Below are positions 1 to 64,000 of a DNA stretch of 64,000 bases, piece after piece. The stretch spans positions 1-64,000 of the forward strand of contig CANMVY010000005.1 of the NCBI GenBank assembly GCA_947501265.1, written 5' to 3'. Position numbers and translations under genes: made by a program. Below the pieces are notes generated by a model. It saw only the letters and a list, made by a program, of their open reading frames with translations. It was not told where the DNA came from and searched no databases. The number at the start of each line of letters is the position of its first letter. The first letter of the stretch is position 1. This stretch comes from Bacteroidota bacterium (GTDB taxonomy: Bacteria; Bacteroidota; Bacteroidia; UBA7662; CANHCV01).

Positions 1-80
1 CCTAAGTTAAGGGTTGCGATCTCCCCGTCGATGGTTTCCAAACTCATGTGGTTTGGATTGTAGGCTTGTAAATTGCTCAT
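1..80 (-). CDS. nuoD: NADH-quinone oxidoreductase subunit D, N-terminal fragment
   Basis: The first 26 codons of an ORF run off the left edge of the window, beginning MSNLQAYNPN and continuing with a TIDGEIATLNL-like stretch. NuoD is the 49-kDa subunit of the peripheral arm of complex I and helps form the quinone-binding cavity. The assignment rests mainly on context: it starts 13 nt after nuoC in an A-B-C-D order. The visible segment is too short for a family motif. Confidence 0.75.
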   Translation of the reverse strand, partial: MSNLQAYNPNHMSLETIDGEIATLNL

Positions 81-93
81 GGGTTCTGGGGAT

Positions 94-591
94 TTAACGG
101 CCAAAGAAACGATCGGCTTTGTCTTCGCGGGTGGTATCTTCCAAAGGATATTCTTTGCGAAGCGGGTGATACGTCATTTCATCCATGTTGAGAATTCTTC
201 GCAAATCGGGGTGACCGTCGAATAGAATTCCGTAAAAATCAAACGTTTCCCGTTCTTGCCAATTCGCGGAAGCGAACAGGCCGGTGAGGGTAGGAACGTG
301 GGGTTTTTCAATGGGAACGAAAACTTTGATGCGAATGCGGTAGTTGTTTTCCAACGAGTGGATGTGGTAAACCACGCCCAACTCCGCACCCTTGTTGAAG
401 GGATAATGAATGCCGCAAAGGGTGGTGAGAAAACCCATGGCCAACGTCTCGTCGTCCCGTAAAAAAGCAACCAGATCAACCAATTGATCTGGAGAAACGG
501 TGAGGTTCAAGAGGCCGTGGGCATCGATTTCATGGGAGATGGATTCGCCGAATTTGGCGGTGATCAGCTCCAGAGCTTGTTCATTTCCCAT
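94..591 (-). CDS. nuoC: NADH-quinone oxidoreductase subunit C (30 kDa)
   Basis: This 165-aa protein is the 30-kDa peripheral-arm subunit of proton-pumping NADH:quinone oxidoreductase. It carries the complex I 30-kDa signature near its C-terminus (ERETFDFYGILFDGHPDLRR), followed by a PLRKEYPLED tail typical of the family. It is a separate NuoC, not the NuoCD fusion of enterobacteria. Only one nucleotide separates it from nuoB upstream and 13 nt from nuoD downstream, so the four genes almost certainly share one transcript. Confidence 0.96.
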   Translation of the reverse strand: MGNEQALELITAKFGESISHEIDAHGLLNLTVSPDQLVDLVAFLRDDETLAMGFLTTLCGIHYPFNKGAELGVVYHIHSLENNYRIRIKVFVPIEKPHVPTLTGLFASANWQERETFDFYGILFDGHPDLRRILNMDEMTYHPLRKEYPLEDTTREDKADRFFGR

Positions 592-592
592 G

Positions 593-1129
593 TTATTTGA
601 TGTTGTAAGATTCTAACAACTCCTGGTACTCTTGTGAGTGACGGCGGCGCAACGGTTCGTTTTTAATCAAATCCTGAATGCGCATCACTCCGTCGATGAT
701 TTGCTCGGGGCGAGGCGGACAACCGGGAACGTAAACGTCGACCGGAACTACGTTATCAATCCCTTGAAGGACCGAATAGGTATCGAAAATTCCTCCAGAA
801 GATGCGCAAGCGCCCACAGCGAGAACCCACTTGGGCTCGGCCATTTGGTCGTATACTTGACGCACAACGGGAGCCATTTTTTTAGCGATGGTTCCCATCA
901 CCATCAGCAAATCGGCTTGGCGAGGGGAGAAACTCAAACGTTCCGAACCGAAACGAGCCAAGTCGTAGTTGGAACCCATGGTCGCCATGAATTCAATTCC
1001 GCAACAAGACGTTGCGAAAGGGAGAGGCCAAATGGAGTTGGCACGAGCCAATCCAATGACTTTATCGAGACTGGTAGCAAAGAATCCTGCTCCGGTGATG
1101 CCTTCTGGCGCTTCTGCAATTTTGGTCAT
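593..1129 (-). CDS. nuoB: NADH-quinone oxidoreductase subunit B (cluster N2)
   Basis: The product is 178 aa and is the 20-kDa PSST subunit, which holds the terminal 4Fe-4S cluster N2 that donates electrons to quinone. All four ligand cysteines are visible: the adjacent pair Cys42-Cys43 in TSCCGIEFMA, Cys108 in GACASSGG and Cys137 in PGCPPRPE. Length and motif spacing are normal. It lies between nuoA (6 nt upstream) and nuoC (1 nt downstream). Confidence 0.97.
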   Translation of the reverse strand: MTKIAEAPEGITGAGFFATSLDKVIGLARANSIWPLPFATSCCGIEFMATMGSNYDLARFGSERLSFSPRQADLLMVMGTIAKKMAPVVRQVYDQMAEPKWVLAVGACASSGGIFDTYSVLQGIDNVVPVDVYVPGCPPRPEQIIDGVMRIQDLIKNEPLRRRHSQEYQELLESYNIK

Positions 1130-1135
1130 GTCGAT

Positions 1136-1501
1136 TTATTTTTCCCATTCGAGGGCACCTTTTTTCCAAATGTAGATGAATCCTACCAAGAAAAAAGCTA
1201 CAAACATTACTACGGCTAAAAATCCTTGAACGCCCATTTCTCTGAAATTAACGGCGTAAGGATAGAAGAAAATGACTTCCACATCGATCAAAACGAAAAG
1301 AATGGCGGTCAAAAAGTATTTTACGGATACCGGGAATCGGGCATTTCCTTCCGATTCAATTCCGCATTCGAAGTTTTCAACCTTCTTTTTGGAATACCGG
1401 CGCGGACCCAAGATGTGGGTGAGCACCAACACCAATCCTACGAATCCAATGGCAATGGCTGCTTGAATGAGGATAGGTAAATAACTTGCGTTCTGTTCCA
1501 T
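1136..1501 (-). CDS. nuoA: NADH-quinone oxidoreductase subunit A
   Basis: This 121-aa membrane subunit has three predicted hydrophobic helices: near residues 8-30, about 60-80 and about 92-112. The family signature is present as YECG-like FECGIES followed by RFPVSVKYFLTAILFVLIDVE. NuoA lies at the junction of the membrane and peripheral arms of complex I. It is the first gene of the nuoABCD string, and a TAnnTTTG box lies 22 nt before its ATG. The presence of Nuo implies aerobic or microaerobic respiration. Confidence 0.96.
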   Translation of the reverse strand: MEQNASYLPILIQAAIAIGFVGLVLVLTHILGPRRYSKKKVENFECGIESEGNARFPVSVKYFLTAILFVLIDVEVIFFYPYAVNFREMGVQGFLAVVMFVAFFLVGFIYIWKKGALEWEK

Positions 1502-1523
1502 AGTTAATCGTGATGCATTTCTG

Positions 1524-1531
1524 CAAATTTA
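1524..1531 (-). promoter_or_regulatory. Candidate -7 box for the nuo operon
   Basis: On the minus strand this reads TAAATTTG, a perfect match to the Bacteroidota TAnnTTTG box, 22 nt before the nuoA ATG. I see no TTG at the expected 17-23 bp upstream, so only the -7 element supports it. Confidence 0.45.
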
Positions 1532-1555
1532 AAGACAAATTTTGGGGCTTTTTGT

Positions 1556-2101
1556 TTAGCCGGGCATTTTCTTTAGGGTATCTTTCATCATTTTGATCTG
1601 TTCTGAAAGCATTCCTGTTTTATCTTCTTTCTTGGCTTCGTTCAGTAATTGGGTGGCCTCCATTTTTCGGCGACGTCCGATGGCAATTCCTGCTAGGTTT
1701 ACCCTGGCCGATGCGCGGTCGGAACTGTTCTTCAAACCGATGCTCAACGCCATTTTCAAATGTTTCTCACAGGTTGAAATGGCTTCTTTGGAACCCATGC
1801 CGGTGATGCGATTCCCTGCCAACATCCCCATCAACAAATGGTAATAGGCTTGTTGTCCTTTTAACATGCCTTCGGGTTTCTTGATTTTCAAAAGCGCTTT
1901 TTCGGCTTTTTCCATGTTTTGCTGACGTAATTGCACCATGGCAATGATCACCTGTTCATTTCTGAAAATGGTGAGAACCACCAAAGCGGCCAACAAAAAC
2001 ACCCAAATACTCCAGCCCCAAGAGTCGCTAAAAATCAAATATCCGGCAAAAGCCACCAACAAGGCGGTAACAAAAATCCTAAATTCTTTGCTATAAAACA
2101 T
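1556..2101 (-). CDS. Membrane-anchored TPR-like protein of unknown function
   Basis: I do not recognise a named family for this 181-aa protein. It begins MFYSKEFRIF and has two hydrophobic helices near residues 7-22 and 27-45. About 130 residues of basic helical sequence follow, reminiscent of degenerate tetratricopeptide repeats (for example the segment around NMEKAEKALLKIK and the later MEATQLLNEAKK). The start at 2101 is preferred over one six codons further upstream because a complete TTG-N20-TATCTTTG promoter ends 4 nt before it. A TPR-like cytoplasmic or periplasmic interaction domain on a membrane anchor is the most that can be inferred. Confidence 0.75.
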   Translation of the reverse strand: MFYSKEFRIFVTALLVAFAGYLIFSDSWGWSIWVFLLAALVVLTIFRNEQVIIAMVQLRQQNMEKAEKALLKIKKPEGMLKGQQAYYHLLMGMLAGNRITGMGSKEAISTCEKHLKMALSIGLKNSSDRASARVNLAGIAIGRRRKMEATQLLNEAKKEDKTGMLSEQIKMMKDTLKKMPG

Positions 2102-2105
2102 GCGA

Positions 2106-2136
2106 CAAAGATAATACAAGCCTTGGCTACCTTCAA
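2106..2136 (-). promoter_or_regulatory. Complete Bacteroidota promoter for the TPR-like gene
   Basis: On the minus strand a TTG (-33 element, 2134-2136) is followed by 20 bp and then TATCTTTG (2106-2113). The box ends 4 nt before the ATG at 2101, which places the expected start of transcription at or next to the start codon. It overlaps the divergent promoter at 2123-2154. Confidence 0.65.
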
Positions 2137-2154
2137 GGAAATGACGTAGTTTTG
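2123..2154 (+). promoter_or_regulatory. Complete Bacteroidota promoter for the DUF1294 / alkaline phosphatase pair
   Basis: TTG (2123-2125), a 21-bp spacer and TAGTTTTG (2147-2154) fit the -33/-7 consensus. The box ends 4 nt before the ATG at 2159. The element shares 14 bp with the divergent promoter on the other strand, so polymerase binding at the two should be mutually exclusive. Confidence 0.65.
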
Positions 2155-2158
2155 CATC

Positions 2159-2428
2159 ATGTTTTTGAACTTAATCATCGGGTTTATGCTGCCGGCATAC
2201 TTGCTCTCTGCCTTCGACAAGTTGGCGGCCGTAAAAGGTTGGCGCCGAATCCCCGAATGGTTCCTTTTGGGGTTGGCTCTTTTCGGCGCTTGGCCCGGAA
2301 TTTTTCTGGCCATGTTGCCGCCCATCCGTCACAAATCTTCCAAAAAATCGTTCATCAACTTACTCATCGCTTTCACCTTGTTAAACATCGGACTCAACAT
2401 TGGGTTTCTTTATCTTTTTGCCTTATGA
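2159..2428 (+). CDS. DUF1294 family small membrane protein
   Basis: This 89-aa protein has two or three hydrophobic helices and the DUF1294 layout: an N-terminal YLLSAFDKLAA segment, a central RIPEWFLLGLALFGAWPG motif, then a RHKSSKKSF loop before the last helix. The function of DUF1294 proteins is unknown; many are fused to a cold-shock domain, but this one is not. Its stop overlaps the ATG of the alkaline phosphatase gene (ATGA), so the two are probably translated together. Confidence 0.85.
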   Translation: MFLNLIIGFMLPAYLLSAFDKLAAVKGWRRIPEWFLLGLALFGAWPGIFLAMLPPIRHKSSKKSFINLLIAFTLLNIGLNIGFLYLFAL

Positions 2429-3510
2429 AAAACATGGCCTTCAAAATCGTTTTCGCCTTCCTTTTGGTTTCTAGCAGCCTCATCGTTTGGGCGAAACCCA
2501 AACCCGATCGCCCCAAAAACATCATCTTTCTCATCGGCGACGGAATGGGGCTCACCCAAATTTTTGCCGGATTAACCATGAACGGCGGTTGGCTTTTCCT
2601 GGAGCAAATCGATAAAATTGGTTTCAGCAAAACCCAAAGTTCCGATAACTTCGTGACCGACTCGGGCGCCGGAGCTACCGCCTTCTCCATCGGTGAAAAA
2701 ACCTTCAACGGCGCCATCGGCGTTGATTCCCTTGGAAATTCCAAAGAAACCATCCTCGAAATGGCCGAGAAAAAAGGACTTTCCACCGGGTTGGTGGCCA
2801 CCTGCGACCTCACCCATGCTACTCCCGCTTCGTTTGCCGCCCACGTGGGTAGCCGTAAAAAAGCCGATAGCATTGCCATTCAAATGGCGCACAGCGGCGT
2901 AGATGTGATGATTGGCGGCGGTTTGGATCGCTTCAAAAACCGAAAAGACGGACTCGATTTGGTGCAGGTTTTGGAGAAAAGCGGAATGAAAGTGATGGAT
3001 TCTACCCAGAATTTCCGCAGCGTAAAAAGCGGTAAATTGGCGTGGTTCGGCGGAAAAGAACACTTACCGTCCATCTTGAACGGCCGAGATACCTCCTATT
3101 TGAAAGATGCTTCTTTAAAAGCCATCGAACTCCTTTCTCAAAATCCGAAAGGTTTCTTTTTGATGATTGAAGGAAGTCAAATCGACTGGGGCGGACACGA
3201 TAACGATGCTGCTTACGTGGGAACAGAAATGATTGATTTCGACAAAACCATCGGTGCGGTGTTGGCTTGGGCGAAAAAAGACGGAGAAACGTTGGTGGTG
3301 ATTACGGCCGACCACGAAACGGGAGGCATGGCCTTGAACGGAGGTAGTTTCGGCAAAAAGTCCATCGATGCGAAATTCACCACGGGCGGCCACACGGGGG
3401 TGATGGTTCCCGTTTTTGCTTACGGACCCGGCGCGAAAAAGTTCACCGGCATTTACGAAAACACCGATATTTTCTGGAATTTTAAGAAGCTTTTGATCAA
3501 GAAGAAGTGA
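2425..3510 (+). CDS. Secreted alkaline phosphatase
   Basis: The mature enzyme would hydrolyse phosphomonoesters in the periplasm. The 361-aa product begins with a signal peptide (residues 1-23, ending IVWAKP). It has the metal-binding LIGDGMG motif near residue 40, the nucleophilic serine Ser80 in DSGAGATAF (the common form is DSAAAATA), the TADHETGGMAL motif and the distal TTGGHTG zinc site. The reading frame is open further upstream to 2152, but the start at 2425 is chosen because it gives a clean signal peptide and an ATGA overlap with the preceding gene. The stop abuts the der stop codon on the other strand. Confidence 0.93.
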   Translation: MKNMAFKIVFAFLLVSSSLIVWAKPKPDRPKNIIFLIGDGMGLTQIFAGLTMNGGWLFLEQIDKIGFSKTQSSDNFVTDSGAGATAFSIGEKTFNGAIGVDSLGNSKETILEMAEKKGLSTGLVATCDLTHATPASFAAHVGSRKKADSIAIQMAHSGVDVMIGGGLDRFKNRKDGLDLVQVLEKSGMKVMDSTQNFRSVKSGKLAWFGGKEHLPSILNGRDTSYLKDASLKAIELLSQNPKGFFLMIEGSQIDWGGHDNDAAYVGTEMIDFDKTIGAVLAWAKKDGETLVVITADHETGGMALNGGSFGKKSIDAKFTTGGHTGVMVPVFAYGPGAKKFTGIYENTDIFWNFKKLLIKKK

Positions 3511-4815
3511 TCACTTCTCCCGTAAATAGATGGAGATGGGTACGCCGGTGAAGTTGAATTTCTGGCGAAGCTTGTTCTCTAAAAACCGGCGGTAAGGTTC
3601 CTTCACTTCCTTGGGGTGATTGCAGAAAAATGCAAACGCAGGCGTTGGTGATGGAAGTTGAGTAATGTACTTGATTTTGATGTAGTGTCCGCGGTGGGAT
3701 GGAGGCGGAAACGCTTCAATTTCAGGAAGTAAAACGTCGTTCAATTCCGATGTTTTGATCTTTTTCTTACGGTTATCGTGCACCTCGATGGCTGCTTCTA
3801 CCGCTTTGAAAATACGTTGTTTTTCCGTTGCCGAAATGAAAATGATTGTCACGTCGTTGTGAGGAAGCAAACGCTTTTTCAATTCCGCTTCGTAATCGCG
3901 GGCCGTGTTGGTTTCTTTTTCTACCAAATCCCATTTGTTCACCAAAATCACCGCGCCTTTTCGGTTGCGGGTAGCCAGGTGAAGGATGTTCAAATCCTGG
4001 GCTTGTAGCCCCTCGGTGGCATCGATCAACAGCATCACCACATCGCATTCCTCGATGGCGCGGATGGTGCGCATCACCGAATAAAATTCGATGTCTTCGT
4101 TTACTTTGGCTTTTTTACGCAACCCGGCCGTATCAACCAAGTAGAAATTCTTGCCAAAATATTTGTATTCGGTGTTGATGGTGTCGCGGGTGGTGCCAGC
4201 AATGGGCGTAACGATGGTGCGTTCTTGTCCGGTGAGGGCGTTCAACAAGGTTGATTTCCCCACGTTCGGACGGCCCACCAAGGCGAAACGAGGAAGGTCG
4301 GAAGGGGTGTCTTCCACATCGGGAGGAAGAAGTTCCACCACACGATCGAGAAGTTCACCGGTTCCCGAGCCGGATGCGGAACAAACAGGGAATAATTCCC
4401 CAAAACCAAATCCGTAGAATTCGTGAATGTCGTTCAACATTTCGTTGGTATCCACTTTGTTGGCGACCACCAAAATGGGTTTTTTGGTTCGGCGAAGGAC
4501 GTCGGCGAAGGCCTCATCGTGGTCGGTGATGCCGGTGGCGGTATCGACCATGAAAAGGAGCACGTCGGCTTCTTCAATGGCTGCAATGACTTGGGAGCGG
4601 ATGGCGGCTTCGAAAATATCATCGGATCCGTGCACGTAGCCGCCGGTATCGATCACGTTAAATTCCCTCCCATTCCACGTTGATTTGGAGTAATGTCGGT
4701 CGCGGGTTACCCCGGCTTGGTCATCTACGATTGCTTTTCGGCCTAAAACCAGGCGATTAAATAAGGTTGATTTTCCGACATTCGGACGTCCAACGATGGC
4801 CACAATTCCACTCAT
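3511..4815 (-). CDS. der: Ribosome-assembly GTPase Der (EngA)
   Basis: The 434-aa product contains two consecutive GTPase domains and a C-terminal KH-like domain, the hallmark of Der, which acts in 50S ribosomal subunit maturation. The first P-loop is GRPNVGKST at residue 9 and the second GRPNVGKSTLLNAL near residue 180. DTGGY and DTAGL provide the two G3 motifs, and NKVD and NKWD the G4 motifs. The start MSGIVAIVG at 4815 matches the family N-terminus; an upstream in-frame extension is rejected. A TACCTTTG box ends 4 nt before this ATG. Confidence 0.97.
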   Translation of the reverse strand: MSGIVAIVGRPNVGKSTLFNRLVLGRKAIVDDQAGVTRDRHYSKSTWNGREFNVIDTGGYVHGSDDIFEAAIRSQVIAAIEEADVLLFMVDTATGITDHDEAFADVLRRTKKPILVVANKVDTNEMLNDIHEFYGFGFGELFPVCSASGSGTGELLDRVVELLPPDVEDTPSDLPRFALVGRPNVGKSTLLNALTGQERTIVTPIAGTTRDTINTEYKYFGKNFYLVDTAGLRKKAKVNEDIEFYSVMRTIRAIEECDVVMLLIDATEGLQAQDLNILHLATRNRKGAVILVNKWDLVEKETNTARDYEAELKKRLLPHNDVTIIFISATEKQRIFKAVEAAIEVHDNRKKKIKTSELNDVLLPEIEAFPPPSHRGHYIKIKYITQLPSPTPAFAFFCNHPKEVKEPYRRFLENKLRQKFNFTGVPISIYLREK

Positions 4816-4819
4816 GCTG

Positions 4820-4827
4820 CAAAGGTA
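4820..4827 (-). promoter_or_regulatory. -7 box 4 nt from the der start codon
   Basis: The minus strand reads TACCTTTG and then four bases before the ATG at 4815. No TTG occurs at canonical distance. The position is the same as at the promoters of the genes starting at 2101, 2159, 14138 and 47886. Confidence 0.5.
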
Positions 4828-4858
4828 CGCAATTTTGGAGTGGGATGGAAGGTTCAAC

Positions 4859-4886
4859 AAAAAACCCCGAAGCAGAAGCCCCGGGG
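4859..4886 (-). terminator. Rho-independent terminator of dnaK
   Basis: On the minus strand, a CCCCG/CGGGG stem (4882-4886 and 4865-4869), extended by G-T pairs, closes a short loop and is followed directly by a run of six T (4859-4864). It lies 28 nt past the dnaK stop and just before the der promoter region, so it should insulate der from dnaK read-through. Confidence 0.7.
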
Positions 4887-4913
4887 TAAAACCTATTAAA
4901 ACAACAAAACAAA

Positions 4914-6815
4914 TTATTTCACTTCTTCAAAGTCAACATCGGTCACTTCGTCGCCTCCGTTTCCGCCGGGGTTGTTGTTGGGAGCGCCTTCGCCACCTGC
5001 AGCACCCTCTTGCGTTGCTTTGTACATCTCGCCGGATGCCGCTTCCCACGCTTGGTTCAACGCTGCCATCGCAGCATCAATTTCGGCCATGTTGCGATCG
5101 GCATGCGCTTTCTTCAAACGCTCGCACGACTCTTCGATAGGCTTTTTCAACTCGTCGGAGATCTTGTCGCCGTATTCTTTCAACTGCTTTTCGGTTTGGA
5201 AAACCAACGAATCAGCTTGGTTGATTTTTTCGGCTTCTTCTCTCAATTTAGCATCGGAATCGGCATTGGCGGCTGCTTCCTGCTTCATGCGTTCGATTTC
5301 CTCCTTGCTCAAACCGGAATTGGCCTCAATGCGAATCTTCTGTTCCTTGTTGGTGGCTTTATCTTTTGCAGAAACATTTACAATTCCGTTGGCATCGATA
5401 TCGAAAGTCACTTCAATCTGAGGAACTCCGCGTTGTGCTGGTGGAATATCGCTCAAGTGGAAACGACCCATGGTTTTGTTATCGGAAGCCATGGCACGTT
5501 CGCCTTGCAATACGTGGATTTCTACACTTGGCTGATTGTCGGCTGCGGTAGAAAATACCTGAGATTTTTTCGTTGGGATGGTGGTGTTCGATTCAATAAT
5601 TTTGGTGAAAACGTTCCCCATGGTTTCAATCCCTAAGGAAAGAGGAGTAACGTCCAACAACAACACACCTTGAACATCACCGGTTAATACACCGCCTTGG
5701 ATGGCAGCTCCGATCGCAACCACTTCATCGGGATTCACGCCCTTTGAAGGATCTTTTCCGAAGAAGCTTTTCACGACTTCTTGGATTTTAGGAATGCGGG
5801 TTGAACCGCCTACCAAGATCACTTCATCGATATCGCTGATGCTAAAACCTGAATCGCGAAGAGCTGTTTTGCAGGGCTCCAAGGTGCGCTGCACCAAGGA
5901 ATCGGCCAACTGCTCGAACTTCGAACGCGATAGTTTTTTCACCAAGTGCTTGGGTACTCCATCAACTGCCGTGATGTATGGAAGGTTAATTTCGCTTTCC
6001 GAAGAGGCCGACAATTCGATTTTCGCTTTTTCAGCTGCTTCTTTCAAGCGTTGCAACGCCATAGGATCTTTTTTCAAATCGATGTTTTCTTCCGATTTGA
6101 ATTCGCTAGCCAACCATTCAATGATTACTTCATCGAAATCGTCGCCGCCCAAGTGGGTATCACCGTTGGTTGATTTCACTTCGAAAACGCCATCGCCCAA
6201 TTCGAGGATGGAGATATCGAAAGTACCACCGCCCAAGTCGAACACCGCAATTTTCATGTCGCGGGTGGTTTTATCCAAGCCGTATGCCAAAGCTGCGGCG
6301 GTGGGTTCGTTCACGATGCGTTCTACTTTCAATCCAGCAATTTCTCCGGCCTCTTTGGTGGCTTGGCGTTGAGCATCGTTGAAGTAGGCCGGAACGGTAA
6401 TCACCGCGCGGTTCACTTCGTGTCCCAAGTAATCTTCGGCGGTTTTCTTCATTTTCTGAAGCACCATGGCCGAAATTTCCTGAGGGGTGTACATTTTGTC
6501 GTTAATTTTTACGCGAGGAGTGTTGTTTTCACCGCTCACCACTTCGTAGGAAGTATTGCCCAATTCTCCCTTGATTTCGCTATAGTTGCGGCCCATGAAT
6601 CGCTTGATGGAAGCGATGGTTTTACGGGGATTGGTAATGGCCTGGCGTTTAGCAGGATCTCCTACTTTAATTTCACCATTGTCGAGGAAAGCCACGACAG
6701 AAGGGGTAGTGCGGCGACCTTCCGCATTTTGAATCACAACGTACTCATTTCCTTCCATAACAGAAACACAGCTATTGGTGGTTCCAAGGTCGATTCCGAT
6801 AATTTTGTTACTCAT
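4914..6815 (-). CDS. dnaK: Molecular chaperone DnaK (Hsp70)
   Basis: This 633-aa ATP-dependent chaperone has all Hsp70 landmarks: the N-terminal [13 protein letters not shown] phosphate-binding motif, the [13 protein letters not shown] and [11 protein letters not shown] segments, the [13 protein letters not shown] motif, and the substrate-binding domain after the [14 protein letters not shown] linker. The C-terminal lid ends in a Gly/Asn-rich tail and the EEVK-type acidic end (VDFEEVK). It is monocistronic, with a strong terminator downstream. grpE and dnaJ are not adjacent. The 227-bp gap to ftsK contains a GACA-GTT-TGTC inverted repeat and a TTGGCAC box that may be a heat-shock control region. 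Confidence 0.98.
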
Positions 6816-6866
6816 ATCTTTTGTTTATTTTTTCGTTTGAATCGCTTTTCGGCGTTTCCACTTCTT

Positions 6867-6884
6867 TTCACACTTTGTGCCAAT
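6867..6884 (-). promoter_or_regulatory. Possible -24/-12-like promoter of dnaK
   Basis: The minus strand carries TTGGCAC (6878-6884), a good match to the -24 half of a sigma-54 promoter. The matching -12 half (GTGAA at 6868-6872) is poor compared with TTGCA. It lies about 50 nt before the ATG. I see no convincing TAnnTTTG box in this gap. Low certainty. Confidence 0.3.
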
Positions 6885-6924
6885 CCGGATTTTTGATTTG
6901 ATTCCGCCACAACTTCGGGATTGG

Positions 6925-6939
6925 CTGACAGTTTGTCGG
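6925..6939. promoter_or_regulatory. Inverted repeat upstream of dnaK
   Basis: CTGACA-GTT-TGTCGG is an inverted repeat with one mismatch, 40 bp upstream of the TTGGCAC box and between the divergent dnaK and ftsK genes. It could be a regulator-binding site for dnaK. No CIRCE element is present. Confidence 0.3.
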
Positions 6940-7042
6940 CTTTTCGTTCATTATTCAGTACACCTTGTCGGGTTTGTGGCAAACTTTTGCATAAAAAACC
7001 CAATTTTGAATTGAAAATTTGCGTGGGATAATATCCATTTTA

Positions 7043-9559
7043 ATGGCCAATACATTTAAAGACGAACCTTCGGCGAAGGAAAAGAAAAAAAGGGTGAAGA
7101 GCGAAACCTCGGTAGATCCGGAGTTGAAGGCGTATTTCACCGGGAATCGTCCGCGAATTTTATTGGGATTGTTCCTTTTGTTGTTTTCAATTTTGTCGTT
7201 GGTGGGGTTCATTTCGTATTCCTTTACTTGGAAGGAAGATTTCGCCGCCATCGTGGGCCAAGGGTCGTGGACTTACTTGTTTACCGGCGGCGAGTCCGAC
7301 GTTTTGGCCGGCAATTGGTTGGGGCGTTTCGGAGCGTGGATTTCCCATCTTTTTGTGCGGGAAGGATTTGGTTTAGCGGCCATCGGAATCAGTTACCTTT
7401 CTTTTGTTGTTGGTGTTCGGGTGTTATTCGTCGATACCAAGTTTAAGCTTTTCCGTTTGCTGGAGCCGGCCATTACATTCATGATCTTCATTTCGGGAAC
7501 ACTGGGCTATATTTTCGGAATTCTTCAACCCGGAGAAGTGAGTTTTCTAGGCGGTGCTTTTGGATTTTACGTGAGCGGATGGATTGCCGAGTTCATTGGT
7601 TCGGTAGGCGCCGGACTCTTTTGGTTGGTGGCTTGGTTGGCCATGATCAGCATCCGTTTCAATTGGGTTTTCACCACACCTTCCTGGTTCAATGCCAGCG
7701 AAGAATCTGAATTTCAGGAAGAATTACCTTTGGCCAAGGCGGCTCCCAAAGTGAAACCCAAAGTGGTTCCCGAGCCTGAATTGGAAACTCCGGTGGAATT
7801 GGAAGACGACAATTCATTTTTGGAAGAGCCGGAAGATGAAACCAACGATTTCGATTTTGAAACGACTTCCTCGCCTAAACCCGAAAAAGAACCGGTTTCC
7901 AATACCGAGTTTGAAGTGGTGATGCCCGAGCCTGAAAAGGCGCCACCACCACCGCCCGTTGCTCCCATGACCGAACCCGCCGTGGTGGCCCCAAGGCTGG
8001 ACGATCCGGATGAGCTCTCGAAAGAACTACTTGCGAAGTACGGCCCTTACGACCCATATGCCGATTTACCCACGTATCAGTTGCCCATTTTGGATTTGTT
8101 GATGGAGCACGGCGACGGTCGAGTTCGGATTGATCAAGAGGAATTGCAAAAGAATAAGGATCAAATTGTAGAAACGCTTTCGCACTACAAAATTGATATT
8201 GATAAGATCAGAGCTACGGTGGGTCCCACGGTAACGTTGTACGAAATCGTTCCGGCTCCCGGGGTGAAAATCAGTAAGATTAAATCGTTGGAAGCCGATA
8301 TTGCCATGTCGTTGGCGGCCCTTGGAATTCGAATCATTGCGCCCATGCCTGGCAAGGGAACCATCGGTATTGAGGTTCCCAACAAGAATCCGGAAATTGT
8401 TTCCATGCGCTCTTTGCTGGCATCGGAGAAATTCCAAGAGAGTACGGCGGCCTTGCCCATCGCACTTGGGAAAACCATTACCAACGATAATTTCATTGTT
8501 GATTTGGCGAAAATGCCTCACTTGTTGGTGGCAGGATCAACCGGGCAAGGAAAGTCGGTGGGAATCAACGCCATCTTGATGTCGTTGTTGTACAAAAAAC
8601 ACCCGGCCGACCTCAAGTTTGTTTTAGTGGATCCGAAACGGGTAGAATTGCCTTTGTATCAGGCTATCGAGCGCCACTTTTTAGCGAAGCTTCCCAATGA
8701 AGATGAGGCCATTATTACCGACGTAACCCGTGTGGTGAATACCTTGAATGCCTTGTGCGTGGAGATGGATTTGCGTTACGGATTGTTGCAAAAAGCGATG
8801 GTTCGGGAAATCAAGGCGTACAATCAAAAATTCAAAGAGCGGAAATTAAACCCCGAAAACGGACATCGTTACTTGCCCTACATTGTGGTTGTGGTGGATG
8901 AGTTCGCGGATTTGATTGTGACCGCGGGCCGGGAAGTTGAAACGCCCATTGCAAGGATTGCCCAATTGGCCCGTGCGGTGGGAATTCACTTGATCATTGC
9001 CACCCAACGACCATCGGTGAACGTGATTACAGGAACGATCAAGGCCAACTTCCCCGGTCGTATTGCGTTCAGGGTTTCGTCCAAGGTCGATTCCAGAACC
9101 ATTTTGGATGAGGGTGGTGCCGATCAGTTGGTGGGCCGAGGCGATATGTTGGTGTCGAACGGAGCCGATTTGGTTCGTTTGCAATGTGCGTTTGTGGATA
9201 CCCCGGAAGTGGAAAACGTTTGTAACTTTATCGGCTCGCAAAAAGGGTACACCTCGGCCTTCTTGTTGCCTGAACCTGAGGATCCCGATGGAGAGATTGG
9301 AATTAGCGATTTTGATCCGACTGATCGGGATAAAATGTTCGAGGATGCTGCGCGCATTATCGTTCAATTCCAGCAAGGTAGCGCATCCTTACTGCAAAGA
9401 AAACTTAAATTGGGGTACAACCGCGCGGGAAGAATCATCGATCAGTTGGAAGCAGCTGGAATTGTTGGTTCTTTTGAGGGTGCGAAAGCTCGGCAGGTGA
9501 TGTTTTCCGACCTGAATCAACTGGAAGAGCATTTGAAACGTTTAAAAGAAAATGAGTAA
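7043..9559 (+). CDS. ftsK: DNA translocase FtsK/SpoIIIE
   Basis: The 838-aa septal DNA pump moves chromosome ends across the division site and activates XerCD at dif. The N-terminus holds four or more membrane helices (roughly residues 38-60, 110-132, 145-167 and 182-205). An acidic, proline-rich linker of about 130 residues follows, then the RecA-like motor with Walker A VAGSTGQGKSV near residue 497 and the Walker B-like YIVVVVDEFADL. The C-terminal winged-helix gamma domain includes QRKLKLGYNRAGRIIDQLE. The start MANTFKDEP is chosen over an upstream in-frame codon. xerD, its partner recombinase, lies at 58532. Confidence 0.95.
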   Translation: MANTFKDEPSAKEKKKRVKSETSVDPELKAYFTGNRPRILLGLFLLLFSILSLVGFISYSFTWKEDFAAIVGQGSWTYLFTGGESDVLAGNWLGRFGAWISHLFVREGFGLAAIGISYLSFVVGVRVLFVDTKFKLFRLLEPAITFMIFISGTLGYIFGILQPGEVSFLGGAFGFYVSGWIAEFIGSVGAGLFWLVAWLAMISIRFNWVFTTPSWFNASEESEFQEELPLAKAAPKVKPKVVPEPELETPVELEDDNSFLEEPEDETNDFDFETTSSPKPEKEPVSNTEFEVVMPEPEKAPPPPPVAPMTEPAVVAPRLDDPDELSKELLAKYGPYDPYADLPTYQLPILDLLMEHGDGRVRIDQEELQKNKDQIVETLSHYKIDIDKIRATVGPTVTLYEIVPAPGVKISKIKSLEADIAMSLAALGIRIIAPMPGKGTIGIEVPNKNPEIVSMRSLLASEKFQESTAALPIALGKTITNDNFIVDLAKMPHLLVAGSTGQGKSVGINAILMSLLYKKHPADLKFVLVDPKRVELPLYQAIERHFLAKLPNEDEAIITDVTRVVNTLNALCVEMDLRYGLLQKAMVREIKAYNQKFKERKLNPENGHRYLPYIVVVVDEFADLIVTAGREVETPIARIAQLARAVGIHLIIATQRPSVNVITGTIKANFPGRIAFRVSSKVDSRTILDEGGADQLVGRGDMLVSNGADLVRLQCAFVDTPEVENVCNFIGSQKGYTSAFLLPEPEDPDGEIGISDFDPTDRDKMFEDAARIIVQFQQGSASLLQRKLKLGYNRAGRIIDQLEAAGIVGSFEGAKARQVMFSDLNQLEEHLKRLKENE

Positions 9560-10202
9560 GATCATGAGAAAATTTTTGTTCGCATTCGCCTTCTTGGCCT
9601 TTATTTTCGGCGCCTCTGCCCAAGGTGGAGATCCAGCCAAGGCCAAAGAAATTTTAAAAAGATCCTCGACGAAGTTTAGAACATACAAAACCGTATCCGG
9701 TGAAGTGAAAGTGGTGGTGACCGACCAAAAAGCCAAGGTGATTGAAACCCAAACAGGAACCTTTAAGTTGAAAGGAAATAAATTTCGTTTGAAGTTGGGA
9801 AACCAAGAACTGATTTGCAATGGAACCACATTGTGGACCATGATGGCAGATTTGAATGAATGTTCCAAATCGAAGTACCGCCCCAAACCCGGCGATATTT
9901 CGCCCACCAACATCTTCACCATTTACGAAACCGGTTTCGACAGTTATTATTTAAAGGATGAAGCCAACAATTTTGTGATTGATTTGGTGCCTTTGGATAA
10001 AAAGAGAAACTTCTCTAAAATTCGGTTGTACATCGACAAAAAATCGAACAACGTGAACATGGCGAAAATTTTCGAGAAAAATGGAACCCATTATACCTAT
10101 ACCTTGAAGAATTTAGTGGTGAATAAAAACATGCAAGACCAAACGTTTGAGTTCATTCAGAAAAACTATCCCAAGGTTGAACTGATTGATTTGGGCAATT
10201 GA
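9552..10202 (+). CDS. LolA-like outer-membrane lipoprotein carrier
   Basis: This 216-aa protein has a signal peptide (residues 1-24, ending FGASAQ) and then the beta-rich LolA/LolB-like fold pattern: VSGEVKVVVTDQKAKVIETQ, the KGNKFRLKLGNQELICNG segment and a TLWTM turn. In Bacteroidota such proteins are annotated as lipoprotein-sorting carriers that shuttle lipoproteins across the periplasm. It overlaps the end of ftsK by 8 nt, and the aminotransferase gene begins 1 nt after its stop, so it sits in a tight operon. Confidence 0.85.
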   Translation: MSKIMRKFLFAFAFLAFIFGASAQGGDPAKAKEILKRSSTKFRTYKTVSGEVKVVVTDQKAKVIETQTGTFKLKGNKFRLKLGNQELICNGTTLWTMMADLNECSKSKYRPKPGDISPTNIFTIYETGFDSYYLKDEANNFVIDLVPLDKKRNFSKIRLYIDKKSNNVNMAKIFEKNGTHYTYTLKNLVVNKNMQDQTFEFIQKNYPKVELIDLGN

Positions 10203-10203
10203 T

Positions 10204-11400
10204 ATGACCATGATTTCAAATCGGATTTTGGGCATCAATGAGCCCCAAACCATCGCCATGACCCAAAAGTCGAGGGACCTGCAAGCGCAGGGAATCGACG
10301 TGATTAGTTTGAGCATTGGAGAGCCCGATTTTAAGACTCCTCTGTACATCCAAGAGGCGGCCATCGAGGCCATTCGCTCTCAAAAATATTTCGCTTATCC
10401 GCCCGTTGCCGGCTATCCCGATTTGAAGGAAGCCGTTTGTTGGAAAATGAAGAACGACAACGGATTGGATTATTCTCCCAATCAGGTGGTCATTGCAACC
10501 GGTGCCAAACAATCGGTCATCAACACCATTTTATGTTTGGTTAATCCGGGAGAAGAGGTCATTCTTCCAGCTCCCTTTTGGGTGAGTTACGAATTGATGG
10601 TTGAAATGGCGGAAGGGGTGCCGGTGCGCATTTCAACTTCCGTTGAAAACAACTACAAATTTACCCCTGAACAACTCGAAAAAGCCATTACCCCGAAGAC
10701 CAAAGCATTTTTGTTTTCTTCGCCCTGCAATCCAACGGGTACGGTTTTTTCGGCCGAAGAGTTGGAGGCTTTTGCCGAAGTATTCCGTCGATATCCTCAA
10801 ATTACGGTGATTTCCGATGAGATTTACGAGTTCATCAATTTTGTTGGGAAGCACGCTTCCATTGCTCATTGCGAGGGAATGAAGGACCGAACAGTGATCA
10901 TCAACGGAATGTCCAAGGGATTTGCCATGACGGGTTGGAGGTTGGGATATTCCATTGCTCCCCCCGAATTATCGAAGGCGATCGAAAAAATGCAAAGCCA
11001 GTACACTTCTGGGGCAAATACCATTGCCCAGCGTGCGGCTTTGGCGGCGCTAACGGGTTCGCGTGAACCCTCTCAAGCGATGTGCGCCGCATTTTTAAAA
11101 CGCCGAGATTTGGTGATTTCCGGCTTGAAGAACATTCCAGGTGTAGAAATCAATCTTCCCGAGGGAGCATTTTATGCGTTCCCCGATGTATCTTCTTATT
11201 TCGGCAAATCGTGGAAAGAATTGCATATTTCCAATGCCACCGATTTGGCCATGTATTTATTGGAAGTGGGGCATGTGGCCACGGTAACCGGAGAAGCTTT
11301 CGGAGATCCTCGCGCCATTCGTTTGTCGTTTGCTACATCGGATGAGCAGTTGAAGATAGCCGTTGATCGAATTCATCAATCCCTTATTCAATTGAAATAA
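10204..11400 (+). CDS. PLP-dependent aminotransferase (aspartate aminotransferase type I)
   Basis: This 398-aa class I/II aminotransferase most resembles AspAT subgroup Ib enzymes, which interconvert aspartate and oxaloacetate. Visible features are SLSIGEPDFKTP near the N-terminus, the ATGAKQSV segment, the CNPTGTVFS motif that contacts PLP, and SKGFAMTGWRLGY with the Schiff-base Lys238. FGDPRAIRLSFATS near the C-terminus supplies the substrate-binding arginine. The start at 10204 gives the expected N-terminus, although an ATG at 10210 is also possible. The heptose kinase gene starts immediately after the stop. Confidence 0.92.
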   Translation: MTMISNRILGINEPQTIAMTQKSRDLQAQGIDVISLSIGEPDFKTPLYIQEAAIEAIRSQKYFAYPPVAGYPDLKEAVCWKMKNDNGLDYSPNQVVIATGAKQSVINTILCLVNPGEEVILPAPFWVSYELMVEMAEGVPVRISTSVENNYKFTPEQLEKAITPKTKAFLFSSPCNPTGTVFSAEELEAFAEVFRRYPQITVISDEIYEFINFVGKHASIAHCEGMKDRTVIINGMSKGFAMTGWRLGYSIAPPELSKAIEKMQSQYTSGANTIAQRAALAALTGSREPSQAMCAAFLKRRDLVISGLKNIPGVEINLPEGAFYAFPDVSSYFGKSWKELHISNATDLAMYLLEVGHVATVTGEAFGDPRAIRLSFATSDEQLKIAVDRIHQSLIQLK

Positions 11401-12375
11401 ATGAGTTGGACCAATCCATTTGCAGGGTTAAACGTGGTGATTGTTGGAGACGTGATGGTGGATGCGTATTGGTACGGAAGCGTACATCGTATTTCCCCTG
11501 AAGCGCCAGTCCCGGTGGTTGATATTACCGGGAAAGAGAGCCGATTGGGCGGGGCGGCGAACGTGGCCTTGAACATTCGTAGCATGGAAGCCGCGCCTTT
11601 TTTGTGCACGGTGATTGGGGAAGACGAGGCCGGCGATACGTTTCTACGACTTTGCCAAGAAAGCGGAATGCCTACCGGGGGAATCCTTCGCCGAAAAAAT
11701 AGGCCCACCACGGTGAAAACCCGCATCATGGGAAACCAGCAGCAGCTGATGAGATTGGACGAAGAGCAAACTCAACCGATTGATGAGGCGACTTCCTTGG
11801 AATTGGAAGAACGATTTGCTTCCTTATTGCCCAATGCTGATGTGGTAATTTTCGAAGATTACGACAAAGGGGTGTTGCACCCAACCATTATTCAACGGTT
11901 GGTGAATTTATGCAAAGAACGTGGAATACCTACAACGGTTGATCCTAAAAAAGTGAATTTCAATGCATTTCATGGTGTTTCTTTGTTTAAACCCAATTGG
12001 AAAGAACTGAGGGAAGGGCTTCATTTGGCGCAAACTGAAGTGACGTTGGAAGGATTGAAAATGGCGGCCGATCGTTTGAGACGGGAGCAAGGCATTGAGC
12101 GACTATTCATCACGCTAAGCGAGAAGGGCGTTTTTTTGGATGATGGAAAAGAATCGCATTTGATTCCAGCCCACATCCGTAAAATTATTGATGTTTCTGG
12201 TGCAGGAGATACGGTAATTTGTATCGCCAGCTTGGCGTTATCGTTGGGTTGGTCTTCCGAAAAAATCGCCCAATTGAGTAATTTGGCAGGTGGTTTGGTG
12301 TGCGAAGAAGTAGGTGTAGTTCCCATCCAAAAAGAAAAACTTTTCCAAGAGGCTACCCAATTCAACATTCTCTAA
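11401..12375 (+). CDS. PfkB-family heptose kinase (HldE kinase-domain homologue)
   Basis: The 324-aa product resembles the N-terminal kinase half of HldE/RfaE, which phosphorylates D-glycero-D-manno-heptose-7-phosphate for lipopolysaccharide core synthesis. It shows the ribokinase N-terminal motif SRLGGAANVALNI, the KTRIMGNQQQLMRLDEE segment typical of RfaE1, and the catalytic C-terminal DVSGAGDTV near residue 266. The nucleotidyltransferase half is absent, so that activity must be encoded elsewhere, as is usual in this phylum. The gene starts directly after the aminotransferase stop. Confidence 0.88.
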   Translation: MSWTNPFAGLNVVIVGDVMVDAYWYGSVHRISPEAPVPVVDITGKESRLGGAANVALNIRSMEAAPFLCTVIGEDEAGDTFLRLCQESGMPTGGILRRKNRPTTVKTRIMGNQQQLMRLDEEQTQPIDEATSLELEERFASLLPNADVVIFEDYDKGVLHPTIIQRLVNLCKERGIPTTVDPKKVNFNAFHGVSLFKPNWKELREGLHLAQTEVTLEGLKMAADRLRREQGIERLFITLSEKGVFLDDGKESHLIPAHIRKIIDVSGAGDTVICIASLALSLGWSSEKIAQLSNLAGGLVCEEVGVVPIQKEKLFQEATQFNIL

Positions 12376-12430
12376 GGTTAATTTAGCATAAAATTTGCTC
12401 AATTTTAAGAAATGCCTTATTTTTACGAGA

Positions 12431-13297
12431 ATGAAAACCCTCTTCCTTAGCCTTTTTACCCTTGCTACCTCTGTGTTGGCTTGGGGTCAAAAAATTGAAT
12501 TTGGCATTGGCACGTATGCAGCCATGTACCGCGGTGATCTCATGCAGGATTATGGCAGTGCTTCTTCTTTTTCTGCTTATTCCAACTATTTGGTATCTAA
12601 TTTGGGCTACGGCGGCTCATTGCATTTGAAGAATAACATCGACAATCAGAAAGCCATTCGTTTCGGGCTAACGTACGGACATCTTTCCGGTGCCGATAGT
12701 CGGGCTATGAGCGGAAAAAATGGAGATCCTCGTCGCAACCGAAATTTGAGCTTTTTTACCGATATTTTGGAGTTCTCGGCCATGTACGATTACAATTTCC
12801 GTCCATTTGGCATCGATAAATACGAGTACCGTTTTACACCTTATGTTGTTGGAGGTTTGGCCCTGTTTCACTTCAATCCGAAAGCCGAATACAAGGGGAA
12901 CGTTTACGAACTTCAACCGTTGAATACCGAAGGTCAAAATCTAATCAAGTACCCCAATAAAAACAGTTATGCGTTAACCACGTTGGCCATTCCTATGGGA
13001 GCTGGATTGCGTTTTGCGCTCACCGATCATTTGCGGATGGATTTGGAATTCAATTACCGATTTACCACCACCGATTATTTGGATGATGTGAGTGGCACCT
13101 ATGCTGATAATCCGACCATCAAGTCAAATTACGGTGAAATCTCTGCTGCTCTAGCCGACCGCAGGGTTGAAAAAGGCATCAAGCCCTTCGACGAAGGAGT
13201 TGCTCGTGGTAGTGCAAAATATAAAGACGGTTACATCATGATGGGCCTTCATTTCCGTTATACCATCATTAATAATGCTTGCGCTGCTTTTCGTTGA
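12431..13297 (+). CDS. DUF6089 outer-membrane beta-barrel protein, copy 1
   Basis: This 288-aa protein has a signal peptide (residues 1-18, ending VLAWGQ) and alternating aromatic strands of an outer-membrane barrel. DUF6089 hallmarks are FGIGTYAAMYRGDL after the signal peptide, a TTDYLDDVSGTY motif and a C-terminal ACAAF ending. Function is unknown. It is followed 3 nt later by a diverged paralogue and then by uppS and bamA, which points to an envelope-biogenesis role. The start at 12431 is chosen for the signal peptide; the frame is open further upstream. Confidence 0.88.
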   Translation: MKTLFLSLFTLATSVLAWGQKIEFGIGTYAAMYRGDLMQDYGSASSFSAYSNYLVSNLGYGGSLHLKNNIDNQKAIRFGLTYGHLSGADSRAMSGKNGDPRRNRNLSFFTDILEFSAMYDYNFRPFGIDKYEYRFTPYVVGGLALFHFNPKAEYKGNVYELQPLNTEGQNLIKYPNKNSYALTTLAIPMGAGLRFALTDHLRMDLEFNYRFTTTDYLDDVSGTYADNPTIKSNYGEISAALADRRVEKGIKPFDEGVARGSAKYKDGYIMMGLHFRYTIINNACAAFR

Positions 13298-13300
13298 TTT

Positions 13301-14128
13301 ATGAAAAAATTGTTTGTTATCCTTCTTTTGTTTCCTGCGGTTTATGCTTTTTCCCAGGGTAAACAGCTCTTCGAAATTGGGTTTACTCAAGGTACTTCTG
13401 AATACCAAGGGGATTTAAAGCCGCAAGTTTCCTTCGGTGGTTACCAAAACTTCACTGAAATTTGGGGTAAGAAAGTGATCTCTCCTTATTTTGGATTAAA
13501 AGCCGGAATTTCACGTGCAACCCTTTCAGGTTTCGACGCGAACAGCAATCAACCTTGGCAAGAGCGCAGGAATTTAAGTTTTACCAATGTTGCGACTCGG
13601 TTTTCTTTTGCAACCGAATTTCATTTTAGAGCCTACAAACCTCAAATCATGGGAGCTCGTTTTACTCCTTATTTGAATCTTGGTCTTTCTGTCGTTCATC
13701 ATTCACCTTTTGCCATTTTTCAAAATGCCGAAATTAATTTAAGAGATCAAGGCACCGAAGGTCAATATTTTCTTAGAAATGGCTCCTTAAAACCGTATTC
13801 TCGTTTTTCTGTTGCCCTTCCTATTTCTGGAGGAATTAAAACTTCCTTAGGTGGTCCTTGGGCATTGGCTCTTGAAGTTGGAGTAACCCATACCACCACC
13901 GATTATTTGGATGATGTGAGTTCTTCCTATCCAGGAAGAAAAAACTTCGAAATTGAAAAACAACGTGGAGCCATTAAATATTCCGACCGTTCAGCTGAAA
14001 TTGGACAGGCTGAATTTGTTTCAGGAAAACAAAGGGGAGTGGCGAATCTTAACGATGCCTATTACCATGCCGGCGTAACACTCATTTATTCCATTTTCAC
14101 CGGCAAATGTGCTGCGTTTCAGCGCTAA
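13301..14128 (+). CDS. DUF6089 outer-membrane beta-barrel protein, copy 2
   Basis: This 275-aa paralogue of the preceding gene has a signal peptide (ending YAFSQG), the FTQGTSEYQGDL equivalent of the MYRGDL motif, TTTDYLDDVSSSYPG and the terminal CAAFQR. It is clearly diverged but keeps the same motif order, so this is an old tandem duplication. Predicted location is the outer membrane. uppS begins 9 nt downstream, although uppS also has its own -7 box inside the last codons of this gene. Confidence 0.88.
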   Translation: MKKLFVILLLFPAVYAFSQGKQLFEIGFTQGTSEYQGDLKPQVSFGGYQNFTEIWGKKVISPYFGLKAGISRATLSGFDANSNQPWQERRNLSFTNVATRFSFATEFHFRAYKPQIMGARFTPYLNLGLSVVHHSPFAIFQNAEINLRDQGTEGQYFLRNGSLKPYSRFSVALPISGGIKTSLGGPWALALEVGVTHTTTDYLDDVSSSYPGRKNFEIEKQRGAIKYSDRSAEIGQAEFVSGKQRGVANLNDAYYHAGVTLIYSIFTGKCAAFQR

Positions 14129-14133
14129 CTTTG
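14126..14133 (+). promoter_or_regulatory. -7 box 4 nt from the uppS start codon
   Basis: TAACTTTG spans the stop codon of the second DUF6089 gene and ends 4 nt before the uppS ATG. No TTG lies at the standard distance. It may add an internal promoter to the envelope operon. Confidence 0.45.
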
Positions 14134-14137
14134 CGAA

Positions 14138-14884
14138 ATGGATTCTTTGACCAGCCAAATTCTACCCGAACGATTGCCCCAACACATTGCCATCATCATG
14201 GATGGGAACGGACGTTGGGCGAAATCTTCTGGAAAAAATCGAATTTTTGGTCATAAAAACGGGGTAGAGGCCGTTCGAAAAACCACCGAATTGTGCGCCA
14301 AATTGGGCGTTTCCTACCTTACTCTTTATGCTTTTTCTACCGAAAACTGGAATCGCCCGAGTTTAGAGGTTAAGGCATTGATGCAATTGCTGGTTCAAGC
14401 GATACAAAAAGAAACAGCAACCCTTCAAAAAAACAATATCCGTTTGAATGCCATTGGCGATTTAAACCAGTTGCCCTCTTCAACCCGCAGATCGCTAGAG
14501 AAAGCCATTGCTGAAACGGCTGGAAATTCGCGAATGACGCTTACGCTTGCCCTTTCCTACTCCAGCCGATGGGAAATTACCGAAGCCGTTAAATCCATCC
14601 TAACCGAATACAAAAACAACCCTTTTCCAATCGATTCCGTTAACGATCAGTTCATCAGTCAATTTTTGGAAACGGCTTCCATGCCCGATCCCGATTTATT
14701 GATTCGAACCAGCGGCGAATTCCGCATCTCCAATTTCTTGCTGTGGCAATTGGCCTATTCCGAATTGTATTTCAGCTCTAAGTTATGGCCGGAATTCGGA
14801 GAAGAAGACCTGTTAGAAGCCATTCTTGATTACCAAAAAAGAGAACGTCGATTTGGAAAAACATCTGAACAATTAAAACCTTGA
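14138..14884 (+). CDS. uppS: Isoprenyl transferase (undecaprenyl diphosphate synthase)
   Basis: The 248-aa cis-prenyltransferase makes the C55 lipid carrier for peptidoglycan and O-antigen synthesis. It has HIAIIMDGNGRWA with the catalytic Asp22, GHKNGVEAVRKTTE, the YAFSTENWNRP segment, and the C-terminal DPDLLIRTSGEFRISNFLLW and WPEFGEEDL motifs that bind the IPP diphosphate. Its stop overlaps the bamA ATG, coupling lipid-carrier synthesis with outer-membrane assembly, an arrangement common in Bacteroidota. Confidence 0.97.
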   Translation: MDSLTSQILPERLPQHIAIIMDGNGRWAKSSGKNRIFGHKNGVEAVRKTTELCAKLGVSYLTLYAFSTENWNRPSLEVKALMQLLVQAIQKETATLQKNNIRLNAIGDLNQLPSSTRRSLEKAIAETAGNSRMTLTLALSYSSRWEITEAVKSILTEYKNNPFPIDSVNDQFISQFLETASMPDPDLLIRTSGEFRISNFLLWQLAYSELYFSSKLWPEFGEEDLLEAILDYQKRERRFGKTSEQLKP

Positions 14885-17409
14885 TGAAAACCCTTTTTCT
14901 ATTCCTTTCCTCGATCGCGTTTACCATCTTTTTTTCATCGCCTTCCCAGGCTCAGAATGATACGTTGTATAATTTTTCAGAAACCGCCAAGGAATACAAA
15001 GTTGCTGCCGTAAAAGTAGAAGGAACTCAATTTTTAGACCCCGATATTTTGATCATCATTTCCGGTGTTCGCCCGGGAAAAACCATCAAAATTCCGGGAG
15101 AAGAGTTGCCCAATGCTATCAAAAAGTTATGGAAACAAGGTCTTTTTGGTGATGTTAAAATTCGGGTAGACAGCATCGTTGGCGATCAGATTTACCTCAC
15201 CTATGTCCTTCAAGAGAAACCAAAAATTTCCAAGTTCGCTTTCAACAGCAGCTTGAAAAAGGGGGATGTGGACGATATCAACGACGATATTAAAAAGTAC
15301 AAAGGCGCAGTTCTCACCGAAAACGTGAAACAAAGTTGCACCAATCTCATTCGAAGCCACTACCTTAAAAAGGGATATTTCAACATCGATGTGGCTTACG
15401 AAGAAGTGCCCGATACCACGGCTACCAATGCGGTTTTCCTAAAAATTAAAGTGAATCCCGGAAACAAATACCGCATCGGAGAAGTTGTTTTTGAAGGAAA
15501 TACGGCCATTACTTCTGCCAAAGCGCTGAGAACCTTTAAGAAAGTAAAGCCCTACATTTGGTGGAATGTTTTCAGGGGCTCCAAGTTTTCCCAAGGTGAA
15601 TTCGTTGAGGACCAAGAAAAACTCATTGGGAAATATAAAAACTTGGGCTACCTCAATGCGGCGATTGTTCAAGATACCTTTTACCCCATTTCCGATAATC
15701 GCCTTCGCGTCCTGGTGAAAATCGATGAAGGACGTCAGTTCTTCTTCAGAAATGTAACCGTTTCCGGAAACACCATTTACCCCGATTCTCTGCTTGAAAG
15801 CATTTTGGGTGTGAAAAAAGGAGATGTCTTCAACCAAAGTTTGTTAGATCAGCGCTTGTACATGGACCAAAGTGGAAGAGATATTACGTCGTTGTACATG
15901 GACAACGGGTATTTGTTTTTTCAATTGAACCCAACACAAATTCCCGTTGGTGAAGATTCCATCGATTTGATGGTGAACATCAGCGAAGGAACCCAGGCGA
16001 CCATCAATAAAATCACCATCAAAGGGAATGAAAAAACCAACGATCACGTGATCATGCGCGAATTGCGCACCAAGCCCGGCCAAAAATTCTCCCGAAACGA
16101 TATCATTCGTACCACCCGTGAGTTAGGCCAATTGGGATTTTTCGATCCCGAGCAAATCAACATCGTTCCTTATCCCAATCCAGCAACGGGAACGGTAGAT
16201 TTGGAATATACGGTGGTTGAAAAATCGTCGGATCAGGTGGAGTTATCGGGTGGATTCGGTGGACGATTTTTCGTGGGATCACTGGGATTAACCTTGAACA
16301 ACTTTTCAGCAAAAAATGCATTGAATCCCAAAAAATGGGCTCCAGTTCCAACCGGCGACGGTCAGAAATTGGGAATCCGTGCTGTGGCCAATGCCTTGTT
16401 CTTCCGTTCCTACAACCTTTCCTTTACGGAGCCTTGGTTGGGAGGTAAAAAACCCAATTCCTTCGGCGTTAGCTTGTACAGTTCCCAACAATTGAACGGT
16501 ATCGCCAAATACACTGACGATTCCCTAGGAAATCGGGTACTCAATCCGAACCACGGAAGTTTAACCATTTATGGAGCGAGCATTTCCTTGGGTAAACGTT
16601 TGAAAAAACCGGATGATTTCTTCAACATCCTTCATTCCATCAACTACCAACGCTACGAAATCAACAAATACGGATCCATCAATGCGTTTTTATCGAACGG
16701 ATCGGCCAATTCCATTTTCATTCGCGAAACGTTGAGCCGTAATTCGGTGGGCGATAACCCCATCTTCCCTACCTACGGAAGTAACATTACGCTTTCCTTG
16801 GCCTTGACTCCTCCCCGCAGCCTTTTTACCGACGTTCCTTTTGAAAAGGCATCTGCCGAAGATCGATACAAGTGGATTGAATACCACAAATGGCGTTTCG
16901 ACGGGGCTTGGTACACCTCGCTTACCGGTAAATTCGTGTTGGCAACCCAGGTTCAACTCGGGTTTTTGGGCGGATATTCAAGAAATATTGAGCAACCTTT
17001 CGGACGTTTCTTTGTGGGTGGTTCTGGTTTAACCGGATTCAATTTGGACGACCGCGAGTTGATTCGTTTGCGCGGTTATGCGGATAATTCCATTGGTCCT
17101 CGCGTGAGCATCAATCCTATTGGCGGAAAAATGTTTCAGAAATTTACGGCCGAATTGAGGTATCCGGTATCATTAAATCCGCAGGCCAGCGTTTACATTT
17201 TGGGATTTTTGGAAGCCGGTAATAACTTTGCCAACATTCGCTCCTTCCAACCCTTCAATAACATGAAATCGGCTGGAGCGGGAATTCGTGTTTTCTTGCC
17301 CATGTTTGGACTTCTCGGAGTAGATTGGGGTTACGGTTTCGACAATAATCCGAATTTCGATATCACCAAAAGGGGTAATTTGCACATCAGTATTGGACAA
17401 ACTTTTTAA
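14884..17409 (+). CDS. bamA: Outer-membrane protein assembly factor BamA
   Basis: The 841-aa Omp85-family insertase folds beta-barrel proteins into the outer membrane. After a signal peptide (ending FSSPSQAQ) it has an N-terminal series of POTRA domains (about residues 30-440; for example VAAVKVEGTQFLDPD and INKITIKGNEKTNDHVIMRE). A 16-strand barrel ends in a C-terminal aromatic strand. The RGY motif of loop 6 is seen as LIRLRGYADNS. It overlaps uppS by 1 nt and is followed 1 nt later by two Skp-like chaperone genes. Confidence 0.96.
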   Translation: MKTLFLFLSSIAFTIFFSSPSQAQNDTLYNFSETAKEYKVAAVKVEGTQFLDPDILIIISGVRPGKTIKIPGEELPNAIKKLWKQGLFGDVKIRVDSIVGDQIYLTYVLQEKPKISKFAFNSSLKKGDVDDINDDIKKYKGAVLTENVKQSCTNLIRSHYLKKGYFNIDVAYEEVPDTTATNAVFLKIKVNPGNKYRIGEVVFEGNTAITSAKALRTFKKVKPYIWWNVFRGSKFSQGEFVEDQEKLIGKYKNLGYLNAAIVQDTFYPISDNRLRVLVKIDEGRQFFFRNVTVSGNTIYPDSLLESILGVKKGDVFNQSLLDQRLYMDQSGRDITSLYMDNGYLFFQLNPTQIPVGEDSIDLMVNISEGTQATINKITIKGNEKTNDHVIMRELRTKPGQKFSRNDIIRTTRELGQLGFFDPEQINIVPYPNPATGTVDLEYTVVEKSSDQVELSGGFGGRFFVGSLGLTLNNFSAKNALNPKKWAPVPTGDGQKLGIRAVANALFFRSYNLSFTEPWLGGKKPNSFGVSLYSSQQLNGIAKYTDDSLGNRVLNPNHGSLTIYGASISLGKRLKKPDDFFNILHSINYQRYEINKYGSINAFLSNGSANSIFIRETLSRNSVGDNPIFPTYGSNITLSLALTPPRSLFTDVPFEKASAEDRYKWIEYHKWRFDGAWYTSLTGKFVLATQVQLGFLGGYSRNIEQPFGRFFVGGSGLTGFNLDDRELIRLRGYADNSIGPRVSINPIGGKMFQKFTAELRYPVSLNPQASVYILGFLEAGNNFANIRSFQPFNNMKSAGAGIRVFLPMFGLLGVDWGYGFDNNPNFDITKRGNLHISIGQTF

Positions 17410-17410
17410 G

Positions 17411-17929
17411 ATGAAAAAACTTCTTTTCGTTGCGCTTTTCTTTTTCGGTGCCCAGTGGGCCTCCGCTCAGCGTTGGTGCTACGTGAGCTCCGAGTACATC
17501 TTGAATAAAATGCCCGAATACAGTGCGGCACAGAAACAAGTAGACGCCCTTTCCGAAACATGGGCCAAAGAAATTGAAACCCGAACGGGCGATATCACCA
17601 AAATGTACCGAACATTAGAAGCCGAAAAAGCCCTTCTTACCGAAGAAATGCTCAAAAGAAGAAAAGCCGAAATCGAACTCAAAGAAAAAGAATTGAGTGA
17701 CCTTCAGCAAAAACGGTTCGGCTACGAAGGAGACCTCTTCAAAAAGAAACAAGAATTAATCAAACCCATTCAAGATAAGGTGTACAATGCCGTTCAACGA
17801 TTGGCTCGCGAAAAACAATACGATTTCGTGTTCGATAAATCGGGAGAATTGTTGATGTTGTATTCCAATACCAAATTCGATAAAAGCGATGAGGTGTTGG
17901 AAATGATGGGAATAGCAGGTAAAAAATAA
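17411..17929 (+). CDS. OmpH/Skp-family periplasmic chaperone 1
   Basis: This 172-aa protein has a signal peptide (residues 1-19, ending QWASAQ), a short beta segment WCYVSSEYILNKMPEY and a long charged coiled coil (about residues 45-110). A second beta region follows (YDFVFDKSGELLMLY). This is the jellyfish-like Skp layout, which holds unfolded outer-membrane proteins on their way to BamA. The start is the ATG at 17411, one nt after the bamA stop. A paralogue follows 12 nt later. Confidence 0.92.
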   Translation: MKKLLFVALFFFGAQWASAQRWCYVSSEYILNKMPEYSAAQKQVDALSETWAKEIETRTGDITKMYRTLEAEKALLTEEMLKRRKAEIELKEKELSDLQQKRFGYEGDLFKKKQELIKPIQDKVYNAVQRLAREKQYDFVFDKSGELLMLYSNTKFDKSDEVLEMMGIAGKK

Positions 17930-17941
17930 CTCAATCATAAC

Positions 17942-18499
17942 ATGAAAAAACTCATTATTCTCGCGTTTATCGCTTTCAGTACCGGTGCTTTCGCCCAAGT
18001 AAAATTAGGCCACTTGAATTCTTCCGATTTAATTGCTGTTCTTCCAGGATATAAACTCGCTCAGGATTCCTTGATCAATTACGACAAGCAAATCAAAGAC
18101 GATTACAAGGTTCTTTTGGGAGAGTTGGAAAACAAAATGGGCGAATACGAAAACATGTCCAAAAACCCAGCAACATCCAAAACGTTGTTGGAATTGAAAC
18201 GCAAAGACGTGGAAAGTCTTCAAATGCGCATGCAAGAATTCGAATCGTTGGCCAACGAAGATATTCAGAATAAAAAGCAAGAATTGTTGAAACCATTGGT
18301 AGATAAAATCAATGCTGCCATTGAAGAAGTGGCCAAAGAAGGCGGTTACACCTACGTTTTCGATAGTTCTGTAGGCGTTTTACTTTACGCCAAAGATTCA
18401 GAAGATCTTTCCGACAAAGTAAAGGTGAAATTGAAAATTGCAACGGATCCTAAACCGGCTACCGATAAACCAGCTCCAGCCAAAGGAGGGAAAAAATAA
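17942..18499 (+). CDS. OmpH/Skp-family periplasmic chaperone 2
   Basis: The 185-aa product has a signal peptide (ending STGAFAQV), the LGHLNSSDLIAVLPGY start of the OmpH domain, a coiled coil from about residue 40 to 115 and the terminal YTYVFDSSVGVLLYA strand. A low-complexity Lys/Pro/Ala tail (KPATDKPAPAKGGKK) extends the usual length. It is a paralogue of the gene just upstream; two Skp genes after bamA are normal in this phylum. murI begins 1 nt after the stop. Confidence 0.92.
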   Translation: MKKLIILAFIAFSTGAFAQVKLGHLNSSDLIAVLPGYKLAQDSLINYDKQIKDDYKVLLGELENKMGEYENMSKNPATSKTLLELKRKDVESLQMRMQEFESLANEDIQNKKQELLKPLVDKINAAIEEVAKEGGYTYVFDSSVGVLLYAKDSEDLSDKVKVKLKIATDPKPATDKPAPAKGGKK

Positions 18500-18500
18500 A

Positions 18501-19301
18501 ATGGTTCAACCCCAACAACCCATCGGAATTTTCGATTCGGGAATTGGCGGATTAACCGTGGCCAGCGCAATGGCGAAGGCCTTACCGAATGAGCGGTTCC
18601 TCTACTTTGGGGACACCGCTCATTTGCCTTATGGGGAAAAATCCAAATCCCTGATCACCGAATACAGCGTACAAATCACCCTCTTTCTTTTAGAAAAAGG
18701 CATCAAGCATTTGGTGATTGCCTGCAATTCGGCTTCGGCCGCAGCCTACGAATCCGTTCGAGCCCTGTGTGCCACCCACGGCGTTGCCGTAACCAACGTC
18801 ATCGATCCCGTGGTGGATTTTATTCAACAGAAGAAGTTCAAACACGTGGGTATCATTGGTACCAAAGCCACCATCTCTTCCGGTATTTTCCAAGAGAAGT
18901 TGAAACCCACTGCCGGCTTGGAAGTGCATCCCAAAAGTACGCCTCTCCTCGCAGCCATGATTGAAGAAGGCTTCGCCGGAACCGACGTTAGCCGAGGTGT
19001 TTTGAAAAGCTACCTCAGCGATCCGGTGTTGCAGGGCATCGAAGCCATCGCTTTGGCCTGCACGCACTATCCGCTCATCGCTTCCGAGGTGCGCGATTAT
19101 TTTGGAGGAGAAGTTGTGGTGTTGGATACGGCTCAAATTGTTGCAGAACACGTGAAAAACACCCTCACCGAGCTCGATTTGCTTGCGGAATCCAATACAG
19201 AGCCCCATGAATTTTTTGTTTCTGATTTAACCGATAGTTTTAAAAAATCAACCCAATTGTTTTTCGGCACCGATGTGCTGCTTAAAGCTCAAAAATTATG
19301 A
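18501..19301 (+). CDS. murI: Glutamate racemase
   Basis: This 266-aa enzyme converts L- to D-glutamate for peptidoglycan. It carries GIFDSGIGGLTVA at the N-terminus with the catalytic aspartate, the first catalytic cysteine in VIACNSASA and the second in ALACTHYPLI. Length is standard. The start at 18501 is supported by the motif position and by lying 1 nt after the chaperone stop. Its TGA overlaps the ATG of the next gene. Confidence 0.96.
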   Translation: MVQPQQPIGIFDSGIGGLTVASAMAKALPNERFLYFGDTAHLPYGEKSKSLITEYSVQITLFLLEKGIKHLVIACNSASAAAYESVRALCATHGVAVTNVIDPVVDFIQQKKFKHVGIIGTKATISSGIFQEKLKPTAGLEVHPKSTPLLAAMIEEGFAGTDVSRGVLKSYLSDPVLQGIEAIALACTHYPLIASEVRDYFGGEVVVLDTAQIVAEHVKNTLTELDLLAESNTEPHEFFVSDLTDSFKKSTQLFFGTDVLLKAQKL

Positions 19302-19756
19302 AGATCCTTTTTTCTTTTCTTTTCGTACTATTTGTTTCCGTAGCATGCGCGCAAAAAACCGAGGTGGAATGGAACGAAGATTCTCACATCGCCTCCGTAA
19401 ACGGTATGGATGCCTTTAAAATTGAAAGATTCGATTGCGGATTTGGTGCGGTGGATTGCCATTACGATGTGTGGGATCTTTCCGGCAACAAGGTAATGCG
19501 CATCAATTTGCGGGATTACAACTCGGTGATGCAAATTTCGAAATCGAATCCGCAAGGGCGGGTGGTGTATTACGAAGTCATTTTCCTTCCTACCCGCGAG
19601 ATCTGCGAGGTTGACTTTTCGGGCATCAAAACCGAAAAGGTCGCTCGCATGATTGGCAAAGCTCAGCTGTTTCAAGATGGCGCATTGAATCTAAGAGCTG
19701 CGGAGGAGTTCGTGTTGGTGCACGGCAGGCCCCATTCGGCGGTGATTAAGTTTTAA
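19298..19756 (+). CDS. Secreted protein of unknown function
   Basis: I do not recognise this 152-aa protein. It has a signal peptide (residues 1-18, ending VACAQK, with a weak lipobox-like SVAC). A compact domain follows with two cysteines in DCGFGAVDC. The rest is beta-rich, with no catalytic motif visible. It ends the uppS-bamA-skp-skp-murI string and is followed at once by a strong bidirectional terminator, so it is the last gene of that transcript. Confidence 0.75.
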   Translation: MKILFSFLFVLFVSVACAQKTEVEWNEDSHIASVNGMDAFKIERFDCGFGAVDCHYDVWDLSGNKVMRINLRDYNSVMQISKSNPQGRVVYYEVIFLPTREICEVDFSGIKTEKVARMIGKAQLFQDGALNLRAAEEFVLVHGRPHSAVIKF

Positions 19757-19757
19757 G

Positions 19758-19786
19758 AAAAAAGGGGGCATCGGCCCCCTTTTTTT
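19758..19786. terminator. Bidirectional terminator between the murI operon and kynU
   Basis: A GGGGGC/GCCCCC stem with a 4-nt ATCG loop is flanked by A6 on the left and a T run on the right, so it can terminate both strands. The T run overlaps the kynureninase stop codon (19785-19787). Confidence 0.9.
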
Positions 19787-21071
19787 ATCCTTCTGCTAAA
19801 ATCCCATGCATCACCTCGTACACCTCGAACACTTCTTCGAAGCGGTTGTACAAAGGCACCGGTGCGAAACGAATCACATTCGGTTCCCGCCAATCGGTGA
19901 GGACGCCTTTGGCATGTAGGGCATTGAACAATTCCTTGCCTCGAGGACCCGCCAAAAGACTCACCTGGCATCCGCGTTCATGTTCGTTGGCGGGGGTAAT
20001 GACTTCAATTTGCGCATTGGGAAACTCGGTAGCTACGCGATTCAATAAAAAATGCGCAAAGCCCGAAAGCTTCAGCGATTTTTCCCGCAAACGGTTCATG
20101 CCTACTTCGTCGAAAATTTCCAAGGAAGCCAAATGGGCGGCCATCGGCAGAATTTGAGCGTTGCTCAACTGCCAACCGTCGGCGCCCACCATCGGAATAA
20201 ATCCTTTTTTCATCAAAAAACGCTCGTCTTCTTTGTGTCCCCACCACCCAGCAAAGCGAGGGAGTTCGGGGTTATTCTCGTGGCGTTGGTGTACAAAGCA
20301 TCCCGAGGTGCCGCCAGGGCCAGAATTGAGGTATTTGTACGAACACCAAACGGCAAAATCCACGTTCCAATCGTGCAATTGCAAGGGCAAATTTCCGGCA
20401 GCGTGGGCCAGATCGAATCCCGCAACAGCTCCAATTTCGTGGGCTTTATCGGTGATGGATTTCAGATCGAAAAATTGACCGGTGTAGTAATTCACTCCTC
20501 CCATCATCACCAATGCGATCTCATCGCGGTGGGATTCGAGGGTATTCAAAACATCTTCTAAATGAAGGGTGTGTTCGCCGGCTCTGGGGTGCAACTCAAT
20601 GAGGTGTTCGTTGGGATCGAGTCCGTGGAACTTGAGTTGACTTTCGAGGGCGTATTGATCGGACGGAAAAGCTCCGCCTTCGCAAACGATTTTGGTTCGT
20701 TTTCCTTGCGGGCGGAAGAAGCTCACCATCATAAAATGAAGGTTGGAGGTGAGGTTATTCATCACCACCACTTCGGAGGGAATGGCGCCAACGACGCGAG
20801 CGGCTTTTTCTTTGAGGAAATGGTGGTAGGGTTTCCACGGGCGAACGGCCTCGAAGTGACCTTCCACGCCCATTTCGGCCCAATCGTTCAGTTCTGTTTC
20901 AATGTATTCCCGGGCCGATTTTGGCATGGCGCCCAACGAATTTCCGGTGAGGTAGATGCACGTTTTACCGTGCAATTTGGGAATGTGAAAACGGTCGCGG
21001 AAATGGGCCAAGGGATCTTCGCGGTCCATTTGTTGGGCGAATGCCCGACTGGCTTCGTAGTTCATCGGCAT
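19785..21071 (-). CDS. kynU: Kynureninase
   Basis: This 428-aa PLP enzyme cleaves kynurenine or 3-hydroxykynurenine to anthranilate or 3-hydroxyanthranilate plus alanine. Family features are IYLTGNSLGAMP near residue 40, VVVMNNLTSNLHFMM, the GFDLAHAAGNLPL aspartate motif, and WCSYKYLNSGPGG with the Schiff-base Lys246. Its ATG overlaps the stop of the deoxynucleoside kinase gene (TAATG). The enzyme suggests tryptophan degradation, or NAD synthesis from tryptophan. A RidA-type deaminase (40897) and a formamidase-like protein (47071) may belong to the same route. Confidence 0.95.
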   Translation of the reverse strand: MPMNYEASRAFAQQMDREDPLAHFRDRFHIPKLHGKTCIYLTGNSLGAMPKSAREYIETELNDWAEMGVEGHFEAVRPWKPYHHFLKEKAARVVGAIPSEVVVMNNLTSNLHFMMVSFFRPQGKRTKIVCEGGAFPSDQYALESQLKFHGLDPNEHLIELHPRAGEHTLHLEDVLNTLESHRDEIALVMMGGVNYYTGQFFDLKSITDKAHEIGAVAGFDLAHAAGNLPLQLHDWNVDFAVWCSYKYLNSGPGGTSGCFVHQRHENNPELPRFAGWWGHKEDERFLMKKGFIPMVGADGWQLSNAQILPMAAHLASLEIFDEVGMNRLREKSLKLSGFAHFLLNRVATEFPNAQIEVITPANEHERGCQVSLLAGPRGKELFNALHAKGVLTDWREPNVIRFAPVPLYNRFEEVFEVYEVMHGILAEG

Positions 21072-21685
21072 TAGAACAATCCGTTTAGTTCGGCATCAAT
21101 TTTAGAGATGATGGATCCCAAATGTTCTTCGTTTCGTTCGTAATCCAATTCATCCACGGAAATGATCAATACTTTTCCTTTATCGTAAGTAGAAATCCAC
21201 GCCTCGTAGCGTTCGTTCAATCGTTTGAGGTAATCGAGGCGAATGCCGTCTTCGTATTCTCGTCCGCGCTTCTGAATGTTATTGACCAATCCTGGCACGG
21301 ATGCGCGGAGGTAGATCATCAAATCGGGCGGGGAGATCAACTCGCTCATGGTGTCGAACAAGTTTTTATAGTTGGTAAAATCGCGGGTGCTCATCAATCC
21401 CATGCTGTGGAGGTTGGGAGCGAAGATGAAAGCATCTTCATAAATGGTGCGATCTTGAATAACGCTTTTATCTGATTTTTGGATATCAACGATTTGTTGG
21501 AAGCGGTTGTGCAGGAAGAAAATTTGTAAGTTGAAGCTCCAACGCTGCATGTCGTTGTAAAAATCGTTCAAGTACGGGTTATCGTCAACCGTTTCGAACT
21601 GGGTTTCCCACTGAAAATGTTTGGCGAGCAAACGGGTGAGGGTTGTTTTCCCGGCTCCGATGTTTCCTGCGATGGCTACGTGCAT
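21071..21685 (-). CDS. Deoxynucleoside kinase (dAdo/dGuo kinase type)
   Basis: This 204-aa member of the dNK family phosphorylates salvaged deoxynucleosides with ATP. The P-loop is AIAGNIGAGKTTLT at residues 4-17, the catalytic segment is DRTIYEDAFIFAPNLH, and the LID region has an RGREYEDGIRLDYL motif. Length matches bacterial deoxyadenosine/deoxyguanosine kinases. It sits between trpS (12 nt upstream) and kynU (1-nt overlap). Substrate preference cannot be read from the sequence. Confidence 0.93.
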   Translation of the reverse strand: MHVAIAGNIGAGKTTLTRLLAKHFQWETQFETVDDNPYLNDFYNDMQRWSFNLQIFFLHNRFQQIVDIQKSDKSVIQDRTIYEDAFIFAPNLHSMGLMSTRDFTNYKNLFDTMSELISPPDLMIYLRASVPGLVNNIQKRGREYEDGIRLDYLKRLNERYEAWISTYDKGKVLIISVDELDYERNEEHLGSIISKIDAELNGLF

Positions 21686-21697
21686 GGTTTTCGTTGA

Positions 21698-22693
21698 TTA
21701 AAATGGTTTGAATCCCCACAAATCGCGCACTTCTTGCAGGGTTTTAGAGGATGATTCGCGGGCTTTTTCGGCTCCGTCTTTCAAAACTCGATTGATCAAA
21801 GAGGTATCACTTTCTATTTCAATGATTCGTTCGCGAATGGGAGCAATGAATGCGAGGGTATCTTCGGCCAATTGTTTTTTGAGATCTCCGTAACGGATGG
21901 AACAATCTGCGTAGGTTTTTTTGTAGTGTTTCACCACATCAGGGGTTGAAACCAAGCCCAGGAGGGTAAACAAATTCTGGATGAAAACGGGCGGCTTGGA
22001 ATTCGGTTCCGTTGGCCCTTGATCGGTTAATGCCCGCATGATTTTTTTGCGGGTCACTTCGGGGGCATCGGCCAAATAAATGGCGTTGTTTTCCCCTTCG
22101 CTTTTCCCCATTTTTCCACTTCCGTCGAGTCCTGGAACCTTTACCAGTTGTTTGCCAAAGTTGTAGGCCACAGGTTCGGGGAAAACATCCATTCCGTGGA
22201 AGTGATTGAATCGACGGGCAAAGGTTCTGGTCATTTCCAAATGTTGCTCTTGGTCTTTGCCAACGGGCACTTTGTGGGCTTTGTGGATGAGGATGTCGGC
22301 CGCCATGAGAACGGGATAGGTAAGCAAGCCGGCGTTTACGTTTTCGGGTTGTTTTCGCGCTTTGTCTTTGAATGAAGTGGTTTTCATCAGCTCGCCCATG
22401 TAGGCTTGCATGTTGAGGGCCAGGTACAATTCGAAGGTTTCAACCAGGTCGCTTTGGCGATAGATGGTTGCGGTGTTGGGATCGATGCCACAGGCGAGGT
22501 ATTCGGCGAGGACCGACCGAACGCTGGCCGATAAGGCTTTGGGATCGGGGTGGGTCGTGAGGGCGTGATAATCGGCAATGAAGAAGTAGCAGCGATTTTC
22601 TTGCTGCATGGTAATGAAGTTTTTTAATGCTCCGAAGTAATTTCCTAAATGCAATCGCCCGGTGGAGCGAATCCCACTCACAACTGTTTCCAT
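21698..22693 (-). CDS. trpS: Tryptophanyl-tRNA synthetase
   Basis: The 331-aa class I synthetase charges tRNA-Trp. It begins METVVSGIRSTGRLHLGNYF, containing the HIGH-type HLGN motif at residue 15. The KMSKS motif appears as KMGKS in DGSGKMGKSEG. The start at 22693 matches the family N-terminus; the upstream in-frame extension would cross the promoter region. A degenerate -7 box (TATTTTCG) ends 4 nt before the ATG. Downstream are the deoxynucleoside kinase and kynureninase genes on the same strand. Confidence 0.96.
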   Translation of the reverse strand: METVVSGIRSTGRLHLGNYFGALKNFITMQQENRCYFFIADYHALTTHPDPKALSASVRSVLAEYLACGIDPNTATIYRQSDLVETFELYLALNMQAYMGELMKTTSFKDKARKQPENVNAGLLTYPVLMAADILIHKAHKVPVGKDQEQHLEMTRTFARRFNHFHGMDVFPEPVAYNFGKQLVKVPGLDGSGKMGKSEGENNAIYLADAPEVTRKKIMRALTDQGPTEPNSKPPVFIQNLFTLLGLVSTPDVVKHYKKTYADCSIRYGDLKKQLAEDTLAFIAPIRERIIEIESDTSLINRVLKDGAEKARESSSKTLQEVRDLWGFKPF

Positions 22694-22835
22694 GGCTCGA
22701 AAATACAAATGAAGGGCGGGAATAAAAAATGATTCTCTAACCGAAATGGGATTTTGTTCTTCCAAAGAATCGTTAAAGAATTCCACCGTTTGTTAAGGCG
22801 GTATTTCTGGGCCATGAATGCTGGTTTGGAACGAG

Positions 22836-22843
22836 TACTTTTG
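22836..22843 (+). promoter_or_regulatory. -7 box before the alpha/beta hydrolase gene
   Basis: TACTTTTG matches the TAnnTTTG consensus and ends 9 nt before the ATG at 22853. It supports that start over an in-frame ATG at 22814, which would lie upstream of the box. Confidence 0.4.
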
Positions 22844-22852
22844 AACCACTGC

Positions 22853-23713
22853 ATGAATCCTCCTTCTCTGTTTTTTGCTTTTGCTGCTCTCTTGGTTAAA
22901 GGATTGGGTCGTCCATTCCCTAAGTTGATGGCGCCTTTGGCCTTGCGGTTGTTTTTGACTCCATTTGTCATGAAACAACATCCCAAAGAAAAGGAGCAGA
23001 TGAAGCATGGCAAAAAGTTGTTTCTGGAGCATCGGAATCACCGCATCGCGGTGTACGATTGGGGTGGAAAAGGTCCAAAAATTTTGTTGGTGCACGGCTG
23101 GAGCGGACGGGGAACCCAGATGGGTAGCTTGGCGCTGTGGTTGCGCGATCGGGGGTATCACCCCATCAGTTTCGATGCGCCGGGCCACGGAAAAAGCACA
23201 GGAAATACCTGTTCCCTTTTGGCTTTTTCAGAAACGATCAATTTCCTTCAGGAAGAATTTCACATGGTGATGGCCATCGGCCATAGTTTGGGCGGCGCTT
23301 CGCTGATCCTCTCTCAGTCCATGGGGCAACGATTTTTCCAATTGGCTACCATTGCCGCTCCTTCTTCCGTGGCCGATGCCATGACTCAATTCGGGAAAAA
23401 ATTAGGTTGGAGCTCCCATTTGTTAGCCACCACTATGGAGTACACCGAAAACAAATTCAACACCACCCTCGAAAGCGTATCCGCAGCCAGCCTCTCCCAA
23501 ACCATTTGGTGCGATGGGTTGATCATTCACGACGAGAACGACGATCAGGTTTCTTTAAAAAATGCCGAATTCATCCATCAAGGATGGAAAAACTCCAAAT
23601 TGTACATCACCCATCAATTGGGACATTTTAAAATTTTGCATCACCCTCAAACCTTTGAGGCTCTTGGTGGTTTCTTTCCAAAAGTAGGCGACTCGGGAAT
23701 TCCAATTTCCTGA
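22853..23713 (+). CDS. Alpha/beta hydrolase of unknown substrate
   Basis: The 286-aa protein has a hydrophobic or amphipathic N-terminus (to about residue 45) and an alpha/beta-hydrolase core. It includes the oxyanion-loop LLVHGWSGRG, the nucleophile elbow GHSLGGASL, a DENDDQVS acid region and the catalytic-histidine segment LGHFKIL. Substrate is unknown; an esterase or lipase role is likely. ATG codons at 22814 and 22853 are both possible; the second is preferred because of the -7 box at 22836. It diverges from trpS. Confidence 0.8.
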   Translation: MNPPSLFFAFAALLVKGLGRPFPKLMAPLALRLFLTPFVMKQHPKEKEQMKHGKKLFLEHRNHRIAVYDWGGKGPKILLVHGWSGRGTQMGSLALWLRDRGYHPISFDAPGHGKSTGNTCSLLAFSETINFLQEEFHMVMAIGHSLGGASLILSQSMGQRFFQLATIAAPSSVADAMTQFGKKLGWSSHLLATTMEYTENKFNTTLESVSAASLSQTIWCDGLIIHDENDDQVSLKNAEFIHQGWKNSKLYITHQLGHFKILHHPQTFEALGGFFPKVGDSGIPIS

Positions 23714-23742
23714 ACATCACCCTTTTGAGAAAAACACACCGC

Positions 23743-24228
23743 ATGAATTTAGAAGACTTACAAGTGTATCAAAAGGCCATGGAATTGGCCGATGAAATCT
23801 GGAAACTTACTCAAGATTGGGACGGAGAAGCAACCGAAATTCGCAACCAAACGCGTCAATCATTCGACGCTTGGGCCGTTCATTTATCCTTAGGTTACGG
23901 GCAATACCAAAGTGCGGAAAAACTCAAACATATTCACGAGTGCAAAGGACAAGTGCTGGTGGCAAAAACCTTGCTTCAAAAGGCATTGTCTAGAGGATTT
24001 CTTCCACTCGAAACATTCGAATATTACCAAGAAGAGATTGAACAGTACTTGGTTCGATTGAACAATTACATCAAATCCATTCACCGTCGGGGCAACAATG
24101 CGCCTACCCGTTCCCATCGTTCAGAATCTTATTCGCCAAAAGTGGAAGAAGATTCCGCCTTGGAGAGTACTTTTGCGTACCGAAATCACGAAGAAGATGG
24201 CTACAACACGAATTTGGACACCTATTAA
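23743..24228 (+). CDS. Four-helix-bundle protein (23S rRNA intervening-sequence protein family)
   Basis: The 161-aa protein begins [20 protein letters not shown], the opening of the S23/four-helix-bundle family. The family's central pattern follows ([20 protein letters not shown]) and then [15 protein letters not shown] hydrophilic, probably disordered tail of about 50 residues is extra. These proteins are often encoded inside rRNA intervening sequences but are also frequent as free genes in Bacteroidota; their role is not settled. The last 32 nt overlap the start of menB in another frame. Confidence 0.75.
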
Positions 24229-25021
24229 GGAATACTCCGAAATCCTTTTTGAATACCACGAAGGGATTGCAAAAATTACCATTAACCGACCACGTTACCG
24301 CAACGCTTTCACCCCCAAAACGGTGATGGAAATGTGCGATGCCATGGTCATTTGCCGGGAAAGTCAAGACATTTATACCGTTATCCTCACCGGAGCAGGC
24401 GACAAAGCCTTCTGCTCAGGTGGAGATCAAAACATCAAGACCATTGGCGGATACAAAGACGAAAGCGGCGTTCCTCGCCTCAACGTTTTGGATTTGCAGC
24501 GATTGATTCGTTCCATCCCCAAGCCGGTGGTGGCCATGGTGAACGGTTTCGCCATTGGTGGCGGACACGTTTTGCAAGTGGTTTGTGATCTTTCCATCGC
24601 TTCAGAAAACGCCATCTTCGGTCAGACCGGACCGAAAGTGGGCTCGTTCGATGGCGGATTTGGTTCTTCCTATTTGGCACGAATTGTTGGTCAGAAAAAA
24701 GCAAGAGAAATTTGGTTCCTCTGCCGCCAATATTCTGCTCAGCAAGCGTTGGATATGGGATTGGTGAACCACGTTGTTCCGTTTGAACAATTGGAAGATG
24801 AAACCGTACAATGGTGCAATGAGATGATGGATAAAAGTCCGTTGGCTTTGCGCATGATTAAAATGGGATTGAATGCCGAATTGGATGGTCAAGCCGGAAT
24901 TCAAGAATTGGCAGGAAATGCAACCTTGTTGTATTACTTCACCGAAGAATCTCAGGAAGGACGCAAGGCATTCCTCGAAAAACGAAAGCCCGATTTCAAA
25001 AAATTCCCTAAATTCCCTTAA
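24197..25021 (+). CDS. menB: 1,4-dihydroxy-2-naphthoyl-CoA synthase
   Basis: This 274-aa crotonase-fold enzyme closes the second ring of menaquinone from o-succinylbenzoyl-CoA. It has the CoA oxyanion segments FCSGGDQN and [17 protein letters not shown], the MenB-type [21 protein letters not shown] and a C-terminal [16 protein letters not shown] tail that fits MenB closely. The ATG at 24197 is preferred because it gives the usual N-terminus; the open frame reaches back to 24098. Other men genes are not in the window. Menaquinone would be the acceptor for the complex I encoded at the left end. Confidence 0.93.
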
Positions 25022-25030
25022 TCCAAACGA

Positions 25031-25318
25031 ATGTTGAATAACGATCGCCAACGGTTGCGGTTTATGGCAGCCATCGAAGGAATTTCCTACTTGCTATTGG
25101 TGGGAATTGCTGTTCCTGTAAAATATTTCATGAACGATCCCACCTTGGTGAAGTGGATCGGTCAAATTCACGGAATCTTTTTCATTGCTTTTTTGGTTCT
25201 CAGCGTGACTTATGCCCGCAAACACCAATGGAAACTGTTGACGTTGGTATGGTTTCTACTTGTTTCCAGTTTCATTCCTTTTGGCACCTTTTACATGGAT
25301 CGAAAACTCCTAAAATAG
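25031..25318 (+). CDS. DUF3817 family membrane protein
   Basis: This 95-aa protein has three predicted membrane helices and the DUF3817 pattern: an early RFMAAIEGISYLLLVGIAVP, a central KWIGQIHGIFFIAF with a conserved histidine, and SFIPFGTFYMDRKL at the end. Its function is unknown. It lies 9 nt after menB and may be co-transcribed with it. Confidence 0.88.
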   Translation: MLNNDRQRLRFMAAIEGISYLLLVGIAVPVKYFMNDPTLVKWIGQIHGIFFIAFLVLSVTYARKHQWKLLTLVWFLLVSSFIPFGTFYMDRKLLK

Positions 25319-25351
25319 GAGATTTCGCTCAAAATTTTGGGCAATAAGCCG

Positions 25352-25359
25352 TATATTTG
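25352..25359 (+). promoter_or_regulatory. -7 box of the tRNA-Arg gene
   Basis: TATATTTG is a perfect match and ends 11 nt before the first base of the tRNA. The only nearby TTG (25337-25339) is at a 12-bp spacer, shorter than usual. Confidence 0.55.
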
Positions 25360-25370
25360 CGGCACGATTT

Positions 25371-25443
25371 GGCTCCGTAGTTCAATGGATAGAATATCAG
25401 ATTCCGGTTCTGAGGGTTGGGGGTTCGAGTCCCTCCGGAGTCG
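25371..25443 (+). tRNA. tRNA-Arg (anticodon CCG)
   Basis: A 73-nt cloverleaf can be drawn by eye. The 7-bp acceptor stem is GGCTCCG/CGGAGTC (one G-T pair), the D stem GTTC/GAAT, and the anticodon stem TCAGA/TCTGA around the loop TTCCGGT. A 5-nt variable loop and the T arm (GGGGG-TTCGAGT-CCCTC) complete it. Anticodon CCG reads CGG arginine codons. The 3' CCA is not encoded; G73 is followed by CTA. Confidence 0.95.
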
Positions 25444-25456
25444 CTAAATTTTTTGG

Positions 25457-25981
25457 ATGATGCGTTTTCTTTTTGGATTTCTATTTCTTTTGATGGGAAC
25501 ATTGGCCTTTGCTCAAGGACCAGTTGCTCCTCGAAAATCTCCAGTAACCATTGCCAAGGTCAATGCTGGAACCACCTACATCAAGGTTGTTTATTCCCAG
25601 CCGCATAAAAACGAGCGGACCATTTTTGGGGAATTGGTTCCCTTTGAAAAGTTGTGGCGTTTGGGTGCCAATGAAGCAACTGAATTAACGGTTTCTAAAC
25701 CCATCACCATGGGAGGAAAGAAAATTCCAGCAGGAACCTACTCGCTATTTGCCATTCCTCATACCAACTCCTGGACCATCATCGTTTCCAAGCAATTGGG
25801 ATTATGGGGCTCTTTCGATTACGATTCTGAACAAGATTTGTGTAGATTTGATGTGAAAACCCAAAAAACAGATGTAGAATGGGAACCCTTTACCATCAAA
25901 ATCGATCCCGACGGGAAAAATTACACCCTTTCCATGATGTGGGACATGTCGCAAGTGCGCATCCCCATCAAAGCCAAATAA
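25457..25981 (+). CDS. DUF2911 secreted protein
   Basis: This 174-aa protein has a signal peptide (ending LAFAQG) and a DUF2911 domain: KVVYSQPHKNERTIFGEL, PFEKLWRLGANEATELT, GGKKIPAGTYSLFAIP and a WEPFTIKID segment. DUF2911 proteins are common in Bacteroidota; their function is unknown. The gene begins 13 nt after the tRNA. The M14 peptidase gene runs into its 3' end. Confidence 0.9.
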   Translation: MMRFLFGFLFLLMGTLAFAQGPVAPRKSPVTIAKVNAGTTYIKVVYSQPHKNERTIFGELVPFEKLWRLGANEATELTVSKPITMGGKKIPAGTYSLFAIPHTNSWTIIVSKQLGLWGSFDYDSEQDLCRFDVKTQKTDVEWEPFTIKIDPDGKNYTLSMMWDMSQVRIPIKAK

Positions 25982-27696
25982 TCGGCTTTCTTCTTTTCTT
26001 CTTTTTTTCTTTTGGCTTAAAGGCCCAACCTTTCGATCCGTTTTCCGCCGGAAATACGACTCCAACTTACGCCCAAATCGTAGGATTTTACGATAAACTC
26101 CATCAGCAATATCCTACCATTACCCGATGGGAAACCCTCGGTCCTTCCGATGCTGGATTCCCTCTTCGTGTTTTTCTTATCGTGCCTCCACTTCAAGAAC
26201 CTTTGGGAAAAGAGCTTTCGAATCTTTCCCCAATTCGGGTTTTGATCAATAACGGCATTCATCCCGGTGAACCCGAGGGCATCAATGCCTCCATGAGATT
26301 GGCCCAAAATGTGTTGACCGGCCGATTAAAATGGAAGAATGGAGAGCGGTTTTCGCTAGCCATCGTTCCGGTGTACAACATTGGCGGGAGCTTGAACCGA
26401 AGTGCCCATTCCAGGGCCAACCAAAACGGACCCGCCGAATACGGCTTCCGAGGGAATTCGAAAAACTTGGATTTAAACCGCGATTTCATCAAGCAAGATT
26501 CTCGGGAAGCCCAAAGCCTAACCCGTTTCATCGCTTACTTCAAGCCTCAGCTGTTCTTTGATACGCATACCTCCAACGGAGCCGATTATCCGGCAACCCT
26601 CACCTACATCGAAACCCAATGGAATAAAATGAATAGCCAGAGGGGAACATGGATGCACGAGTCGCTCACTCCGGCCATTCTTCGAAAAATCCCATCCAAG
26701 TACGGAACCGTTCCCTATGTGAACACCTTGCAAGAAACCCCCGATTCGGGCATCACCTGTTTTGTGGAAGGTCCGCGGTTTGCCACTGGATTCACTTCCG
26801 TGCTCGATATTCCTGGTTACACCATCGAAACGCACATGCTGAAACCGTTCGAAGATCGAGTGAATGCAACGTATGCCTTTTTGGAAGCTGGGATTCAAGC
26901 CCTTTTGGATCAGCGCGATTCCATTCCTTCACCCCATCAACTTCGTCCTAAGCAACACTTTTTGTTCAATTGGACCGTGGACTACCGCAAAAAGGAGGAA
27001 TTGAAATTTACCGGATACGAAGCAGAAATGATCCCCAGTGAACTTTCCGGCGCACCCCGATTGAGGTACAATCGATCCAAAACGTGGACCCAAAAAATTT
27101 CGAATTATGCCTACGCCCACGCCACCGACTCCGACTTGGTCCCTTCGGGTTTTGTGATTCCTGTTGCGTGGAATGAGGTGTTGGAACGAATCGTTCCTCT
27201 GGCCCAGGCCTTGGATTCTTCGTCGGTAAAATGGATTCAAAAAGACACGGTGATGTTGGGTAAAATGGCCAGAATCGTGGACTTTCAAACGGGGAAATCG
27301 CCGTACGAGGGGCATTACCTTCATTCCAAAATATCTGTTCAATGGAACATCCAAACGCAATCGGTTCGGGCGGGCGACTGTTTTATCAAATGCACGGCTT
27401 CTACCGCCCGCCTTTTGATGGAAACCTTGCACCCTCGAGCCAACGACAGTTACTTCGCCTGGGGTTTCTTCGATCCCATTCTTCAGCAAAAAGAGTATTT
27501 TTCCGATTATGTTTTCGAAGATTTAGCCGTGGCATGGTTGAAAGAACATCCGAGTTTAAAATCCGAATTTGAAGCCGAAAAATTGAAGCACCCGGAATGG
27601 GTGAAAGACGGTTCTGGGGCGTTATGGTGGGTGTATTCCCACAGTTCCTATTACGAGAAAACCCACAAACTCTACCCCGTTCTTTTTGTAGATTGA
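25939..27696 (+). CDS. Secreted M14-family zinc carboxypeptidase
   Basis: The product (about 585 aa) has a hydrophobic signal segment (IIGFLLFFFFSFGLKAQ) and an M14 peptidase domain. Zinc ligands are visible in NNGIHPGEPEG (HxxE) and FFDTHTSNG, with arginine and asparagine contacts in NLDLNRDF and the catalytic-glutamate region YTIETHML. The C-terminal half has no motif I recognise. The start is uncertain: after the DUF2911 stop (25979-25981) there is no ATG, GTG or TTG before the signal segment. The GTG at 25939, overlapping DUF2911 by 43 nt, is the nearest canonical choice; the ATG at 25879 is another. Confidence 0.85.
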   Translation: MGHVASAHPHQSQIIGFLLFFFFSFGLKAQPFDPFSAGNTTPTYAQIVGFYDKLHQQYPTITRWETLGPSDAGFPLRVFLIVPPLQEPLGKELSNLSPIRVLINNGIHPGEPEGINASMRLAQNVLTGRLKWKNGERFSLAIVPVYNIGGSLNRSAHSRANQNGPAEYGFRGNSKNLDLNRDFIKQDSREAQSLTRFIAYFKPQLFFDTHTSNGADYPATLTYIETQWNKMNSQRGTWMHESLTPAILRKIPSKYGTVPYVNTLQETPDSGITCFVEGPRFATGFTSVLDIPGYTIETHMLKPFEDRVNATYAFLEAGIQALLDQRDSIPSPHQLRPKQHFLFNWTVDYRKKEELKFTGYEAEMIPSELSGAPRLRYNRSKTWTQKISNYAYAHATDSDLVPSGFVIPVAWNEVLERIVPLAQALDSSSVKWIQKDTVMLGKMARIVDFQTGKSPYEGHYLHSKISVQWNIQTQSVRAGDCFIKCTASTARLLMETLHPRANDSYFAWGFFDPILQQKEYFSDYVFEDLAVAWLKEHPSLKSEFEAEKLKHPEWVKDGSGALWWVYSHSSYYEKTHKLYPVLFVD

Positions 27697-27732
27697 TGGC
27701 ATTTTCAAGTACCTTTACAAAAAATATTGAAC

Positions 27733-28989
27733 ATGATTTCTAGCCTATTTTCGAGCTATTCTTTTACCGTGGTGGAACGATTTCTTCGGTACGTTCAAAT
27801 CGATACCCAAGCCGATCCCAATTCATCCAGCTTTCCCAGTACCGAAAAACAGAAAAACCTATCTTCCCTTCTTGCCGAGGAACTTCGTGCCATGGGTGTG
27901 GAAGATGCGCACATGGACGAGCATGGATATGTTTACGCGACCATTCCGTCCAATACCACCAAACTAGTGCCGGTCATTTGTTTTTGTTCCCACGTTGATA
28001 CCGCCCCAGATTGTTCGGGAACCGGGGTGAAACCCCTGCTACATGCGTATCAGGGCGGCTCCATCGCTCTTCCCGATGATGCGGCTCAAATCATCACTCC
28101 CGAAAAATATCCGTATTTGCTGGAGCACATCGGCAATGAAGTCATCACCGCCAGTGGAACAACCCTTTTGGGCGGGGACGATAAGAGCGGAGTGGCAGAG
28201 ATCATGGATTTGGCCCATTTCCTCATGACCCATCCCGAGGTGAAACATGGAACCATTAAAATTTTGTTTACGCCCGACGAAGAGGTGGGCCGAGGAACAG
28301 AAAAGTTGGATTTGAAAAAATTAGGCGCAGATTTCGGATATACCTTGGATGGGGGCGAGTTGGGCTCGTTGGAAGACGAGACCTTCAGCGCCGATCATGT
28401 AAAGATCACGGTCGACGGGGTGATTGCTCACCCGGGGTATGCGAAAAATACCTTGGTCAATGCCTTGAAAATTGTAGGAGAAATTCTGGCGGAACTTCCC
28501 AAGTTGGAATGGTCACCCGAAACCACAGAAGGTCGTCAGGGGTTTGTGCATCCCACCACCATCGGTGGCATCGCCGAACGGGCGTATGCCGAATTCATCG
28601 TTCGCGATTTCGACGATGATTTGTTGGCGGCCCACGGTGAAAAGTTGATGGACCTCGCGAAAAAAGTGGTGGATCGTCATCCCCAAGCTTCCGTCTCGTT
28701 CATCCGCAAAGAACAATACCGCAACATGCGGAAAATCGTGGAACAACATCCTTCCATTGTGGCCCATGCCGAAGCCGCCATTCGCCGCGCTGGAATTACC
28801 CCCATTCGGGAAGTGATTCGCGGCGGAACCGATGGAAGTCGAATGAGTTACCTGGGTTTGCCATGCCCCAATATATTTACCGGTATGCAAGCCATTCACT
28901 CCAAACACGAGTGGATTGGGGTTCGCGATATGAAAAAAGCCGTCGAGACCTTGGTTCATTTGGTATCGATTTATGAAGAAAACGCTTAA
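27733..28989 (+). CDS. pepT: Peptidase T (tripeptide aminopeptidase)
   Basis: This 418-aa M20-family dizinc enzyme removes the N-terminal residue from tripeptides in the cytoplasm. It has FCSHVDTAPD with a metal histidine, LLGGDDKSGVAEI with the bridging aspartate, FTPDEEVGRG with the catalytic and ligand glutamates, and the PepT-specific RGGTDGSRMSYLGLPCPNIFTG near the C-terminus. The ATG at 27733 is chosen over the in-frame TTG two codons earlier. glyA begins 9 nt downstream. Confidence 0.95.
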   Translation: MISSLFSSYSFTVVERFLRYVQIDTQADPNSSSFPSTEKQKNLSSLLAEELRAMGVEDAHMDEHGYVYATIPSNTTKLVPVICFCSHVDTAPDCSGTGVKPLLHAYQGGSIALPDDAAQIITPEKYPYLLEHIGNEVITASGTTLLGGDDKSGVAEIMDLAHFLMTHPEVKHGTIKILFTPDEEVGRGTEKLDLKKLGADFGYTLDGGELGSLEDETFSADHVKITVDGVIAHPGYAKNTLVNALKIVGEILAELPKLEWSPETTEGRQGFVHPTTIGGIAERAYAEFIVRDFDDDLLAAHGEKLMDLAKKVVDRHPQASVSFIRKEQYRNMRKIVEQHPSIVAHAEAAIRRAGITPIREVIRGGTDGSRMSYLGLPCPNIFTGMQAIHSKHEWIGVRDMKKAVETLVHLVSIYEENA

Positions 28990-28998
28990 AAAGATTTT

Positions 28999-30276
28999 AT
29001 GAAAACCGATTCGATCATTTTTAACTTGATTCAAAAAGAACTTGAACGCCAGCGACACGGCATCGAGCTCATTGCTTCTGAAAATTTTGTTTCCTCCCAG
29101 GTGATGCAAGCCATGGGCTCGGTCCTTACCAACAAATATGCCGAAGGCTTGCCCAAAAAGCGCTATTATGGCGGTTGTGAAGTGGTAGATGAAGTGGAAC
29201 AAATCGCCATCGATCGGTTGAAAGAACTTTTCGGTGTTTCTTGGGCCAACGTTCAACCTCACTCGGGGGCGCAAGCCAACGCAGCGGTCATGTTGGCGTG
29301 CCTCAAACCGGGTGACACCATTCTCGGATTTGATTTGAGTCATGGAGGACACCTCACTCACGGCTCACCCGTTAACTTTTCGGGCAAATTGTACCGTCCG
29401 ACCTTCTATGGCGTAGAGCCCGAAACAGGAACCATCAACTTCGAAAAAGTTCGCGATATTGCCAAAAAGGAAAAACCCAAAATGATCATTTGCGGGGCAT
29501 CGGCTTACGCTCGTGATTGGGATTATGCTACCCTCCGTTCGATCGCCGATGAAGTGGGTGCCATCCTTTTGGCCGATATTTCCCACCCTTCCGGGTTGAT
29601 CGCCAAAGGGCATATGAACAATCCAGTTCCCCATTGCCACATCATTACCTCTACCACGCACAAAACCTTGCGCGGACCTCGGGGAGGCGTGATCATGGTG
29701 GGCGAAGATTTTGAAAATCCGTTCGGCATTAAAACGCCAAAAGGAACCACGCGCACCATGACTTCTTTGTTGGATTCTGGGGTTTTCCCGGGAACGCAAG
29801 GAGGGCCTTTGGAGCACGTCATTGCCGCCAAGGCGGTAGCATTCGGGGAGGCCCTCACCGATGAGTTTAAAACGTACACCCATCAGGTCATCAAAAATGC
29901 CCAAGCTATGGCTGCGAAATTCCACGATTTGGGATACCAAATGATCAGCGGCGGCACGGAGAATCACCTCATGTTGATCGATTTAAGAAACAAGGGCATC
30001 ACCGGGAAAGAAGCCGAAAACGCCCTCATCCAAGCCGATATCACCATCAATAAAAACATGGTTCCCTTCGATACGGAAAGTCCCATGGTTACCTCCGGCA
30101 TTCGCATCGGAACGCCGGCCATTACCAGTCGTGGAGCAACCGAAAAACACATGGAAGAAGTCGTTCAGTTCATCGATGCTGCATTGATGAATCGCAACGA
30201 TGTTGCCGCCTTATCGAGCCTCAAAAAATCGGTTAACGATTGGTCGGCACAATTTCCGCTTTATCCTGAATTATGA
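28999..30276 (+). CDS. glyA: Serine hydroxymethyltransferase
   Basis: This 425-aa PLP enzyme interconverts serine and glycine, charging tetrahydrofolate with a one-carbon unit. It shows [13 protein letters not shown] at the N-terminus, [28 protein letters not shown], and [14 protein letters not shown] carrying the Schiff-base Lys222. Length matches the bacterial form. The stop overlaps the start of the MscS gene by 4 nt. Confidence 0.97.
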
Positions 30277-31034
30277 AAGAAACGTTCGACTTCTATTTGA
30301 ATGAACTCACCATTTGGGCTCCCAAATTGATTGGAGCGCTCCTTGTCTTTGTTCTTGGATGGTGGCTTATTGGAAAACTTAGGCGGATCATTTCGCGAGC
30401 GTTTGAGCAAAGAGAGTTGGACCTTTCCCTCAAAACGTTCCTCAATTCCATCATTGGGGTAGCCCTGAAAGTGGTGCTTTTTATCACCGTTGCAGGAATG
30501 GTGGGCATTCCAACTTCGTCCATTTTGGCGATTTTCGGAGCTGCCGGCTTGGCGGTTGGTCTGGCTCTTCAGGGATCGTTGAGCAATTTCGCCGGGGGTG
30601 TGTTGATTTTGTTTTTCAAACCCTATCGGGTGGGCGATACCATCACTTTTTCGGGAGAAACCGGAAAAGTAACGGCCATCCAAATCTTCAATACCATTTT
30701 CGAAACGTCTGATGGCCGAACGGTCATCCTTCCCAATGGAGCGGTTTCCAACGGAACCATCATCAACCACAGTTCTAACGGACAAATTCGCGTTGAATTT
30801 AAAGTTCTTCTTCCTCATAAAGTTTCTTTTGATGAAGTAGAAGCAGCTTTTCTAGCATGGGCAGCTGCCGAAAAAAAACTATTGAATGACCCGATCGCTT
30901 CGACTTCGGTGTTGGAAATCAAAGAAGACCATACCGTTGTCGCTTTTCGGGGTTTTGTGAAATTTGACGATCAAGGAGAGGTATCGAAATCCCTACAAAA
31001 ATTCGCTAAAAAATTGATGGAGGAGCAAGGATGA
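30273..31034 (+). CDS. Small-conductance mechanosensitive channel (MscS family)
   Basis: The 253-aa protein has three N-terminal membrane helices; the third is the glycine/alanine-rich pore helix ([21 protein letters not shown]). The beta domain [15 protein letters not shown] and a cytoplasmic vestibule domain follow. It releases solutes on hypo-osmotic shock. It overlaps glyA by 4 nt and murQ by 4 nt. Note that a second, interrupted MscS-type gene lies at 47980. Confidence 0.93.
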
Positions 31035-31834
31035 AAACTACCGAAGCGGCTTCCATTTATCAGAATTTGGAGCAAATGAGCTCATCCGAATTGTTGGAAA
31101 GCATCAATCGGGAGGACCAAAAGGTGGCAGAAGCCACCCGTGCCTGCATCCCCATTCTCTCTGCTTTGGTAGAGGAAGTGGTTGGTCGAATGCAACAAGG
31201 CGGCCGATTGTTTTACCTGGGTGCCGGCACTTCCGGCCGCCTCGGAATCGTCGACGCTTCCGAATGTCCGCCTACCTATGGCGTTCCCCACGGTTGGGTG
31301 ATTGGGCTGATCGCCGGAGGCGACGCAGCCATTCGGAAAGCGGTTGAATTCGCCGAAGACGATCGGGAACAAGGGTGGAAGGATTTGGAAGAACACGCCA
31401 TTGGTCCCTTGGATACCGTGGTGGGCATTACGGCCAGTGGAACCACGCCTTACGTGTTGGGTGCCGTGGAAAAATGCAAAGCCATGGGCATTCTTACGGC
31501 AGGAATTACCTGCAATGCCGGAAGTCCATTGGCGGAAATCACCGATTTTCCCTTGGTGGCGGTTGTTGGGCCTGAATTTGTGACAGGATCTACCCGAATG
31601 AAAGCCGGAACTGCTCAGAAACTGCTTTTAAATATGCTATCTACTTCGGTGATGGTTCGTTTGGGCAGGGTGGTGGGCAACCGAATGGTGGATATGCAAT
31701 TGTCGAACAATAAATTGGTGGATCGAGGTACCAAAATGGTGATGGATACGCTTCACATTCCGTATGATCATGCCCAATCGTTGTTGTTGGAGCACGGAAG
31801 CGTTCGCAAAGCCATCGAGGCGCATCAAAAATAA
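31031..31834 (+). CDS. murQ: N-acetylmuramic acid 6-phosphate etherase
   Basis: This 267-aa SIS-domain enzyme splits the lactyl ether of MurNAc-6-phosphate in peptidoglycan recycling. Typical segments are GRLFYLGAGTSGRLGIVDASE, the EDDREQGWKDLE acidic stretch with the catalytic glutamate, GITASGTTPYVLGA, and GSTRMKAGTAQKLLLNMLST. It is slightly shorter than the Escherichia coli enzyme (about 300 aa), mostly at the C-terminus. It is coupled to the MscS gene by an ATGA overlap. Confidence 0.94.
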   Translation: MKTTEAASIYQNLEQMSSSELLESINREDQKVAEATRACIPILSALVEEVVGRMQQGGRLFYLGAGTSGRLGIVDASECPPTYGVPHGWVIGLIAGGDAAIRKAVEFAEDDREQGWKDLEEHAIGPLDTVVGITASGTTPYVLGAVEKCKAMGILTAGITCNAGSPLAEITDFPLVAVVGPEFVTGSTRMKAGTAQKLLLNMLSTSVMVRLGRVVGNRMVDMQLSNNKLVDRGTKMVMDTLHIPYDHAQSLLLEHGSVRKAIEAHQK

Positions 31835-31836
31835 GC

Positions 31837-32577
31837 ATGCGCCATTTCCCGCTTTCCGACTTTGTGACCGAATACGCTTTAGCGTTCGGGTTGGAAGTTG
31901 CGGAGGGGAATCCGTTTCATCTTCTAAAAAATGGGAAACCATTTTCTCCTAAATCGTTTCCTTACCGCTTTGCGCATCTTCCTATTTCTACCGTTCCCAA
32001 AAACACGTTTCATTTGCTGGAAGAAGAAAGATTCACTCATCCATCTTTTTCCATTAAAGAGAAAAAAACATTTGTGGTGGATGTAGAGAAGGACTTTTTC
32101 TTCGATGAACAAGTGGTGAAACGGATGAAGAAATTTCCCAAATCGGCCGAATTCGCTCAACTTACAACGGTGGAAGATGCTTTGATTTTATTGGAAGCAA
32201 CGGCCAAACGAAAGGGGTATTTTGACGAAAAGGAGTGGCCTTGTTTGGTTCGTTTGTGGAAGGGTTTGGAGAAAAAAGGACGGTTAACGAGTTGGGGAAT
32301 CCGAGAAAACGGGGAGTGGAAGGCCGTTCAACTGATGGTGGAAGGAAGTGATGGTTGGGCCTTCACGTATTTTGTGGGTACTCACCCCGAAACCCGTCCG
32401 TGGAGCACGTGGTTGATGGTGAAAATATTGGAACAGTACCGCGAATTAGGATTTAAAAAAGTAGATTTGTTGGGAGCGAATTTGCCCACCGTTGCTCAGT
32501 TTAAAAAGAGTTTTGGCGGGCAAATGACAACGTATTTGGAATTTAATCGGAAACCGTGGTGGAGAAGACTCCTTTGA
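31837..32577 (+). CDS. GNAT/FemAB-like acyltransferase-fold protein
   Basis: I cannot name this 246-aa protein with certainty. The second half looks like a GNAT or FemAB-type fold: ENGEWKAVQLMVEGSDGWAFTYF, then an SLWL-like helix, and the closing KKVDLLGANLPTVAQFKKSF and LEFNRKPWW, a pattern seen in FemAB-related proteins of this phylum. A role in transferring an acyl or aminoacyl group to a surface glycan or peptide would fit. The stop overlaps a TTG that may start the next gene. Confidence 0.6.
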   Translation: MRHFPLSDFVTEYALAFGLEVAEGNPFHLLKNGKPFSPKSFPYRFAHLPISTVPKNTFHLLEEERFTHPSFSIKEKKTFVVDVEKDFFFDEQVVKRMKKFPKSAEFAQLTTVEDALILLEATAKRKGYFDEKEWPCLVRLWKGLEKKGRLTSWGIRENGEWKAVQLMVEGSDGWAFTYFVGTHPETRPWSTWLMVKILEQYRELGFKKVDLLGANLPTVAQFKKSFGGQMTTYLEFNRKPWWRRLL

Positions 32578-33788
32578 TTCCCCGAAAGTGGGGTTGGGTG
32601 GCCTTGGGTGCATTGATGGCGCTTCAAGTTTACCGGGTTTTTGCCTTTCCTATGCGGGGCGACGAGGTGTTTCCGTTGATGTTCGGGCAAATTCCGTTGG
32701 AGAACTTCTCCGAAGCTTGGTTCGAAGGGTATTGCCCGAGTCCGTTGCATTTTTTGTGGAGTTGGGTGTGTGGATGTTCGGTTTGGTGGGGTCCCCGGTT
32801 GTTGAATTTATTACTTTGGTGGATCGGAGCAGGGGTTTGGGGATCTTTTTTCAACAAAAGTGAAGAGAGGCGGCAATGGTTTTTCCCGTGGTTGATGCTG
32901 GGTGCCTGCAGCGATTTGGGGTTATTGGCCGCCACCGACGGGCAGTGGTACGTTTGGGTTTGGTTGTTGGGTGGCGTTTGGTTTTCGCAATGGAATCAAA
33001 CCGTGGCCCGGCAATGGAAACAAGCCGTAGGAATGGGAGCCTTGCTGGGATTTGGGGGGGTGATTACCTTGCTGTTGCCCTTGGTTTTTGGAATCGTTCA
33101 AATTCGAAAAGCCGGGCCTTTTGCCCTTCAAATTTTGTCGGGAACGTTGGTTTACTCCCTGTTTCAGCACAGCGGATTTTCGGCCGATTGGGGCGATCTG
33201 TTTCATTTTTCATCTACCTTTTCGGCCGCTGAAATTTTGGAGCATTTTCGGTCCAATTCCGGTTTTGCCGATCCCCTCGGAGGAATCGTTTGGCTTGGTT
33301 CTTTGGGCTTGTTTTTGGGGATGAAAGATTCCAAATGGAAATGGTTAGGTTTGATTGGCGTTTTCAAAGTTCTCATGATCCTGGCCATGGCATTATTGCA
33401 TTGGTCGCCCCTGGAAAACCGAACAGGAATGGTGTTGGAGTGGGGGGCGCCTCTGGTTTTTGCTGTTTGGGCCGCACGATCCCGCCTTTCAGAAAAATGG
33501 TTGATGGGATTATTGTTGGTGGGCGGATTGAGTCAGGTTTGGAGCATCCAACAAGCTCGGAAAATGGCCCAAAACGAGTGGGATGCGGTCGTAAAGAATT
33601 CCAGCATTCCCATGAAATTCGATGATCGAAGTAACCAAAGAGCCTTGGTTTTTTGGTCGAGAGCTCGATGGCAAAAAAATCAGGAAGCGCTATTTATTTA
33701 TGAGGAAAATTCGAAGCGAGGGGAATTTTTAGGTGGATTAGCAGAGGCAGCTGGGGAAAAAAATTGGATTGCTTCGGGTGAACAATAA
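32574..33788 (+). CDS. Polytopic membrane protein, possible GT-C glycosyltransferase
   Basis: The 404-aa protein is Trp/Phe/Leu-rich, with about nine or ten predicted membrane helices. Early on it carries FPMRGDEVFPLMFGQ followed by YCPSPLHFLWSW, resembling the first external loop of GT-C enzymes (ArnT/PMT type), where an acidic residue after the first helix is catalytic. No ATG lies at the natural start. A TTG at 32574 overlapping the previous stop (TTGA) and a GTG at 32556 are candidates, and the first in-frame ATG (32616) would trim the first helix. Confidence 0.6.
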   Translation: MIPRKWGWVALGALMALQVYRVFAFPMRGDEVFPLMFGQIPLENFSEAWFEGYCPSPLHFLWSWVCGCSVWWGPRLLNLLLWWIGAGVWGSFFNKSEERRQWFFPWLMLGACSDLGLLAATDGQWYVWVWLLGGVWFSQWNQTVARQWKQAVGMGALLGFGGVITLLLPLVFGIVQIRKAGPFALQILSGTLVYSLFQHSGFSADWGDLFHFSSTFSAAEILEHFRSNSGFADPLGGIVWLGSLGLFLGMKDSKWKWLGLIGVFKVLMILAMALLHWSPLENRTGMVLEWGAPLVFAVWAARSRLSEKWLMGLLLVGGLSQVWSIQQARKMAQNEWDAVVKNSSIPMKFDDRSNQRALVFWSRARWQKNQEALFIYEENSKRGEFLGGLAEAAGEKNWIASGEQ

Positions 33789-33935
33789 AAATGGTTTTGA
33801 GTAGGGTGGAAGTATATGAGGAAGTTGAAAAGAGATTAGTAGATGATATTCGTGGAATGTTCTTTTTTTCAATTCGAAGAACGAAGCATTCGGTTCCGCC
33901 CTTCGATTGGACTCAGGAACCTCCCTTCGACGTGA

Positions 33936-33968
33936 CTTTATCTCGACGTATATCGGGGCGCCCTTCAA
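33936..33968 (+). repeat. REP-like 33-bp repeat, copy 1
   Basis: The unit begins CTTTATCTCGACGTATATCG and ends GGGGCGCCCTTCAA. It matches copy 2 at 34069-34101 over its full 33 bp with six differences. It is preceded by a CTCCCTTCGA motif that also occurs in the repeats at 51.6-51.75 kb. Confidence 0.6.
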
Positions 33969-34025
33969 GCAAAATAAAGGAAAGAATGGGAAGGAAAAAA
34001 TATCGGAACTTTAAGAAAATTGCGG

Positions 34026-34043
34026 TCCCGAAATTCTTCGGGA
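34026..34043. repeat. Perfect hairpin TCCCGAA-ATTC-TTCGGGA
   Basis: Seven-base arms close a 4-nt loop. There is no T tract, so it is not a typical terminator. It lies between the two 33-bp repeat copies and belongs to the same extragenic repeat cluster. Confidence 0.5.
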
Positions 34044-34068
34044 TCTTCGACCCACCACTCCTCCCTTA

Positions 34069-34101
34069 CTTTATCCCGACGAATGTCGGGGCGCCCTCCA
34101 A
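34069..34101 (+). repeat. REP-like 33-bp repeat, copy 2
   Basis: The unit begins CTTTATCCCGACGAATGTCG. Its core is a perfect hairpin CCCGAC-GAAT-GTCGGG (34075-34090), followed by GGCGCCC. Copy 1 has a weaker version of the same stem. Confidence 0.6.
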
Positions 34102-34130
34102 CCTACCACAAAATTATCAATCTATTTGAT

Positions 34131-34175
34131 TTTATCCGTTTGTAAACGTTTATAAACGTTTCGTATACGGATAAA
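34131..34175. promoter_or_regulatory. 45-bp nested inverted repeat upstream of the DUF2851 gene
   Basis: Outer arms TTTATCCGT (34131-34139) and ACGGATAAA (34167-34175) are exact reverse complements. Between them lies an 18-bp perfect palindrome (34144-34161) made of two AAACGTTT units spaced 10 bp apart, one helical turn. The element ends 27 bp before the DUF2851 ATG. The layout is that of a two-dimer operator; a replication- or chromosome-organisation site is another possibility. Confidence 0.55.
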
Positions 34176-34202
34176 TGAATTGACCCGCTTGAAATTTGTG
34201 CC

Positions 34203-35495
34203 ATGAAATTTCCAGAGGCGTTTCTTCAGTGGGTTTGGTTGCATCAGGTTTTTAACTCGGACGATTTAAAAACCACCGATGGCCGTGCAATTCGTGTAGA
34301 ACGTCCGGGGGAATGGAATCGCGGATTTGGACCTGATTTTTCGGGTGCCAGGGTATGGATTGGAAACCAATTGGCCCTTGGTGCTGTTGAGATTCATGTT
34401 CGGAGTGCGGAATGGTTTGAGCATGGACATGAGAGAGATGCGGCATATAATTCAGTGATTTTGCATGTGATCGATGATGACCAAGGGCTTGTGGTTTGTG
34501 AAGATGGATTGGTTCCGCCCCAATTGGTTCTTCGAGATCGGGTATTGCCGCAAGCGTGGAATGTATGGACGCATTGGATGAGAAATCCAGATCACTTGTC
34601 GTGCAGGAACCATTTAGGTCGGTTGAGCAACCCCCAAAAGGAGGAAGGCTGGATGGAATTGAGGCGTTGGCAAATGAAGGAACGGGTTGATTTGGTTTTC
34701 CAGGGGGTTGCGAAACGACAAGGGAATTGGGAACAAGCCTTTTTGGCGCGGTTGTTTTCGGCCTGGGGGTTTCATCATCATTCCGAACCGTTTGCCGAAA
34801 TTTTTCAAGCGATTCCCATGGCTCTGATTCCCCGATTGCAAGGAAACTCCTTGGCCATGGAAGCTTTGTTGCTGGGTTTGGGTCGGTTTCTCGACGATCC
34901 TCAAGATGAATACTCCAAGTCGTTGCGGGCAATGTTTTTGCACTTGCAAATTGCATTTCAGCTCCGAAAAATATCGCCCTATCCTTGGAAAAACACCCGA
35001 TTGCGGCCTTCAAACTTTCCTGAATTTCGACTCGCTCAACTGGCCGCAATTCTCAACCAATCGCCTTCTCTCTTTGGGTCGGTTTTGGGTGCAAATAACG
35101 AAAAAGAGTGCCTAACTCTTTTATCGGCATCACCACCAGATTATTGGAGCAAACACTACCGATTGGGAAAAGAAACCGGTGAACATTCGCCTACTTTGGG
35201 CGAAAAAAGCAAACAAATCCTGCTGGCGAATGTGTTTGTGCCCTTCCGTTTTGCTTATTTTGAACGCGTTGGGCATGAGTTCGAGAAGAACGGAACATGG
35301 AAGTGGTTGGAACGACTTCCTGCCGAAGAAAACGCTGTAACCAAGGTGTTTCAATCTACACCGTTGAAAGCAAAAAACCTGGGAGAAAGTCAAACTCAGG
35401 TGTACTTGTACCAGAACTTTTGCAGGCTCAAACGCTGTTTTGAGTGCTCATTCGGTTCCCAAATTTTACAATTTCCTCCGATCTTTGAACCATGA
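34203..35495 (+). CDS. DUF2851 family protein
   Basis: This 430-aa cytoplasmic protein matches DUF2851 along its length. The N-terminus has EAFLQWVWLHQVFN, the conserved core RPGEWNRGFGPDFSGARVWIG, GAVEIHVRSAEW and the HGHERDAAYNSVILHVI block with histidine and aspartate residues that suggest metal or nucleic-acid chemistry. The C-terminal part is helical and ends with a cysteine-bearing YQNFCRLKRCFECSFG. The function of the family is unknown; the acidic/His core is reminiscent of nucleases, but that is only an inference. It overlaps the next gene by ATGA and is preceded by the nested palindrome. Confidence 0.88.
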   Translation: MKFPEAFLQWVWLHQVFNSDDLKTTDGRAIRVERPGEWNRGFGPDFSGARVWIGNQLALGAVEIHVRSAEWFEHGHERDAAYNSVILHVIDDDQGLVVCEDGLVPPQLVLRDRVLPQAWNVWTHWMRNPDHLSCRNHLGRLSNPQKEEGWMELRRWQMKERVDLVFQGVAKRQGNWEQAFLARLFSAWGFHHHSEPFAEIFQAIPMALIPRLQGNSLAMEALLLGLGRFLDDPQDEYSKSLRAMFLHLQIAFQLRKISPYPWKNTRLRPSNFPEFRLAQLAAILNQSPSLFGSVLGANNEKECLTLLSASPPDYWSKHYRLGKETGEHSPTLGEKSKQILLANVFVPFRFAYFERVGHEFEKNGTWKWLERLPAEENAVTKVFQSTPLKAKNLGESQTQVYLYQNFCRLKRCFECSFGSQILQFPPIFEP

Positions 35496-36382
35496 AAATA
35501 CTCGTTACTGGAAGCAATGGATTGTTGGGCCAAAAGTTATCGGCTCTTTTGATGGAAAAAGGAATTTCGTTCCTCGCAACAGGGGTGGGAGAAAACCGAA
35601 ATCCGTCCCTACCGTCGGAGCATTACCGTACCATGGACGTTACCTCTGCATCTTCGATGGAATCTGTTTTTCAAGAATTTCAACCTACCCATGTGATTCA
35701 TGGCGCAGCCATGACCAACGTGGATGCCTGCGAAACCGATCGGGAGGGATGTTGGTCCTTGAACGTAACCGCCACCGAACTCTTGGTGGAAAGGTGTTCT
35801 GCCCAAAACATTCACCTCACCCATGTGAGCACCGATTTTATTTTCGATGGGAAGAATGGGCCTTACCGGGAAGAGGATCAGCCCAATCCTTTGAGTTTTT
35901 ACGGAGAGAGCAAGTTGAAAGCCGAGGAAGTGGTGAAAGCTGGAACCCTGCCTCATGCCATTTTAAGAACGGTTTTGGTGTACGGAATAACTCCGCACAT
36001 GTCGCGTTCCAACATCGTTTTGTGGGCCAAAGGAGCTTTGGAAAAAGGGCAAAGCATTTCGGTGGTGAACGACCAATTCCGCACTCCTACTTTGGCCGAA
36101 GACTTGGCCATGGGTTGTTTTTTGGCAGCCACAAAAAACGCTCAAGGGGTTTTCAATATCAGCGGAAAGGATTTTATGAGCATTTTTCAATTGGTTGAAC
36201 GGGTCGCCAAGTATTTCCATCTTTCAACGGAAAACGTGGTTCAAGTTTCCAGTTCTACCTTGAATCAAGCGGCTCAACGGCCGCCCATTACCGGATTTAT
36301 TCTGGACAAAGCAGCGGCCGAATTGGGTTATGCACCGCACTCGTTCGAAGAGGGAATTGCAGTCATGGAAAAACAGTGGTAA
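35492..36382 (+). CDS. RmlD-type SDR (dTDP-4-dehydrorhamnose reductase-like)
   Basis: The 296-aa extended short-chain dehydrogenase opens with the NAD(P)-binding motif ILVTGSNGLLGQKLSALL. It carries the RmlD-like HGAAMTNVDACE, VSTDFIFDGKNGPYREED and the catalytic YGESKLKAE. In sugar-nucleotide pathways such enzymes reduce dTDP-4-dehydrorhamnose; many Bacteroidota homologues stand alone with unknown substrate. Here no other rml genes are adjacent, so the specific activity is uncertain. Coupled to the DUF2851 gene by a 4-nt overlap. Confidence 0.82.
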   Translation: MKILVTGSNGLLGQKLSALLMEKGISFLATGVGENRNPSLPSEHYRTMDVTSASSMESVFQEFQPTHVIHGAAMTNVDACETDREGCWSLNVTATELLVERCSAQNIHLTHVSTDFIFDGKNGPYREEDQPNPLSFYGESKLKAEEVVKAGTLPHAILRTVLVYGITPHMSRSNIVLWAKGALEKGQSISVVNDQFRTPTLAEDLAMGCFLAATKNAQGVFNISGKDFMSIFQLVERVAKYFHLSTENVVQVSSSTLNQAAQRPPITGFILDKAAAELGYAPHSFEEGIAVMEKQW

Positions 36383-36396
36383 CCTAAAAAGATGGG

Positions 36397-37275
36397 ATGA
36401 GTCGATCAAAAGGAATTTGGTTGGGGAAGTCGGAACGAAGGGGAATGATGGCCGTTGGTGTAACCTTTATGGCGTTGTGTGCACTTCGATTTTTACCGAA
36501 ATCCGAACAAGGATTGGAGCCGATGCAAGAACCCCAGAAAACCGTTCCATATTCGTCTCGGGTTCAAGACTACAAAACCGGGATGGAACGGTATCCGCAT
36601 AAAAATAGGTTTTCGACCATTTCATTGCGGCCATTTCCGTTCAACCCCAATACCATTTCGTCCGATTCTCTTCTGCAAATGGGGTTGCCAAAACCGGTGG
36701 TTGAGAAATGGATCAAAGCCCGAAGCCGAGGATTCATTTTTAGAAAGCCCGAAGATTTGCAACGGTTTTCGATCTTGCCTCCATCGTTTCGGGCGCAACT
36801 TTTGCCACACGTTGTTCTTCAAAATTCCACAGAGCGAATTCGGCAAAAGTGGCAAGCCCCGCCTCGACCGGTGGTGATGGTTGAAATCAATGAGGCCGAC
36901 AGTTTCGAGTTGCAAGGATTGCCGGGAATTGGTCCCGCCCTAGCGCACCGATTGGTTAATTACCGAAACCGTTTGGGCGGTTTTTATCATCCCCAACAAT
37001 TGCTGGAAGTATTTGGAATTGATTCTACCCTCCTTCAGAAAATTCTTCCACAAATTCACATCGACCCTCAAAAAATTCAGACTCGATCGTGGAATACCAT
37101 TTCGGCAGAAGAGTTAAAATTGTTTCCATACCTCACAAACAAAGAGGCCAACATCATCGTTCAATACCGAAAAGTACATGGGCCTTTTACTTCGATGGAT
37201 GCCGTGAGAAAAATCAAAGGAATTCGATCAGATATTCCCGAAAAATTAACACCTTACCTCCATTTCGAATTATGA
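36397..37275 (+). CDS. Membrane-anchored helix-hairpin-helix protein (ComEA-related)
   Basis: This 292-aa protein has one N-terminal membrane helix (about residues 18-34), a polar linker and then several helix-hairpin-helix units. The clearest is EINEADSFELQGLPGIGPALAHRLVNYRN near residue 168, with a last one at the C-terminus (DAVRKIKGIRSDIPEKL). HhH units bind DNA backbone; ComEA uses them for DNA uptake. Annotations in this phylum are usually just helix-hairpin-helix domain-containing protein. A DNA-uptake or envelope-DNA role is an inference. Confidence 0.82.
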   Translation: MSRSKGIWLGKSERRGMMAVGVTFMALCALRFLPKSEQGLEPMQEPQKTVPYSSRVQDYKTGMERYPHKNRFSTISLRPFPFNPNTISSDSLLQMGLPKPVVEKWIKARSRGFIFRKPEDLQRFSILPPSFRAQLLPHVVLQNSTERIRQKWQAPPRPVVMVEINEADSFELQGLPGIGPALAHRLVNYRNRLGGFYHPQQLLEVFGIDSTLLQKILPQIHIDPQKIQTRSWNTISAEELKLFPYLTNKEANIIVQYRKVHGPFTSMDAVRKIKGIRSDIPEKLTPYLHFEL

Positions 37276-37294
37276 AAACCGCGTCTTTTTGAAG

Positions 37295-37302
37295 TATATT
37301 TG
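37295..37302 (+). promoter_or_regulatory. -7 box of the acyl-CoA dehydrogenase gene
   Basis: TATATTTG is a perfect consensus match, 18 nt before the ATG. The leader between them is A/T-rich (AAAATTTAAAAA just before the ATG). No TTG at the usual spacing. Confidence 0.5.
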
Positions 37303-37320
37303 CTCCTTAAAATTTAAAAA

Positions 37321-38463
37321 ATGAATTTTTCCATTTCCGAAACCGAAAACATGGTAGGCCAAATGGCCAAAGATTTCGCCGAGAAAAACATTCGCCCTTA
37401 CGTTATGGAATGGGACGAAGCCCAAGTATTTCCGGTTGAAACCATGAAAGCCATGGGTGAACTAGGTCTATTGGGCGTTTTGGTTCCCGAAGAATACGGT
37501 GGAGCAGGATTTGGATACCACGAATACGTTCGTGCGATCATTGAAATTACCAAGGTAGATAGTTCGGTTGGATTGTCTGTTGCTGCCCATAATTCGCTTT
37601 GTACCGGACACATCCTTCAATTTGGAAATGAAGAACAAAAGCGCAGGTGGTTGCCCAAATTGGCAACCGGTCAGTGGATTGGCGCTTGGGGATTGACGGA
37701 AGCCAATACCGGTTCAGATGCGCTTCGCATGCGAACTACCGCCGTTAAAGACGGAAATCATTGGGTTATCAACGGTGCAAAAAACTGGATCACACACGGA
37801 ATCTCTGGGGATGTTGCTGTGGTTTTGGTACGTACCGGTGAATTGTTGGACAGCCACGGCATTTCTGCTTTTGTTGTAGAGCGTGGAACTCCAGGGTTCA
37901 AAGCCGGAAAAAAAGAGAACAAGTTAGGAATGCGCGCTTCCGAAACCGCAGAAATGATTTTCGAAGATTGCCGCGTTCCAGAAGAAAATTTATTGGGAAA
38001 TGTTGGAGATGGGTTCATCCAAGCAATGAAAATTTTGGATGGCGGACGTATTTCCATCGCAGCCCTTTCTTTGGGAATTGCTGAAGGAGCCCTCGAAGCT
38101 TCCATAAAATACTCCAAAGAGCGCGAGCAATTCGGGAAACCCATTGCTACTTTTCAAGCTATTTCCTTCAAATTGGCCCAAATGGCAACCGAATTAGAGG
38201 TTGCAAGATTGTTAACGCGCCAAGCTGCTGAAATGAAAAATGCCCATTTGCCCATGACCAAAGAATCGGCTATGGCCAAGTATTATGCTTCTGAAGTTGC
38301 CGTGAGAAATTCGGTGGAGTCGGTTCAAATTTTCGGCGGTTACGGATATACCAAAGACTTTCCAGTAGAGAAATTCTACCGCGATTCCAAATTGTGTACC
38401 ATCGGCGAAGGAACCTCTGAAATTCAGAAATTGGTTATCGCAAGAAGCATTATTGGACGATAA
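37321..38463 (+). CDS. Acyl-CoA dehydrogenase (short-chain/butyryl type)
   Basis: This 380-aa FAD enzyme introduces the alpha-beta double bond in fatty-acyl or branched-chain acyl-CoA oxidation and passes electrons to electron-transfer flavoprotein. Motifs: [14 protein letters not shown] (FAD binding), [30 protein letters not shown], and the C-terminal [20 protein letters not shown], after which the catalytic-glutamate region reads GEGTSEIQ. Length and order are normal. It starts its own transcript, with a -7 box at 37295, and the deacetylase gene follows 9 nt later. Confidence 0.95.
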
Positions 38464-38472
38464 TCACCCTGT

Positions 38473-39078
38473 TTGCGCCATACGCCTTACATCCGAATTT
38501 GGTACCGAAAGGCCTACCGACCTCCGGTTAAATCAAGGCTAACCTTGTACCTCACCTTCGACGATGGTCCCATTCCTGAGGTCACGTCATGGGTGTTGAA
38601 CACCTTGAAGGAATGGAATGCCAAAGCTACCTTTTTCGTTATTGGCGAAAACGTTCAAAAACATCCATCCCTTCATAACGACGTTCTGTTGAACGGTCAT
38701 CAAGTTGGGAATCATACTTTTACCCATATCATGGGAAAAAAAACAGATTTGCACACGTATCTTGATGATATTCAACGTTGTGCTGCGTTGGTGAAATCGC
38801 CATTTTTCCGTCCACCTTACGGCAGTTTAACCCGTATTCAATACCGAAAAGTGGTTCAACAATCGAAATTGGTGATGTGGGATGTGATGAGTTACGATTT
38901 CCTTGAAAATAAATCGGGAGAATACTGTGGAAACAAAATAATTCGGGAAGCCAAAAACGGAGATGTTGTGGTGTTTCACGATTCTTTGAAAGCATTCCCT
39001 CGCCTTAAAATTGCCTTACCGATGGTATTGGAACACTTTTCTAAACTAGGATTTCATTTTGAAGCATTACCGTTATGA
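38473..39078 (+). CDS. Polysaccharide deacetylase (NodB domain)
   Basis: The 201-aa protein has a NodB homology domain with the metal triad: LTFDDGP near residue 29, and the two histidines in NHTFTH. FRPPYGSL and VVVFHDS complete the catalytic motifs. It would remove N-acetyl groups from a glycan such as peptidoglycan. There is no signal peptide, as in many small Bacteroidota members. The start is a TTG at 38473, since no ATG lies before the catalytic motif. It overlaps tatD by ATGA. Confidence 0.88.
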   Translation: MRHTPYIRIWYRKAYRPPVKSRLTLYLTFDDGPIPEVTSWVLNTLKEWNAKATFFVIGENVQKHPSLHNDVLLNGHQVGNHTFTHIMGKKTDLHTYLDDIQRCAALVKSPFFRPPYGSLTRIQYRKVVQQSKLVMWDVMSYDFLENKSGEYCGNKIIREAKNGDVVVFHDSLKAFPRLKIALPMVLEHFSKLGFHFEALPL

Positions 39079-39854
39079 TTTGGATTGATACGCATTGCCA
39101 TTTGTATTCGGAAGAATTTAAGGATGATCGGCATGAAGCTTTGAAGCGGGCGTTGGTGCAGGATATTCAACGCATATACCTGCCCGCCATCGATTCAGAA
39201 TCCCACCAAGCCATGTTGGATTTGGAAGCGGAATTCCCTCAGCATTGTTTTGCCATGATGGGGCTTCACCCCTGTTCGGTGGGCGACGATCCAACCCAAG
39301 AATTGGCCATCGTGAAGGAATATTGGGATCAACGAGATTTTGTTGCGGTGGGAGAAATTGGTATCGACCTGTACTGGAGAAAAGATAATTTAGAACAACA
39401 AAAACACGCTTTTCGGACTCAAATTCAATGGGCGATAGAAAGGAATAAACCGTTCATCATTCATTGCCGGGAAGCATTTGATGAAGTTTTTTCGGTTTTA
39501 GAGGAATTCCAGGGAAGTCCTTTAAAAGGGATTTTCCATTGTTTTTCTGGAACAGCGGAACAAGCCAAACGGGCCATTCAATTTGGACTGCTTTTGGGAA
39601 TTGGAGGAGTGGTAACCTATAAAAAAGCCGGACTTGCGGAAGTGGTAGCGAGTATCCCTCTTTCTCATATCGTTTTAGAAACGGACGCACCTTATTTGCC
39701 TCCAACGCCTCATCGGGGGAAGCGAAACGAACCCTCGTTTTTGTTGCACATCGCCGAAAAATTGTCGGAAACAACCGGTGCACCCCTTTCGCGCATCGCT
39801 TCCATGACCACCGAAAATGCCCTATCTTTATTCCATGGCGAGCCCTCAAAATAA
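39075..39854 (+). CDS. TatD family metal-dependent deoxyribonuclease
   Basis: The 259-aa TIM-barrel hydrolase has IDTHCHLYSEEF at the N-terminus (HxH metal ligands), GEIGIDLYW with the bridging glutamate, PFIIHCREAFDE, GIFHCFSGTAEQA, and LETDAPYLPP at the end of the barrel. TatD proteins show 3'-exonuclease or D-aminoacyl-tRNA-related activity depending on subgroup; the subgroup cannot be assigned here. It overlaps the asparaginase gene by 20 nt and the deacetylase gene by 4 nt. Confidence 0.93.
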   Translation: MIWIDTHCHLYSEEFKDDRHEALKRALVQDIQRIYLPAIDSESHQAMLDLEAEFPQHCFAMMGLHPCSVGDDPTQELAIVKEYWDQRDFVAVGEIGIDLYWRKDNLEQQKHAFRTQIQWAIERNKPFIIHCREAFDEVFSVLEEFQGSPLKGIFHCFSGTAEQAKRAIQFGLLLGIGGVVTYKKAGLAEVVASIPLSHIVLETDAPYLPPTPHRGKRNEPSFLLHIAEKLSETTGAPLSRIASMTTENALSLFHGEPSK

Positions 39855-40887
39855 TTCGGTCCTTCTTTTGTACACGGGAGGAACCGCTGGAATGGTTAGG
39901 AATCATGACGGCGTTTTGGTTCCTTTTGATTTCGAACAAATTGAGTCATTATTGCCTGAGTTGCAACGGTTACCCTTTCAACTTTCTCATTGGGCAACCG
40001 AAAAACCGATCGACTCCTCCAATTTGAAAACTCCTCTTTGGAACGAGTTGGCCGAGGTGATTGAACGGGAATACGAAAAACACATCGGCTTTGTGATTTT
40101 ACACGGTACCGATACCATGGCTTTTTCGGCCACCGCATTGAGTTTTTTGCTGAAGAATCTTCACAAACCCGTTGTTTTTACCGGTGCGCAATTGCCCATT
40201 GGCGATATTCGAACCGATGCCAAAGAAAACATTTTAACGGCTTTGGAAATAGCAGGTGCCGAGGCGATGGGACTTCCTGTTGTTCCAGAGGTGTGCATCT
40301 ATTTCGATTATTCCTTGTTTCGAGGGAACCGATCTATTAAACAGAGCAGCGATCGGTTTGAGGCGTTCTCTTCTCCCAATTTCCCTAAATTGGCAGAAGC
40401 AGGAACCCACATTCGCTTTCATCAAGATTTCTTTCACCGAGCAGTGGGTTCTTTTTCCATCCAAAAATCGAACTTCTCCAATCGGGTTGCTACGTTAAGA
40501 TTGTTTCCAGGCATGGGAGAAAACCACGTTTTGCCGCTCACAACCTCTCCCCACTGGGATGTGGTTATTTTGCGAACCTACGGCAGTGGAAATGCGCCAA
40601 GTGAGCCAGAAATTATGAATGCGCTTCGCCAAGCAACCAATTCCGGAAAAGTAATTGTAAACATTACCCAATGCATGTCGGGCAGAGTTGTTCAAGATAC
40701 CTACGAGGTCGGACGTCAACTCTCTGAAATTGGAGTGGTGGAAGGATTGGATCTTACCTTGGAAGCGGCTTTGGTTAAATCCATGTTTATCTTGGGTCGT
40801 GGGCCCTTCGATTCTGGTTCATTCAAGAAAGAATTTCAAACCATTTTGGCCGGGGAGATGACCGCTTCATCGGAGTTTCACCATTAA
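39835..40887 (+). CDS. Type I L-asparaginase
   Basis: This 350-aa enzyme hydrolyses asparagine to aspartate and ammonia. It has the two threonine motifs of the family: LLLYTGGTAGM near residue 10 and FVILHGTDTMAFSATALSF with the HGTDT core near residue 88. PVVFTGAQLPIGDIRTDAKEN is also diagnostic. No signal peptide, so it is the cytoplasmic type. The start at 39835 is selected because the threonine motif then lies at the usual distance. Confidence 0.93.
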   Translation: MASPQNNSVLLLYTGGTAGMVRNHDGVLVPFDFEQIESLLPELQRLPFQLSHWATEKPIDSSNLKTPLWNELAEVIEREYEKHIGFVILHGTDTMAFSATALSFLLKNLHKPVVFTGAQLPIGDIRTDAKENILTALEIAGAEAMGLPVVPEVCIYFDYSLFRGNRSIKQSSDRFEAFSSPNFPKLAEAGTHIRFHQDFFHRAVGSFSIQKSNFSNRVATLRLFPGMGENHVLPLTTSPHWDVVILRTYGSGNAPSEPEIMNALRQATNSGKVIVNITQCMSGRVVQDTYEVGRQLSEIGVVEGLDLTLEAALVKSMFILGRGPFDSGSFKKEFQTILAGEMTASSEFHH

Positions 40888-40896
40888 TTTTACGTC

Positions 40897-41328
40897 ATGA
40901 ACAACGAACAAAACATCATTCATGCTTCGAAAGCGGCCGAGCCGGTTGGGTTGTATCCCCACGCCCGCCGTGTTGGAAATTTATTGTTTCTTTCTGGCGT
41001 GGGACCACGGGAAAAAGGGAATCCAAAAATCCCTGGCGCCACCTACAACGAAGAAGGAAAAATCATCGATTACGATATGGCCACCCAAGTTCACAGCGTT
41101 TTTAGAAATGTTCGGGAGGTGTTGGAAGCATCCGGTGCAAAATGGGAAGATTTGGTGGATGTAACCGTTTTCTTAACCAATATGGAGCGCGATTTCAAGG
41201 TGTACAATCAAATTTGGGCCGAATACTTCAAAGATGTTCAAGCTTGTAGAACAACGTTGGAAATCAACTGTTTGCCCACACCCATTGCCATCGAATTAAA
41301 GTGCATTGCCGTTCTTCCGAATGAATAA
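40897..41328 (+). CDS. RidA-family protein, probable 2-aminomuconate deaminase
   Basis: This 143-aa RidA/YjgF-fold protein contains YPHARRVGNLLFLSGVGPRE, and the YPHAR segment is typical of the 2-aminomuconate deaminase branch rather than of housekeeping RidA. The conserved arginine occurs in CRTTLEINCLPTPIAIELK. That branch removes ammonia from 2-aminomuconate in the 3-hydroxyanthranilate part of tryptophan breakdown, which fits a genome with kynureninase (19785). The other enzymes of the ring-cleavage route are not in the window, so the specific role is inferred. It overlaps the next gene by 8 nt. Confidence 0.78.
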   Translation: MNNEQNIIHASKAAEPVGLYPHARRVGNLLFLSGVGPREKGNPKIPGATYNEEGKIIDYDMATQVHSVFRNVREVLEASGAKWEDLVDVTVFLTNMERDFKVYNQIWAEYFKDVQACRTTLEINCLPTPIAIELKCIAVLPNE

Positions 41329-42286
41329 GCTGGTTTTCTTTTTTGGATTTTTAGGAATGATGTTGGTTGCCCACGCGGGAACCGAAAAGAAAGTCGTTTT
41401 TACGGTGGGCAACAAAGTCCACGAAGGAATTCTTGCACTTCCTGATGGAGACGGCCCTTTTCCTCTTTTGGTTTTGGTTCCTTTTTTGGAGCTTCAAGGG
41501 AAAGATCAATCCCTCGAAATCAAAGATCCCGAATTGGTGTGTTTGTACCCCGATTTGGAGGGAAAACGCATTCGAATCTCCAAAGAAATTAGCGATCATT
41601 ACACCGAAAAAGGAATTGCAGTTTTCCGGTACGACCGCAATGCCGTGAATTTTGTGGATGAAGACCAAACGTTAAAGCTTCCGACGGACGAACTGAAAAC
41701 CATTCACGAAGGAATTCAGTTTTGCAAATCCCAAGAAGGCGTAGATTCCAACGTGATTGCATTGTGGGGATTTGGATCTGGCGGCTGGCTCACTTATCAA
41801 ATTGCTGAAAAAAGAAACGATATCGACTATGTGATTACCTATGGGATGCCATTTCGTTCATTGGAAGAATCGTTGGAAAGTAAAATTCGATTTACCTTTA
41901 ACCATTGCGGTGATAAAGATCCAGAGGCCATGGAAGAAGCTCTGAAATCCATGAAAACCACTTTGGATGAGGTAGAAAGGAATAAAATCAGCTCGGGTGA
42001 GTTGGTGGCCGGGCAATTCCCGAAATACTGGAAAGGATTGATGCTCCTTGCTCAGAATTCTGGCATGAAGTACAAAAAATGCGGAGTTCCATCCCTTACC
42101 ATTTACGGCAATAAGGATTTTGAAATCACCGATAAAGATGTGGCTCAGGCAAGAGAATGGGCCAATTCCAGAGGAAAGGTAGAATATTTAGCGGGCCTGA
42201 ACCATTACCTCAACAATGGAACCGACCTGCATGTTCATCCCGCTATTTTTAAATCCGTGGATCGCTTTTTTCAAAAGAACCAGTAA
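41321..42286 (+). CDS. Secreted alpha/beta-hydrolase-like protein
   Basis: The 321-aa product has a signal peptide (ending LVAHAGT) and an alpha/beta-hydrolase pattern: PFPLLVLVPF where the oxyanion loop starts, GIAVFRYDRN, and IALWGFGSGGWLTYQIA at the nucleophile elbow. The elbow reads F-G-S-G-G, so the first glycine of the usual GxSxG is replaced by Phe. A late SLTIYGNKDFEI could supply the acid and LAGLNHYLNNG the histidine. Substrate unknown. Its ATG overlaps the RidA stop. Confidence 0.72.
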   Translation: MNKLVFFFGFLGMMLVAHAGTEKKVVFTVGNKVHEGILALPDGDGPFPLLVLVPFLELQGKDQSLEIKDPELVCLYPDLEGKRIRISKEISDHYTEKGIAVFRYDRNAVNFVDEDQTLKLPTDELKTIHEGIQFCKSQEGVDSNVIALWGFGSGGWLTYQIAEKRNDIDYVITYGMPFRSLEESLESKIRFTFNHCGDKDPEAMEEALKSMKTTLDEVERNKISSGELVAGQFPKYWKGLMLLAQNSGMKYKKCGVPSLTIYGNKDFEITDKDVAQAREWANSRGKVEYLAGLNHYLNNGTDLHVHPAIFKSVDRFFQKNQ

Positions 42287-42369
42287 AAGGATTTATCTGG
42301 TTTGTATTTCGTAGAGGTCAATGGAAAAACCTACAAATGGATCAAAAATTAACCGATGCAAATTTTTAG

Positions 42370-42398
42370 AAAAAAGCCCTCCTTTTGAGGGCTTTTTT
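42370..42398. terminator. Bidirectional rho-independent terminator
   Basis: An AAAAAAGCCCTC/GAGGGCTTTTTT stem closes a 5-nt CTTTT loop, 84 nt past the hydrolase stop and 26 nt before the DUF4197 start. It separates the 37.3-42.3 kb transcript from the next operon. Confidence 0.9.
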
Positions 42399-42423
42399 CG
42401 TTTTCAGGGCATAACTTTCCATC

Positions 42424-43155
42424 ATGAAAAAATTTGCCTTCTTGCTTATTCTTGGAGCTTCCGTTGGATGCACGGCCCAACCCAAGTTTACTCCTCCCAA
42501 ATTAACGCTCCCCAAAGAAATTCCTGGATTACCAAAGATCGATCAGCCGCTGACCGAAGATGAAGTTGGCCGCGGACTCAAGGAAGCCCTTTCCAAGGGT
42601 GCGGAAGCCGCAGCGGCCAAAGTTTCGGCCACCGACGGATTTTTCCGCAATGATGCCATCAAGTTGTTGTGGCCGGAAGATGCGAAAAAAGTCGAATCCA
42701 AACTTCGTTCCATGGGCATGAATAAATTGTGCGACGATTTCACCCTTTCCATGAACCGAGCAGCCGAAGAAGCCTGCAAAAAAGCGGCTCCCATCTTCAT
42801 CAAAGCCATCACGAGCATGACCTTGAAAGATGCCATGGGCATCCTTCGAGGAAGCGATCGCGCAGCTACCGATTACCTTCAACGAACCACCTCCAACGAA
42901 CTTCGATTGGCCTTTCAACCCGAAATTGAAAAAGCCCTTCAGCAAGTGAATGCCACCAAATACTGGACCGATATTGCCTCCATCTACAATAAAATTCCAC
43001 TGGTAACGCCTGTAACCACCGATTTACCCGGGTTTGTTACCGATAAAGCCATGGCGGGTTTGTTCGTATATGTAGCCGAAAAAGAAGCCGCCATCCGAAA
43101 TAATCCCTTGGAACGAACAACCGAAATCCTAAAACGAGTGTTTAAAAAATCATGA
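42424..43155 (+). CDS. DUF4197 lipoprotein
   Basis: This 243-aa protein has a lipoprotein signal peptide (GASVGC, Cys16) and a DUF4197 domain with TEDEVGRGLKEALSKGAEAA, the internal FNDAIKLLWP-like segment, and the SMTLKDAMGILRGSDRAATDYL block. The family is found in periplasmic or outer-membrane lipoproteins of unknown function. A degenerate -7 box (TAACTTTC) ends 4 nt before the ATG. It is coupled by ATGA to the M16 peptidase pair. Confidence 0.9.
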   Translation: MKKFAFLLILGASVGCTAQPKFTPPKLTLPKEIPGLPKIDQPLTEDEVGRGLKEALSKGAEAAAAKVSATDGFFRNDAIKLLWPEDAKKVESKLRSMGMNKLCDDFTLSMNRAAEEACKKAAPIFIKAITSMTLKDAMGILRGSDRAATDYLQRTTSNELRLAFQPEIEKALQQVNATKYWTDIASIYNKIPLVTPVTTDLPGFVTDKAMAGLFVYVAEKEAAIRNNPLERTTEILKRVFKKS

Positions 43156-44471
43156 AGACCTTTCTTTTTTTAACCCTTTTGGGTAGTGCTCTTGCCTCAT
43201 TTGGGCAAACATTTCCCTACCCGGTAAAAACCAAAACCCTTTCCAATGGATTGAAAGTGATTTCCATTGAAAAACGCGACATTCCCATGGTGAACATCCA
43301 AGTGTGGTACCGGGTGGGAAGCAAGGATGAAATCCCTGGACAGCGCGGAATGGCTCACTTGTTTGAACACATGATGTTCCGAGGATCCAAAAATTTCAAA
43401 GGTGAAGGCGATGTGTACATCCATGAAATTGAGAAAATGGGCGGACAGGTGAATGCATACACCACCTTCGATCGCACGGTTTATTTCCAACAAATCCCAA
43501 AACAGTACGCCGAAAAGGTGCTTTTGATGGAAGCTGATCGCATGAGTAACCTCATTCTCGACCAAAAGGTGTTGGATGTAGAGCGCGAAGTGGTGGGCGA
43601 AGAATTGAGAAACGGGCGAAACAGCTGGGCTCAACGCTACCAAAGCGATCGGCACGAGCAACTTTACCCGGCTGGTCACCCCTATAAAGTTGACGTTATT
43701 GGTTATTTGGAAGAGATTTTGAAGTTTTCCACCCAAGAATGCCAGGCGTTTCACGAAAAGTACTACGCCCCAAATAATGCATTTTTAATCGTTGGTGGCG
43801 ACATCTCTGCAGATTCGGCCTTTCTTTTAGCAGAAAAAGCTTTTAAAGATGCCAAACCTTCCGTTATTGCTCCAACTCCAACTCCGAATGGTTTGGGAAG
43901 CATGCCCGTTTTTGAAGAACCTAAAACCTTGGACGTTCCCCTTCAGATTTATTCCTTCATCGCAAATCGCCCAGGAACTAGTAATCCCGATTATGCGGCC
44001 TTCAACGTTTGCGCCTCTTTGCTTTTTAACAATCCTACTTCTCGAGTGCAAAGCACCTTGGTTGACGAACAAAAGTTGATTTTTGGGCTTTTCAATACCG
44101 ACAACGGAGGCGAGGTTTTTGATTGCCGCACCACCATTGATTTGTTGATGCGCGCTGGCCCAGGAAACGTAAAAGTGAAGAAAGTGATGCAGCGCGAAAT
44201 CAACGAATTCATTGAAAACGGACCCGAAGACCAAGAACTTGCCGATTATTTTTCGAACGTGGAAGCAGGAATGGTACAGCAGTATTACACCTTGGGAAAT
44301 GTTGTCAATGTAATCGGTGGTTCGGAATTCCAATTCAAAGATCCCATGGCCATGTACCGCAATTTTGAAATGCAAAAGAAAGTCACTAAAGCCGATTTAC
44401 AACGGGTGGCTGCTGCGTATTTCGGACCTGGAAAAATGGGGTTCATCAATTATAAACCAAAAGAAGAATGA
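43152..44471 (+). CDS. M16-family zinc peptidase, catalytic subunit
   Basis: This 439-aa secreted peptidase (signal peptide ending ALASFGQ) carries the inverted zinc motif HLFEHMMF (HxxEH) and the downstream glutamate ligand in VEREVVGEELRNG. It is the active half of a processing-peptidase-like pair, degrading or trimming peptides in the periplasm or at the outer membrane. The second, inactive half follows with an ATGA overlap. Confidence 0.94.
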   Translation: MKTFLFLTLLGSALASFGQTFPYPVKTKTLSNGLKVISIEKRDIPMVNIQVWYRVGSKDEIPGQRGMAHLFEHMMFRGSKNFKGEGDVYIHEIEKMGGQVNAYTTFDRTVYFQQIPKQYAEKVLLMEADRMSNLILDQKVLDVEREVVGEELRNGRNSWAQRYQSDRHEQLYPAGHPYKVDVIGYLEEILKFSTQECQAFHEKYYAPNNAFLIVGGDISADSAFLLAEKAFKDAKPSVIAPTPTPNGLGSMPVFEEPKTLDVPLQIYSFIANRPGTSNPDYAAFNVCASLLFNNPTSRVQSTLVDEQKLIFGLFNTDNGGEVFDCRTTIDLLMRAGPGNVKVKKVMQREINEFIENGPEDQELADYFSNVEAGMVQQYYTLGNVVNVIGGSEFQFKDPMAMYRNFEMQKKVTKADLQRVAAAYFGPGKMGFINYKPKEE

Positions 44472-45751
44472 AAAAATTAGGAATAAGCCTCCTCTTTTGG
44501 AGCATTGCAGCATGGAGCTGGGCCCAGCAACCCATTCCCGAATACCAAACGTACACCTTAAAGAACGGATTGAAAGTGGTTTTTCTGAATTACGGAAAAA
44601 TTGATGCCGTTGCCGTTCAATTGGTCGTTAACTCGGGAGAAAAGAATGAAACGCCAGAACAAACCGAATTCTCCGATATTGCTGCGAACATGACCCTGAT
44701 GGGAAATATAAAGTATTCGGCGACCGATCAAAAAGTAGCGTTGTTCAAACTGGGAACGAATATTTCGGCCAGCGCTGGCGCAGATTTTACGACTTGGACA
44801 GCCGAATTCCTAACTCGAGAATTGAACCAAGGAATGGATCTCCTTTTCCAAACCGTTACCCAACCCAAATTCGATCCTGAGTATTTATCGCAATACACCG
44901 ATCAGCTTTCGACGTTCAATAACCCCAATCGCATGGATATTGGTGAATTAGCCGATAAAAGTGCTGATGAGTGGATTTTTGGGAAAGACCATCCCTTTGG
45001 ACGTTACCCTTCGGCCGAGGCATACGCTCAAATCACACCCGAAAAATTGAGAGAATTTTACGACTTCAATGTGGCTCCATCTACATCAACCTTGGTGCTT
45101 TGCGGAAAGTTTGACGTAGCCCAGGCCAAAGCCTTGGTAGAATCGGTTTGGGGAAGTTGGCAAGGAAAATATGCCCAAAGCAATACGGTTAAACTACCTC
45201 AACCGGCGTTCAAATCGGTTGAAGTGAAAAAGGTTACGCGTACGGGCGCCGACCAAACCATGCTGGTATTCAGCGGCAATGCGCCCGCTCAAGAATCGGA
45301 AGAAGCCTTGGCCTTCACCCTTGCCAACGACATCTTTTCGGACATGTTGTTTCGGGAGGTTCGAGAAAAAGGAGGGAAAACCTACGGAATCGGCTCGCAA
45401 TACATCGCCACCTCGGTGAGTCATATTTTTCAAATCAAAACCCAGGTTCGTTCCAAAGAGGCTCAGGCCACTGCCGCCCTCGTAGATCAAGTGATGGACG
45501 ATGTGGCCACCAAAGGATTCTCCAAATCTGATTTTGATGCGAGCGTGATGAAGTTCAAAAACCAGATATTGAGCTTGGAAACGCCTTCTGCCTTGCTGTC
45601 TTTCTACAATCCGTTGCGCTATAAATTTGAAAAACGAAAGCTGTTTTTATCCAATTTAGAGAAACTTACTTTTGAGCAAGTGAATGCGATTGGAAAGAAA
45701 TATTTGGGTGATGCGAAGTATAAATTGGTGATGGTTGGTCCTGAAAACTAA
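44468..45751 (+). CDS. M16-family peptidase, non-catalytic partner
   Basis: The 427-aa protein has a signal peptide (ending WSWAQQ) and the M16 fold. The zinc motif is gone: the matching position reads FSDIAANMTLMG. It keeps the substrate-binding R/Y motif late in the chain (FREVREKGGKTYGIGSQY). Such subunits pair with the HxxEH subunit to form the closed chamber. Its stop overlaps the stop of the convergent rRNA methyltransferase gene by 4 nt. Confidence 0.92.
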   Translation: MKKLGISLLFWSIAAWSWAQQPIPEYQTYTLKNGLKVVFLNYGKIDAVAVQLVVNSGEKNETPEQTEFSDIAANMTLMGNIKYSATDQKVALFKLGTNISASAGADFTTWTAEFLTRELNQGMDLLFQTVTQPKFDPEYLSQYTDQLSTFNNPNRMDIGELADKSADEWIFGKDHPFGRYPSAEAYAQITPEKLREFYDFNVAPSTSTLVLCGKFDVAQAKALVESVWGSWQGKYAQSNTVKLPQPAFKSVEVKKVTRTGADQTMLVFSGNAPAQESEEALAFTLANDIFSDMLFREVREKGGKTYGIGSQYIATSVSHIFQIKTQVRSKEAQATAALVDQVMDDVATKGFSKSDFDASVMKFKNQILSLETPSALLSFYNPLRYKFEKRKLFLSNLEKLTFEQVNAIGKKYLGDAKYKLVMVGPEN

Positions 45752-47067
45752 CGTTTTCTCCAGCCTTTAGGCCAGTAATTGTTCATTCGGTTGCCGATTT
45801 CTTTGACCCAACCCAAGGGAACGTTTTGGTACGTAATGGTTTTCCACCCTTGGGTCCCCGAAAGCGGGAGTTGGGTTTCTCCTTGAAGGAATTTCAGCGC
45901 CCACTCAAGGTCCAACTCTAGGGCATTTTCGGGTTGAAATCCCAGCAATAATGCCGAAGTTTCTTCAGGAATAAAATCCTTTCCTTTCATTGTACCTAAA
46001 ATGCCACCCCAGCTGCTCGGCTTTAGGTGATGGATGAGTGGAAGAAATTCCGCAGGTACAGAAACCCATCCAACCGGTGTTTCGATGATTTTTCTTTCAT
46101 TCAGGCTGAATTGGGATAGAAATGAAGGGAATTTTTCCGACTTCACTTCATTCCATTTCGCTGGTCCCATTTTCTTGCTTTTCAACGATTCCTCGGGTTT
46201 TTGCAATACAGCCAAGAAAAACCCCTCATTAGGACCGGAATACGGGGTGAAACGAAATCCCGTTTTTTCGGCGTTGATCCGTTCCGGTGCAAGGAACTCG
46301 AATTGGGAAGTAACCACTTCCGCACCGGTTTCTTCAGCAAAAAAAGCTACATTGTCTTCGTTTTCCGCTCGATTGAAAGTACAGGTCGAATAAACCAGGA
46401 ATCCACCCGGTTTTAAAGCTCCCCAAACATCCATCACGATGCGTTTCTGACGGGCAGAACACAGGTTAACGTTGGCTTCGCTCCACTCTTCCATCGCCTT
46501 GGGGTCTCGCCGGAACAGGCCTTCGCCCGAGCAAGGCGCATCTACCAAAATGAAATCGAACGCATGAGGTGTTTGTTCGCCAAACCATTCGGGATCCCGT
46601 TGGGTGGTAGCAACAGCATCGGAGCCCCATTTTTTCAGGTTTTCTTTGAGAATGCTGTGGCGAGATTGAATGACTTCGTTGGCAACCAAAAAACCGTGCG
46701 GATGAATAACGGAAGCGAGGTGGGTTGATTTCCCACCCGGAGCTGCGCAAAGGTCCAAAACAAGCGGTTGGGTATGATCAGAAAGCACCTGTTGTGCAAT
46801 GGCTCCGGCCAGCATGGAAGCCGATTCCTGGACGTAATACGCGCCGGCATGCCAAAGAGGATCGTTCCCAAAATTCGGTCGCTCGTTTAACACGAAAGCG
46901 GATGCTTCGTGCTGAATGTTGGAACCTTGGTAAGGGGAGACGTTTAGTTTTCCTGGATTTAATCGAATGCTTGTTGGAAAATTTCCAGCTTCCAGCGATT
47001 CAAATGCTTCAAGATCAAATTCGGGAATTTGAGAAAAATGCTGTTGAATGTGGGAAGGAAGATTCAC
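45748..47067 (-). CDS. 16S rRNA m5C methyltransferase (RsmF/YebU-like)
   Basis: This 439-aa SAM-dependent RNA cytosine-C5 methyltransferase has LDLCAAPGGKSTHLAS (SAM binding), ILVDAPCSGEGLFRRDP (catalytic motif IV) and VYSTCTFNRAENED with the nucleophilic cysteine. The C-terminal third, about 130 residues, looks like the PUA-type RNA-binding extension of RsmF and ends HNNYWPKGWRKR-like (basic). Target specificity is by family only. Confidence 0.92.
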   Translation of the reverse strand: MNLPSHIQQHFSQIPEFDLEAFESLEAGNFPTSIRLNPGKLNVSPYQGSNIQHEASAFVLNERPNFGNDPLWHAGAYYVQESASMLAGAIAQQVLSDHTQPLVLDLCAAPGGKSTHLASVIHPHGFLVANEVIQSRHSILKENLKKWGSDAVATTQRDPEWFGEQTPHAFDFILVDAPCSGEGLFRRDPKAMEEWSEANVNLCSARQKRIVMDVWGALKPGGFLVYSTCTFNRAENEDNVAFFAEETGAEVVTSQFEFLAPERINAEKTGFRFTPYSGPNEGFFLAVLQKPEESLKSKKMGPAKWNEVKSEKFPSFLSQFSLNERKIIETPVGWVSVPAEFLPLIHHLKPSSWGGILGTMKGKDFIPEETSALLLGFQPENALELDLEWALKFLQGETQLPLSGTQGWKTITYQNVPLGWVKEIGNRMNNYWPKGWRKR

Positions 47068-47070
47068 GGA

Positions 47071-47886
47071 TTACGATTTAATAAACGCTGCGAGTCGGAG
47101 TGGGGCACCGGAACCTCTGCCAATTTTCATGGGAAGTGCCACCACGTAGAAACCTTTGGTGGGAAGCTGATCGATGTGAGCCACGTTTTCAAATCCGGGA
47201 ATTTGATGACCTAGCATGATTTGGTGGGTTTTAAAATCGGTGGATTGGCCATAATCCATGCTGGCCACATCGAGGCCGAAGGCTTTGATTTTTCGGTGAT
47301 CTACGATCCATTGGGCCGCCTCTGGAGCGATTCCAGGAAAATGAAGTTGGGGGATGGCGGCCTCTCCTTTGAGGTCGGTTCCGAAGTATTCTTTTCGGTT
47401 GGGGTAGAATTTTCCGTATCCGGTTTTAAAGAAAACGATGGCGTCGGTGGGAATTTTTCCATGTTCTTTTTCCCAATTCAAAATATCTTCCGAAGTGATC
47501 TGGTAATCGCGATTTTGCAACGCTTTTTGAGACACATCGATCACCACGCCTTCCCCGGTTGTTTGGGACAATGGAATTTCATCAACGGTCCATTTTCCTT
47601 CTGCGAAGTGAATGGGCGCATCGATGTGGGTTCCACCGTGTTCAGGCGTACACATTTTGTACGAGGTGTAATAAAATCCTTTGGGCGTTATTCCTTGAAA
47701 ATCGACGATGTGCTCAAATCCGGTGGCGTTATTCGGCCAATACAAGGTTGTGGAATCGATGGTATAGGTGAGGTCGATCCATTTTCCTTGGGGGAATGGG
47801 TTGTTTTCTGTTGAGGAGGCCGAAGTTTTTCTTTCGCAGGCGGTAAAAGTTGCTCCGATGATGAAAAAGAATAACAGGTTTTTCAT
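47071..47886 (-). CDS. Cyclase-family lipoprotein, kynurenine-formamidase-like
   Basis: This 271-aa protein belongs to the cyclase family, which includes bacterial kynurenine formamidase KynB. The metal motif is complete: PEHGGTHIDAPIHF (HxGTHxDxPxH). WIDLTYTIDSTTLYWP and LPMKIGRGSGAPLRLAA also fit. Unusually, it has a lipoprotein signal peptide (IIGATFTAC, Cys17) and so should be membrane-anchored outside the cytoplasm, unlike KynB. It may serve a different amide or lactone substrate. It lies 3 nt upstream of the rRNA methyltransferase gene. Confidence 0.85.
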   Translation of the reverse strand: MKNLLFFFIIGATFTACERKTSASSTENNPFPQGKWIDLTYTIDSTTLYWPNNATGFEHIVDFQGITPKGFYYTSYKMCTPEHGGTHIDAPIHFAEGKWTVDEIPLSQTTGEGVVIDVSQKALQNRDYQITSEDILNWEKEHGKIPTDAIVFFKTGYGKFYPNRKEYFGTDLKGEAAIPQLHFPGIAPEAAQWIVDHRKIKAFGLDVASMDYGQSTDFKTHQIMLGHQIPGFENVAHIDQLPTKGFYVVALPMKIGRGSGAPLRLAAFIKS

Positions 47887-47890
47887 GCCA

Positions 47891-47898
47891 CAAAGGTA
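47891..47898 (-). promoter_or_regulatory. -7 box 4 nt from the cyclase-family start codon
   Basis: The minus strand reads TACCTTTG, then four bases, then the ATG at 47886. There is no TTG at standard spacing. A 7-bp stem hairpin (47908-47929, AGGCCGA/TCGGCCT) lies just upstream. Confidence 0.5.
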
Positions 47899-47940
47899 TA
47901 ACGAAAGAGGCCGACCTACCTATCGGCCTTTTCGTTTCTA

Positions 47941-47948
47941 TATCTTTG
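47941..47948 (+). promoter_or_regulatory. -7 box of the interrupted MscS gene
   Basis: TATCTTTG is a perfect match, 31 nt before the ATG at 47980. Its survival suggests that the interrupted gene is still transcribed. A 10-codon ORF starts at 47961 and overlaps the MscS start. Confidence 0.45.
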
Positions 47949-47979
47949 CACAACACTCTCATGGATCAAACCTACGTAT

Positions 47980-48489
47980 ATGGCCTTGTATAAAATTCAA
48001 ATCATTGAAACCCTTATTGTAATTGGTGTTTATGCTTTGGTTTATTACTTCATCAAAACCATCGTAAACAATTCGTTGAAGCACACTCATTTGTAGCGTG
48101 GAAGAAGAAAAATGATCATCAAAGTTTTGAATCTTCTCTCGTTCATTACATTAACGATCATTCTTTCGGCCATTTGGGGGCTTAATCAGAGTGAAATTGC
48201 CGTTTTTGTTGGAACGGTTATTACTGCGTTGGGAATCGCATTTTTTGCACAATGGTCGTTGCTTTCCAATATTACTTCCAGCTTGTTGTTGTTTTTTAAT
48301 CACCCTTTAAAAATTGGCGACACCTTAAAAGTGTTGGATAAAGATTATCCTTTTGAAGGGGAGGTGACCGACCTTACTTATTTTTTTATTCACTTAAAAA
48401 CAAAGGAGGGAGAAGTTATTACCATTCCAAACTCCCTCGTTCTTCAAAAATCAATTTCCATCATTGAAACTACTGATTTTAAACAGTAA
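47980..48489 (+). pseudogene. Short MscS-type channel gene interrupted by an in-frame TAG
   Basis: Codons from 47980 encode an N-terminal membrane helix (MALYKIQIIETLIVIGVYAL) and end at TAG (48094-48096) after THL. The same frame then continues with RGRRKMIIKVLNLL, a second helix, the pore helix TALGIAFFAQWSLLSNITSS and the beta domain up to TAA at 48489. Joined, the 169-codon reading equals a typical small Bacteroidota MscS channel. The simplest cause is a CAG-to-TAG change. Re-initiation at the ATG of 48112 would still make a 125-aa protein with the pore helix. Confidence 0.75.
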
Positions 48490-48632
48490 GGCCAAATAAC
48501 TCTGGAGCAGTCAAAATCATTTTTTAGCTGAAGGCACCGTCCTTTTTAGGCAGAAATCCTGTCCGTTATTTTTGTAAAAACAAATTCGCTATTTCATTTT
48601 TAATGAATGATTTTTAAACGTTAAAACGTGTT

Positions 48633-48640
48633 TATATTTG
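48633..48640 (+). promoter_or_regulatory. -7 box of the LamG/FISUMP surface protein gene
   Basis: TATATTTG lies 32 nt before the ATG at 48673. Just upstream are two AAACG half-sites (48616-48620 and 48624-48628) that recall the AAACGTTT units at 34144-34161. Confidence 0.5.
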
Positions 48641-48672
48641 CTTGCATTTTTCGTGCTTTCAAATACAAACCG

Positions 48673-50862
48673 ATGAAACATCTCCTCACCCTCACCCTCA
48701 TTTGCTTCGGCCTGATGGCCCAAGCGCAAATTCCGAGTTACGTCCCCTCCAACGGACTCGTGGGTTGGTGGCCGTTCAACGGCAACGCCAACGACGAAAG
48801 CGGAAACGGCAACCACGGCACGGTGAACGGCGCCACCTTGGCTGCGGATCGGTTTGGGAATGCCGGTAAAGCGTATTCGTTTGATGGAAGTGGAAAAAAT
48901 ATTGCTGCCTCTTGTAATGGATTTTCTACAGGTGAAAGAACAATTTCATTATGGTTTTATGGCAATGATATCGGTCAAGGAAGTTCTGGAAGGGGATTAA
49001 TCGGATATGGAGGAAACGGAAATTGTGGAACATCATGTTTAATCGTAATTGATAATGCTGCCCAAGGTGGTAATAACTATGAAATTTCAGGACATTGTAA
49101 TAATCAAGCAGTATTGTTTAATTATGGTCAAATTCATCCCAACAACCTTTGGAAAAACTGGATAATAACGGTTAGCAATTCTGGAACGTCTTTTTATTTA
49201 GATGGTCAGTTAGTAAAGTCAGATCCTACCTTTATTAATCAAACCTATACCAATGGAAAAAGCCTTTTTTTTGGAACAGGAGTTTTCTTTGACGGGGTTA
49301 ATGTGTTTTGGGATTCCAATGTGATGCCGTTCAACGGCCTCCTCGACGACATCGCCATCTACAACCGTGCTTTGAGCGCATCCGAAGTGCAGCAATTGTA
49401 TTTGGGCGCTTGCGCGAAGCCCACGTTCGCGGCACAACCGCAAAACAAGTCCGTGGCCCAAGGGCAAACGACCACCTTTGCGGTTCAGGTAGATTCTGCC
49501 AGCCGCTACCAGTGGCAGATGAATTTGGGACTCGGTGCCGGCTGGATCAACATTCCCGTTTCCGCACTTTTCTCGGGCGATACCACTGCTACGCTTTCGG
49601 TTCAAGGGCGTTCCACCATCGACGGTGCTCAGTTTCGCTGCATCGCAACTTCGTGCAAGGCCGACACTTCCAACGCAGCAAGGCTCACGGTCACTTCGTC
49701 AAGTGCCACTGCCGCCGGAACTGTTGCCGGAGTTCCCGGCCTGATCAACTACCAAGGCAGCGCTTTGGATTCGTTGGGAAAGCCCATGAAGAACCAAACG
49801 ATCTCGCTCAAACTTTCCGTGTTGGATAGTTCTTCAACGGGTGCGGCCGTGTACGTGGAGTCGCACAGCGCGTCCACCAACGGCAGCGGACATTTTGCGA
49901 TTCAAATTGGCGGTGGAACCGCCATCCTCGGCACGTTCGACAGCGTTGGTTGGGCGAACGGCCGCAACAAGTACCTAAAAACGGAACTGTCGCAAAACGG
50001 CACTTGGGTGAATTTGGGAACATCGCAGCTCGTGAGTGTGCCGTATGCGCTTCATGCTGGGAGTGCAGAAATTTCAAAACGCTCACTTGAATTTTTGGAT
50101 AGTTCGGGCAACGCCTACCAAATCAAAACGGTCAACGGCCAACCCACCTTGGTGGCCGCTCCTGGAAGCGGTAACGCCTCCAACCCCGGCTCCTTCGCTT
50201 GCGGACAATCCGTCAACTATGCCGGGGAGAATTACCCCACGGTTCAAATCGGCACCCAGTGCTGGTTCCAGAAGAATTTGAATGTTGGAACGATGATCCA
50301 AGGCGCGAACGACCAAACCAACAACAGCATTTTGGAAAAGTACTGCTACAACAACGACTCGGCCAACTGTGCCATTTACGGCGGCTTGTACCAATGGGCG
50401 GAAGCGGTGCAGTACCAAAATGGTGCGAGCAACACCGCTTCTCCCAGTCCAGCATTTTCGGGCAATGTAAAAGGGATGTGTCCGACCGGCTGGCACGTGC
50501 CGAGCGATGGGGAGTGGTGTACGTTGACGACGTTTTTGGATTCTACGGTGGATTGTACTACGTATGGTTGGAGCGGTATTGATGTTGGCGGCAAGATGAA
50601 ATCGACCAATAGTTTGTGGAATTCTCCGATTACTGGCGCTACTAATAGTAGTGGGTTTTCTTCAATTCCTAGTGGTTATCTTAGTCCAACAACTCCTTCA
50701 ACTTTTATTGGAAAAGGGGATACTAGTCCAATTTGGTCTTGCAATCAAAGTTCAAATATCAATGCAATTACTCGTGAATTATTAAACTACAATCTAAAGG
50801 TTTTTCGCAATAATCAAGTTTATAAATCCCACGGCTTCTCCGTCCGCTGCCTCAAAGATTAA
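48673..50862 (+). CDS. Secreted LamG / Ig-like / FISUMP-domain surface protein
   Basis: The 729-aa protein has a signal peptide (residues 1-19, ending LMAQAQ) and then a LamG-like jelly roll (about residues 25-255; GLVGWWPFNGNANDESGNGN and DDIAIYNRALSASEV). An Ig-like domain follows (about 260-365), then a linker resembling trimeric-tail-fibre or collagen-associated N-termini, and a C-terminal Fibrobacter-major-paralogous (FISUMP) domain from about residue 515 (GTQCWFQKNLNVGT, GMCPTGWHVPSDGEWCTL, HGFSVRCLKD). It probably binds glycans or surfaces. No type IX secretion C-terminal domain is visible. Composition is mosaic: about 48890-49310 and 50580-50825 are strikingly AT-rich. Confidence 0.85.
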   Translation: MKHLLTLTLICFGLMAQAQIPSYVPSNGLVGWWPFNGNANDESGNGNHGTVNGATLAADRFGNAGKAYSFDGSGKNIAASCNGFSTGERTISLWFYGNDIGQGSSGRGLIGYGGNGNCGTSCLIVIDNAAQGGNNYEISGHCNNQAVLFNYGQIHPNNLWKNWIITVSNSGTSFYLDGQLVKSDPTFINQTYTNGKSLFFGTGVFFDGVNVFWDSNVMPFNGLLDDIAIYNRALSASEVQQLYLGACAKPTFAAQPQNKSVAQGQTTTFAVQVDSASRYQWQMNLGLGAGWINIPVSALFSGDTTATLSVQGRSTIDGAQFRCIATSCKADTSNAARLTVTSSSATAAGTVAGVPGLINYQGSALDSLGKPMKNQTISLKLSVLDSSSTGAAVYVESHSASTNGSGHFAIQIGGGTAILGTFDSVGWANGRNKYLKTELSQNGTWVNLGTSQLVSVPYALHAGSAEISKRSLEFLDSSGNAYQIKTVNGQPTLVAAPGSGNASNPGSFACGQSVNYAGENYPTVQIGTQCWFQKNLNVGTMIQGANDQTNNSILEKYCYNNDSANCAIYGGLYQWAEAVQYQNGASNTASPSPAFSGNVKGMCPTGWHVPSDGEWCTLTTFLDSTVDCTTYGWSGIDVGGKMKSTNSLWNSPITGATNSSGFSSIPSGYLSPTTPSTFIGKGDTSPIWSCNQSSNINAITRELLNYNLKVFRNNQVYKSHGFSVRCLKD

Positions 50863-50866
50863 TTCC

Positions 50867-51349
50867 ATGAAAAAGTTTTTTACGCTCATCCTTCTATCTT
50901 TTTCTTTGGTTCAATGCAATGGTCCTCAGAAAGAGTCGTCCACATCCGTTTCATCGGAGCAAAAAAAGGAGGTCACTCCAACGCAAGAATCGGAAAGTGC
51001 TTCGGTGGATCCCTGCGTTGGTCATCAAGATTGCATTGTGGAAGTGCGCAAATTGGTTCGAGGAGCCGGTTGGGAAATTGCCAATGAGCAGTACGACGGA
51101 GAGGGTATTTTTTACATCGATGCCTTTCAATACGGCACCGATAACCTCATCCACGTGAGTTACCAAATGGACTGTAACTGCAAACCCATCGATATTAAAA
51201 TTAATCCGGGAAGGGGAGGAAGTGTGGGTAGATCCACAGGAACATTCCACCGTTGCGGAGATAAATGGGATGGAAAAACCTTGTACGAAGGTGGCATTTA
51301 CGGCAATTATTGCTCGGAAAAGTGCTATGCAATGAACTACCCCAATTGA
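50867..51349 (+). CDS. Small cysteine-rich lipoprotein of unknown function
   Basis: I do not recognise this 160-aa protein. It has a lipoprotein signal peptide (SLVQC, Cys17), a Ser/Glu/Lys-rich linker and a compact domain with seven cysteines (for example DPCVGHQDC, MDCNCKP, FHRCGD, YCSEKC), probably disulphide-bonded. It begins 4 nt after the FISUMP gene and may be co-transcribed with it. Its last 13 nt overlap a minus-strand gene remnant. Confidence 0.75.
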   Translation: MKKFFTLILLSFSLVQCNGPQKESSTSVSSEQKKEVTPTQESESASVDPCVGHQDCIVEVRKLVRGAGWEIANEQYDGEGIFYIDAFQYGTDNLIHVSYQMDCNCKPIDIKINPGRGGSVGRSTGTFHRCGDKWDGKTLYEGGIYGNYCSEKCYAMNYPN

Positions 51350-51498
51350 GGTAAAAAAATTGAATCCTCCCTATTCACGTTAGGAAATACAACCCATTCA
51401 TCGGGAATTTTCACTAAATTTTTCATCACCAACGGTTCAAGATCGCACCCTTCAATTTCTCCTTCCAAAATTGGAAACGATTGAAACGGCTCTATCCC
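51337..51498 (-). pseudogene. Possible C-terminal gene remnant
   Basis: A 53-codon minus-strand reading frame ends at TAG (51337-51339) and has natural protein character: FPILEGEIEGCDLEPLVMK and then IPDEWVVFPNVNREDSIFLP. It has no start codon at its 5' side; an in-frame TAA at 51499-51501 closes it, and REP-like repeats begin just beyond. It looks like the tail of a gene whose 5' part was lost. I cannot name the family. Confidence 0.35.
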
Positions 51499-51587
51499 TT
51501 AACTTTACTTCTGGGGAGGGGTGGGACTTTGTCCCCGGTTTCTTTTAGTCTGATTGAAGGCCGGTTCCCGATGCGGGGTCTCGATAC

Positions 51588-51607
51588 TTCCCGCCAGCAG
51601 GCGGGAA
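51588..51607. repeat. Perfect hairpin TTCCCGCC-AGCA-GGCGGGAA
   Basis: Eight-base arms with a 4-nt loop, flanked by CTCGATAC and ACTCGACC. No T tract follows. It marks the left edge of the repeat cluster. Confidence 0.6.
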
Positions 51608-51638
51608 ACTCGACCACCGCGATGTTGTACTCGACCTT

Positions 51639-51751
51639 CTCCCTTCGAGAACCTCAGGGAGCACCTTCGAGAACCTAAGGGAGCGGGCAATTATGGTGTC
51701 TGAGGCCCTCGAAGACACCATTCTCCCTTCGAGAACCTCAGGGAGCGGGCA
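51639..51751. repeat. Three copies of a CCTTCGAGAACCTMAGGGAGC repeat
   Basis: Copies start at 51639, 51664 and 51723; the first and third are identical over 24 bp, and the second differs at one core base (CTAAGG for CTCAGG). Each is itself an inverted repeat (CTCCCT/AGGGAG arms). The second and third are followed by GCGGGCA and then GGTGTCTG (51695 and 51757). Between them GGTGTC (51695-51700) and GACACC (51714-51719) form another inverted repeat. This is the layout of a REP-type extragenic element. Confidence 0.65.
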
Positions 51752-51771
51752 TTTCGGTGTCTGGGACAACC

Positions 51772-52545
51772 TTAACCCACCAACAGGGCCAACAAATTGT
51801 TCAACGCATGCGCCAAAATGGGATAACCGATGTTGCGGGTTTTCGAAACCATCATTCCCAAGGCCGCTCCCAGCAAAACCCGCCCAATAAATCCGCTTGG
51901 GTGCAAGTGAAAAGCCGAAAACGTGACCGCAGAAATCCACACTACCGCATTCGGCTTCAATCCCATCCGCTCTAAATACCGAAACATCACCCCGCGGAAA
52001 ACCCATTCCTCCCCAATCGCCGGAATAATCACCATCCCCACGATCGAAATGGTCCAATCCCCCCAACCGCTGATGTTCGACGTTAACGCATAGGTTTCCT
52101 TCATCGATCGGTCCAATTCCATCCAATAACCGCCTTGGGCACTCATCCATCCATCTACAACCGGCTCTAAAAATCCGTTGATTTGATCCACCACCACGCC
52201 GGTTGCCACCATCCCCAACAAACACCAACCCACGGTTTTCCAATTCAACCGCTTCCAGGTTAACAAATCTTTCAAAACCTCATCCCGCTCCAATAAACGG
52301 TACAAAATCACCGGAAAGATGGAAAAACCAAACAGGAAAAACGTATTCATCACTTTAAATTCCACCGAAGCGTGGGGATCTGACAAGTAATTTTTCAAGC
52401 TGGAAAAGTGGGATAAATCTTGACCCGAAATCAGCGCCATCAAGGCCGTAGCAATGAAACCAAACAAGGAGGCGCTGAGCAAGGCCAATCCAAAAAATCC
52501 TACCAAAGGAATCAAGCTGTTTTTCCGTTCGATGGTTTCGCTCAT
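51772..52545 (-). CDS. CPBP-family intramembrane glutamic protease
   Basis: The 257-aa polytopic protein has about seven hydrophobic helices and the ABI/CPBP motifs: IGEEWVFRGVMFRYL (EExxxR), the FSAFHLHPSGF histidine motif and the final HALNNLLALL. Members are CAAX-type or bacteriocin-related membrane proteases. The substrate cannot be told from the sequence. It diverges from the dus gene across only 21 bp. Confidence 0.9.
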   Translation of the reverse strand: MSETIERKNSLIPLVGFFGLALLSASLFGFIATALMALISGQDLSHFSSLKNYLSDPHASVEFKVMNTFFLFGFSIFPVILYRLLERDEVLKDLLTWKRLNWKTVGWCLLGMVATGVVVDQINGFLEPVVDGWMSAQGGYWMELDRSMKETYALTSNISGWGDWTISIVGMVIIPAIGEEWVFRGVMFRYLERMGLKPNAVVWISAVTFSAFHLHPSGFIGRVLLGAALGMMVSKTRNIGYPILAHALNNLLALLVG

Positions 52546-52551
52546 GAAGTG

Positions 52552-52559
52552 TATTTTTG
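52552..52559 (+). promoter_or_regulatory. -7 box of the dus gene
   Basis: TATTTTTG ends 7 nt before the dus ATG and starts 6 nt beyond the first base of the divergent CPBP gene. The leader can be only a few nucleotides. Confidence 0.5.
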
Positions 52560-52566
52560 CAGTTCA

Positions 52567-53568
52567 ATGGCAAAGATAGGCAACCTCGACTTAGGCGCGT
52601 TCCCTTTACTTCTGGCTCCCATGGAAGACGTTTCCGATCCTCCATTCCGGGCCGTTTGCAAAGACAATGGCGCAGATCTCATGTACACCGAATTCATCTC
52701 TACCGAGGGACTCGTTCGACATGCCGCAAAATCTGTCCAAAAACTCGATATTTTCCCCGATGAACGCCCCATGGGCATCCAAATTTTTGGTGGTGCCGAA
52801 GAGGCCATGTGGGGTTCGGTAGATATGGTTTGCGAAGCAAAACCCGAGTTGCTCGACATCAATTACGGTTGCCCGGTAAAAGCCGTGGTTTGCAAAGATG
52901 CCGGTTCGGCCCTGCTGCGCAACGTCGACAAAATGGTGAAACTCACCGATGGTATAGTGAAGCGCAGCACCGTTCCCGTTACCGTCAAAACCCGCCTTGG
53001 GTGGGATGAATCTACCAAAAACATCGAAGAGGTGGTGGAAAGATTGCAAGATATTGGCGTTGCCGCCGTTTCCATTCACGGAAGAACCCGAGTACAGATG
53101 TACAAAGGCGAGGCCGATTGGACCCTCATCGGAAAAATAAAGAACAACCCCCGCATTCAAATTCCCATTTTCGGGAATGGCGACATCGATACGCCGGAGA
53201 AAGCGAAATTGTACAAAGAACGGTATCAGGTTGATGGGATCATGATCGGCCGAGCCAGCATCGGATATCCTTGGATTTTTCGAGAAGTAAAGCATTACCT
53301 GGAAACCGGTGAAAAATTGGCACCGCCAACCACGGCCGAACGCGTGGAAGCTTGCAGAAAACACTTCCAAAAATCCATGGAATGGAAAAATGAAAAATTG
53401 GGAATCCTCGAAATGCGCCGTCATTACGCCAACTATTTCAAAGGATATCCCGATTTCAAGCCCGTTCGCATGGCCTTGGTTAGCTCCATGGACAAAAATG
53501 AAATCCTTGAAATTTTAGGTCAAATTGAATCGACTTTTTCCAATTTTTCATTGGAACTTGCGCCTTAA
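52567..53568 (+). CDS. tRNA-dihydrouridine synthase
   Basis: This 333-aa FMN TIM-barrel enzyme reduces uridines in the tRNA D loop. Motifs: LLLAPMEDVSDPPFRAVC, MYTEFISTEGLV, LDINYGCPVKAVVCKDAGSA with the catalytic cysteine in VCKDAGSALL, VTVKTRLGWD, VSIHGRTRVQMYKGEADW, and GIMIGRASIGYPWIF. It is closest to the DusB group. The start at 52567 matches the family; the longer open frame would extend into the CPBP gene. Confidence 0.94.
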   Translation: MAKIGNLDLGAFPLLLAPMEDVSDPPFRAVCKDNGADLMYTEFISTEGLVRHAAKSVQKLDIFPDERPMGIQIFGGAEEAMWGSVDMVCEAKPELLDINYGCPVKAVVCKDAGSALLRNVDKMVKLTDGIVKRSTVPVTVKTRLGWDESTKNIEEVVERLQDIGVAAVSIHGRTRVQMYKGEADWTLIGKIKNNPRIQIPIFGNGDIDTPEKAKLYKERYQVDGIMIGRASIGYPWIFREVKHYLETGEKLAPPTTAERVEACRKHFQKSMEWKNEKLGILEMRRHYANYFKGYPDFKPVRMALVSSMDKNEILEILGQIESTFSNFSLELAP

Positions 53569-53582
53569 CGAATGTATCTTTG
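53551..53582 (+). promoter_or_regulatory. Complete promoter of the 117-aa secreted orphan
   Basis: TTG (53551-53553), 21 bp, TATCTTTG (53575-53582). The box ends 6 nt before the ATG at 53589. The -33 element lies inside the last codons of dus. Confidence 0.6.
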
Positions 53583-53588
53583 AAGCTT

Positions 53589-53942
53589 ATGCACGGAAAA
53601 GGCGCAATGTGGAAATGGTTTTTGGTTTGGACGTTATTTTTGTCCATCCCTCTTGCTTCGTTCCCGCACTTTTCTTCCTCCAAAACCCTTCCAACCAAAG
53701 AACAAAAATCATCTTCCAACGAAGAGTTGACCGCTCAAGTGATGGTTCAGCCATCGTCCTCGGCCGTTCCGGTCATGTTAAAGTCGTTGGATTGGCCGGA
53801 TTTGAACGAGGGCATCGTTTCAGAAATTCAGTTCTTCCATCAGGAAGAAGCCAAGAAAGCATTTAAGCCGCATTTTGGCGCGCATCAATCCGTGGTGTTC
53901 CAACGGTTGTGCACCGTAGCGCGCCCTTCCCAAGCTCCCTAA
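53589..53942 (+). CDS. Small secreted orphan protein
   Basis: I do not recognise this 117-aa protein. An N-terminal hydrophobic segment (MWKWFLVWTLFLSIPLASF) looks like a signal peptide or anchor, followed by a polar Ser/Lys/Gln region and a short basic domain ending LCTVARPSQAP. No cysteine pair or enzyme motif is evident. It has its own consensus promoter, which argues that it is real. Starts at 53589 and 53607 are both possible. Confidence 0.6.
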   Translation: MHGKGAMWKWFLVWTLFLSIPLASFPHFSSSKTLPTKEQKSSSNEELTAQVMVQPSSSAVPVMLKSLDWPDLNEGIVSEIQFFHQEEAKKAFKPHFGAHQSVVFQRLCTVARPSQAP

Positions 53943-54024
53943 TTTCGGTTTTCACCTCCGATAAATTCCCATTTCCTTTTTCAAAGGAGTCTCATCATCA
54001 TTCAAAAAAAAATCAAATTAACAT

Positions 54025-57000
54025 ATGAAAGCACAACGATTTATTCAGTGGTTAACCATTGTTTTGGTAGCCATTTCATTGGGTCGACTCAGTTTGACCT
54101 ATTTTGCCAATTCCCAAGATGCGGATATTGAGGCCATCACCAAAGGCGATGCCAAAGCCATGCAGTCGTACAAAGACAGCATTTCCGATCAAAACGTGTT
54201 CTTGTGGTACACCTACAACGATTTGCAAAAAGCCAAAATGAACCTTGGTTTGGATTTGCAAGGCGGGATGAACGTGGTGATGGAAGTAAGCGTGGGCGAT
54301 GTGATCAAGGCCTTGGCCGGAAACACCAAAGACGCGAATTTCCAGCAAGTTTTGGACAAAGCCAACGAATTCCAACGCAATTCTCAAGAAGATTACGTGG
54401 CTTCTTTTGTTCGCGCGTTCAAAGAAGTAAACCCCAACCAACCGTTGAACCGCCCGTTTGCCATTCGTGCCAACGCCGGTAAAATCGGTTCTTCTACTTC
54501 CGATGACGAAGTATTAAAATACTTGAACGATCAAGCCAAAGATGCGATTGACCGTTCTTTGATCGTGTTGCACAACCGTATCGATAAATTCGGGGTCGTT
54601 TCTCCGAACATCCGTCGCCAGCAAGGAACCGGTCGTATTTTGATCGAATTAGCTGGGGTTTCTAATCCTGAGCGTGTGCGCAAACTGTTGCAAACCGCTG
54701 CTCGTTTGGAGTTCTGGGAAACCTACGAAGCCGGTGAAATCATGCAAACCTTGGTAACTGTTGACGAAAAATTGCGCGGCATTTCCAAGAAAGAAAACAA
54801 AGACAAGAAAGAAACAACCACCGATTCAGCATCTTTGGTTACCGGCGCTGCCGATTCTACCGCTACCGCTGCAACCACCGATACCAATGCTTCAGATTTG
54901 TTGAGCAGCGGAAACAAAGACACCGCAGCGAAAGCGAACGTTGCTAAAGGAAAAGATGGAAAATCCAAAGAAATTGGACTATTCACCTATTTGGCTCCAG
55001 CGGTTTTCCAAGGGCAAGGCGGTACGCAAGTAATGCCCGGACCCGTTGTAGGTTCTGCCCTTCCAAAGGATACCGCTCGTTTGAATGCAATGTTGGCATC
55101 TGATTTAGTGAAGATGAGCCTTCCTCGCGATTTGAAATTGTTGTGGACCGTAAAAGGCGAAGATCGCGACATGCAAGACGGCAGCAAGTTGAAGTTCTTG
55201 AACTTGATCGCTGTTAGAAATACCGTGAACGGCGAACCTCCATTGGAAGGTAGCGTGATCACCGATGCGTTTACCGATATTTCTCAATCGGGCCGTGGTT
55301 ACGAAGTAAACATGAGCATGGATAGCCGTGGCGCTCGCAAATGGGCCGATTTAACCACGCGCAATGCACCTCGCAGCAAGGAAGACCGCGGTCGTTCCAT
55401 CGCCATCGTTTTGGATAACTACGTTTATTCTTACCCATCAGTAAATACACCCATCACCGGAGGTCGTTCGAACATCACCGGTAACTTCACCGTTGACGAA
55501 GCGAATGACTTGAGCAACGTTTTGAAATCGGGTAAATTGCCAGCTCCTGCTAAAATTATCGAAGAATCCGTTGTAGGTCCAACTTTGGGTGAAGAAGCCA
55601 TTTCCTCCGGTTTGATGTCTTCCGTTCTTGGTTTCTTGGTTGTAATGGGCTTCATGATTTTCTATTACCGCAAAGGTGGTACCGTAGCAGTAGTGGCGTT
55701 GTTCGTTAACTTGGCCTTGATCTTCGGAATCATGGCGTACATGGGCGCAGTTCTTACGCTTCCTGGTATTGCGGGTATCGTACTTTCCATGGGTATGGCA
55801 GTTGACTGTAACGTATTGATTTACGAGCGCATCAAGGAAGAAATGGAGAAAACGGCCGACAAAGCCAAAGCCATTTCCGACGGTTTTACCCACGCATATT
55901 CTTCCATCATTGACTCTCAAGCGACGACCTTCATTACCGGTTTGATCTTGTTCAGCTTTGGTACAGGACCCATTCTTGGTTTCGCTACAACGTTGATGTT
56001 GGGTATCGTAACATCGTTGTTCACCGGAATTTTGGTGAGCCGTTTGATCATGGAAAAATTGTTGGCCAAAGGTCAAGTGATCAACTTCATTGCTGAAGGA
56101 AAGAAAGGTCTTTTCCACGGTGCGAATTACAACATTTTGGGCAAGAGAAAGTACATGTACATTTTCTCTTCCTTGTTCATCATCATTGGTATCGTTTCCT
56201 TGTTCACCAACGGATTGAACTACGGGGTAGATTTCAAAGGAGGTCGTACTTACACCATTCAACTTCCTGTAGATAAAGAAATCAATTCTGAAGAAGTTCG
56301 TAAAGGTTTGAACGAAGTATTTGCTCAATCATCTCCCGAGGTGAAAACCGTTGCAGGATTCACCAATCGTTATAAAATCGCTACGAAAGAAAAGATTGAA
56401 ATCAATTCTGTAGAAGCCGATCAGGAAGTGGCCGGCATGGTGTACGATGGTTTGAAAACGTTCATGGGTTCGGTGACCAAAGAAGACTTTGTTGGTTCCG
56501 ACAAATACATCATTGAGTCTCGTAAGGTAGGTCCTACCATTGTGGATGACATCAAGTGGGGTGCGCTCCAAGCGGTGTTCTGGAGTATTCTTGCCATCGG
56601 GGTGTACTTGTTGATTCGTTTCAAGCGTTGGTACTATTCGTTGGGTGCTGCCTTGGCATTGTTCCACGACGTTTTCTTCATCGTTACCTTGTACACGGTT
56701 CTTTGGAAAGTGATGCCGTTCTCGTTGGAGGTCGATCAAAACTTCATCGCAGCCATCTTAACCATCATCGGTTACTCGGTGAACGATACCGTAGTAGTAT
56801 TTGACCGTTTACGTGAATACTTGCGTGAAAACAATGAGGAAGATGCAGAAGTAGTGATCAACCGAGCGATGAATTCAACCTTGAGCCGTACGATCATTAC
56901 CGTATTAACCGTATTGTTAACGTCCGTTATCTTGTTGTTCTTCGGTGGAGAAGCATTGCGTGGATTTAGCTTCAGCTTAACCATGGGATTGATCATCGGT

Positions 57001-57081
57001 ACGTACTCTTCCGTGTTTATCGCTTCGGCTTTGGTTCTTGACCTTTCCAAGCGTTTTGAAGGCGGAAAAGTAAAGGAATAA
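54025..57081 (+). CDS. secDF: Protein translocase SecD-SecF fusion
   Basis: The 1018-aa RND-type membrane protein uses the proton gradient to pull secreted proteins across the membrane after SecYEG. The SecD half has LGLDLQGGMNVVMEV near residue 75, a long periplasmic P1 domain with a low-complexity Asp/Thr/Ala insertion around residues 255-310, and six helices including the GMAVDCNVLIYERIKEE motif. The SecF half begins near residue 680 with FKGGRTYTIQLP and contains GYSVNDTVVVFDRLRE. A single SecDF chain is characteristic of this phylum. A strong terminator follows. Confidence 0.97.
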   Translation: MKAQRFIQWLTIVLVAISLGRLSLTYFANSQDADIEAITKGDAKAMQSYKDSISDQNVFLWYTYNDLQKAKMNLGLDLQGGMNVVMEVSVGDVIKALAGNTKDANFQQVLDKANEFQRNSQEDYVASFVRAFKEVNPNQPLNRPFAIRANAGKIGSSTSDDEVLKYLNDQAKDAIDRSLIVLHNRIDKFGVVSPNIRRQQGTGRILIELAGVSNPERVRKLLQTAARLEFWETYEAGEIMQTLVTVDEKLRGISKKENKDKKETTTDSASLVTGAADSTATAATTDTNASDLLSSGNKDTAAKANVAKGKDGKSKEIGLFTYLAPAVFQGQGGTQVMPGPVVGSALPKDTARLNAMLASDLVKMSLPRDLKLLWTVKGEDRDMQDGSKLKFLNLIAVRNTVNGEPPLEGSVITDAFTDISQSGRGYEVNMSMDSRGARKWADLTTRNAPRSKEDRGRSIAIVLDNYVYSYPSVNTPITGGRSNITGNFTVDEANDLSNVLKSGKLPAPAKIIEESVVGPTLGEEAISSGLMSSVLGFLVVMGFMIFYYRKGGTVAVVALFVNLALIFGIMAYMGAVLTLPGIAGIVLSMGMAVDCNVLIYERIKEEMEKTADKAKAISDGFTHAYSSIIDSQATTFITGLILFSFGTGPILGFATTLMLGIVTSLFTGILVSRLIMEKLLAKGQVINFIAEGKKGLFHGANYNILGKRKYMYIFSSLFIIIGIVSLFTNGLNYGVDFKGGRTYTIQLPVDKEINSEEVRKGLNEVFAQSSPEVKTVAGFTNRYKIATKEKIEINSVEADQEVAGMVYDGLKTFMGSVTKEDFVGSDKYIIESRKVGPTIVDDIKWGALQAVFWSILAIGVYLLIRFKRWYYSLGAALALFHDVFFIVTLYTVLWKVMPFSLEVDQNFIAAILTIIGYSVNDTVVVFDRLREYLRENNEEDAEVVINRAMNSTLSRTIITVLTVLLTSVILLFFGGEALRGFSFSLTMGLIIGTYSSVFIASALVLDLSKRFEGGKVKE

Positions 57082-57093
57082 TTCAAGTTCATC

Positions 57094-57128
57094 AAAAAAA
57101 AGGGGTTGACCGATGTCAACCCCTTTTT

Positions 57129-57130
<2 letters not shown>
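57094..57130. terminator. Bidirectional terminator between secDF and the acyl-CoA reductase gene
   Basis: A GGGGTTGAC/GTCAACCCC stem with a CGAT loop is flanked by A8 and T7. The T run reaches the reductase stop codon (57129-57131), so the hairpin ends both transcripts. Confidence 0.93.
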
Positions 57131-58528
<1,398 letters not shown>

Positions 58529-58531
58529 AAA

Positions 58532-59434
58532 ATGAGTTGGAACTCCTATTTGAAAGGATTTGAGGCTTACCTCAAACTGGAACGTTCCCTCAGTCTCAAT
58601 ACCTGGTTAGGATATCAGGCCGACGTTAACAAGTTAGCCGTGTTTGTCCAAGATCATTTTTCATTAACGTCTCCCATTCCGGTAAAGCAAATGCACCTGC
58701 AAGCTTTTTTGAAGGAGCTTCACTTGCTCGGAATTTCAGGAAAAAGTCAGGCCCGCATCATTTCCGGACTTCGTAGTTTTTTCGCTTTTTTGGTGGAAGA
58801 AGAAAACCTTTCCGATAATCCTGCCTTGTACCTCGATTTGCCCAAAATAGAACGCCTGCTTCCCGATGTGTTAACGGTAGAAGAAATCGATGCCCTGCTC
58901 GCCACCATCGATCTCTCCAAACCGGAAGGGCACCGCAATGTGGCCATGATTGAATTGCTTTATGGAAGCGGATTGCGGGTATCGGAATTGGTGAACGTTC
59001 GGCTTTCCAAGATCAATTGGGACATGGAACTGATTCGCATAACCGGGAAAGGCGACAAAGAACGATTGGTGCCCATGGGCACATCATCACTACGGGCATT
59101 GGCGAACTATCTTCCTCAACGAACGGCAGCAATGCCCGCCAAGGGGCAAGAAGATTTCCTGTTTCTCAATCGCAGGGGGAAGCAACTCAGCAGGGTGATG
59201 GTGTTCCTCATCATCAAGGAAGCGGCCCAGAATGCCGGCATCAACAAACAAGTAAGTCCGCACTCCTTCCGGCATTCGTTCGCTACGCATTTGGTAGAGA
59301 ACGGGGCCGATTTGCGCATCGTTCAAGAATTATTGGGACACGAGTCCATCACCACTACCGAAATTTATACGCACCTTAGTCGGGAGTTTTTACGCCAAAC
59401 CCTGGAGCAGTTTCACCCGAAAAGTCGGGATTAA
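58532..59434 (+). CDS. xerD: Tyrosine recombinase XerC/XerD
   Basis: The 300-aa site-specific recombinase has an N-terminal SAM-like core-binding domain (FEAYLKLERSLSLNTWLGYQ) and a catalytic domain with the first arginine in YGSGLRVSELVNV near residue 148. The HSFRHSFATHL box, LLGHESITTTEIYTHLS and the tyrosine nucleophile in IYTHLS complete the set. It resolves chromosome dimers with ftsK (7043). No att sites or flanking mobile genes suggest an integrase instead. The stop overlaps the end of the convergent carotenoid gene. Confidence 0.93.
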   Translation: MSWNSYLKGFEAYLKLERSLSLNTWLGYQADVNKLAVFVQDHFSLTSPIPVKQMHLQAFLKELHLLGISGKSQARIISGLRSFFAFLVEEENLSDNPALYLDLPKIERLLPDVLTVEEIDALLATIDLSKPEGHRNVAMIELLYGSGLRVSELVNVRLSKINWDMELIRITGKGDKERLVPMGTSSLRALANYLPQRTAAMPAKGQEDFLFLNRRGKQLSRVMVFLIIKEAAQNAGINKQVSPHSFRHSFATHLVENGADLRIVQELLGHESITTTEIYTHLSREFLRQTLEQFHPKSRD

Positions 59435-60096
59435 TTCAACAAAATCAACCCTACAAAAAAGGCAATTTGCACCCAGGTCATTCGTTTAAAAAGGAAGGAT
59501 TGATCGTGTTTGTTGGAGAAGTAAATCCAAATCCAACCCATCAGGGTTCCTAAAACAGACCAAGCCGCGAAGTTTTTCCATCCGGGGCCGCCATCGCTCC
59601 AGCACCAAAAATCCAAAAAGCAACACAGCGGCTCAATGATGGAGTCTAACCCGGTCATCAGCAGACCAACTCCCAAAGCTCGTGGAAAGGTTTTCCAGTT
59701 TGTTGGGAAAAAACTTGCAAAAAGAACAACGAGAATGGCCCAATTAAGACCAATGGTAGGAGGCACTTCTAAAATTTTGGGGCCAAGGGCCTGTTGGTAA
59801 GCGTAAATGCCAAAAATCTTCCCGGTTGCAACACCTACGACCTCTACCGACCACCCTAAAATGGCGAGAATGAAGAATAAAATCAGATTTTTGGTGGACG
59901 ATTTTAGGTGCCAAAGCACCAAAAAAGTACCCAAACCAAGGGTAAGTGGAGTTAAAGGAAGAAAGAAGGGGCGAGTGGTTTCCCAGCTGATCCCAATCAT
60001 TCCAAAAAAGTGCATACTGAGGTACAACCACCAAAGGAAGGTTAGCCAGGCATGATTCGATTTTTCCACGTGTTCGTTTTTCGCGTAGTGTTCCAT
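59431..60096 (-). CDS. cruF: CruF-like carotenoid hydratase (carotenoid biosynthesis protein)
   Basis: The 221-aa membrane protein has six or seven helices and the CruF/DUF422 motifs: FLAILGWSVEVVGVATGKIFGIYAY-like (visible as GWSVEVVGVATGKIFG), LEVPPTIGLNWAILV, GLDSIIEP, and WCWSDGGPGWKNFAAW. CruF adds water across the terminal double bond of a linear carotenoid end, giving the 1'-hydroxy group. It is the last gene of the cluster and overlaps the glycosyltransferase gene by 55 nt. Its role fits the acyltransferase and glycosyltransferase genes that follow in the pathway. Confidence 0.9.
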   Translation of the reverse strand: MEHYAKNEHVEKSNHAWLTFLWWLYLSMHFFGMIGISWETTRPFFLPLTPLTLGLGTFLVLWHLKSSTKNLILFFILAILGWSVEVVGVATGKIFGIYAYQQALGPKILEVPPTIGLNWAILVVLFASFFPTNWKTFPRALGVGLLMTGLDSIIEPLCCFLDFWCWSDGGPGWKNFAAWSVLGTLMGWIWIYFSNKHDQSFLFKRMTWVQIAFFVGLILLN

Positions 60097-61139
60097 AAAC
60101 TAAAGAACAAAGTTCGGTAAAAATGGATGAGATAAAAGGGATAATATACCCAACTTTGAAACGGGACGAGTGCAGTCTTTCGGTTGAGATTAATCATGAA
60201 ACTGATCCAACCCAGCACAAAAAAGACGATGTTCCACCACCAAAAATGACTGAAGCACAGGGCAATGGGGAAAATTAAAGCGGTGGTAAGGTGAGCGAAA
60301 GCGCCAAAATATCCTCCCAAAAGATGTGTAACATTTTTGGAAAATCCTTGCCGAGCTTCTGCGCTTCCTTGGTACATGAAGGTTGAAATTCGAGGATCTG
60401 AAAAATATAGGATGGTTTTTCCGCCCAATCTTTTGGTCCATTGGGCCACTTTGATATCTTCAATAATTTCGGAAGTGACCTTGTTCCAAAGGTGGTGTTT
60501 TTGCAGAAATTCGGTTCGGAACAGCAAGACTTGTCCGTTTGCTGCGGCGAATCTCCACCATTTTTGATGGGTAATCCATCGAAGCGGCAAGTGGGAAAGC
60601 AGCAAATGAAACATCAACGGAACCACCAATTCTTCTCCTAAAAACCGGAACCGTTGAAAAGGAAAAACAGAAAGTAAATCGGATTGGTCGTTGCTGGCCG
60701 CATCAATCAAATCCCGAAATGCTTGGGGCTTGATTCGAACATCTACATCCATAAAAAGGGCGTATTGCGTTGTGATGTGAGGGCTTAGGGTTGCGCAGGC
60801 CATTGGTTTTCCAAAATGAAGAGGCGGAAGCGGGGGGGAGGAAAAAACAGCAACATTGGGTCTATTTTGTGCAAATTCTTGAAGAAGTTGAAGCGACGAA
60901 TCGGTGCTGTTGTCGTCGCAAAACAACACGGGACCCGAAAAGCCGCTGTTGGTTAAGTCATGAAAAAAAGATGCTAAGCGGCTTTCTTCATTCCGAATAG
61001 GGATGCATAAAGACAAGGTGGGCAAGTCTTTTTCTTCGGTATGATGGGGAAGAAAAGAGGGGAAAAAGGAATTCATGACCGATACCCCAAACCGAACGAT
61101 GGAGTACCACGCAACCGCAATGAGCATGATCAAATCCAT
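60042..61139 (-). CDS. Family 2 glycosyltransferase of the carotenoid cluster (CruC-like)
   Basis: The 365-aa protein has one N-terminal helix, a GT2 domain and three C-terminal helices. GT2 motifs: LSLCIPIRNEESRLASF, VLFCDDNSTDSS, the metal-binding ALFMDVDVRI, an IIEDIKVAQWTKRLGG segment with the catalytic aspartate, and the QGSAEARQGFSKN stretch. By position it should glycosylate the 1'-hydroxyl made by CruF, as CruC does in green sulfur bacteria and homologues do in carotenoid glycoside producers. The start at 61139 is chosen since it overlaps the preceding gene by 10 nt. Confidence 0.82.
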   Translation of the reverse strand: MDLIMLIAVAWYSIVRFGVSVMNSFFPSFLPHHTEEKDLPTLSLCIPIRNEESRLASFFHDLTNSGFSGPVLFCDDNSTDSSLQLLQEFAQNRPNVAVFSSPPLPPLHFGKPMACATLSPHITTQYALFMDVDVRIKPQAFRDLIDAASNDQSDLLSVFPFQRFRFLGEELVVPLMFHLLLSHLPLRWITHQKWWRFAAANGQVLLFRTEFLQKHHLWNKVTSEIIEDIKVAQWTKRLGGKTILYFSDPRISTFMYQGSAEARQGFSKNVTHLLGGYFGAFAHLTTALIFPIALCFSHFWWWNIVFFVLGWISFMINLNRKTALVPFQSWVYYPFYLIHFYRTLFFSLWNTTRKTNTWKNRIMPG

Positions 61140-61741
61140 TGTTGTTTTTGTTGCTCGATGCAACTTTGGTGAAACGCATTCCATTCTGCTTCAGCTTCTT
61201 GTGGAGTTCGTGCTGTTAGGGGTTGGAGGTAGATGTGGCATTGGGCCCGAATGGAAGCGGTCATGGAATAGTGAATGGAGAGGGCCCAAATTTCGGCTTG
61301 AGTTGGTAGGTGTTCAATGATATAATCGATTCCTCTCTCGAGGTGAAGCGGAGCAACGAATTGACTTTCCAATCTACCTTGGGGAAAGACGAGCACACTG
61401 TTGGGTTTTTCTAGTAACTCAATCGTGTAGTTTAAACTTTCAAAGATGGATTTGTGGTTTTTTCGAATGGAAAAAGCGCCGATAAACCGAAGGAATTTCC
61501 TTTTCTTTAGTTCAGGGAAAAGCATCATGGCAAAGAAAGGCCGTTTCCAAATTTTTTGATGGAGGATGAAAATGAGAATGCCGTCCCACCAACTTTGGTG
61601 ATTACAGATTAAAAGTACAGGACGGTGGGTGGGAAGTTGTTGGGTTGGCCAATGGATGGATGAGAAAAAAAAGGCAGCCAAAAGTTGGAGTATTCCAGAT
61701 AATAGAACTTGTACTCCGCGTTTTGGTTGTGCAGCAATCAT
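61130..61741 (-). CDS. PlsC-like acyltransferase of the carotenoid cluster (CruD-like)
   Basis: This 203-aa protein has the 1-acylglycerol-3-phosphate acyltransferase fold with the catalytic NHQSWWD motif (HX4D, His48 and Asp53) and the FPQGRLESQF block that replaces the usual FPEGT. Inside this cluster it most likely acylates the sugar of the carotenoid glycoside rather than a phospholipid. Start at 61741 overlaps the desaturase stop (ATGA). Confidence 0.82.
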   Translation of the reverse strand: MIAAQPKRGVQVLLSGILQLLAAFFFSSIHWPTQQLPTHRPVLLICNHQSWWDGILIFILHQKIWKRPFFAMMLFPELKKRKFLRFIGAFSIRKNHKSIFESLNYTIELLEKPNSVLVFPQGRLESQFVAPLHLERGIDYIIEHLPTQAEIWALSIHYSMTASIRAQCHIYLQPLTARTPQEAEAEWNAFHQSCIEQQKQQWI

Positions 61742-63231
61742 CAATCCTTATCGAGAATCAAATTTGCTGTGATCTTTGCAGAACTTAAAACCAAAGGAAT
61801 ACCTCCACCGGGGTGAACCGTGCCCCCAACAAAGTACAACCCATTGATGGGCGATTGATTGGTTTGTCGCTTGAACATGGACCAAGCGCCAACGGAACGA
61901 TTTCCATAGATGCTGCCACGGTAGGCGCCGTTGCTTTTTTCCAACGTGTAAGGATCAAGGGAATCCTCGAAAACCAAATGCTCCAAAACATTGATCCCCA
62001 ATCGTTCTTGGATTTTTTGTATGATGAGTTTGCGGAGTTGTTCTCTTTTTTCAAACCAATTGTCCTTCTTGTCTCTCGGCGGAACATTGATCATCACGAA
62101 CCAATTTTCATGGCCCTCTGGAGCATCGGTAGGAACAACTTTGGAAGTGATATTGATGTAAATGGTGGGATCAAGAGGAGCCATATTTTCATGAAAGAGC
62201 TCATCGAACTCTTTTTTGTAATCGGTTGAAAACAAAATATTGTGAACATCCAACTGTGGGAAAGACCCCTTCATTCCCCAATAAAATACAAGGGGAGCGG
62301 AGGACATCGGTTCCTCTTTTCGGTCATCTACAATGTGGGTACTGGCATTGTGAAGCAGCGATTCGTAAGCAGTATGGTTATCGGCATTGCAAATGATAGT
62401 TTGGTATGGCTGTTCCAAGTGGCCAACTTTCAAAGATCGAATGCGACCCTGATGGACATTGATTTTGGTGATTTTTGAGTTGAAGTTGAACTCCACGCCC
62501 AAATCAAGAGCCAATTGTTTTAAGGCTTTTGCAATGCTGTACATCCCTCCCTCAGGTAGAAAAGCGCCTAAATTGTATTCCAAATGAGCTGTTTGCTGAA
62601 GAATCCCAGAGGCTTCGAAAGGACTTGATCCGGAATAAGTTGCCAATCGATCGAACATCTGAATGAGCTTCGGATTTTTTAAATCTGCACTATTTCTTTG
62701 ATGCAAGGATTGGAAAATTTTAAACTGAGGCAGTTTGAAAAAAAGAGGAATATTCTCTAAGGTAAAAATGGAAAAAAAGTTATGAATGGGTTTTTCCAAG
62801 AATGGTTCTTTGGTTTCGTAAAACTGCTTGGACGCTCTTTTCAGCAATTTTGAAATGCTTTCTGAGGGAACTCCAAAAAAATCAGCCCCTTTTTGGGCAA
62901 ACTCTTCGGCATCAGACGGAACCGAAAATTCGGTTTTATCGGCGAAAAAATACTTGGTTACGGGATCCAAACGCTGGTATTGGTAATAGCTTCTTGGATT
63001 TTTTTTCGCTTTCCGAAATAAATCATCCACCAAACCCGGCATGGTAAATAAAGAAGGACCTTTATCAAATCGAAATCCTTGGGCGTGCAATTCGGATAGC
63101 TTTCCACCAACATCGTTTCCTGCCTCATAAACCGTTACACGATTTCCTTTCAGCGCAAGACGGATAGCTACAGCAAGCCCACCAATTCCCGCTCCTACGA
63201 TGCCAATGTTTTTGGATTTAGTTTTTTTCAC
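61741..63231 (-). CDS. Carotenoid desaturase of the CrtI/CrtD family
   Basis: This 496-aa FAD enzyme has the dinucleotide fold IGIVGAGIGGLAVAIRLALKG near the N-terminus, DKGPSLFTMPGLVDDLF, and the C-terminal GLYFVGGTVHPGGGIPLVLSSAK motif typical of the family. It resembles CrtD (1-hydroxycarotenoid 3,4-desaturase) at least as much as CrtI phytoene desaturase, and the neighbouring cruF favours CrtD. The start is a GTG at 63231 that overlaps the lycopene cyclase gene by 14 nt; a longer ATG start at 63270 is possible but would add a cysteine-rich leader. Confidence 0.88.
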   Translation of the reverse strand: MKKTKSKNIGIVGAGIGGLAVAIRLALKGNRVTVYEAGNDVGGKLSELHAQGFRFDKGPSLFTMPGLVDDLFRKAKKNPRSYYQYQRLDPVTKYFFADKTEFSVPSDAEEFAQKGADFFGVPSESISKLLKRASKQFYETKEPFLEKPIHNFFSIFTLENIPLFFKLPQFKIFQSLHQRNSADLKNPKLIQMFDRLATYSGSSPFEASGILQQTAHLEYNLGAFLPEGGMYSIAKALKQLALDLGVEFNFNSKITKINVHQGRIRSLKVGHLEQPYQTIICNADNHTAYESLLHNASTHIVDDRKEEPMSSAPLVFYWGMKGSFPQLDVHNILFSTDYKKEFDELFHENMAPLDPTIYINITSKVVPTDAPEGHENWFVMINVPPRDKKDNWFEKREQLRKLIIQKIQERLGINVLEHLVFEDSLDPYTLEKSNGAYRGSIYGNRSVGAWSMFKRQTNQSPINGLYFVGGTVHPGGGIPLVLSSAKITANLILDKD

Positions 63232-63901
63232 TCGGTTTTTTTCTTTTGAACAATTCGTACAGATACACATTCCATGAAAGTGCTATCAATGAATACGACG
63301 TGTCTTCAATAGGGATGGTCCCAATTCTAATCCCTAAATTTTCGGCATTGTTGTACCAAACAACGGGATAAAAGGTTAAAAAACCATTAACAACCAAGAA
63401 GGGAATCAAATGGATGAGGTAAAGCAACCAGAAACGATTCCAGTTGATAGCTTTCATGAAAAAAAGAACAATGATACTCAGACCTCCCAAACCAAATGAT
63501 AGCAAGGTGTACCATTGGTCGAAAAACCGAATTCCGATGCAAAATAAACCAATTCCGATAATCAATGAAAGGTTATTCCAAAATTTTCCTGGAAATTGAT
63601 AATTAAAAAAAGACAGGAGCTCTGCAATGAAAATACAGCAAAATGGAATAACGATGAAAAATGAAATTTCCTCGATGGGTAAATCCAACCATTTGATTCC
63701 AAGAATGCGCTCGGAATTGAACCCCCAAAATGAATGTTTCGTGAATAGGCTGTCCCATACCACGAATGGGATAGCAACGATGATCCCAGCTTGAAGTGCA
63801 AATTTCCATTTTTTGTAGAAATTTACTCTTCCATCAAACGACAATGCCAAGGGACCAGCCAAGGAAAAAAGCATGATGAACAGGTAAGTAAAGGTTTTCA
63901 A
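63218..63901 (-). CDS. Lycopene beta-cyclase, CrtY_cd heterodimer type
   Basis: The 227-aa membrane protein has six or seven helices and two internally repeated cyclase halves. Each half has the PxE motif: DLPIEEISFFIVIPF near residue 80 and TIPIEDTSYSLIAL near residue 205. The N-terminus has LSFDGRVNFYKKWKF and VVWDSLFT. It closes the beta ring at one or both ends of the carotenoid. Start is TTG at 63901. It leads the visible cluster and is followed, with overlap, by the desaturase. Confidence 0.88.
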   Translation of the reverse strand: MKTFTYLFIMLFSLAGPLALSFDGRVNFYKKWKFALQAGIIVAIPFVVWDSLFTKHSFWGFNSERILGIKWLDLPIEEISFFIVIPFCCIFIAELLSFFNYQFPGKFWNNLSLIIGIGLFCIGIRFFDQWYTLLSFGLGGLSIIVLFFMKAINWNRFWLLYLIHLIPFLVVNGFLTFYPVVWYNNAENLGIRIGTIPIEDTSYSLIALSWNVYLYELFKRKKPSEKN

Positions 63902-63968
63902 AGTGAAAGGGATTTTAAGAATAACCGATCATTTTCTGAACAAGATCCGAATAAAAGTAGGCTGTCTC

Positions 63969-64000
63969 TTATTTTTTTCGCCAAAGAAGCCGGTAAATCT
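63969..64000 (-). CDS. Possible C-terminal end of an upstream gene
   Basis: At the right edge one minus-strand frame ends in IYRLLWRKK and a TAA (63969-63971), a believable protein tail. A second frame stays open to a TGA that overlaps the cyclase TTG (63898-63900). I cannot decide between them from 32-100 bases. By position it could be another carotenoid gene such as phytoene synthase or a hydroxylase. Confidence 0.25.
   Translation of the reverse strand, partial: IYRLLWRKK

Follow-up and report, generated by a model that had tools for sequence, protein, structure and literature searches.

A conserved array of phased CG-centred boxes in front of a DUF2851 gene, a probable activator site of a competence-type regulon in Bacteroidia

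What kind of control site is the 45-base element (TTTATCCGTTTGTAAACGTTTATAAACGTTTCGTATACGGATAAA, 34131..34175, no strand assigned) found in front of a DUF2851 gene in the window, i.e. the whole stretch of 64,000 nucleotides analysed here, and which genes depend on it? The initial annotation had described 9-bp perfect arms enclosing an 18-bp perfect palindrome, placed 27 nt before the DUF2851 ATG (34203), beside REP-like repeats and with no regulator gene adjacent; re-reading of the sequence agreed on every one of these points. The palindrome, AAACGTTTATAAACGTTT, occupies positions 34144-34161. Its symmetry and that of the arms are half a base out of register (arm and core are separated by 4 nt on the left side and by 5 nt on the other), which reflects the true structure of the site, a series of CG-centred boxes, with CG at 34137, 34147, 34157 and 34168, spaced by 10, 10 and 11. 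The two inner boxes are AAACGTTT, 10 bp apart (34144..34161, no strand assigned), and are presumed to bind a regulator, given the genome-wide copies and the phasing of homologous arrays at ssb described below; the outer boxes finish in TTATCCG and CGGATAA.

The site had also been called improbable by chance. This does not apply to the palindrome alone, and we rejected that argument: the window should contain about 0.6 perfect palindromes of 18 bp when its sequence is modelled as a first-order Markov chain. It does apply to the paired arms, reproduced in 0 of 100 shuffles, and to the genome-wide copies. Since a lone palindrome is expected that often, it is the copies that carry the case. In the own genome, CGTTTATAAACG is present in 37 exact copies, distributed over about 31 places, and the reversed control is absent; the 19-base core with up to 3 mismatches gave 126 matches (both strands counted) against 2. 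Copies are therefore far above the controls and do not form a random scatter. With the 18-base core and up to 2 mismatches, 54 matches were scored in the own genome, and 25 and 30 in its two relatives within the genus; both are metagenome-assembled and carry the name “Bacteroidetes bacterium”, and one comes from a pond. None of the remaining 57 of 60 relatives exceeded 4. Two contig ends of the own genome (C3:245 and C4:6) carry arrays that are nearly identical and adjoin repeated sequence, which suggests that these repeats broke the assembly there.

Upstream of the DUF2851 orthologues, the element is kept within the genus: all 45 bases are identical in G002, and one or two differ in G001. The stretch from operator to ATG is nearly identical in G000, G001 and G002, whereas the DNA just upstream differs, and in G001 the gene upstream of the element is not the one found in the own genome. 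That the element was kept while its upstream DNA changed supports the explanation favoured below. Both checks proposed in the initial annotation, for conservation at orthologues and for non-random placement, came out in favour of the site.

The copies have a constant layout, in which AAACGTTT boxes about 10 bp apart are followed by an arm of the ACGGATA type, 16-17 nt, and a -7 box TAnnTTTG as known from Bacteroidota. On 39 of the 97 sides with a recognisable arm (ACG[GA][ACG]TA type; repeated elements are included, so that sides are not independent), the -7 box matched TAnnTTTG at 5 of 6 positions or better, compared to about 7% of shuffled tails, and on 38 of these 39 sides arm and box were 16 or 17 nt apart. 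A further third of the sides scored 4/6, many of them with TAAATTGC. The strict pattern of box, arm and -7 box was matched 19, 8 and 8 times in the three genomes of the genus, and 0 times in every control. The arm sits at the position of the housekeeping -33 element (TTG/TTTG), where some G002 copies carry TTGACA instead.

At the DUF2851 gene, the arm ACGGATA (34167..34173, plus strand) takes the -35 position, 17 nt before the -7 box GAAATTTG (34191..34198, plus strand), with a predicted transcription start at 34203. The promoter pattern was also matched on the minus strand, by an arm ACGGATA in -35 position (34133..34139) and a -7 box TAATTTTG (34109..34116). The element is the control region common to two predicted divergent promoters: the inverted repeat that had been read as nested consists of a back-to-back promoter pair with the central boxes in common, and the outer arms fall where each promoter needs its -35 region. 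The proposal of two dimers on one side of the DNA holds in that this is a regulatory site with its binding units on one helix face; the site is not specific for DUF2851, which appears to be one member of a regulon for competence and single-stranded DNA handling. The weaker half-site pair that had been pointed out upstream of the FISUMP gene could be confirmed (AAACGTTAAAACG, 48616-48628). Its geometry is not that of the promoters, and it was rejected as a regulon member.

Promoters differ in quality. The -7 box matches TAnnTTTG at 6/6 positions for pepF, dprA, radC and a recombinase gene, 5/6 for DUF2851 and 4/6 for comEC; comEC and radC have a poorer fit to the arm or the -7 consensus. With the -7 box placed at -12 to -5 (PMC9723704), DUF2851 transcription would start on the ATG. 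The gap between -7 box and ATG is exactly 4 nt for DUF2851, comEC, comF, radC and pepF, and these genes are therefore predicted to be leaderless, a class which makes up 5.5% of mRNAs in Flavobacterium psychrophilum (PMC9723704). This layout is not special to the regulon, because other long frames of the window also have a TAnnTTTG box at this distance from their ATG.

Gene-facing copies were found upstream of comEC (PF03772), comM/yifB, radC, ssb, an M3 peptidase gene and a tyrosine recombinase gene, and the ssb copy of the own genome is common to a divergent nth. A weaker form of the site precedes comF, also in G001, and another precedes dprA, with its box series displaced by one 10-bp unit. 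The copies at DUF2851, comEC, comM, radC, comF and the recombinase gene are shared with one or both of the other species in the genus. One kind of site is therefore present upstream of core genes of DNA uptake and processing, namely comEC, comF, dprA (shifted), comM, radC and ssb, as well as the apparent operon that DUF2851 heads and that includes a comEA-like gene. Gene names outside the family scans given here rest on seed similarity or on reading of the translation. Hallmark competence genes sit behind the sites; we infer from the sequences that the regulon probably serves competence and that a single regulator probably acts on all of the sites.

Three further arrangements around these copies were noted. 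At radC, in all three species, the array precedes a hairpin resembling the rpsT terminator, which occupies the interval up to the radC -7 box (L049 1545-1604; L099; L109). A hicA-hicB-like pair is apparently enclosed by two copies of a segment made up of the array and the tyrosine recombinase gene's 5′ end (L054 1492-2335; L103; L115); it looks inserted with a duplication, both of the other species likewise have paired arrays, and a Pfam scan gave no match for the HicB-like frame. Finally, a conserved array with a -7 box is directed, in all three species, into the 3′ end of an oppositely oriented gene (L045 1470-1530; L094; L112), possibly producing an antisense transcript.

A survey of 395 genomes with a 22-base array pattern (up to 2 mismatches) extended these arrays to the class Bacteroidia. 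Families f5, f35 and f39 contain array-enriched genomes; elsewhere, strong arrays occurred singly. An ssb start lay within 350 bp downstream of the array in 27 of the 70 loci inspected (27 genomes, 13 families besides the own one), a fraction biased overall by the choice of loci, as 40 were taken by hand, mainly in array-rich genomes; among the 30 picked automatically, the count was 16. The site precedes ssb in 14 bacterial families, the own one included. comEC was found downstream of an array in three genomes of family f5, with PF03772 confirmed for two, and a comEA-like gene in one genome, where it immediately follows an rmlD-type gene, the order seen in the window. At ssb, array and -7 box are separated by 31-32, 42, 52-53 and 61-62 nt, i.e. 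whole helical turns. Phasing was strong over 17 less redundant loci (R 0.97, p ∼10−7, a value to be taken as indicative, since the best-scoring -7 box per leader was used and L186, L191, L192, L215 and L238 were dropped by eye as ambiguous). The SSBs driven by arrays are small (107-119 aa in most cases), and an acidic tail is missing from 26 of the 28; the two others may come from a second ssb in the same locus. We presume that these short tailless proteins resemble the competence SSB of Firmicutes.

Sites, fixed geometry, helical phasing, conservation and downstream genes were all established by computation. The explanation that we favour, and consider probable, is an array of activator sites through which a competence-type regulon is controlled by one operator, the ssb arrays found elsewhere in the class being part of the same system. 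A putative regulator would bind cooperatively to the phased AAACGTTT boxes, all on one side of the helix, and bring RNA polymerase carrying the housekeeping sigma factor to promoters having a TAnnTTTG -7 box and an ACGGATA arm in place of the usual -33 element; contact of the activator with the polymerase would compensate for the missing element. This would switch on comEC, comF, comM, radC, ssb, dprA and the DUF2851-rmlD-comEA-like operon, and the same kind of array would control ssb across Bacteroidia and comEC in one other family. Activation rather than repression is our deduction from the fixed distance, the helical phase and the position upstream of the -35 site; phased boxes so placed suggest an activator, and a repressor would be compatible with them as well.

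A nearly identical set of genes (rec2/comEC, comF, comM, dprA, radC and ssb) forms the CRP-S/Sxy regulon of Haemophilus and Avibacterium, which is likewise controlled by an activator site upstream of the promoter (PMC10269479). CRP-S is a single 22-bp site, TTTTGCGATC..GATCGCAAAA (PMC10269479), whereas two to four phased AAACGTTT boxes are present here, and the TGCGA-N6-TCGCA operator was not found in our sites. The best reading is a regulon functionally like Haemophilus CRP-S, behind an unrelated operator. Tandem arrays are known from MetJ-type repressors, which bind cooperatively to 8-bp palindromes centred on CG (AGACGTCT boxes). The boxes described here are also CG-centred, but they follow a pitch of 10 bp rather than 8, which sets them apart from MetJ arrays, and their position suits activation. 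Within the phylum, ComEC, DprA, ComF, a helix-hairpin-helix protein and YifB were identified in Riemerella anatipestifer by a transposon screen as needed or important for transformation; we found no description of a regulatory site in that report (PMC8459023). Several of these machinery genes stand behind the arrays. In the open-licence literature, we found no description of a regulator or regulatory site of natural transformation in Bacteroidota, and nothing relevant on the box sequence or on a Bacteroidetes competence regulator.

As ssb, radC and nth would also suit a response to DNA damage, the boxes might be the operator of an SOS-like repressor whose inactivation frees repair genes. The non-canonical LexA of Bacteroidetes belongs to the same phylum, has a palindromic operator, and counts ssb and radC among its reported targets (PMC8565304). 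It is a repressor acting on repair and error-prone polymerase genes, not on comEC, comF or dprA, and its described operators, GGA-N5-TCC and CTAA-N5-TTAG, are absent from the 45-bp site (PMC8565304), so that identity with a LexA operator was rejected on motif mismatch. Neither comEC, comF and dprA nor the comEA-like gene are SOS genes, and the boxes lie upstream of the -35 region, not over the start site. We regard this explanation as unlikely.

The position of the arm, exactly at the -35 place and 16-17 nt from the -7 box, raises the question of whether arm and -7 box form the promoter of an alternative sigma factor, with the phased boxes as an accessory upstream element. Some sides (e.g. L050, L053, L055 and L056) do carry TAAATTGC, which fits SM5, a promoter motif of F. 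psychrophilum with the sequence TAnnTTGY (PMC9723704), and these sides may use another sigma factor. Most -7 boxes are nevertheless ordinary TAnnTTTG, and boxes and arm form one phased series whose phase holds even where the arm differs in sequence, which makes this second alternative quite improbable. Least credible of all is that the element is only a dispersed, REPIN-like repeat whose copies before genes are insertion accidents: many copies do lie between inverted REP-like hairpins in gene-free gaps and one transposase gene of the REP-associated Y1_Tnp type is present, but gene-facing copies keep the exact promoter geometry, those at the six genes named above are shared within the genus, related arrays are found at ssb in 13 other families, and no REP of these types stands beside the transposase gene.

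In the genus, and separately in family f5, many arrays lie between divergent promoters of the same geometry, and transcripts from these promoters would begin with REP-like hairpins, often reaching no gene. REP-flanked arrays with intact promoter geometry were found in the own genome (L041, L050, L055-L057, L060, L061 and L064), and others in family f5 (L203, L207, L209, L212, L213, L223 and L225); leader types include TAAATTTGACTTGGGTAGGGGGC.., TAACTTTACTTCCGGGGAGG.. and TAACTTTGCTTCGGAGGGTGGC... The REPIN layout, two inverted REP hairpins around a short spacer, matches many copies. The site at 34131 has a hairpin on its left only, with the gene on its right: this hairpin, GCCCCGACATTCGTCGGG (34075..34092, minus strand), is near the predicted start of the divergent transcript and is of a leader type shared with G002 and G001 arrays. 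Another element of the window, called C-type (51475..51510, plus strand), consists of shifted boxes AAACGATTGAAACGGCT and a -7-like TAACTTTA, then a REP-like hairpin. An Rfam scan of the REP-flanked elements at ten loci gave no match other than a tRNA. The REP-facing arrays may correspond to small RNAs, mobile elements or decoys.

The DUF2851 gene (PF11013; 34203..35495, plus strand) is followed on the same strand by an rmlD-like gene of the dTDP-4-dehydrorhamnose reductase type, its family assigned by reading the sequence (35492..36382), and by a ComEA-like helix-hairpin-helix gene (HHH_3; 36397..37275). Because the first two overlap by 4 nt and the third begins 14 nt past rmlD, they likely form an operon headed by the 34131 site. 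The idea that control logic could hint at the role of DUF2851 was borne out as far as its context is concerned. In an alignment, GPDF, ExH and HxH motifs and Cys134 were invariant, and three C-terminal cysteines nearly so; these residues suggest a metal-dependent enzyme, perhaps of nuclease type and with a cysteine cluster. Sequence searches against solved structures returned nothing significant, and a structure model built from three sequences was useless (mean pLDDT 34). DUF2851 as a general member of competence loci was rejected: elsewhere, it is commonly found between pyrF and a PspC/ktrA/rmlD cluster.

Regarding the regulator, in 15 loci (including L121 1572-1934, L192 and L235) a conserved gene for a small zinc-ribbon protein of about 120 aa lies on the other side of the shared array, divergent from ssb. 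The protein has four invariant cysteines and a basic KNRxIL segment, and is weakly similar, below cut-off, to the treble clef DUF2116. A divergent neighbour sharing an operator is a common place for a regulator gene, and this gene is a candidate for that role; it may equally be a target of the array. No copy was seen in the inspected stretches of the window genome, and a search for the protein in viral contigs gave nothing. Rather doubtful, though worth stating, is a broader proposal, that an undescribed activator, possibly encoded by the zinc-ribbon gene, would run single-stranded DNA handling and competence through phased arrays in the whole class, its promoters having joined REP-like hairpins in two families. 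If true, this attachment would provide a competence-linked set of hairpin transcripts.

The arrays put DUF2851, a family with almost no literature in our open-licence search, at the head of an apparent comEA-like operon, under what would be competence-type control, a placement which holds for this genus. With a recognisable operator, the regulon can be listed in any genome of the class and the regulator could be found by pull-down. The operator would also help predict which uncultured species take up DNA.
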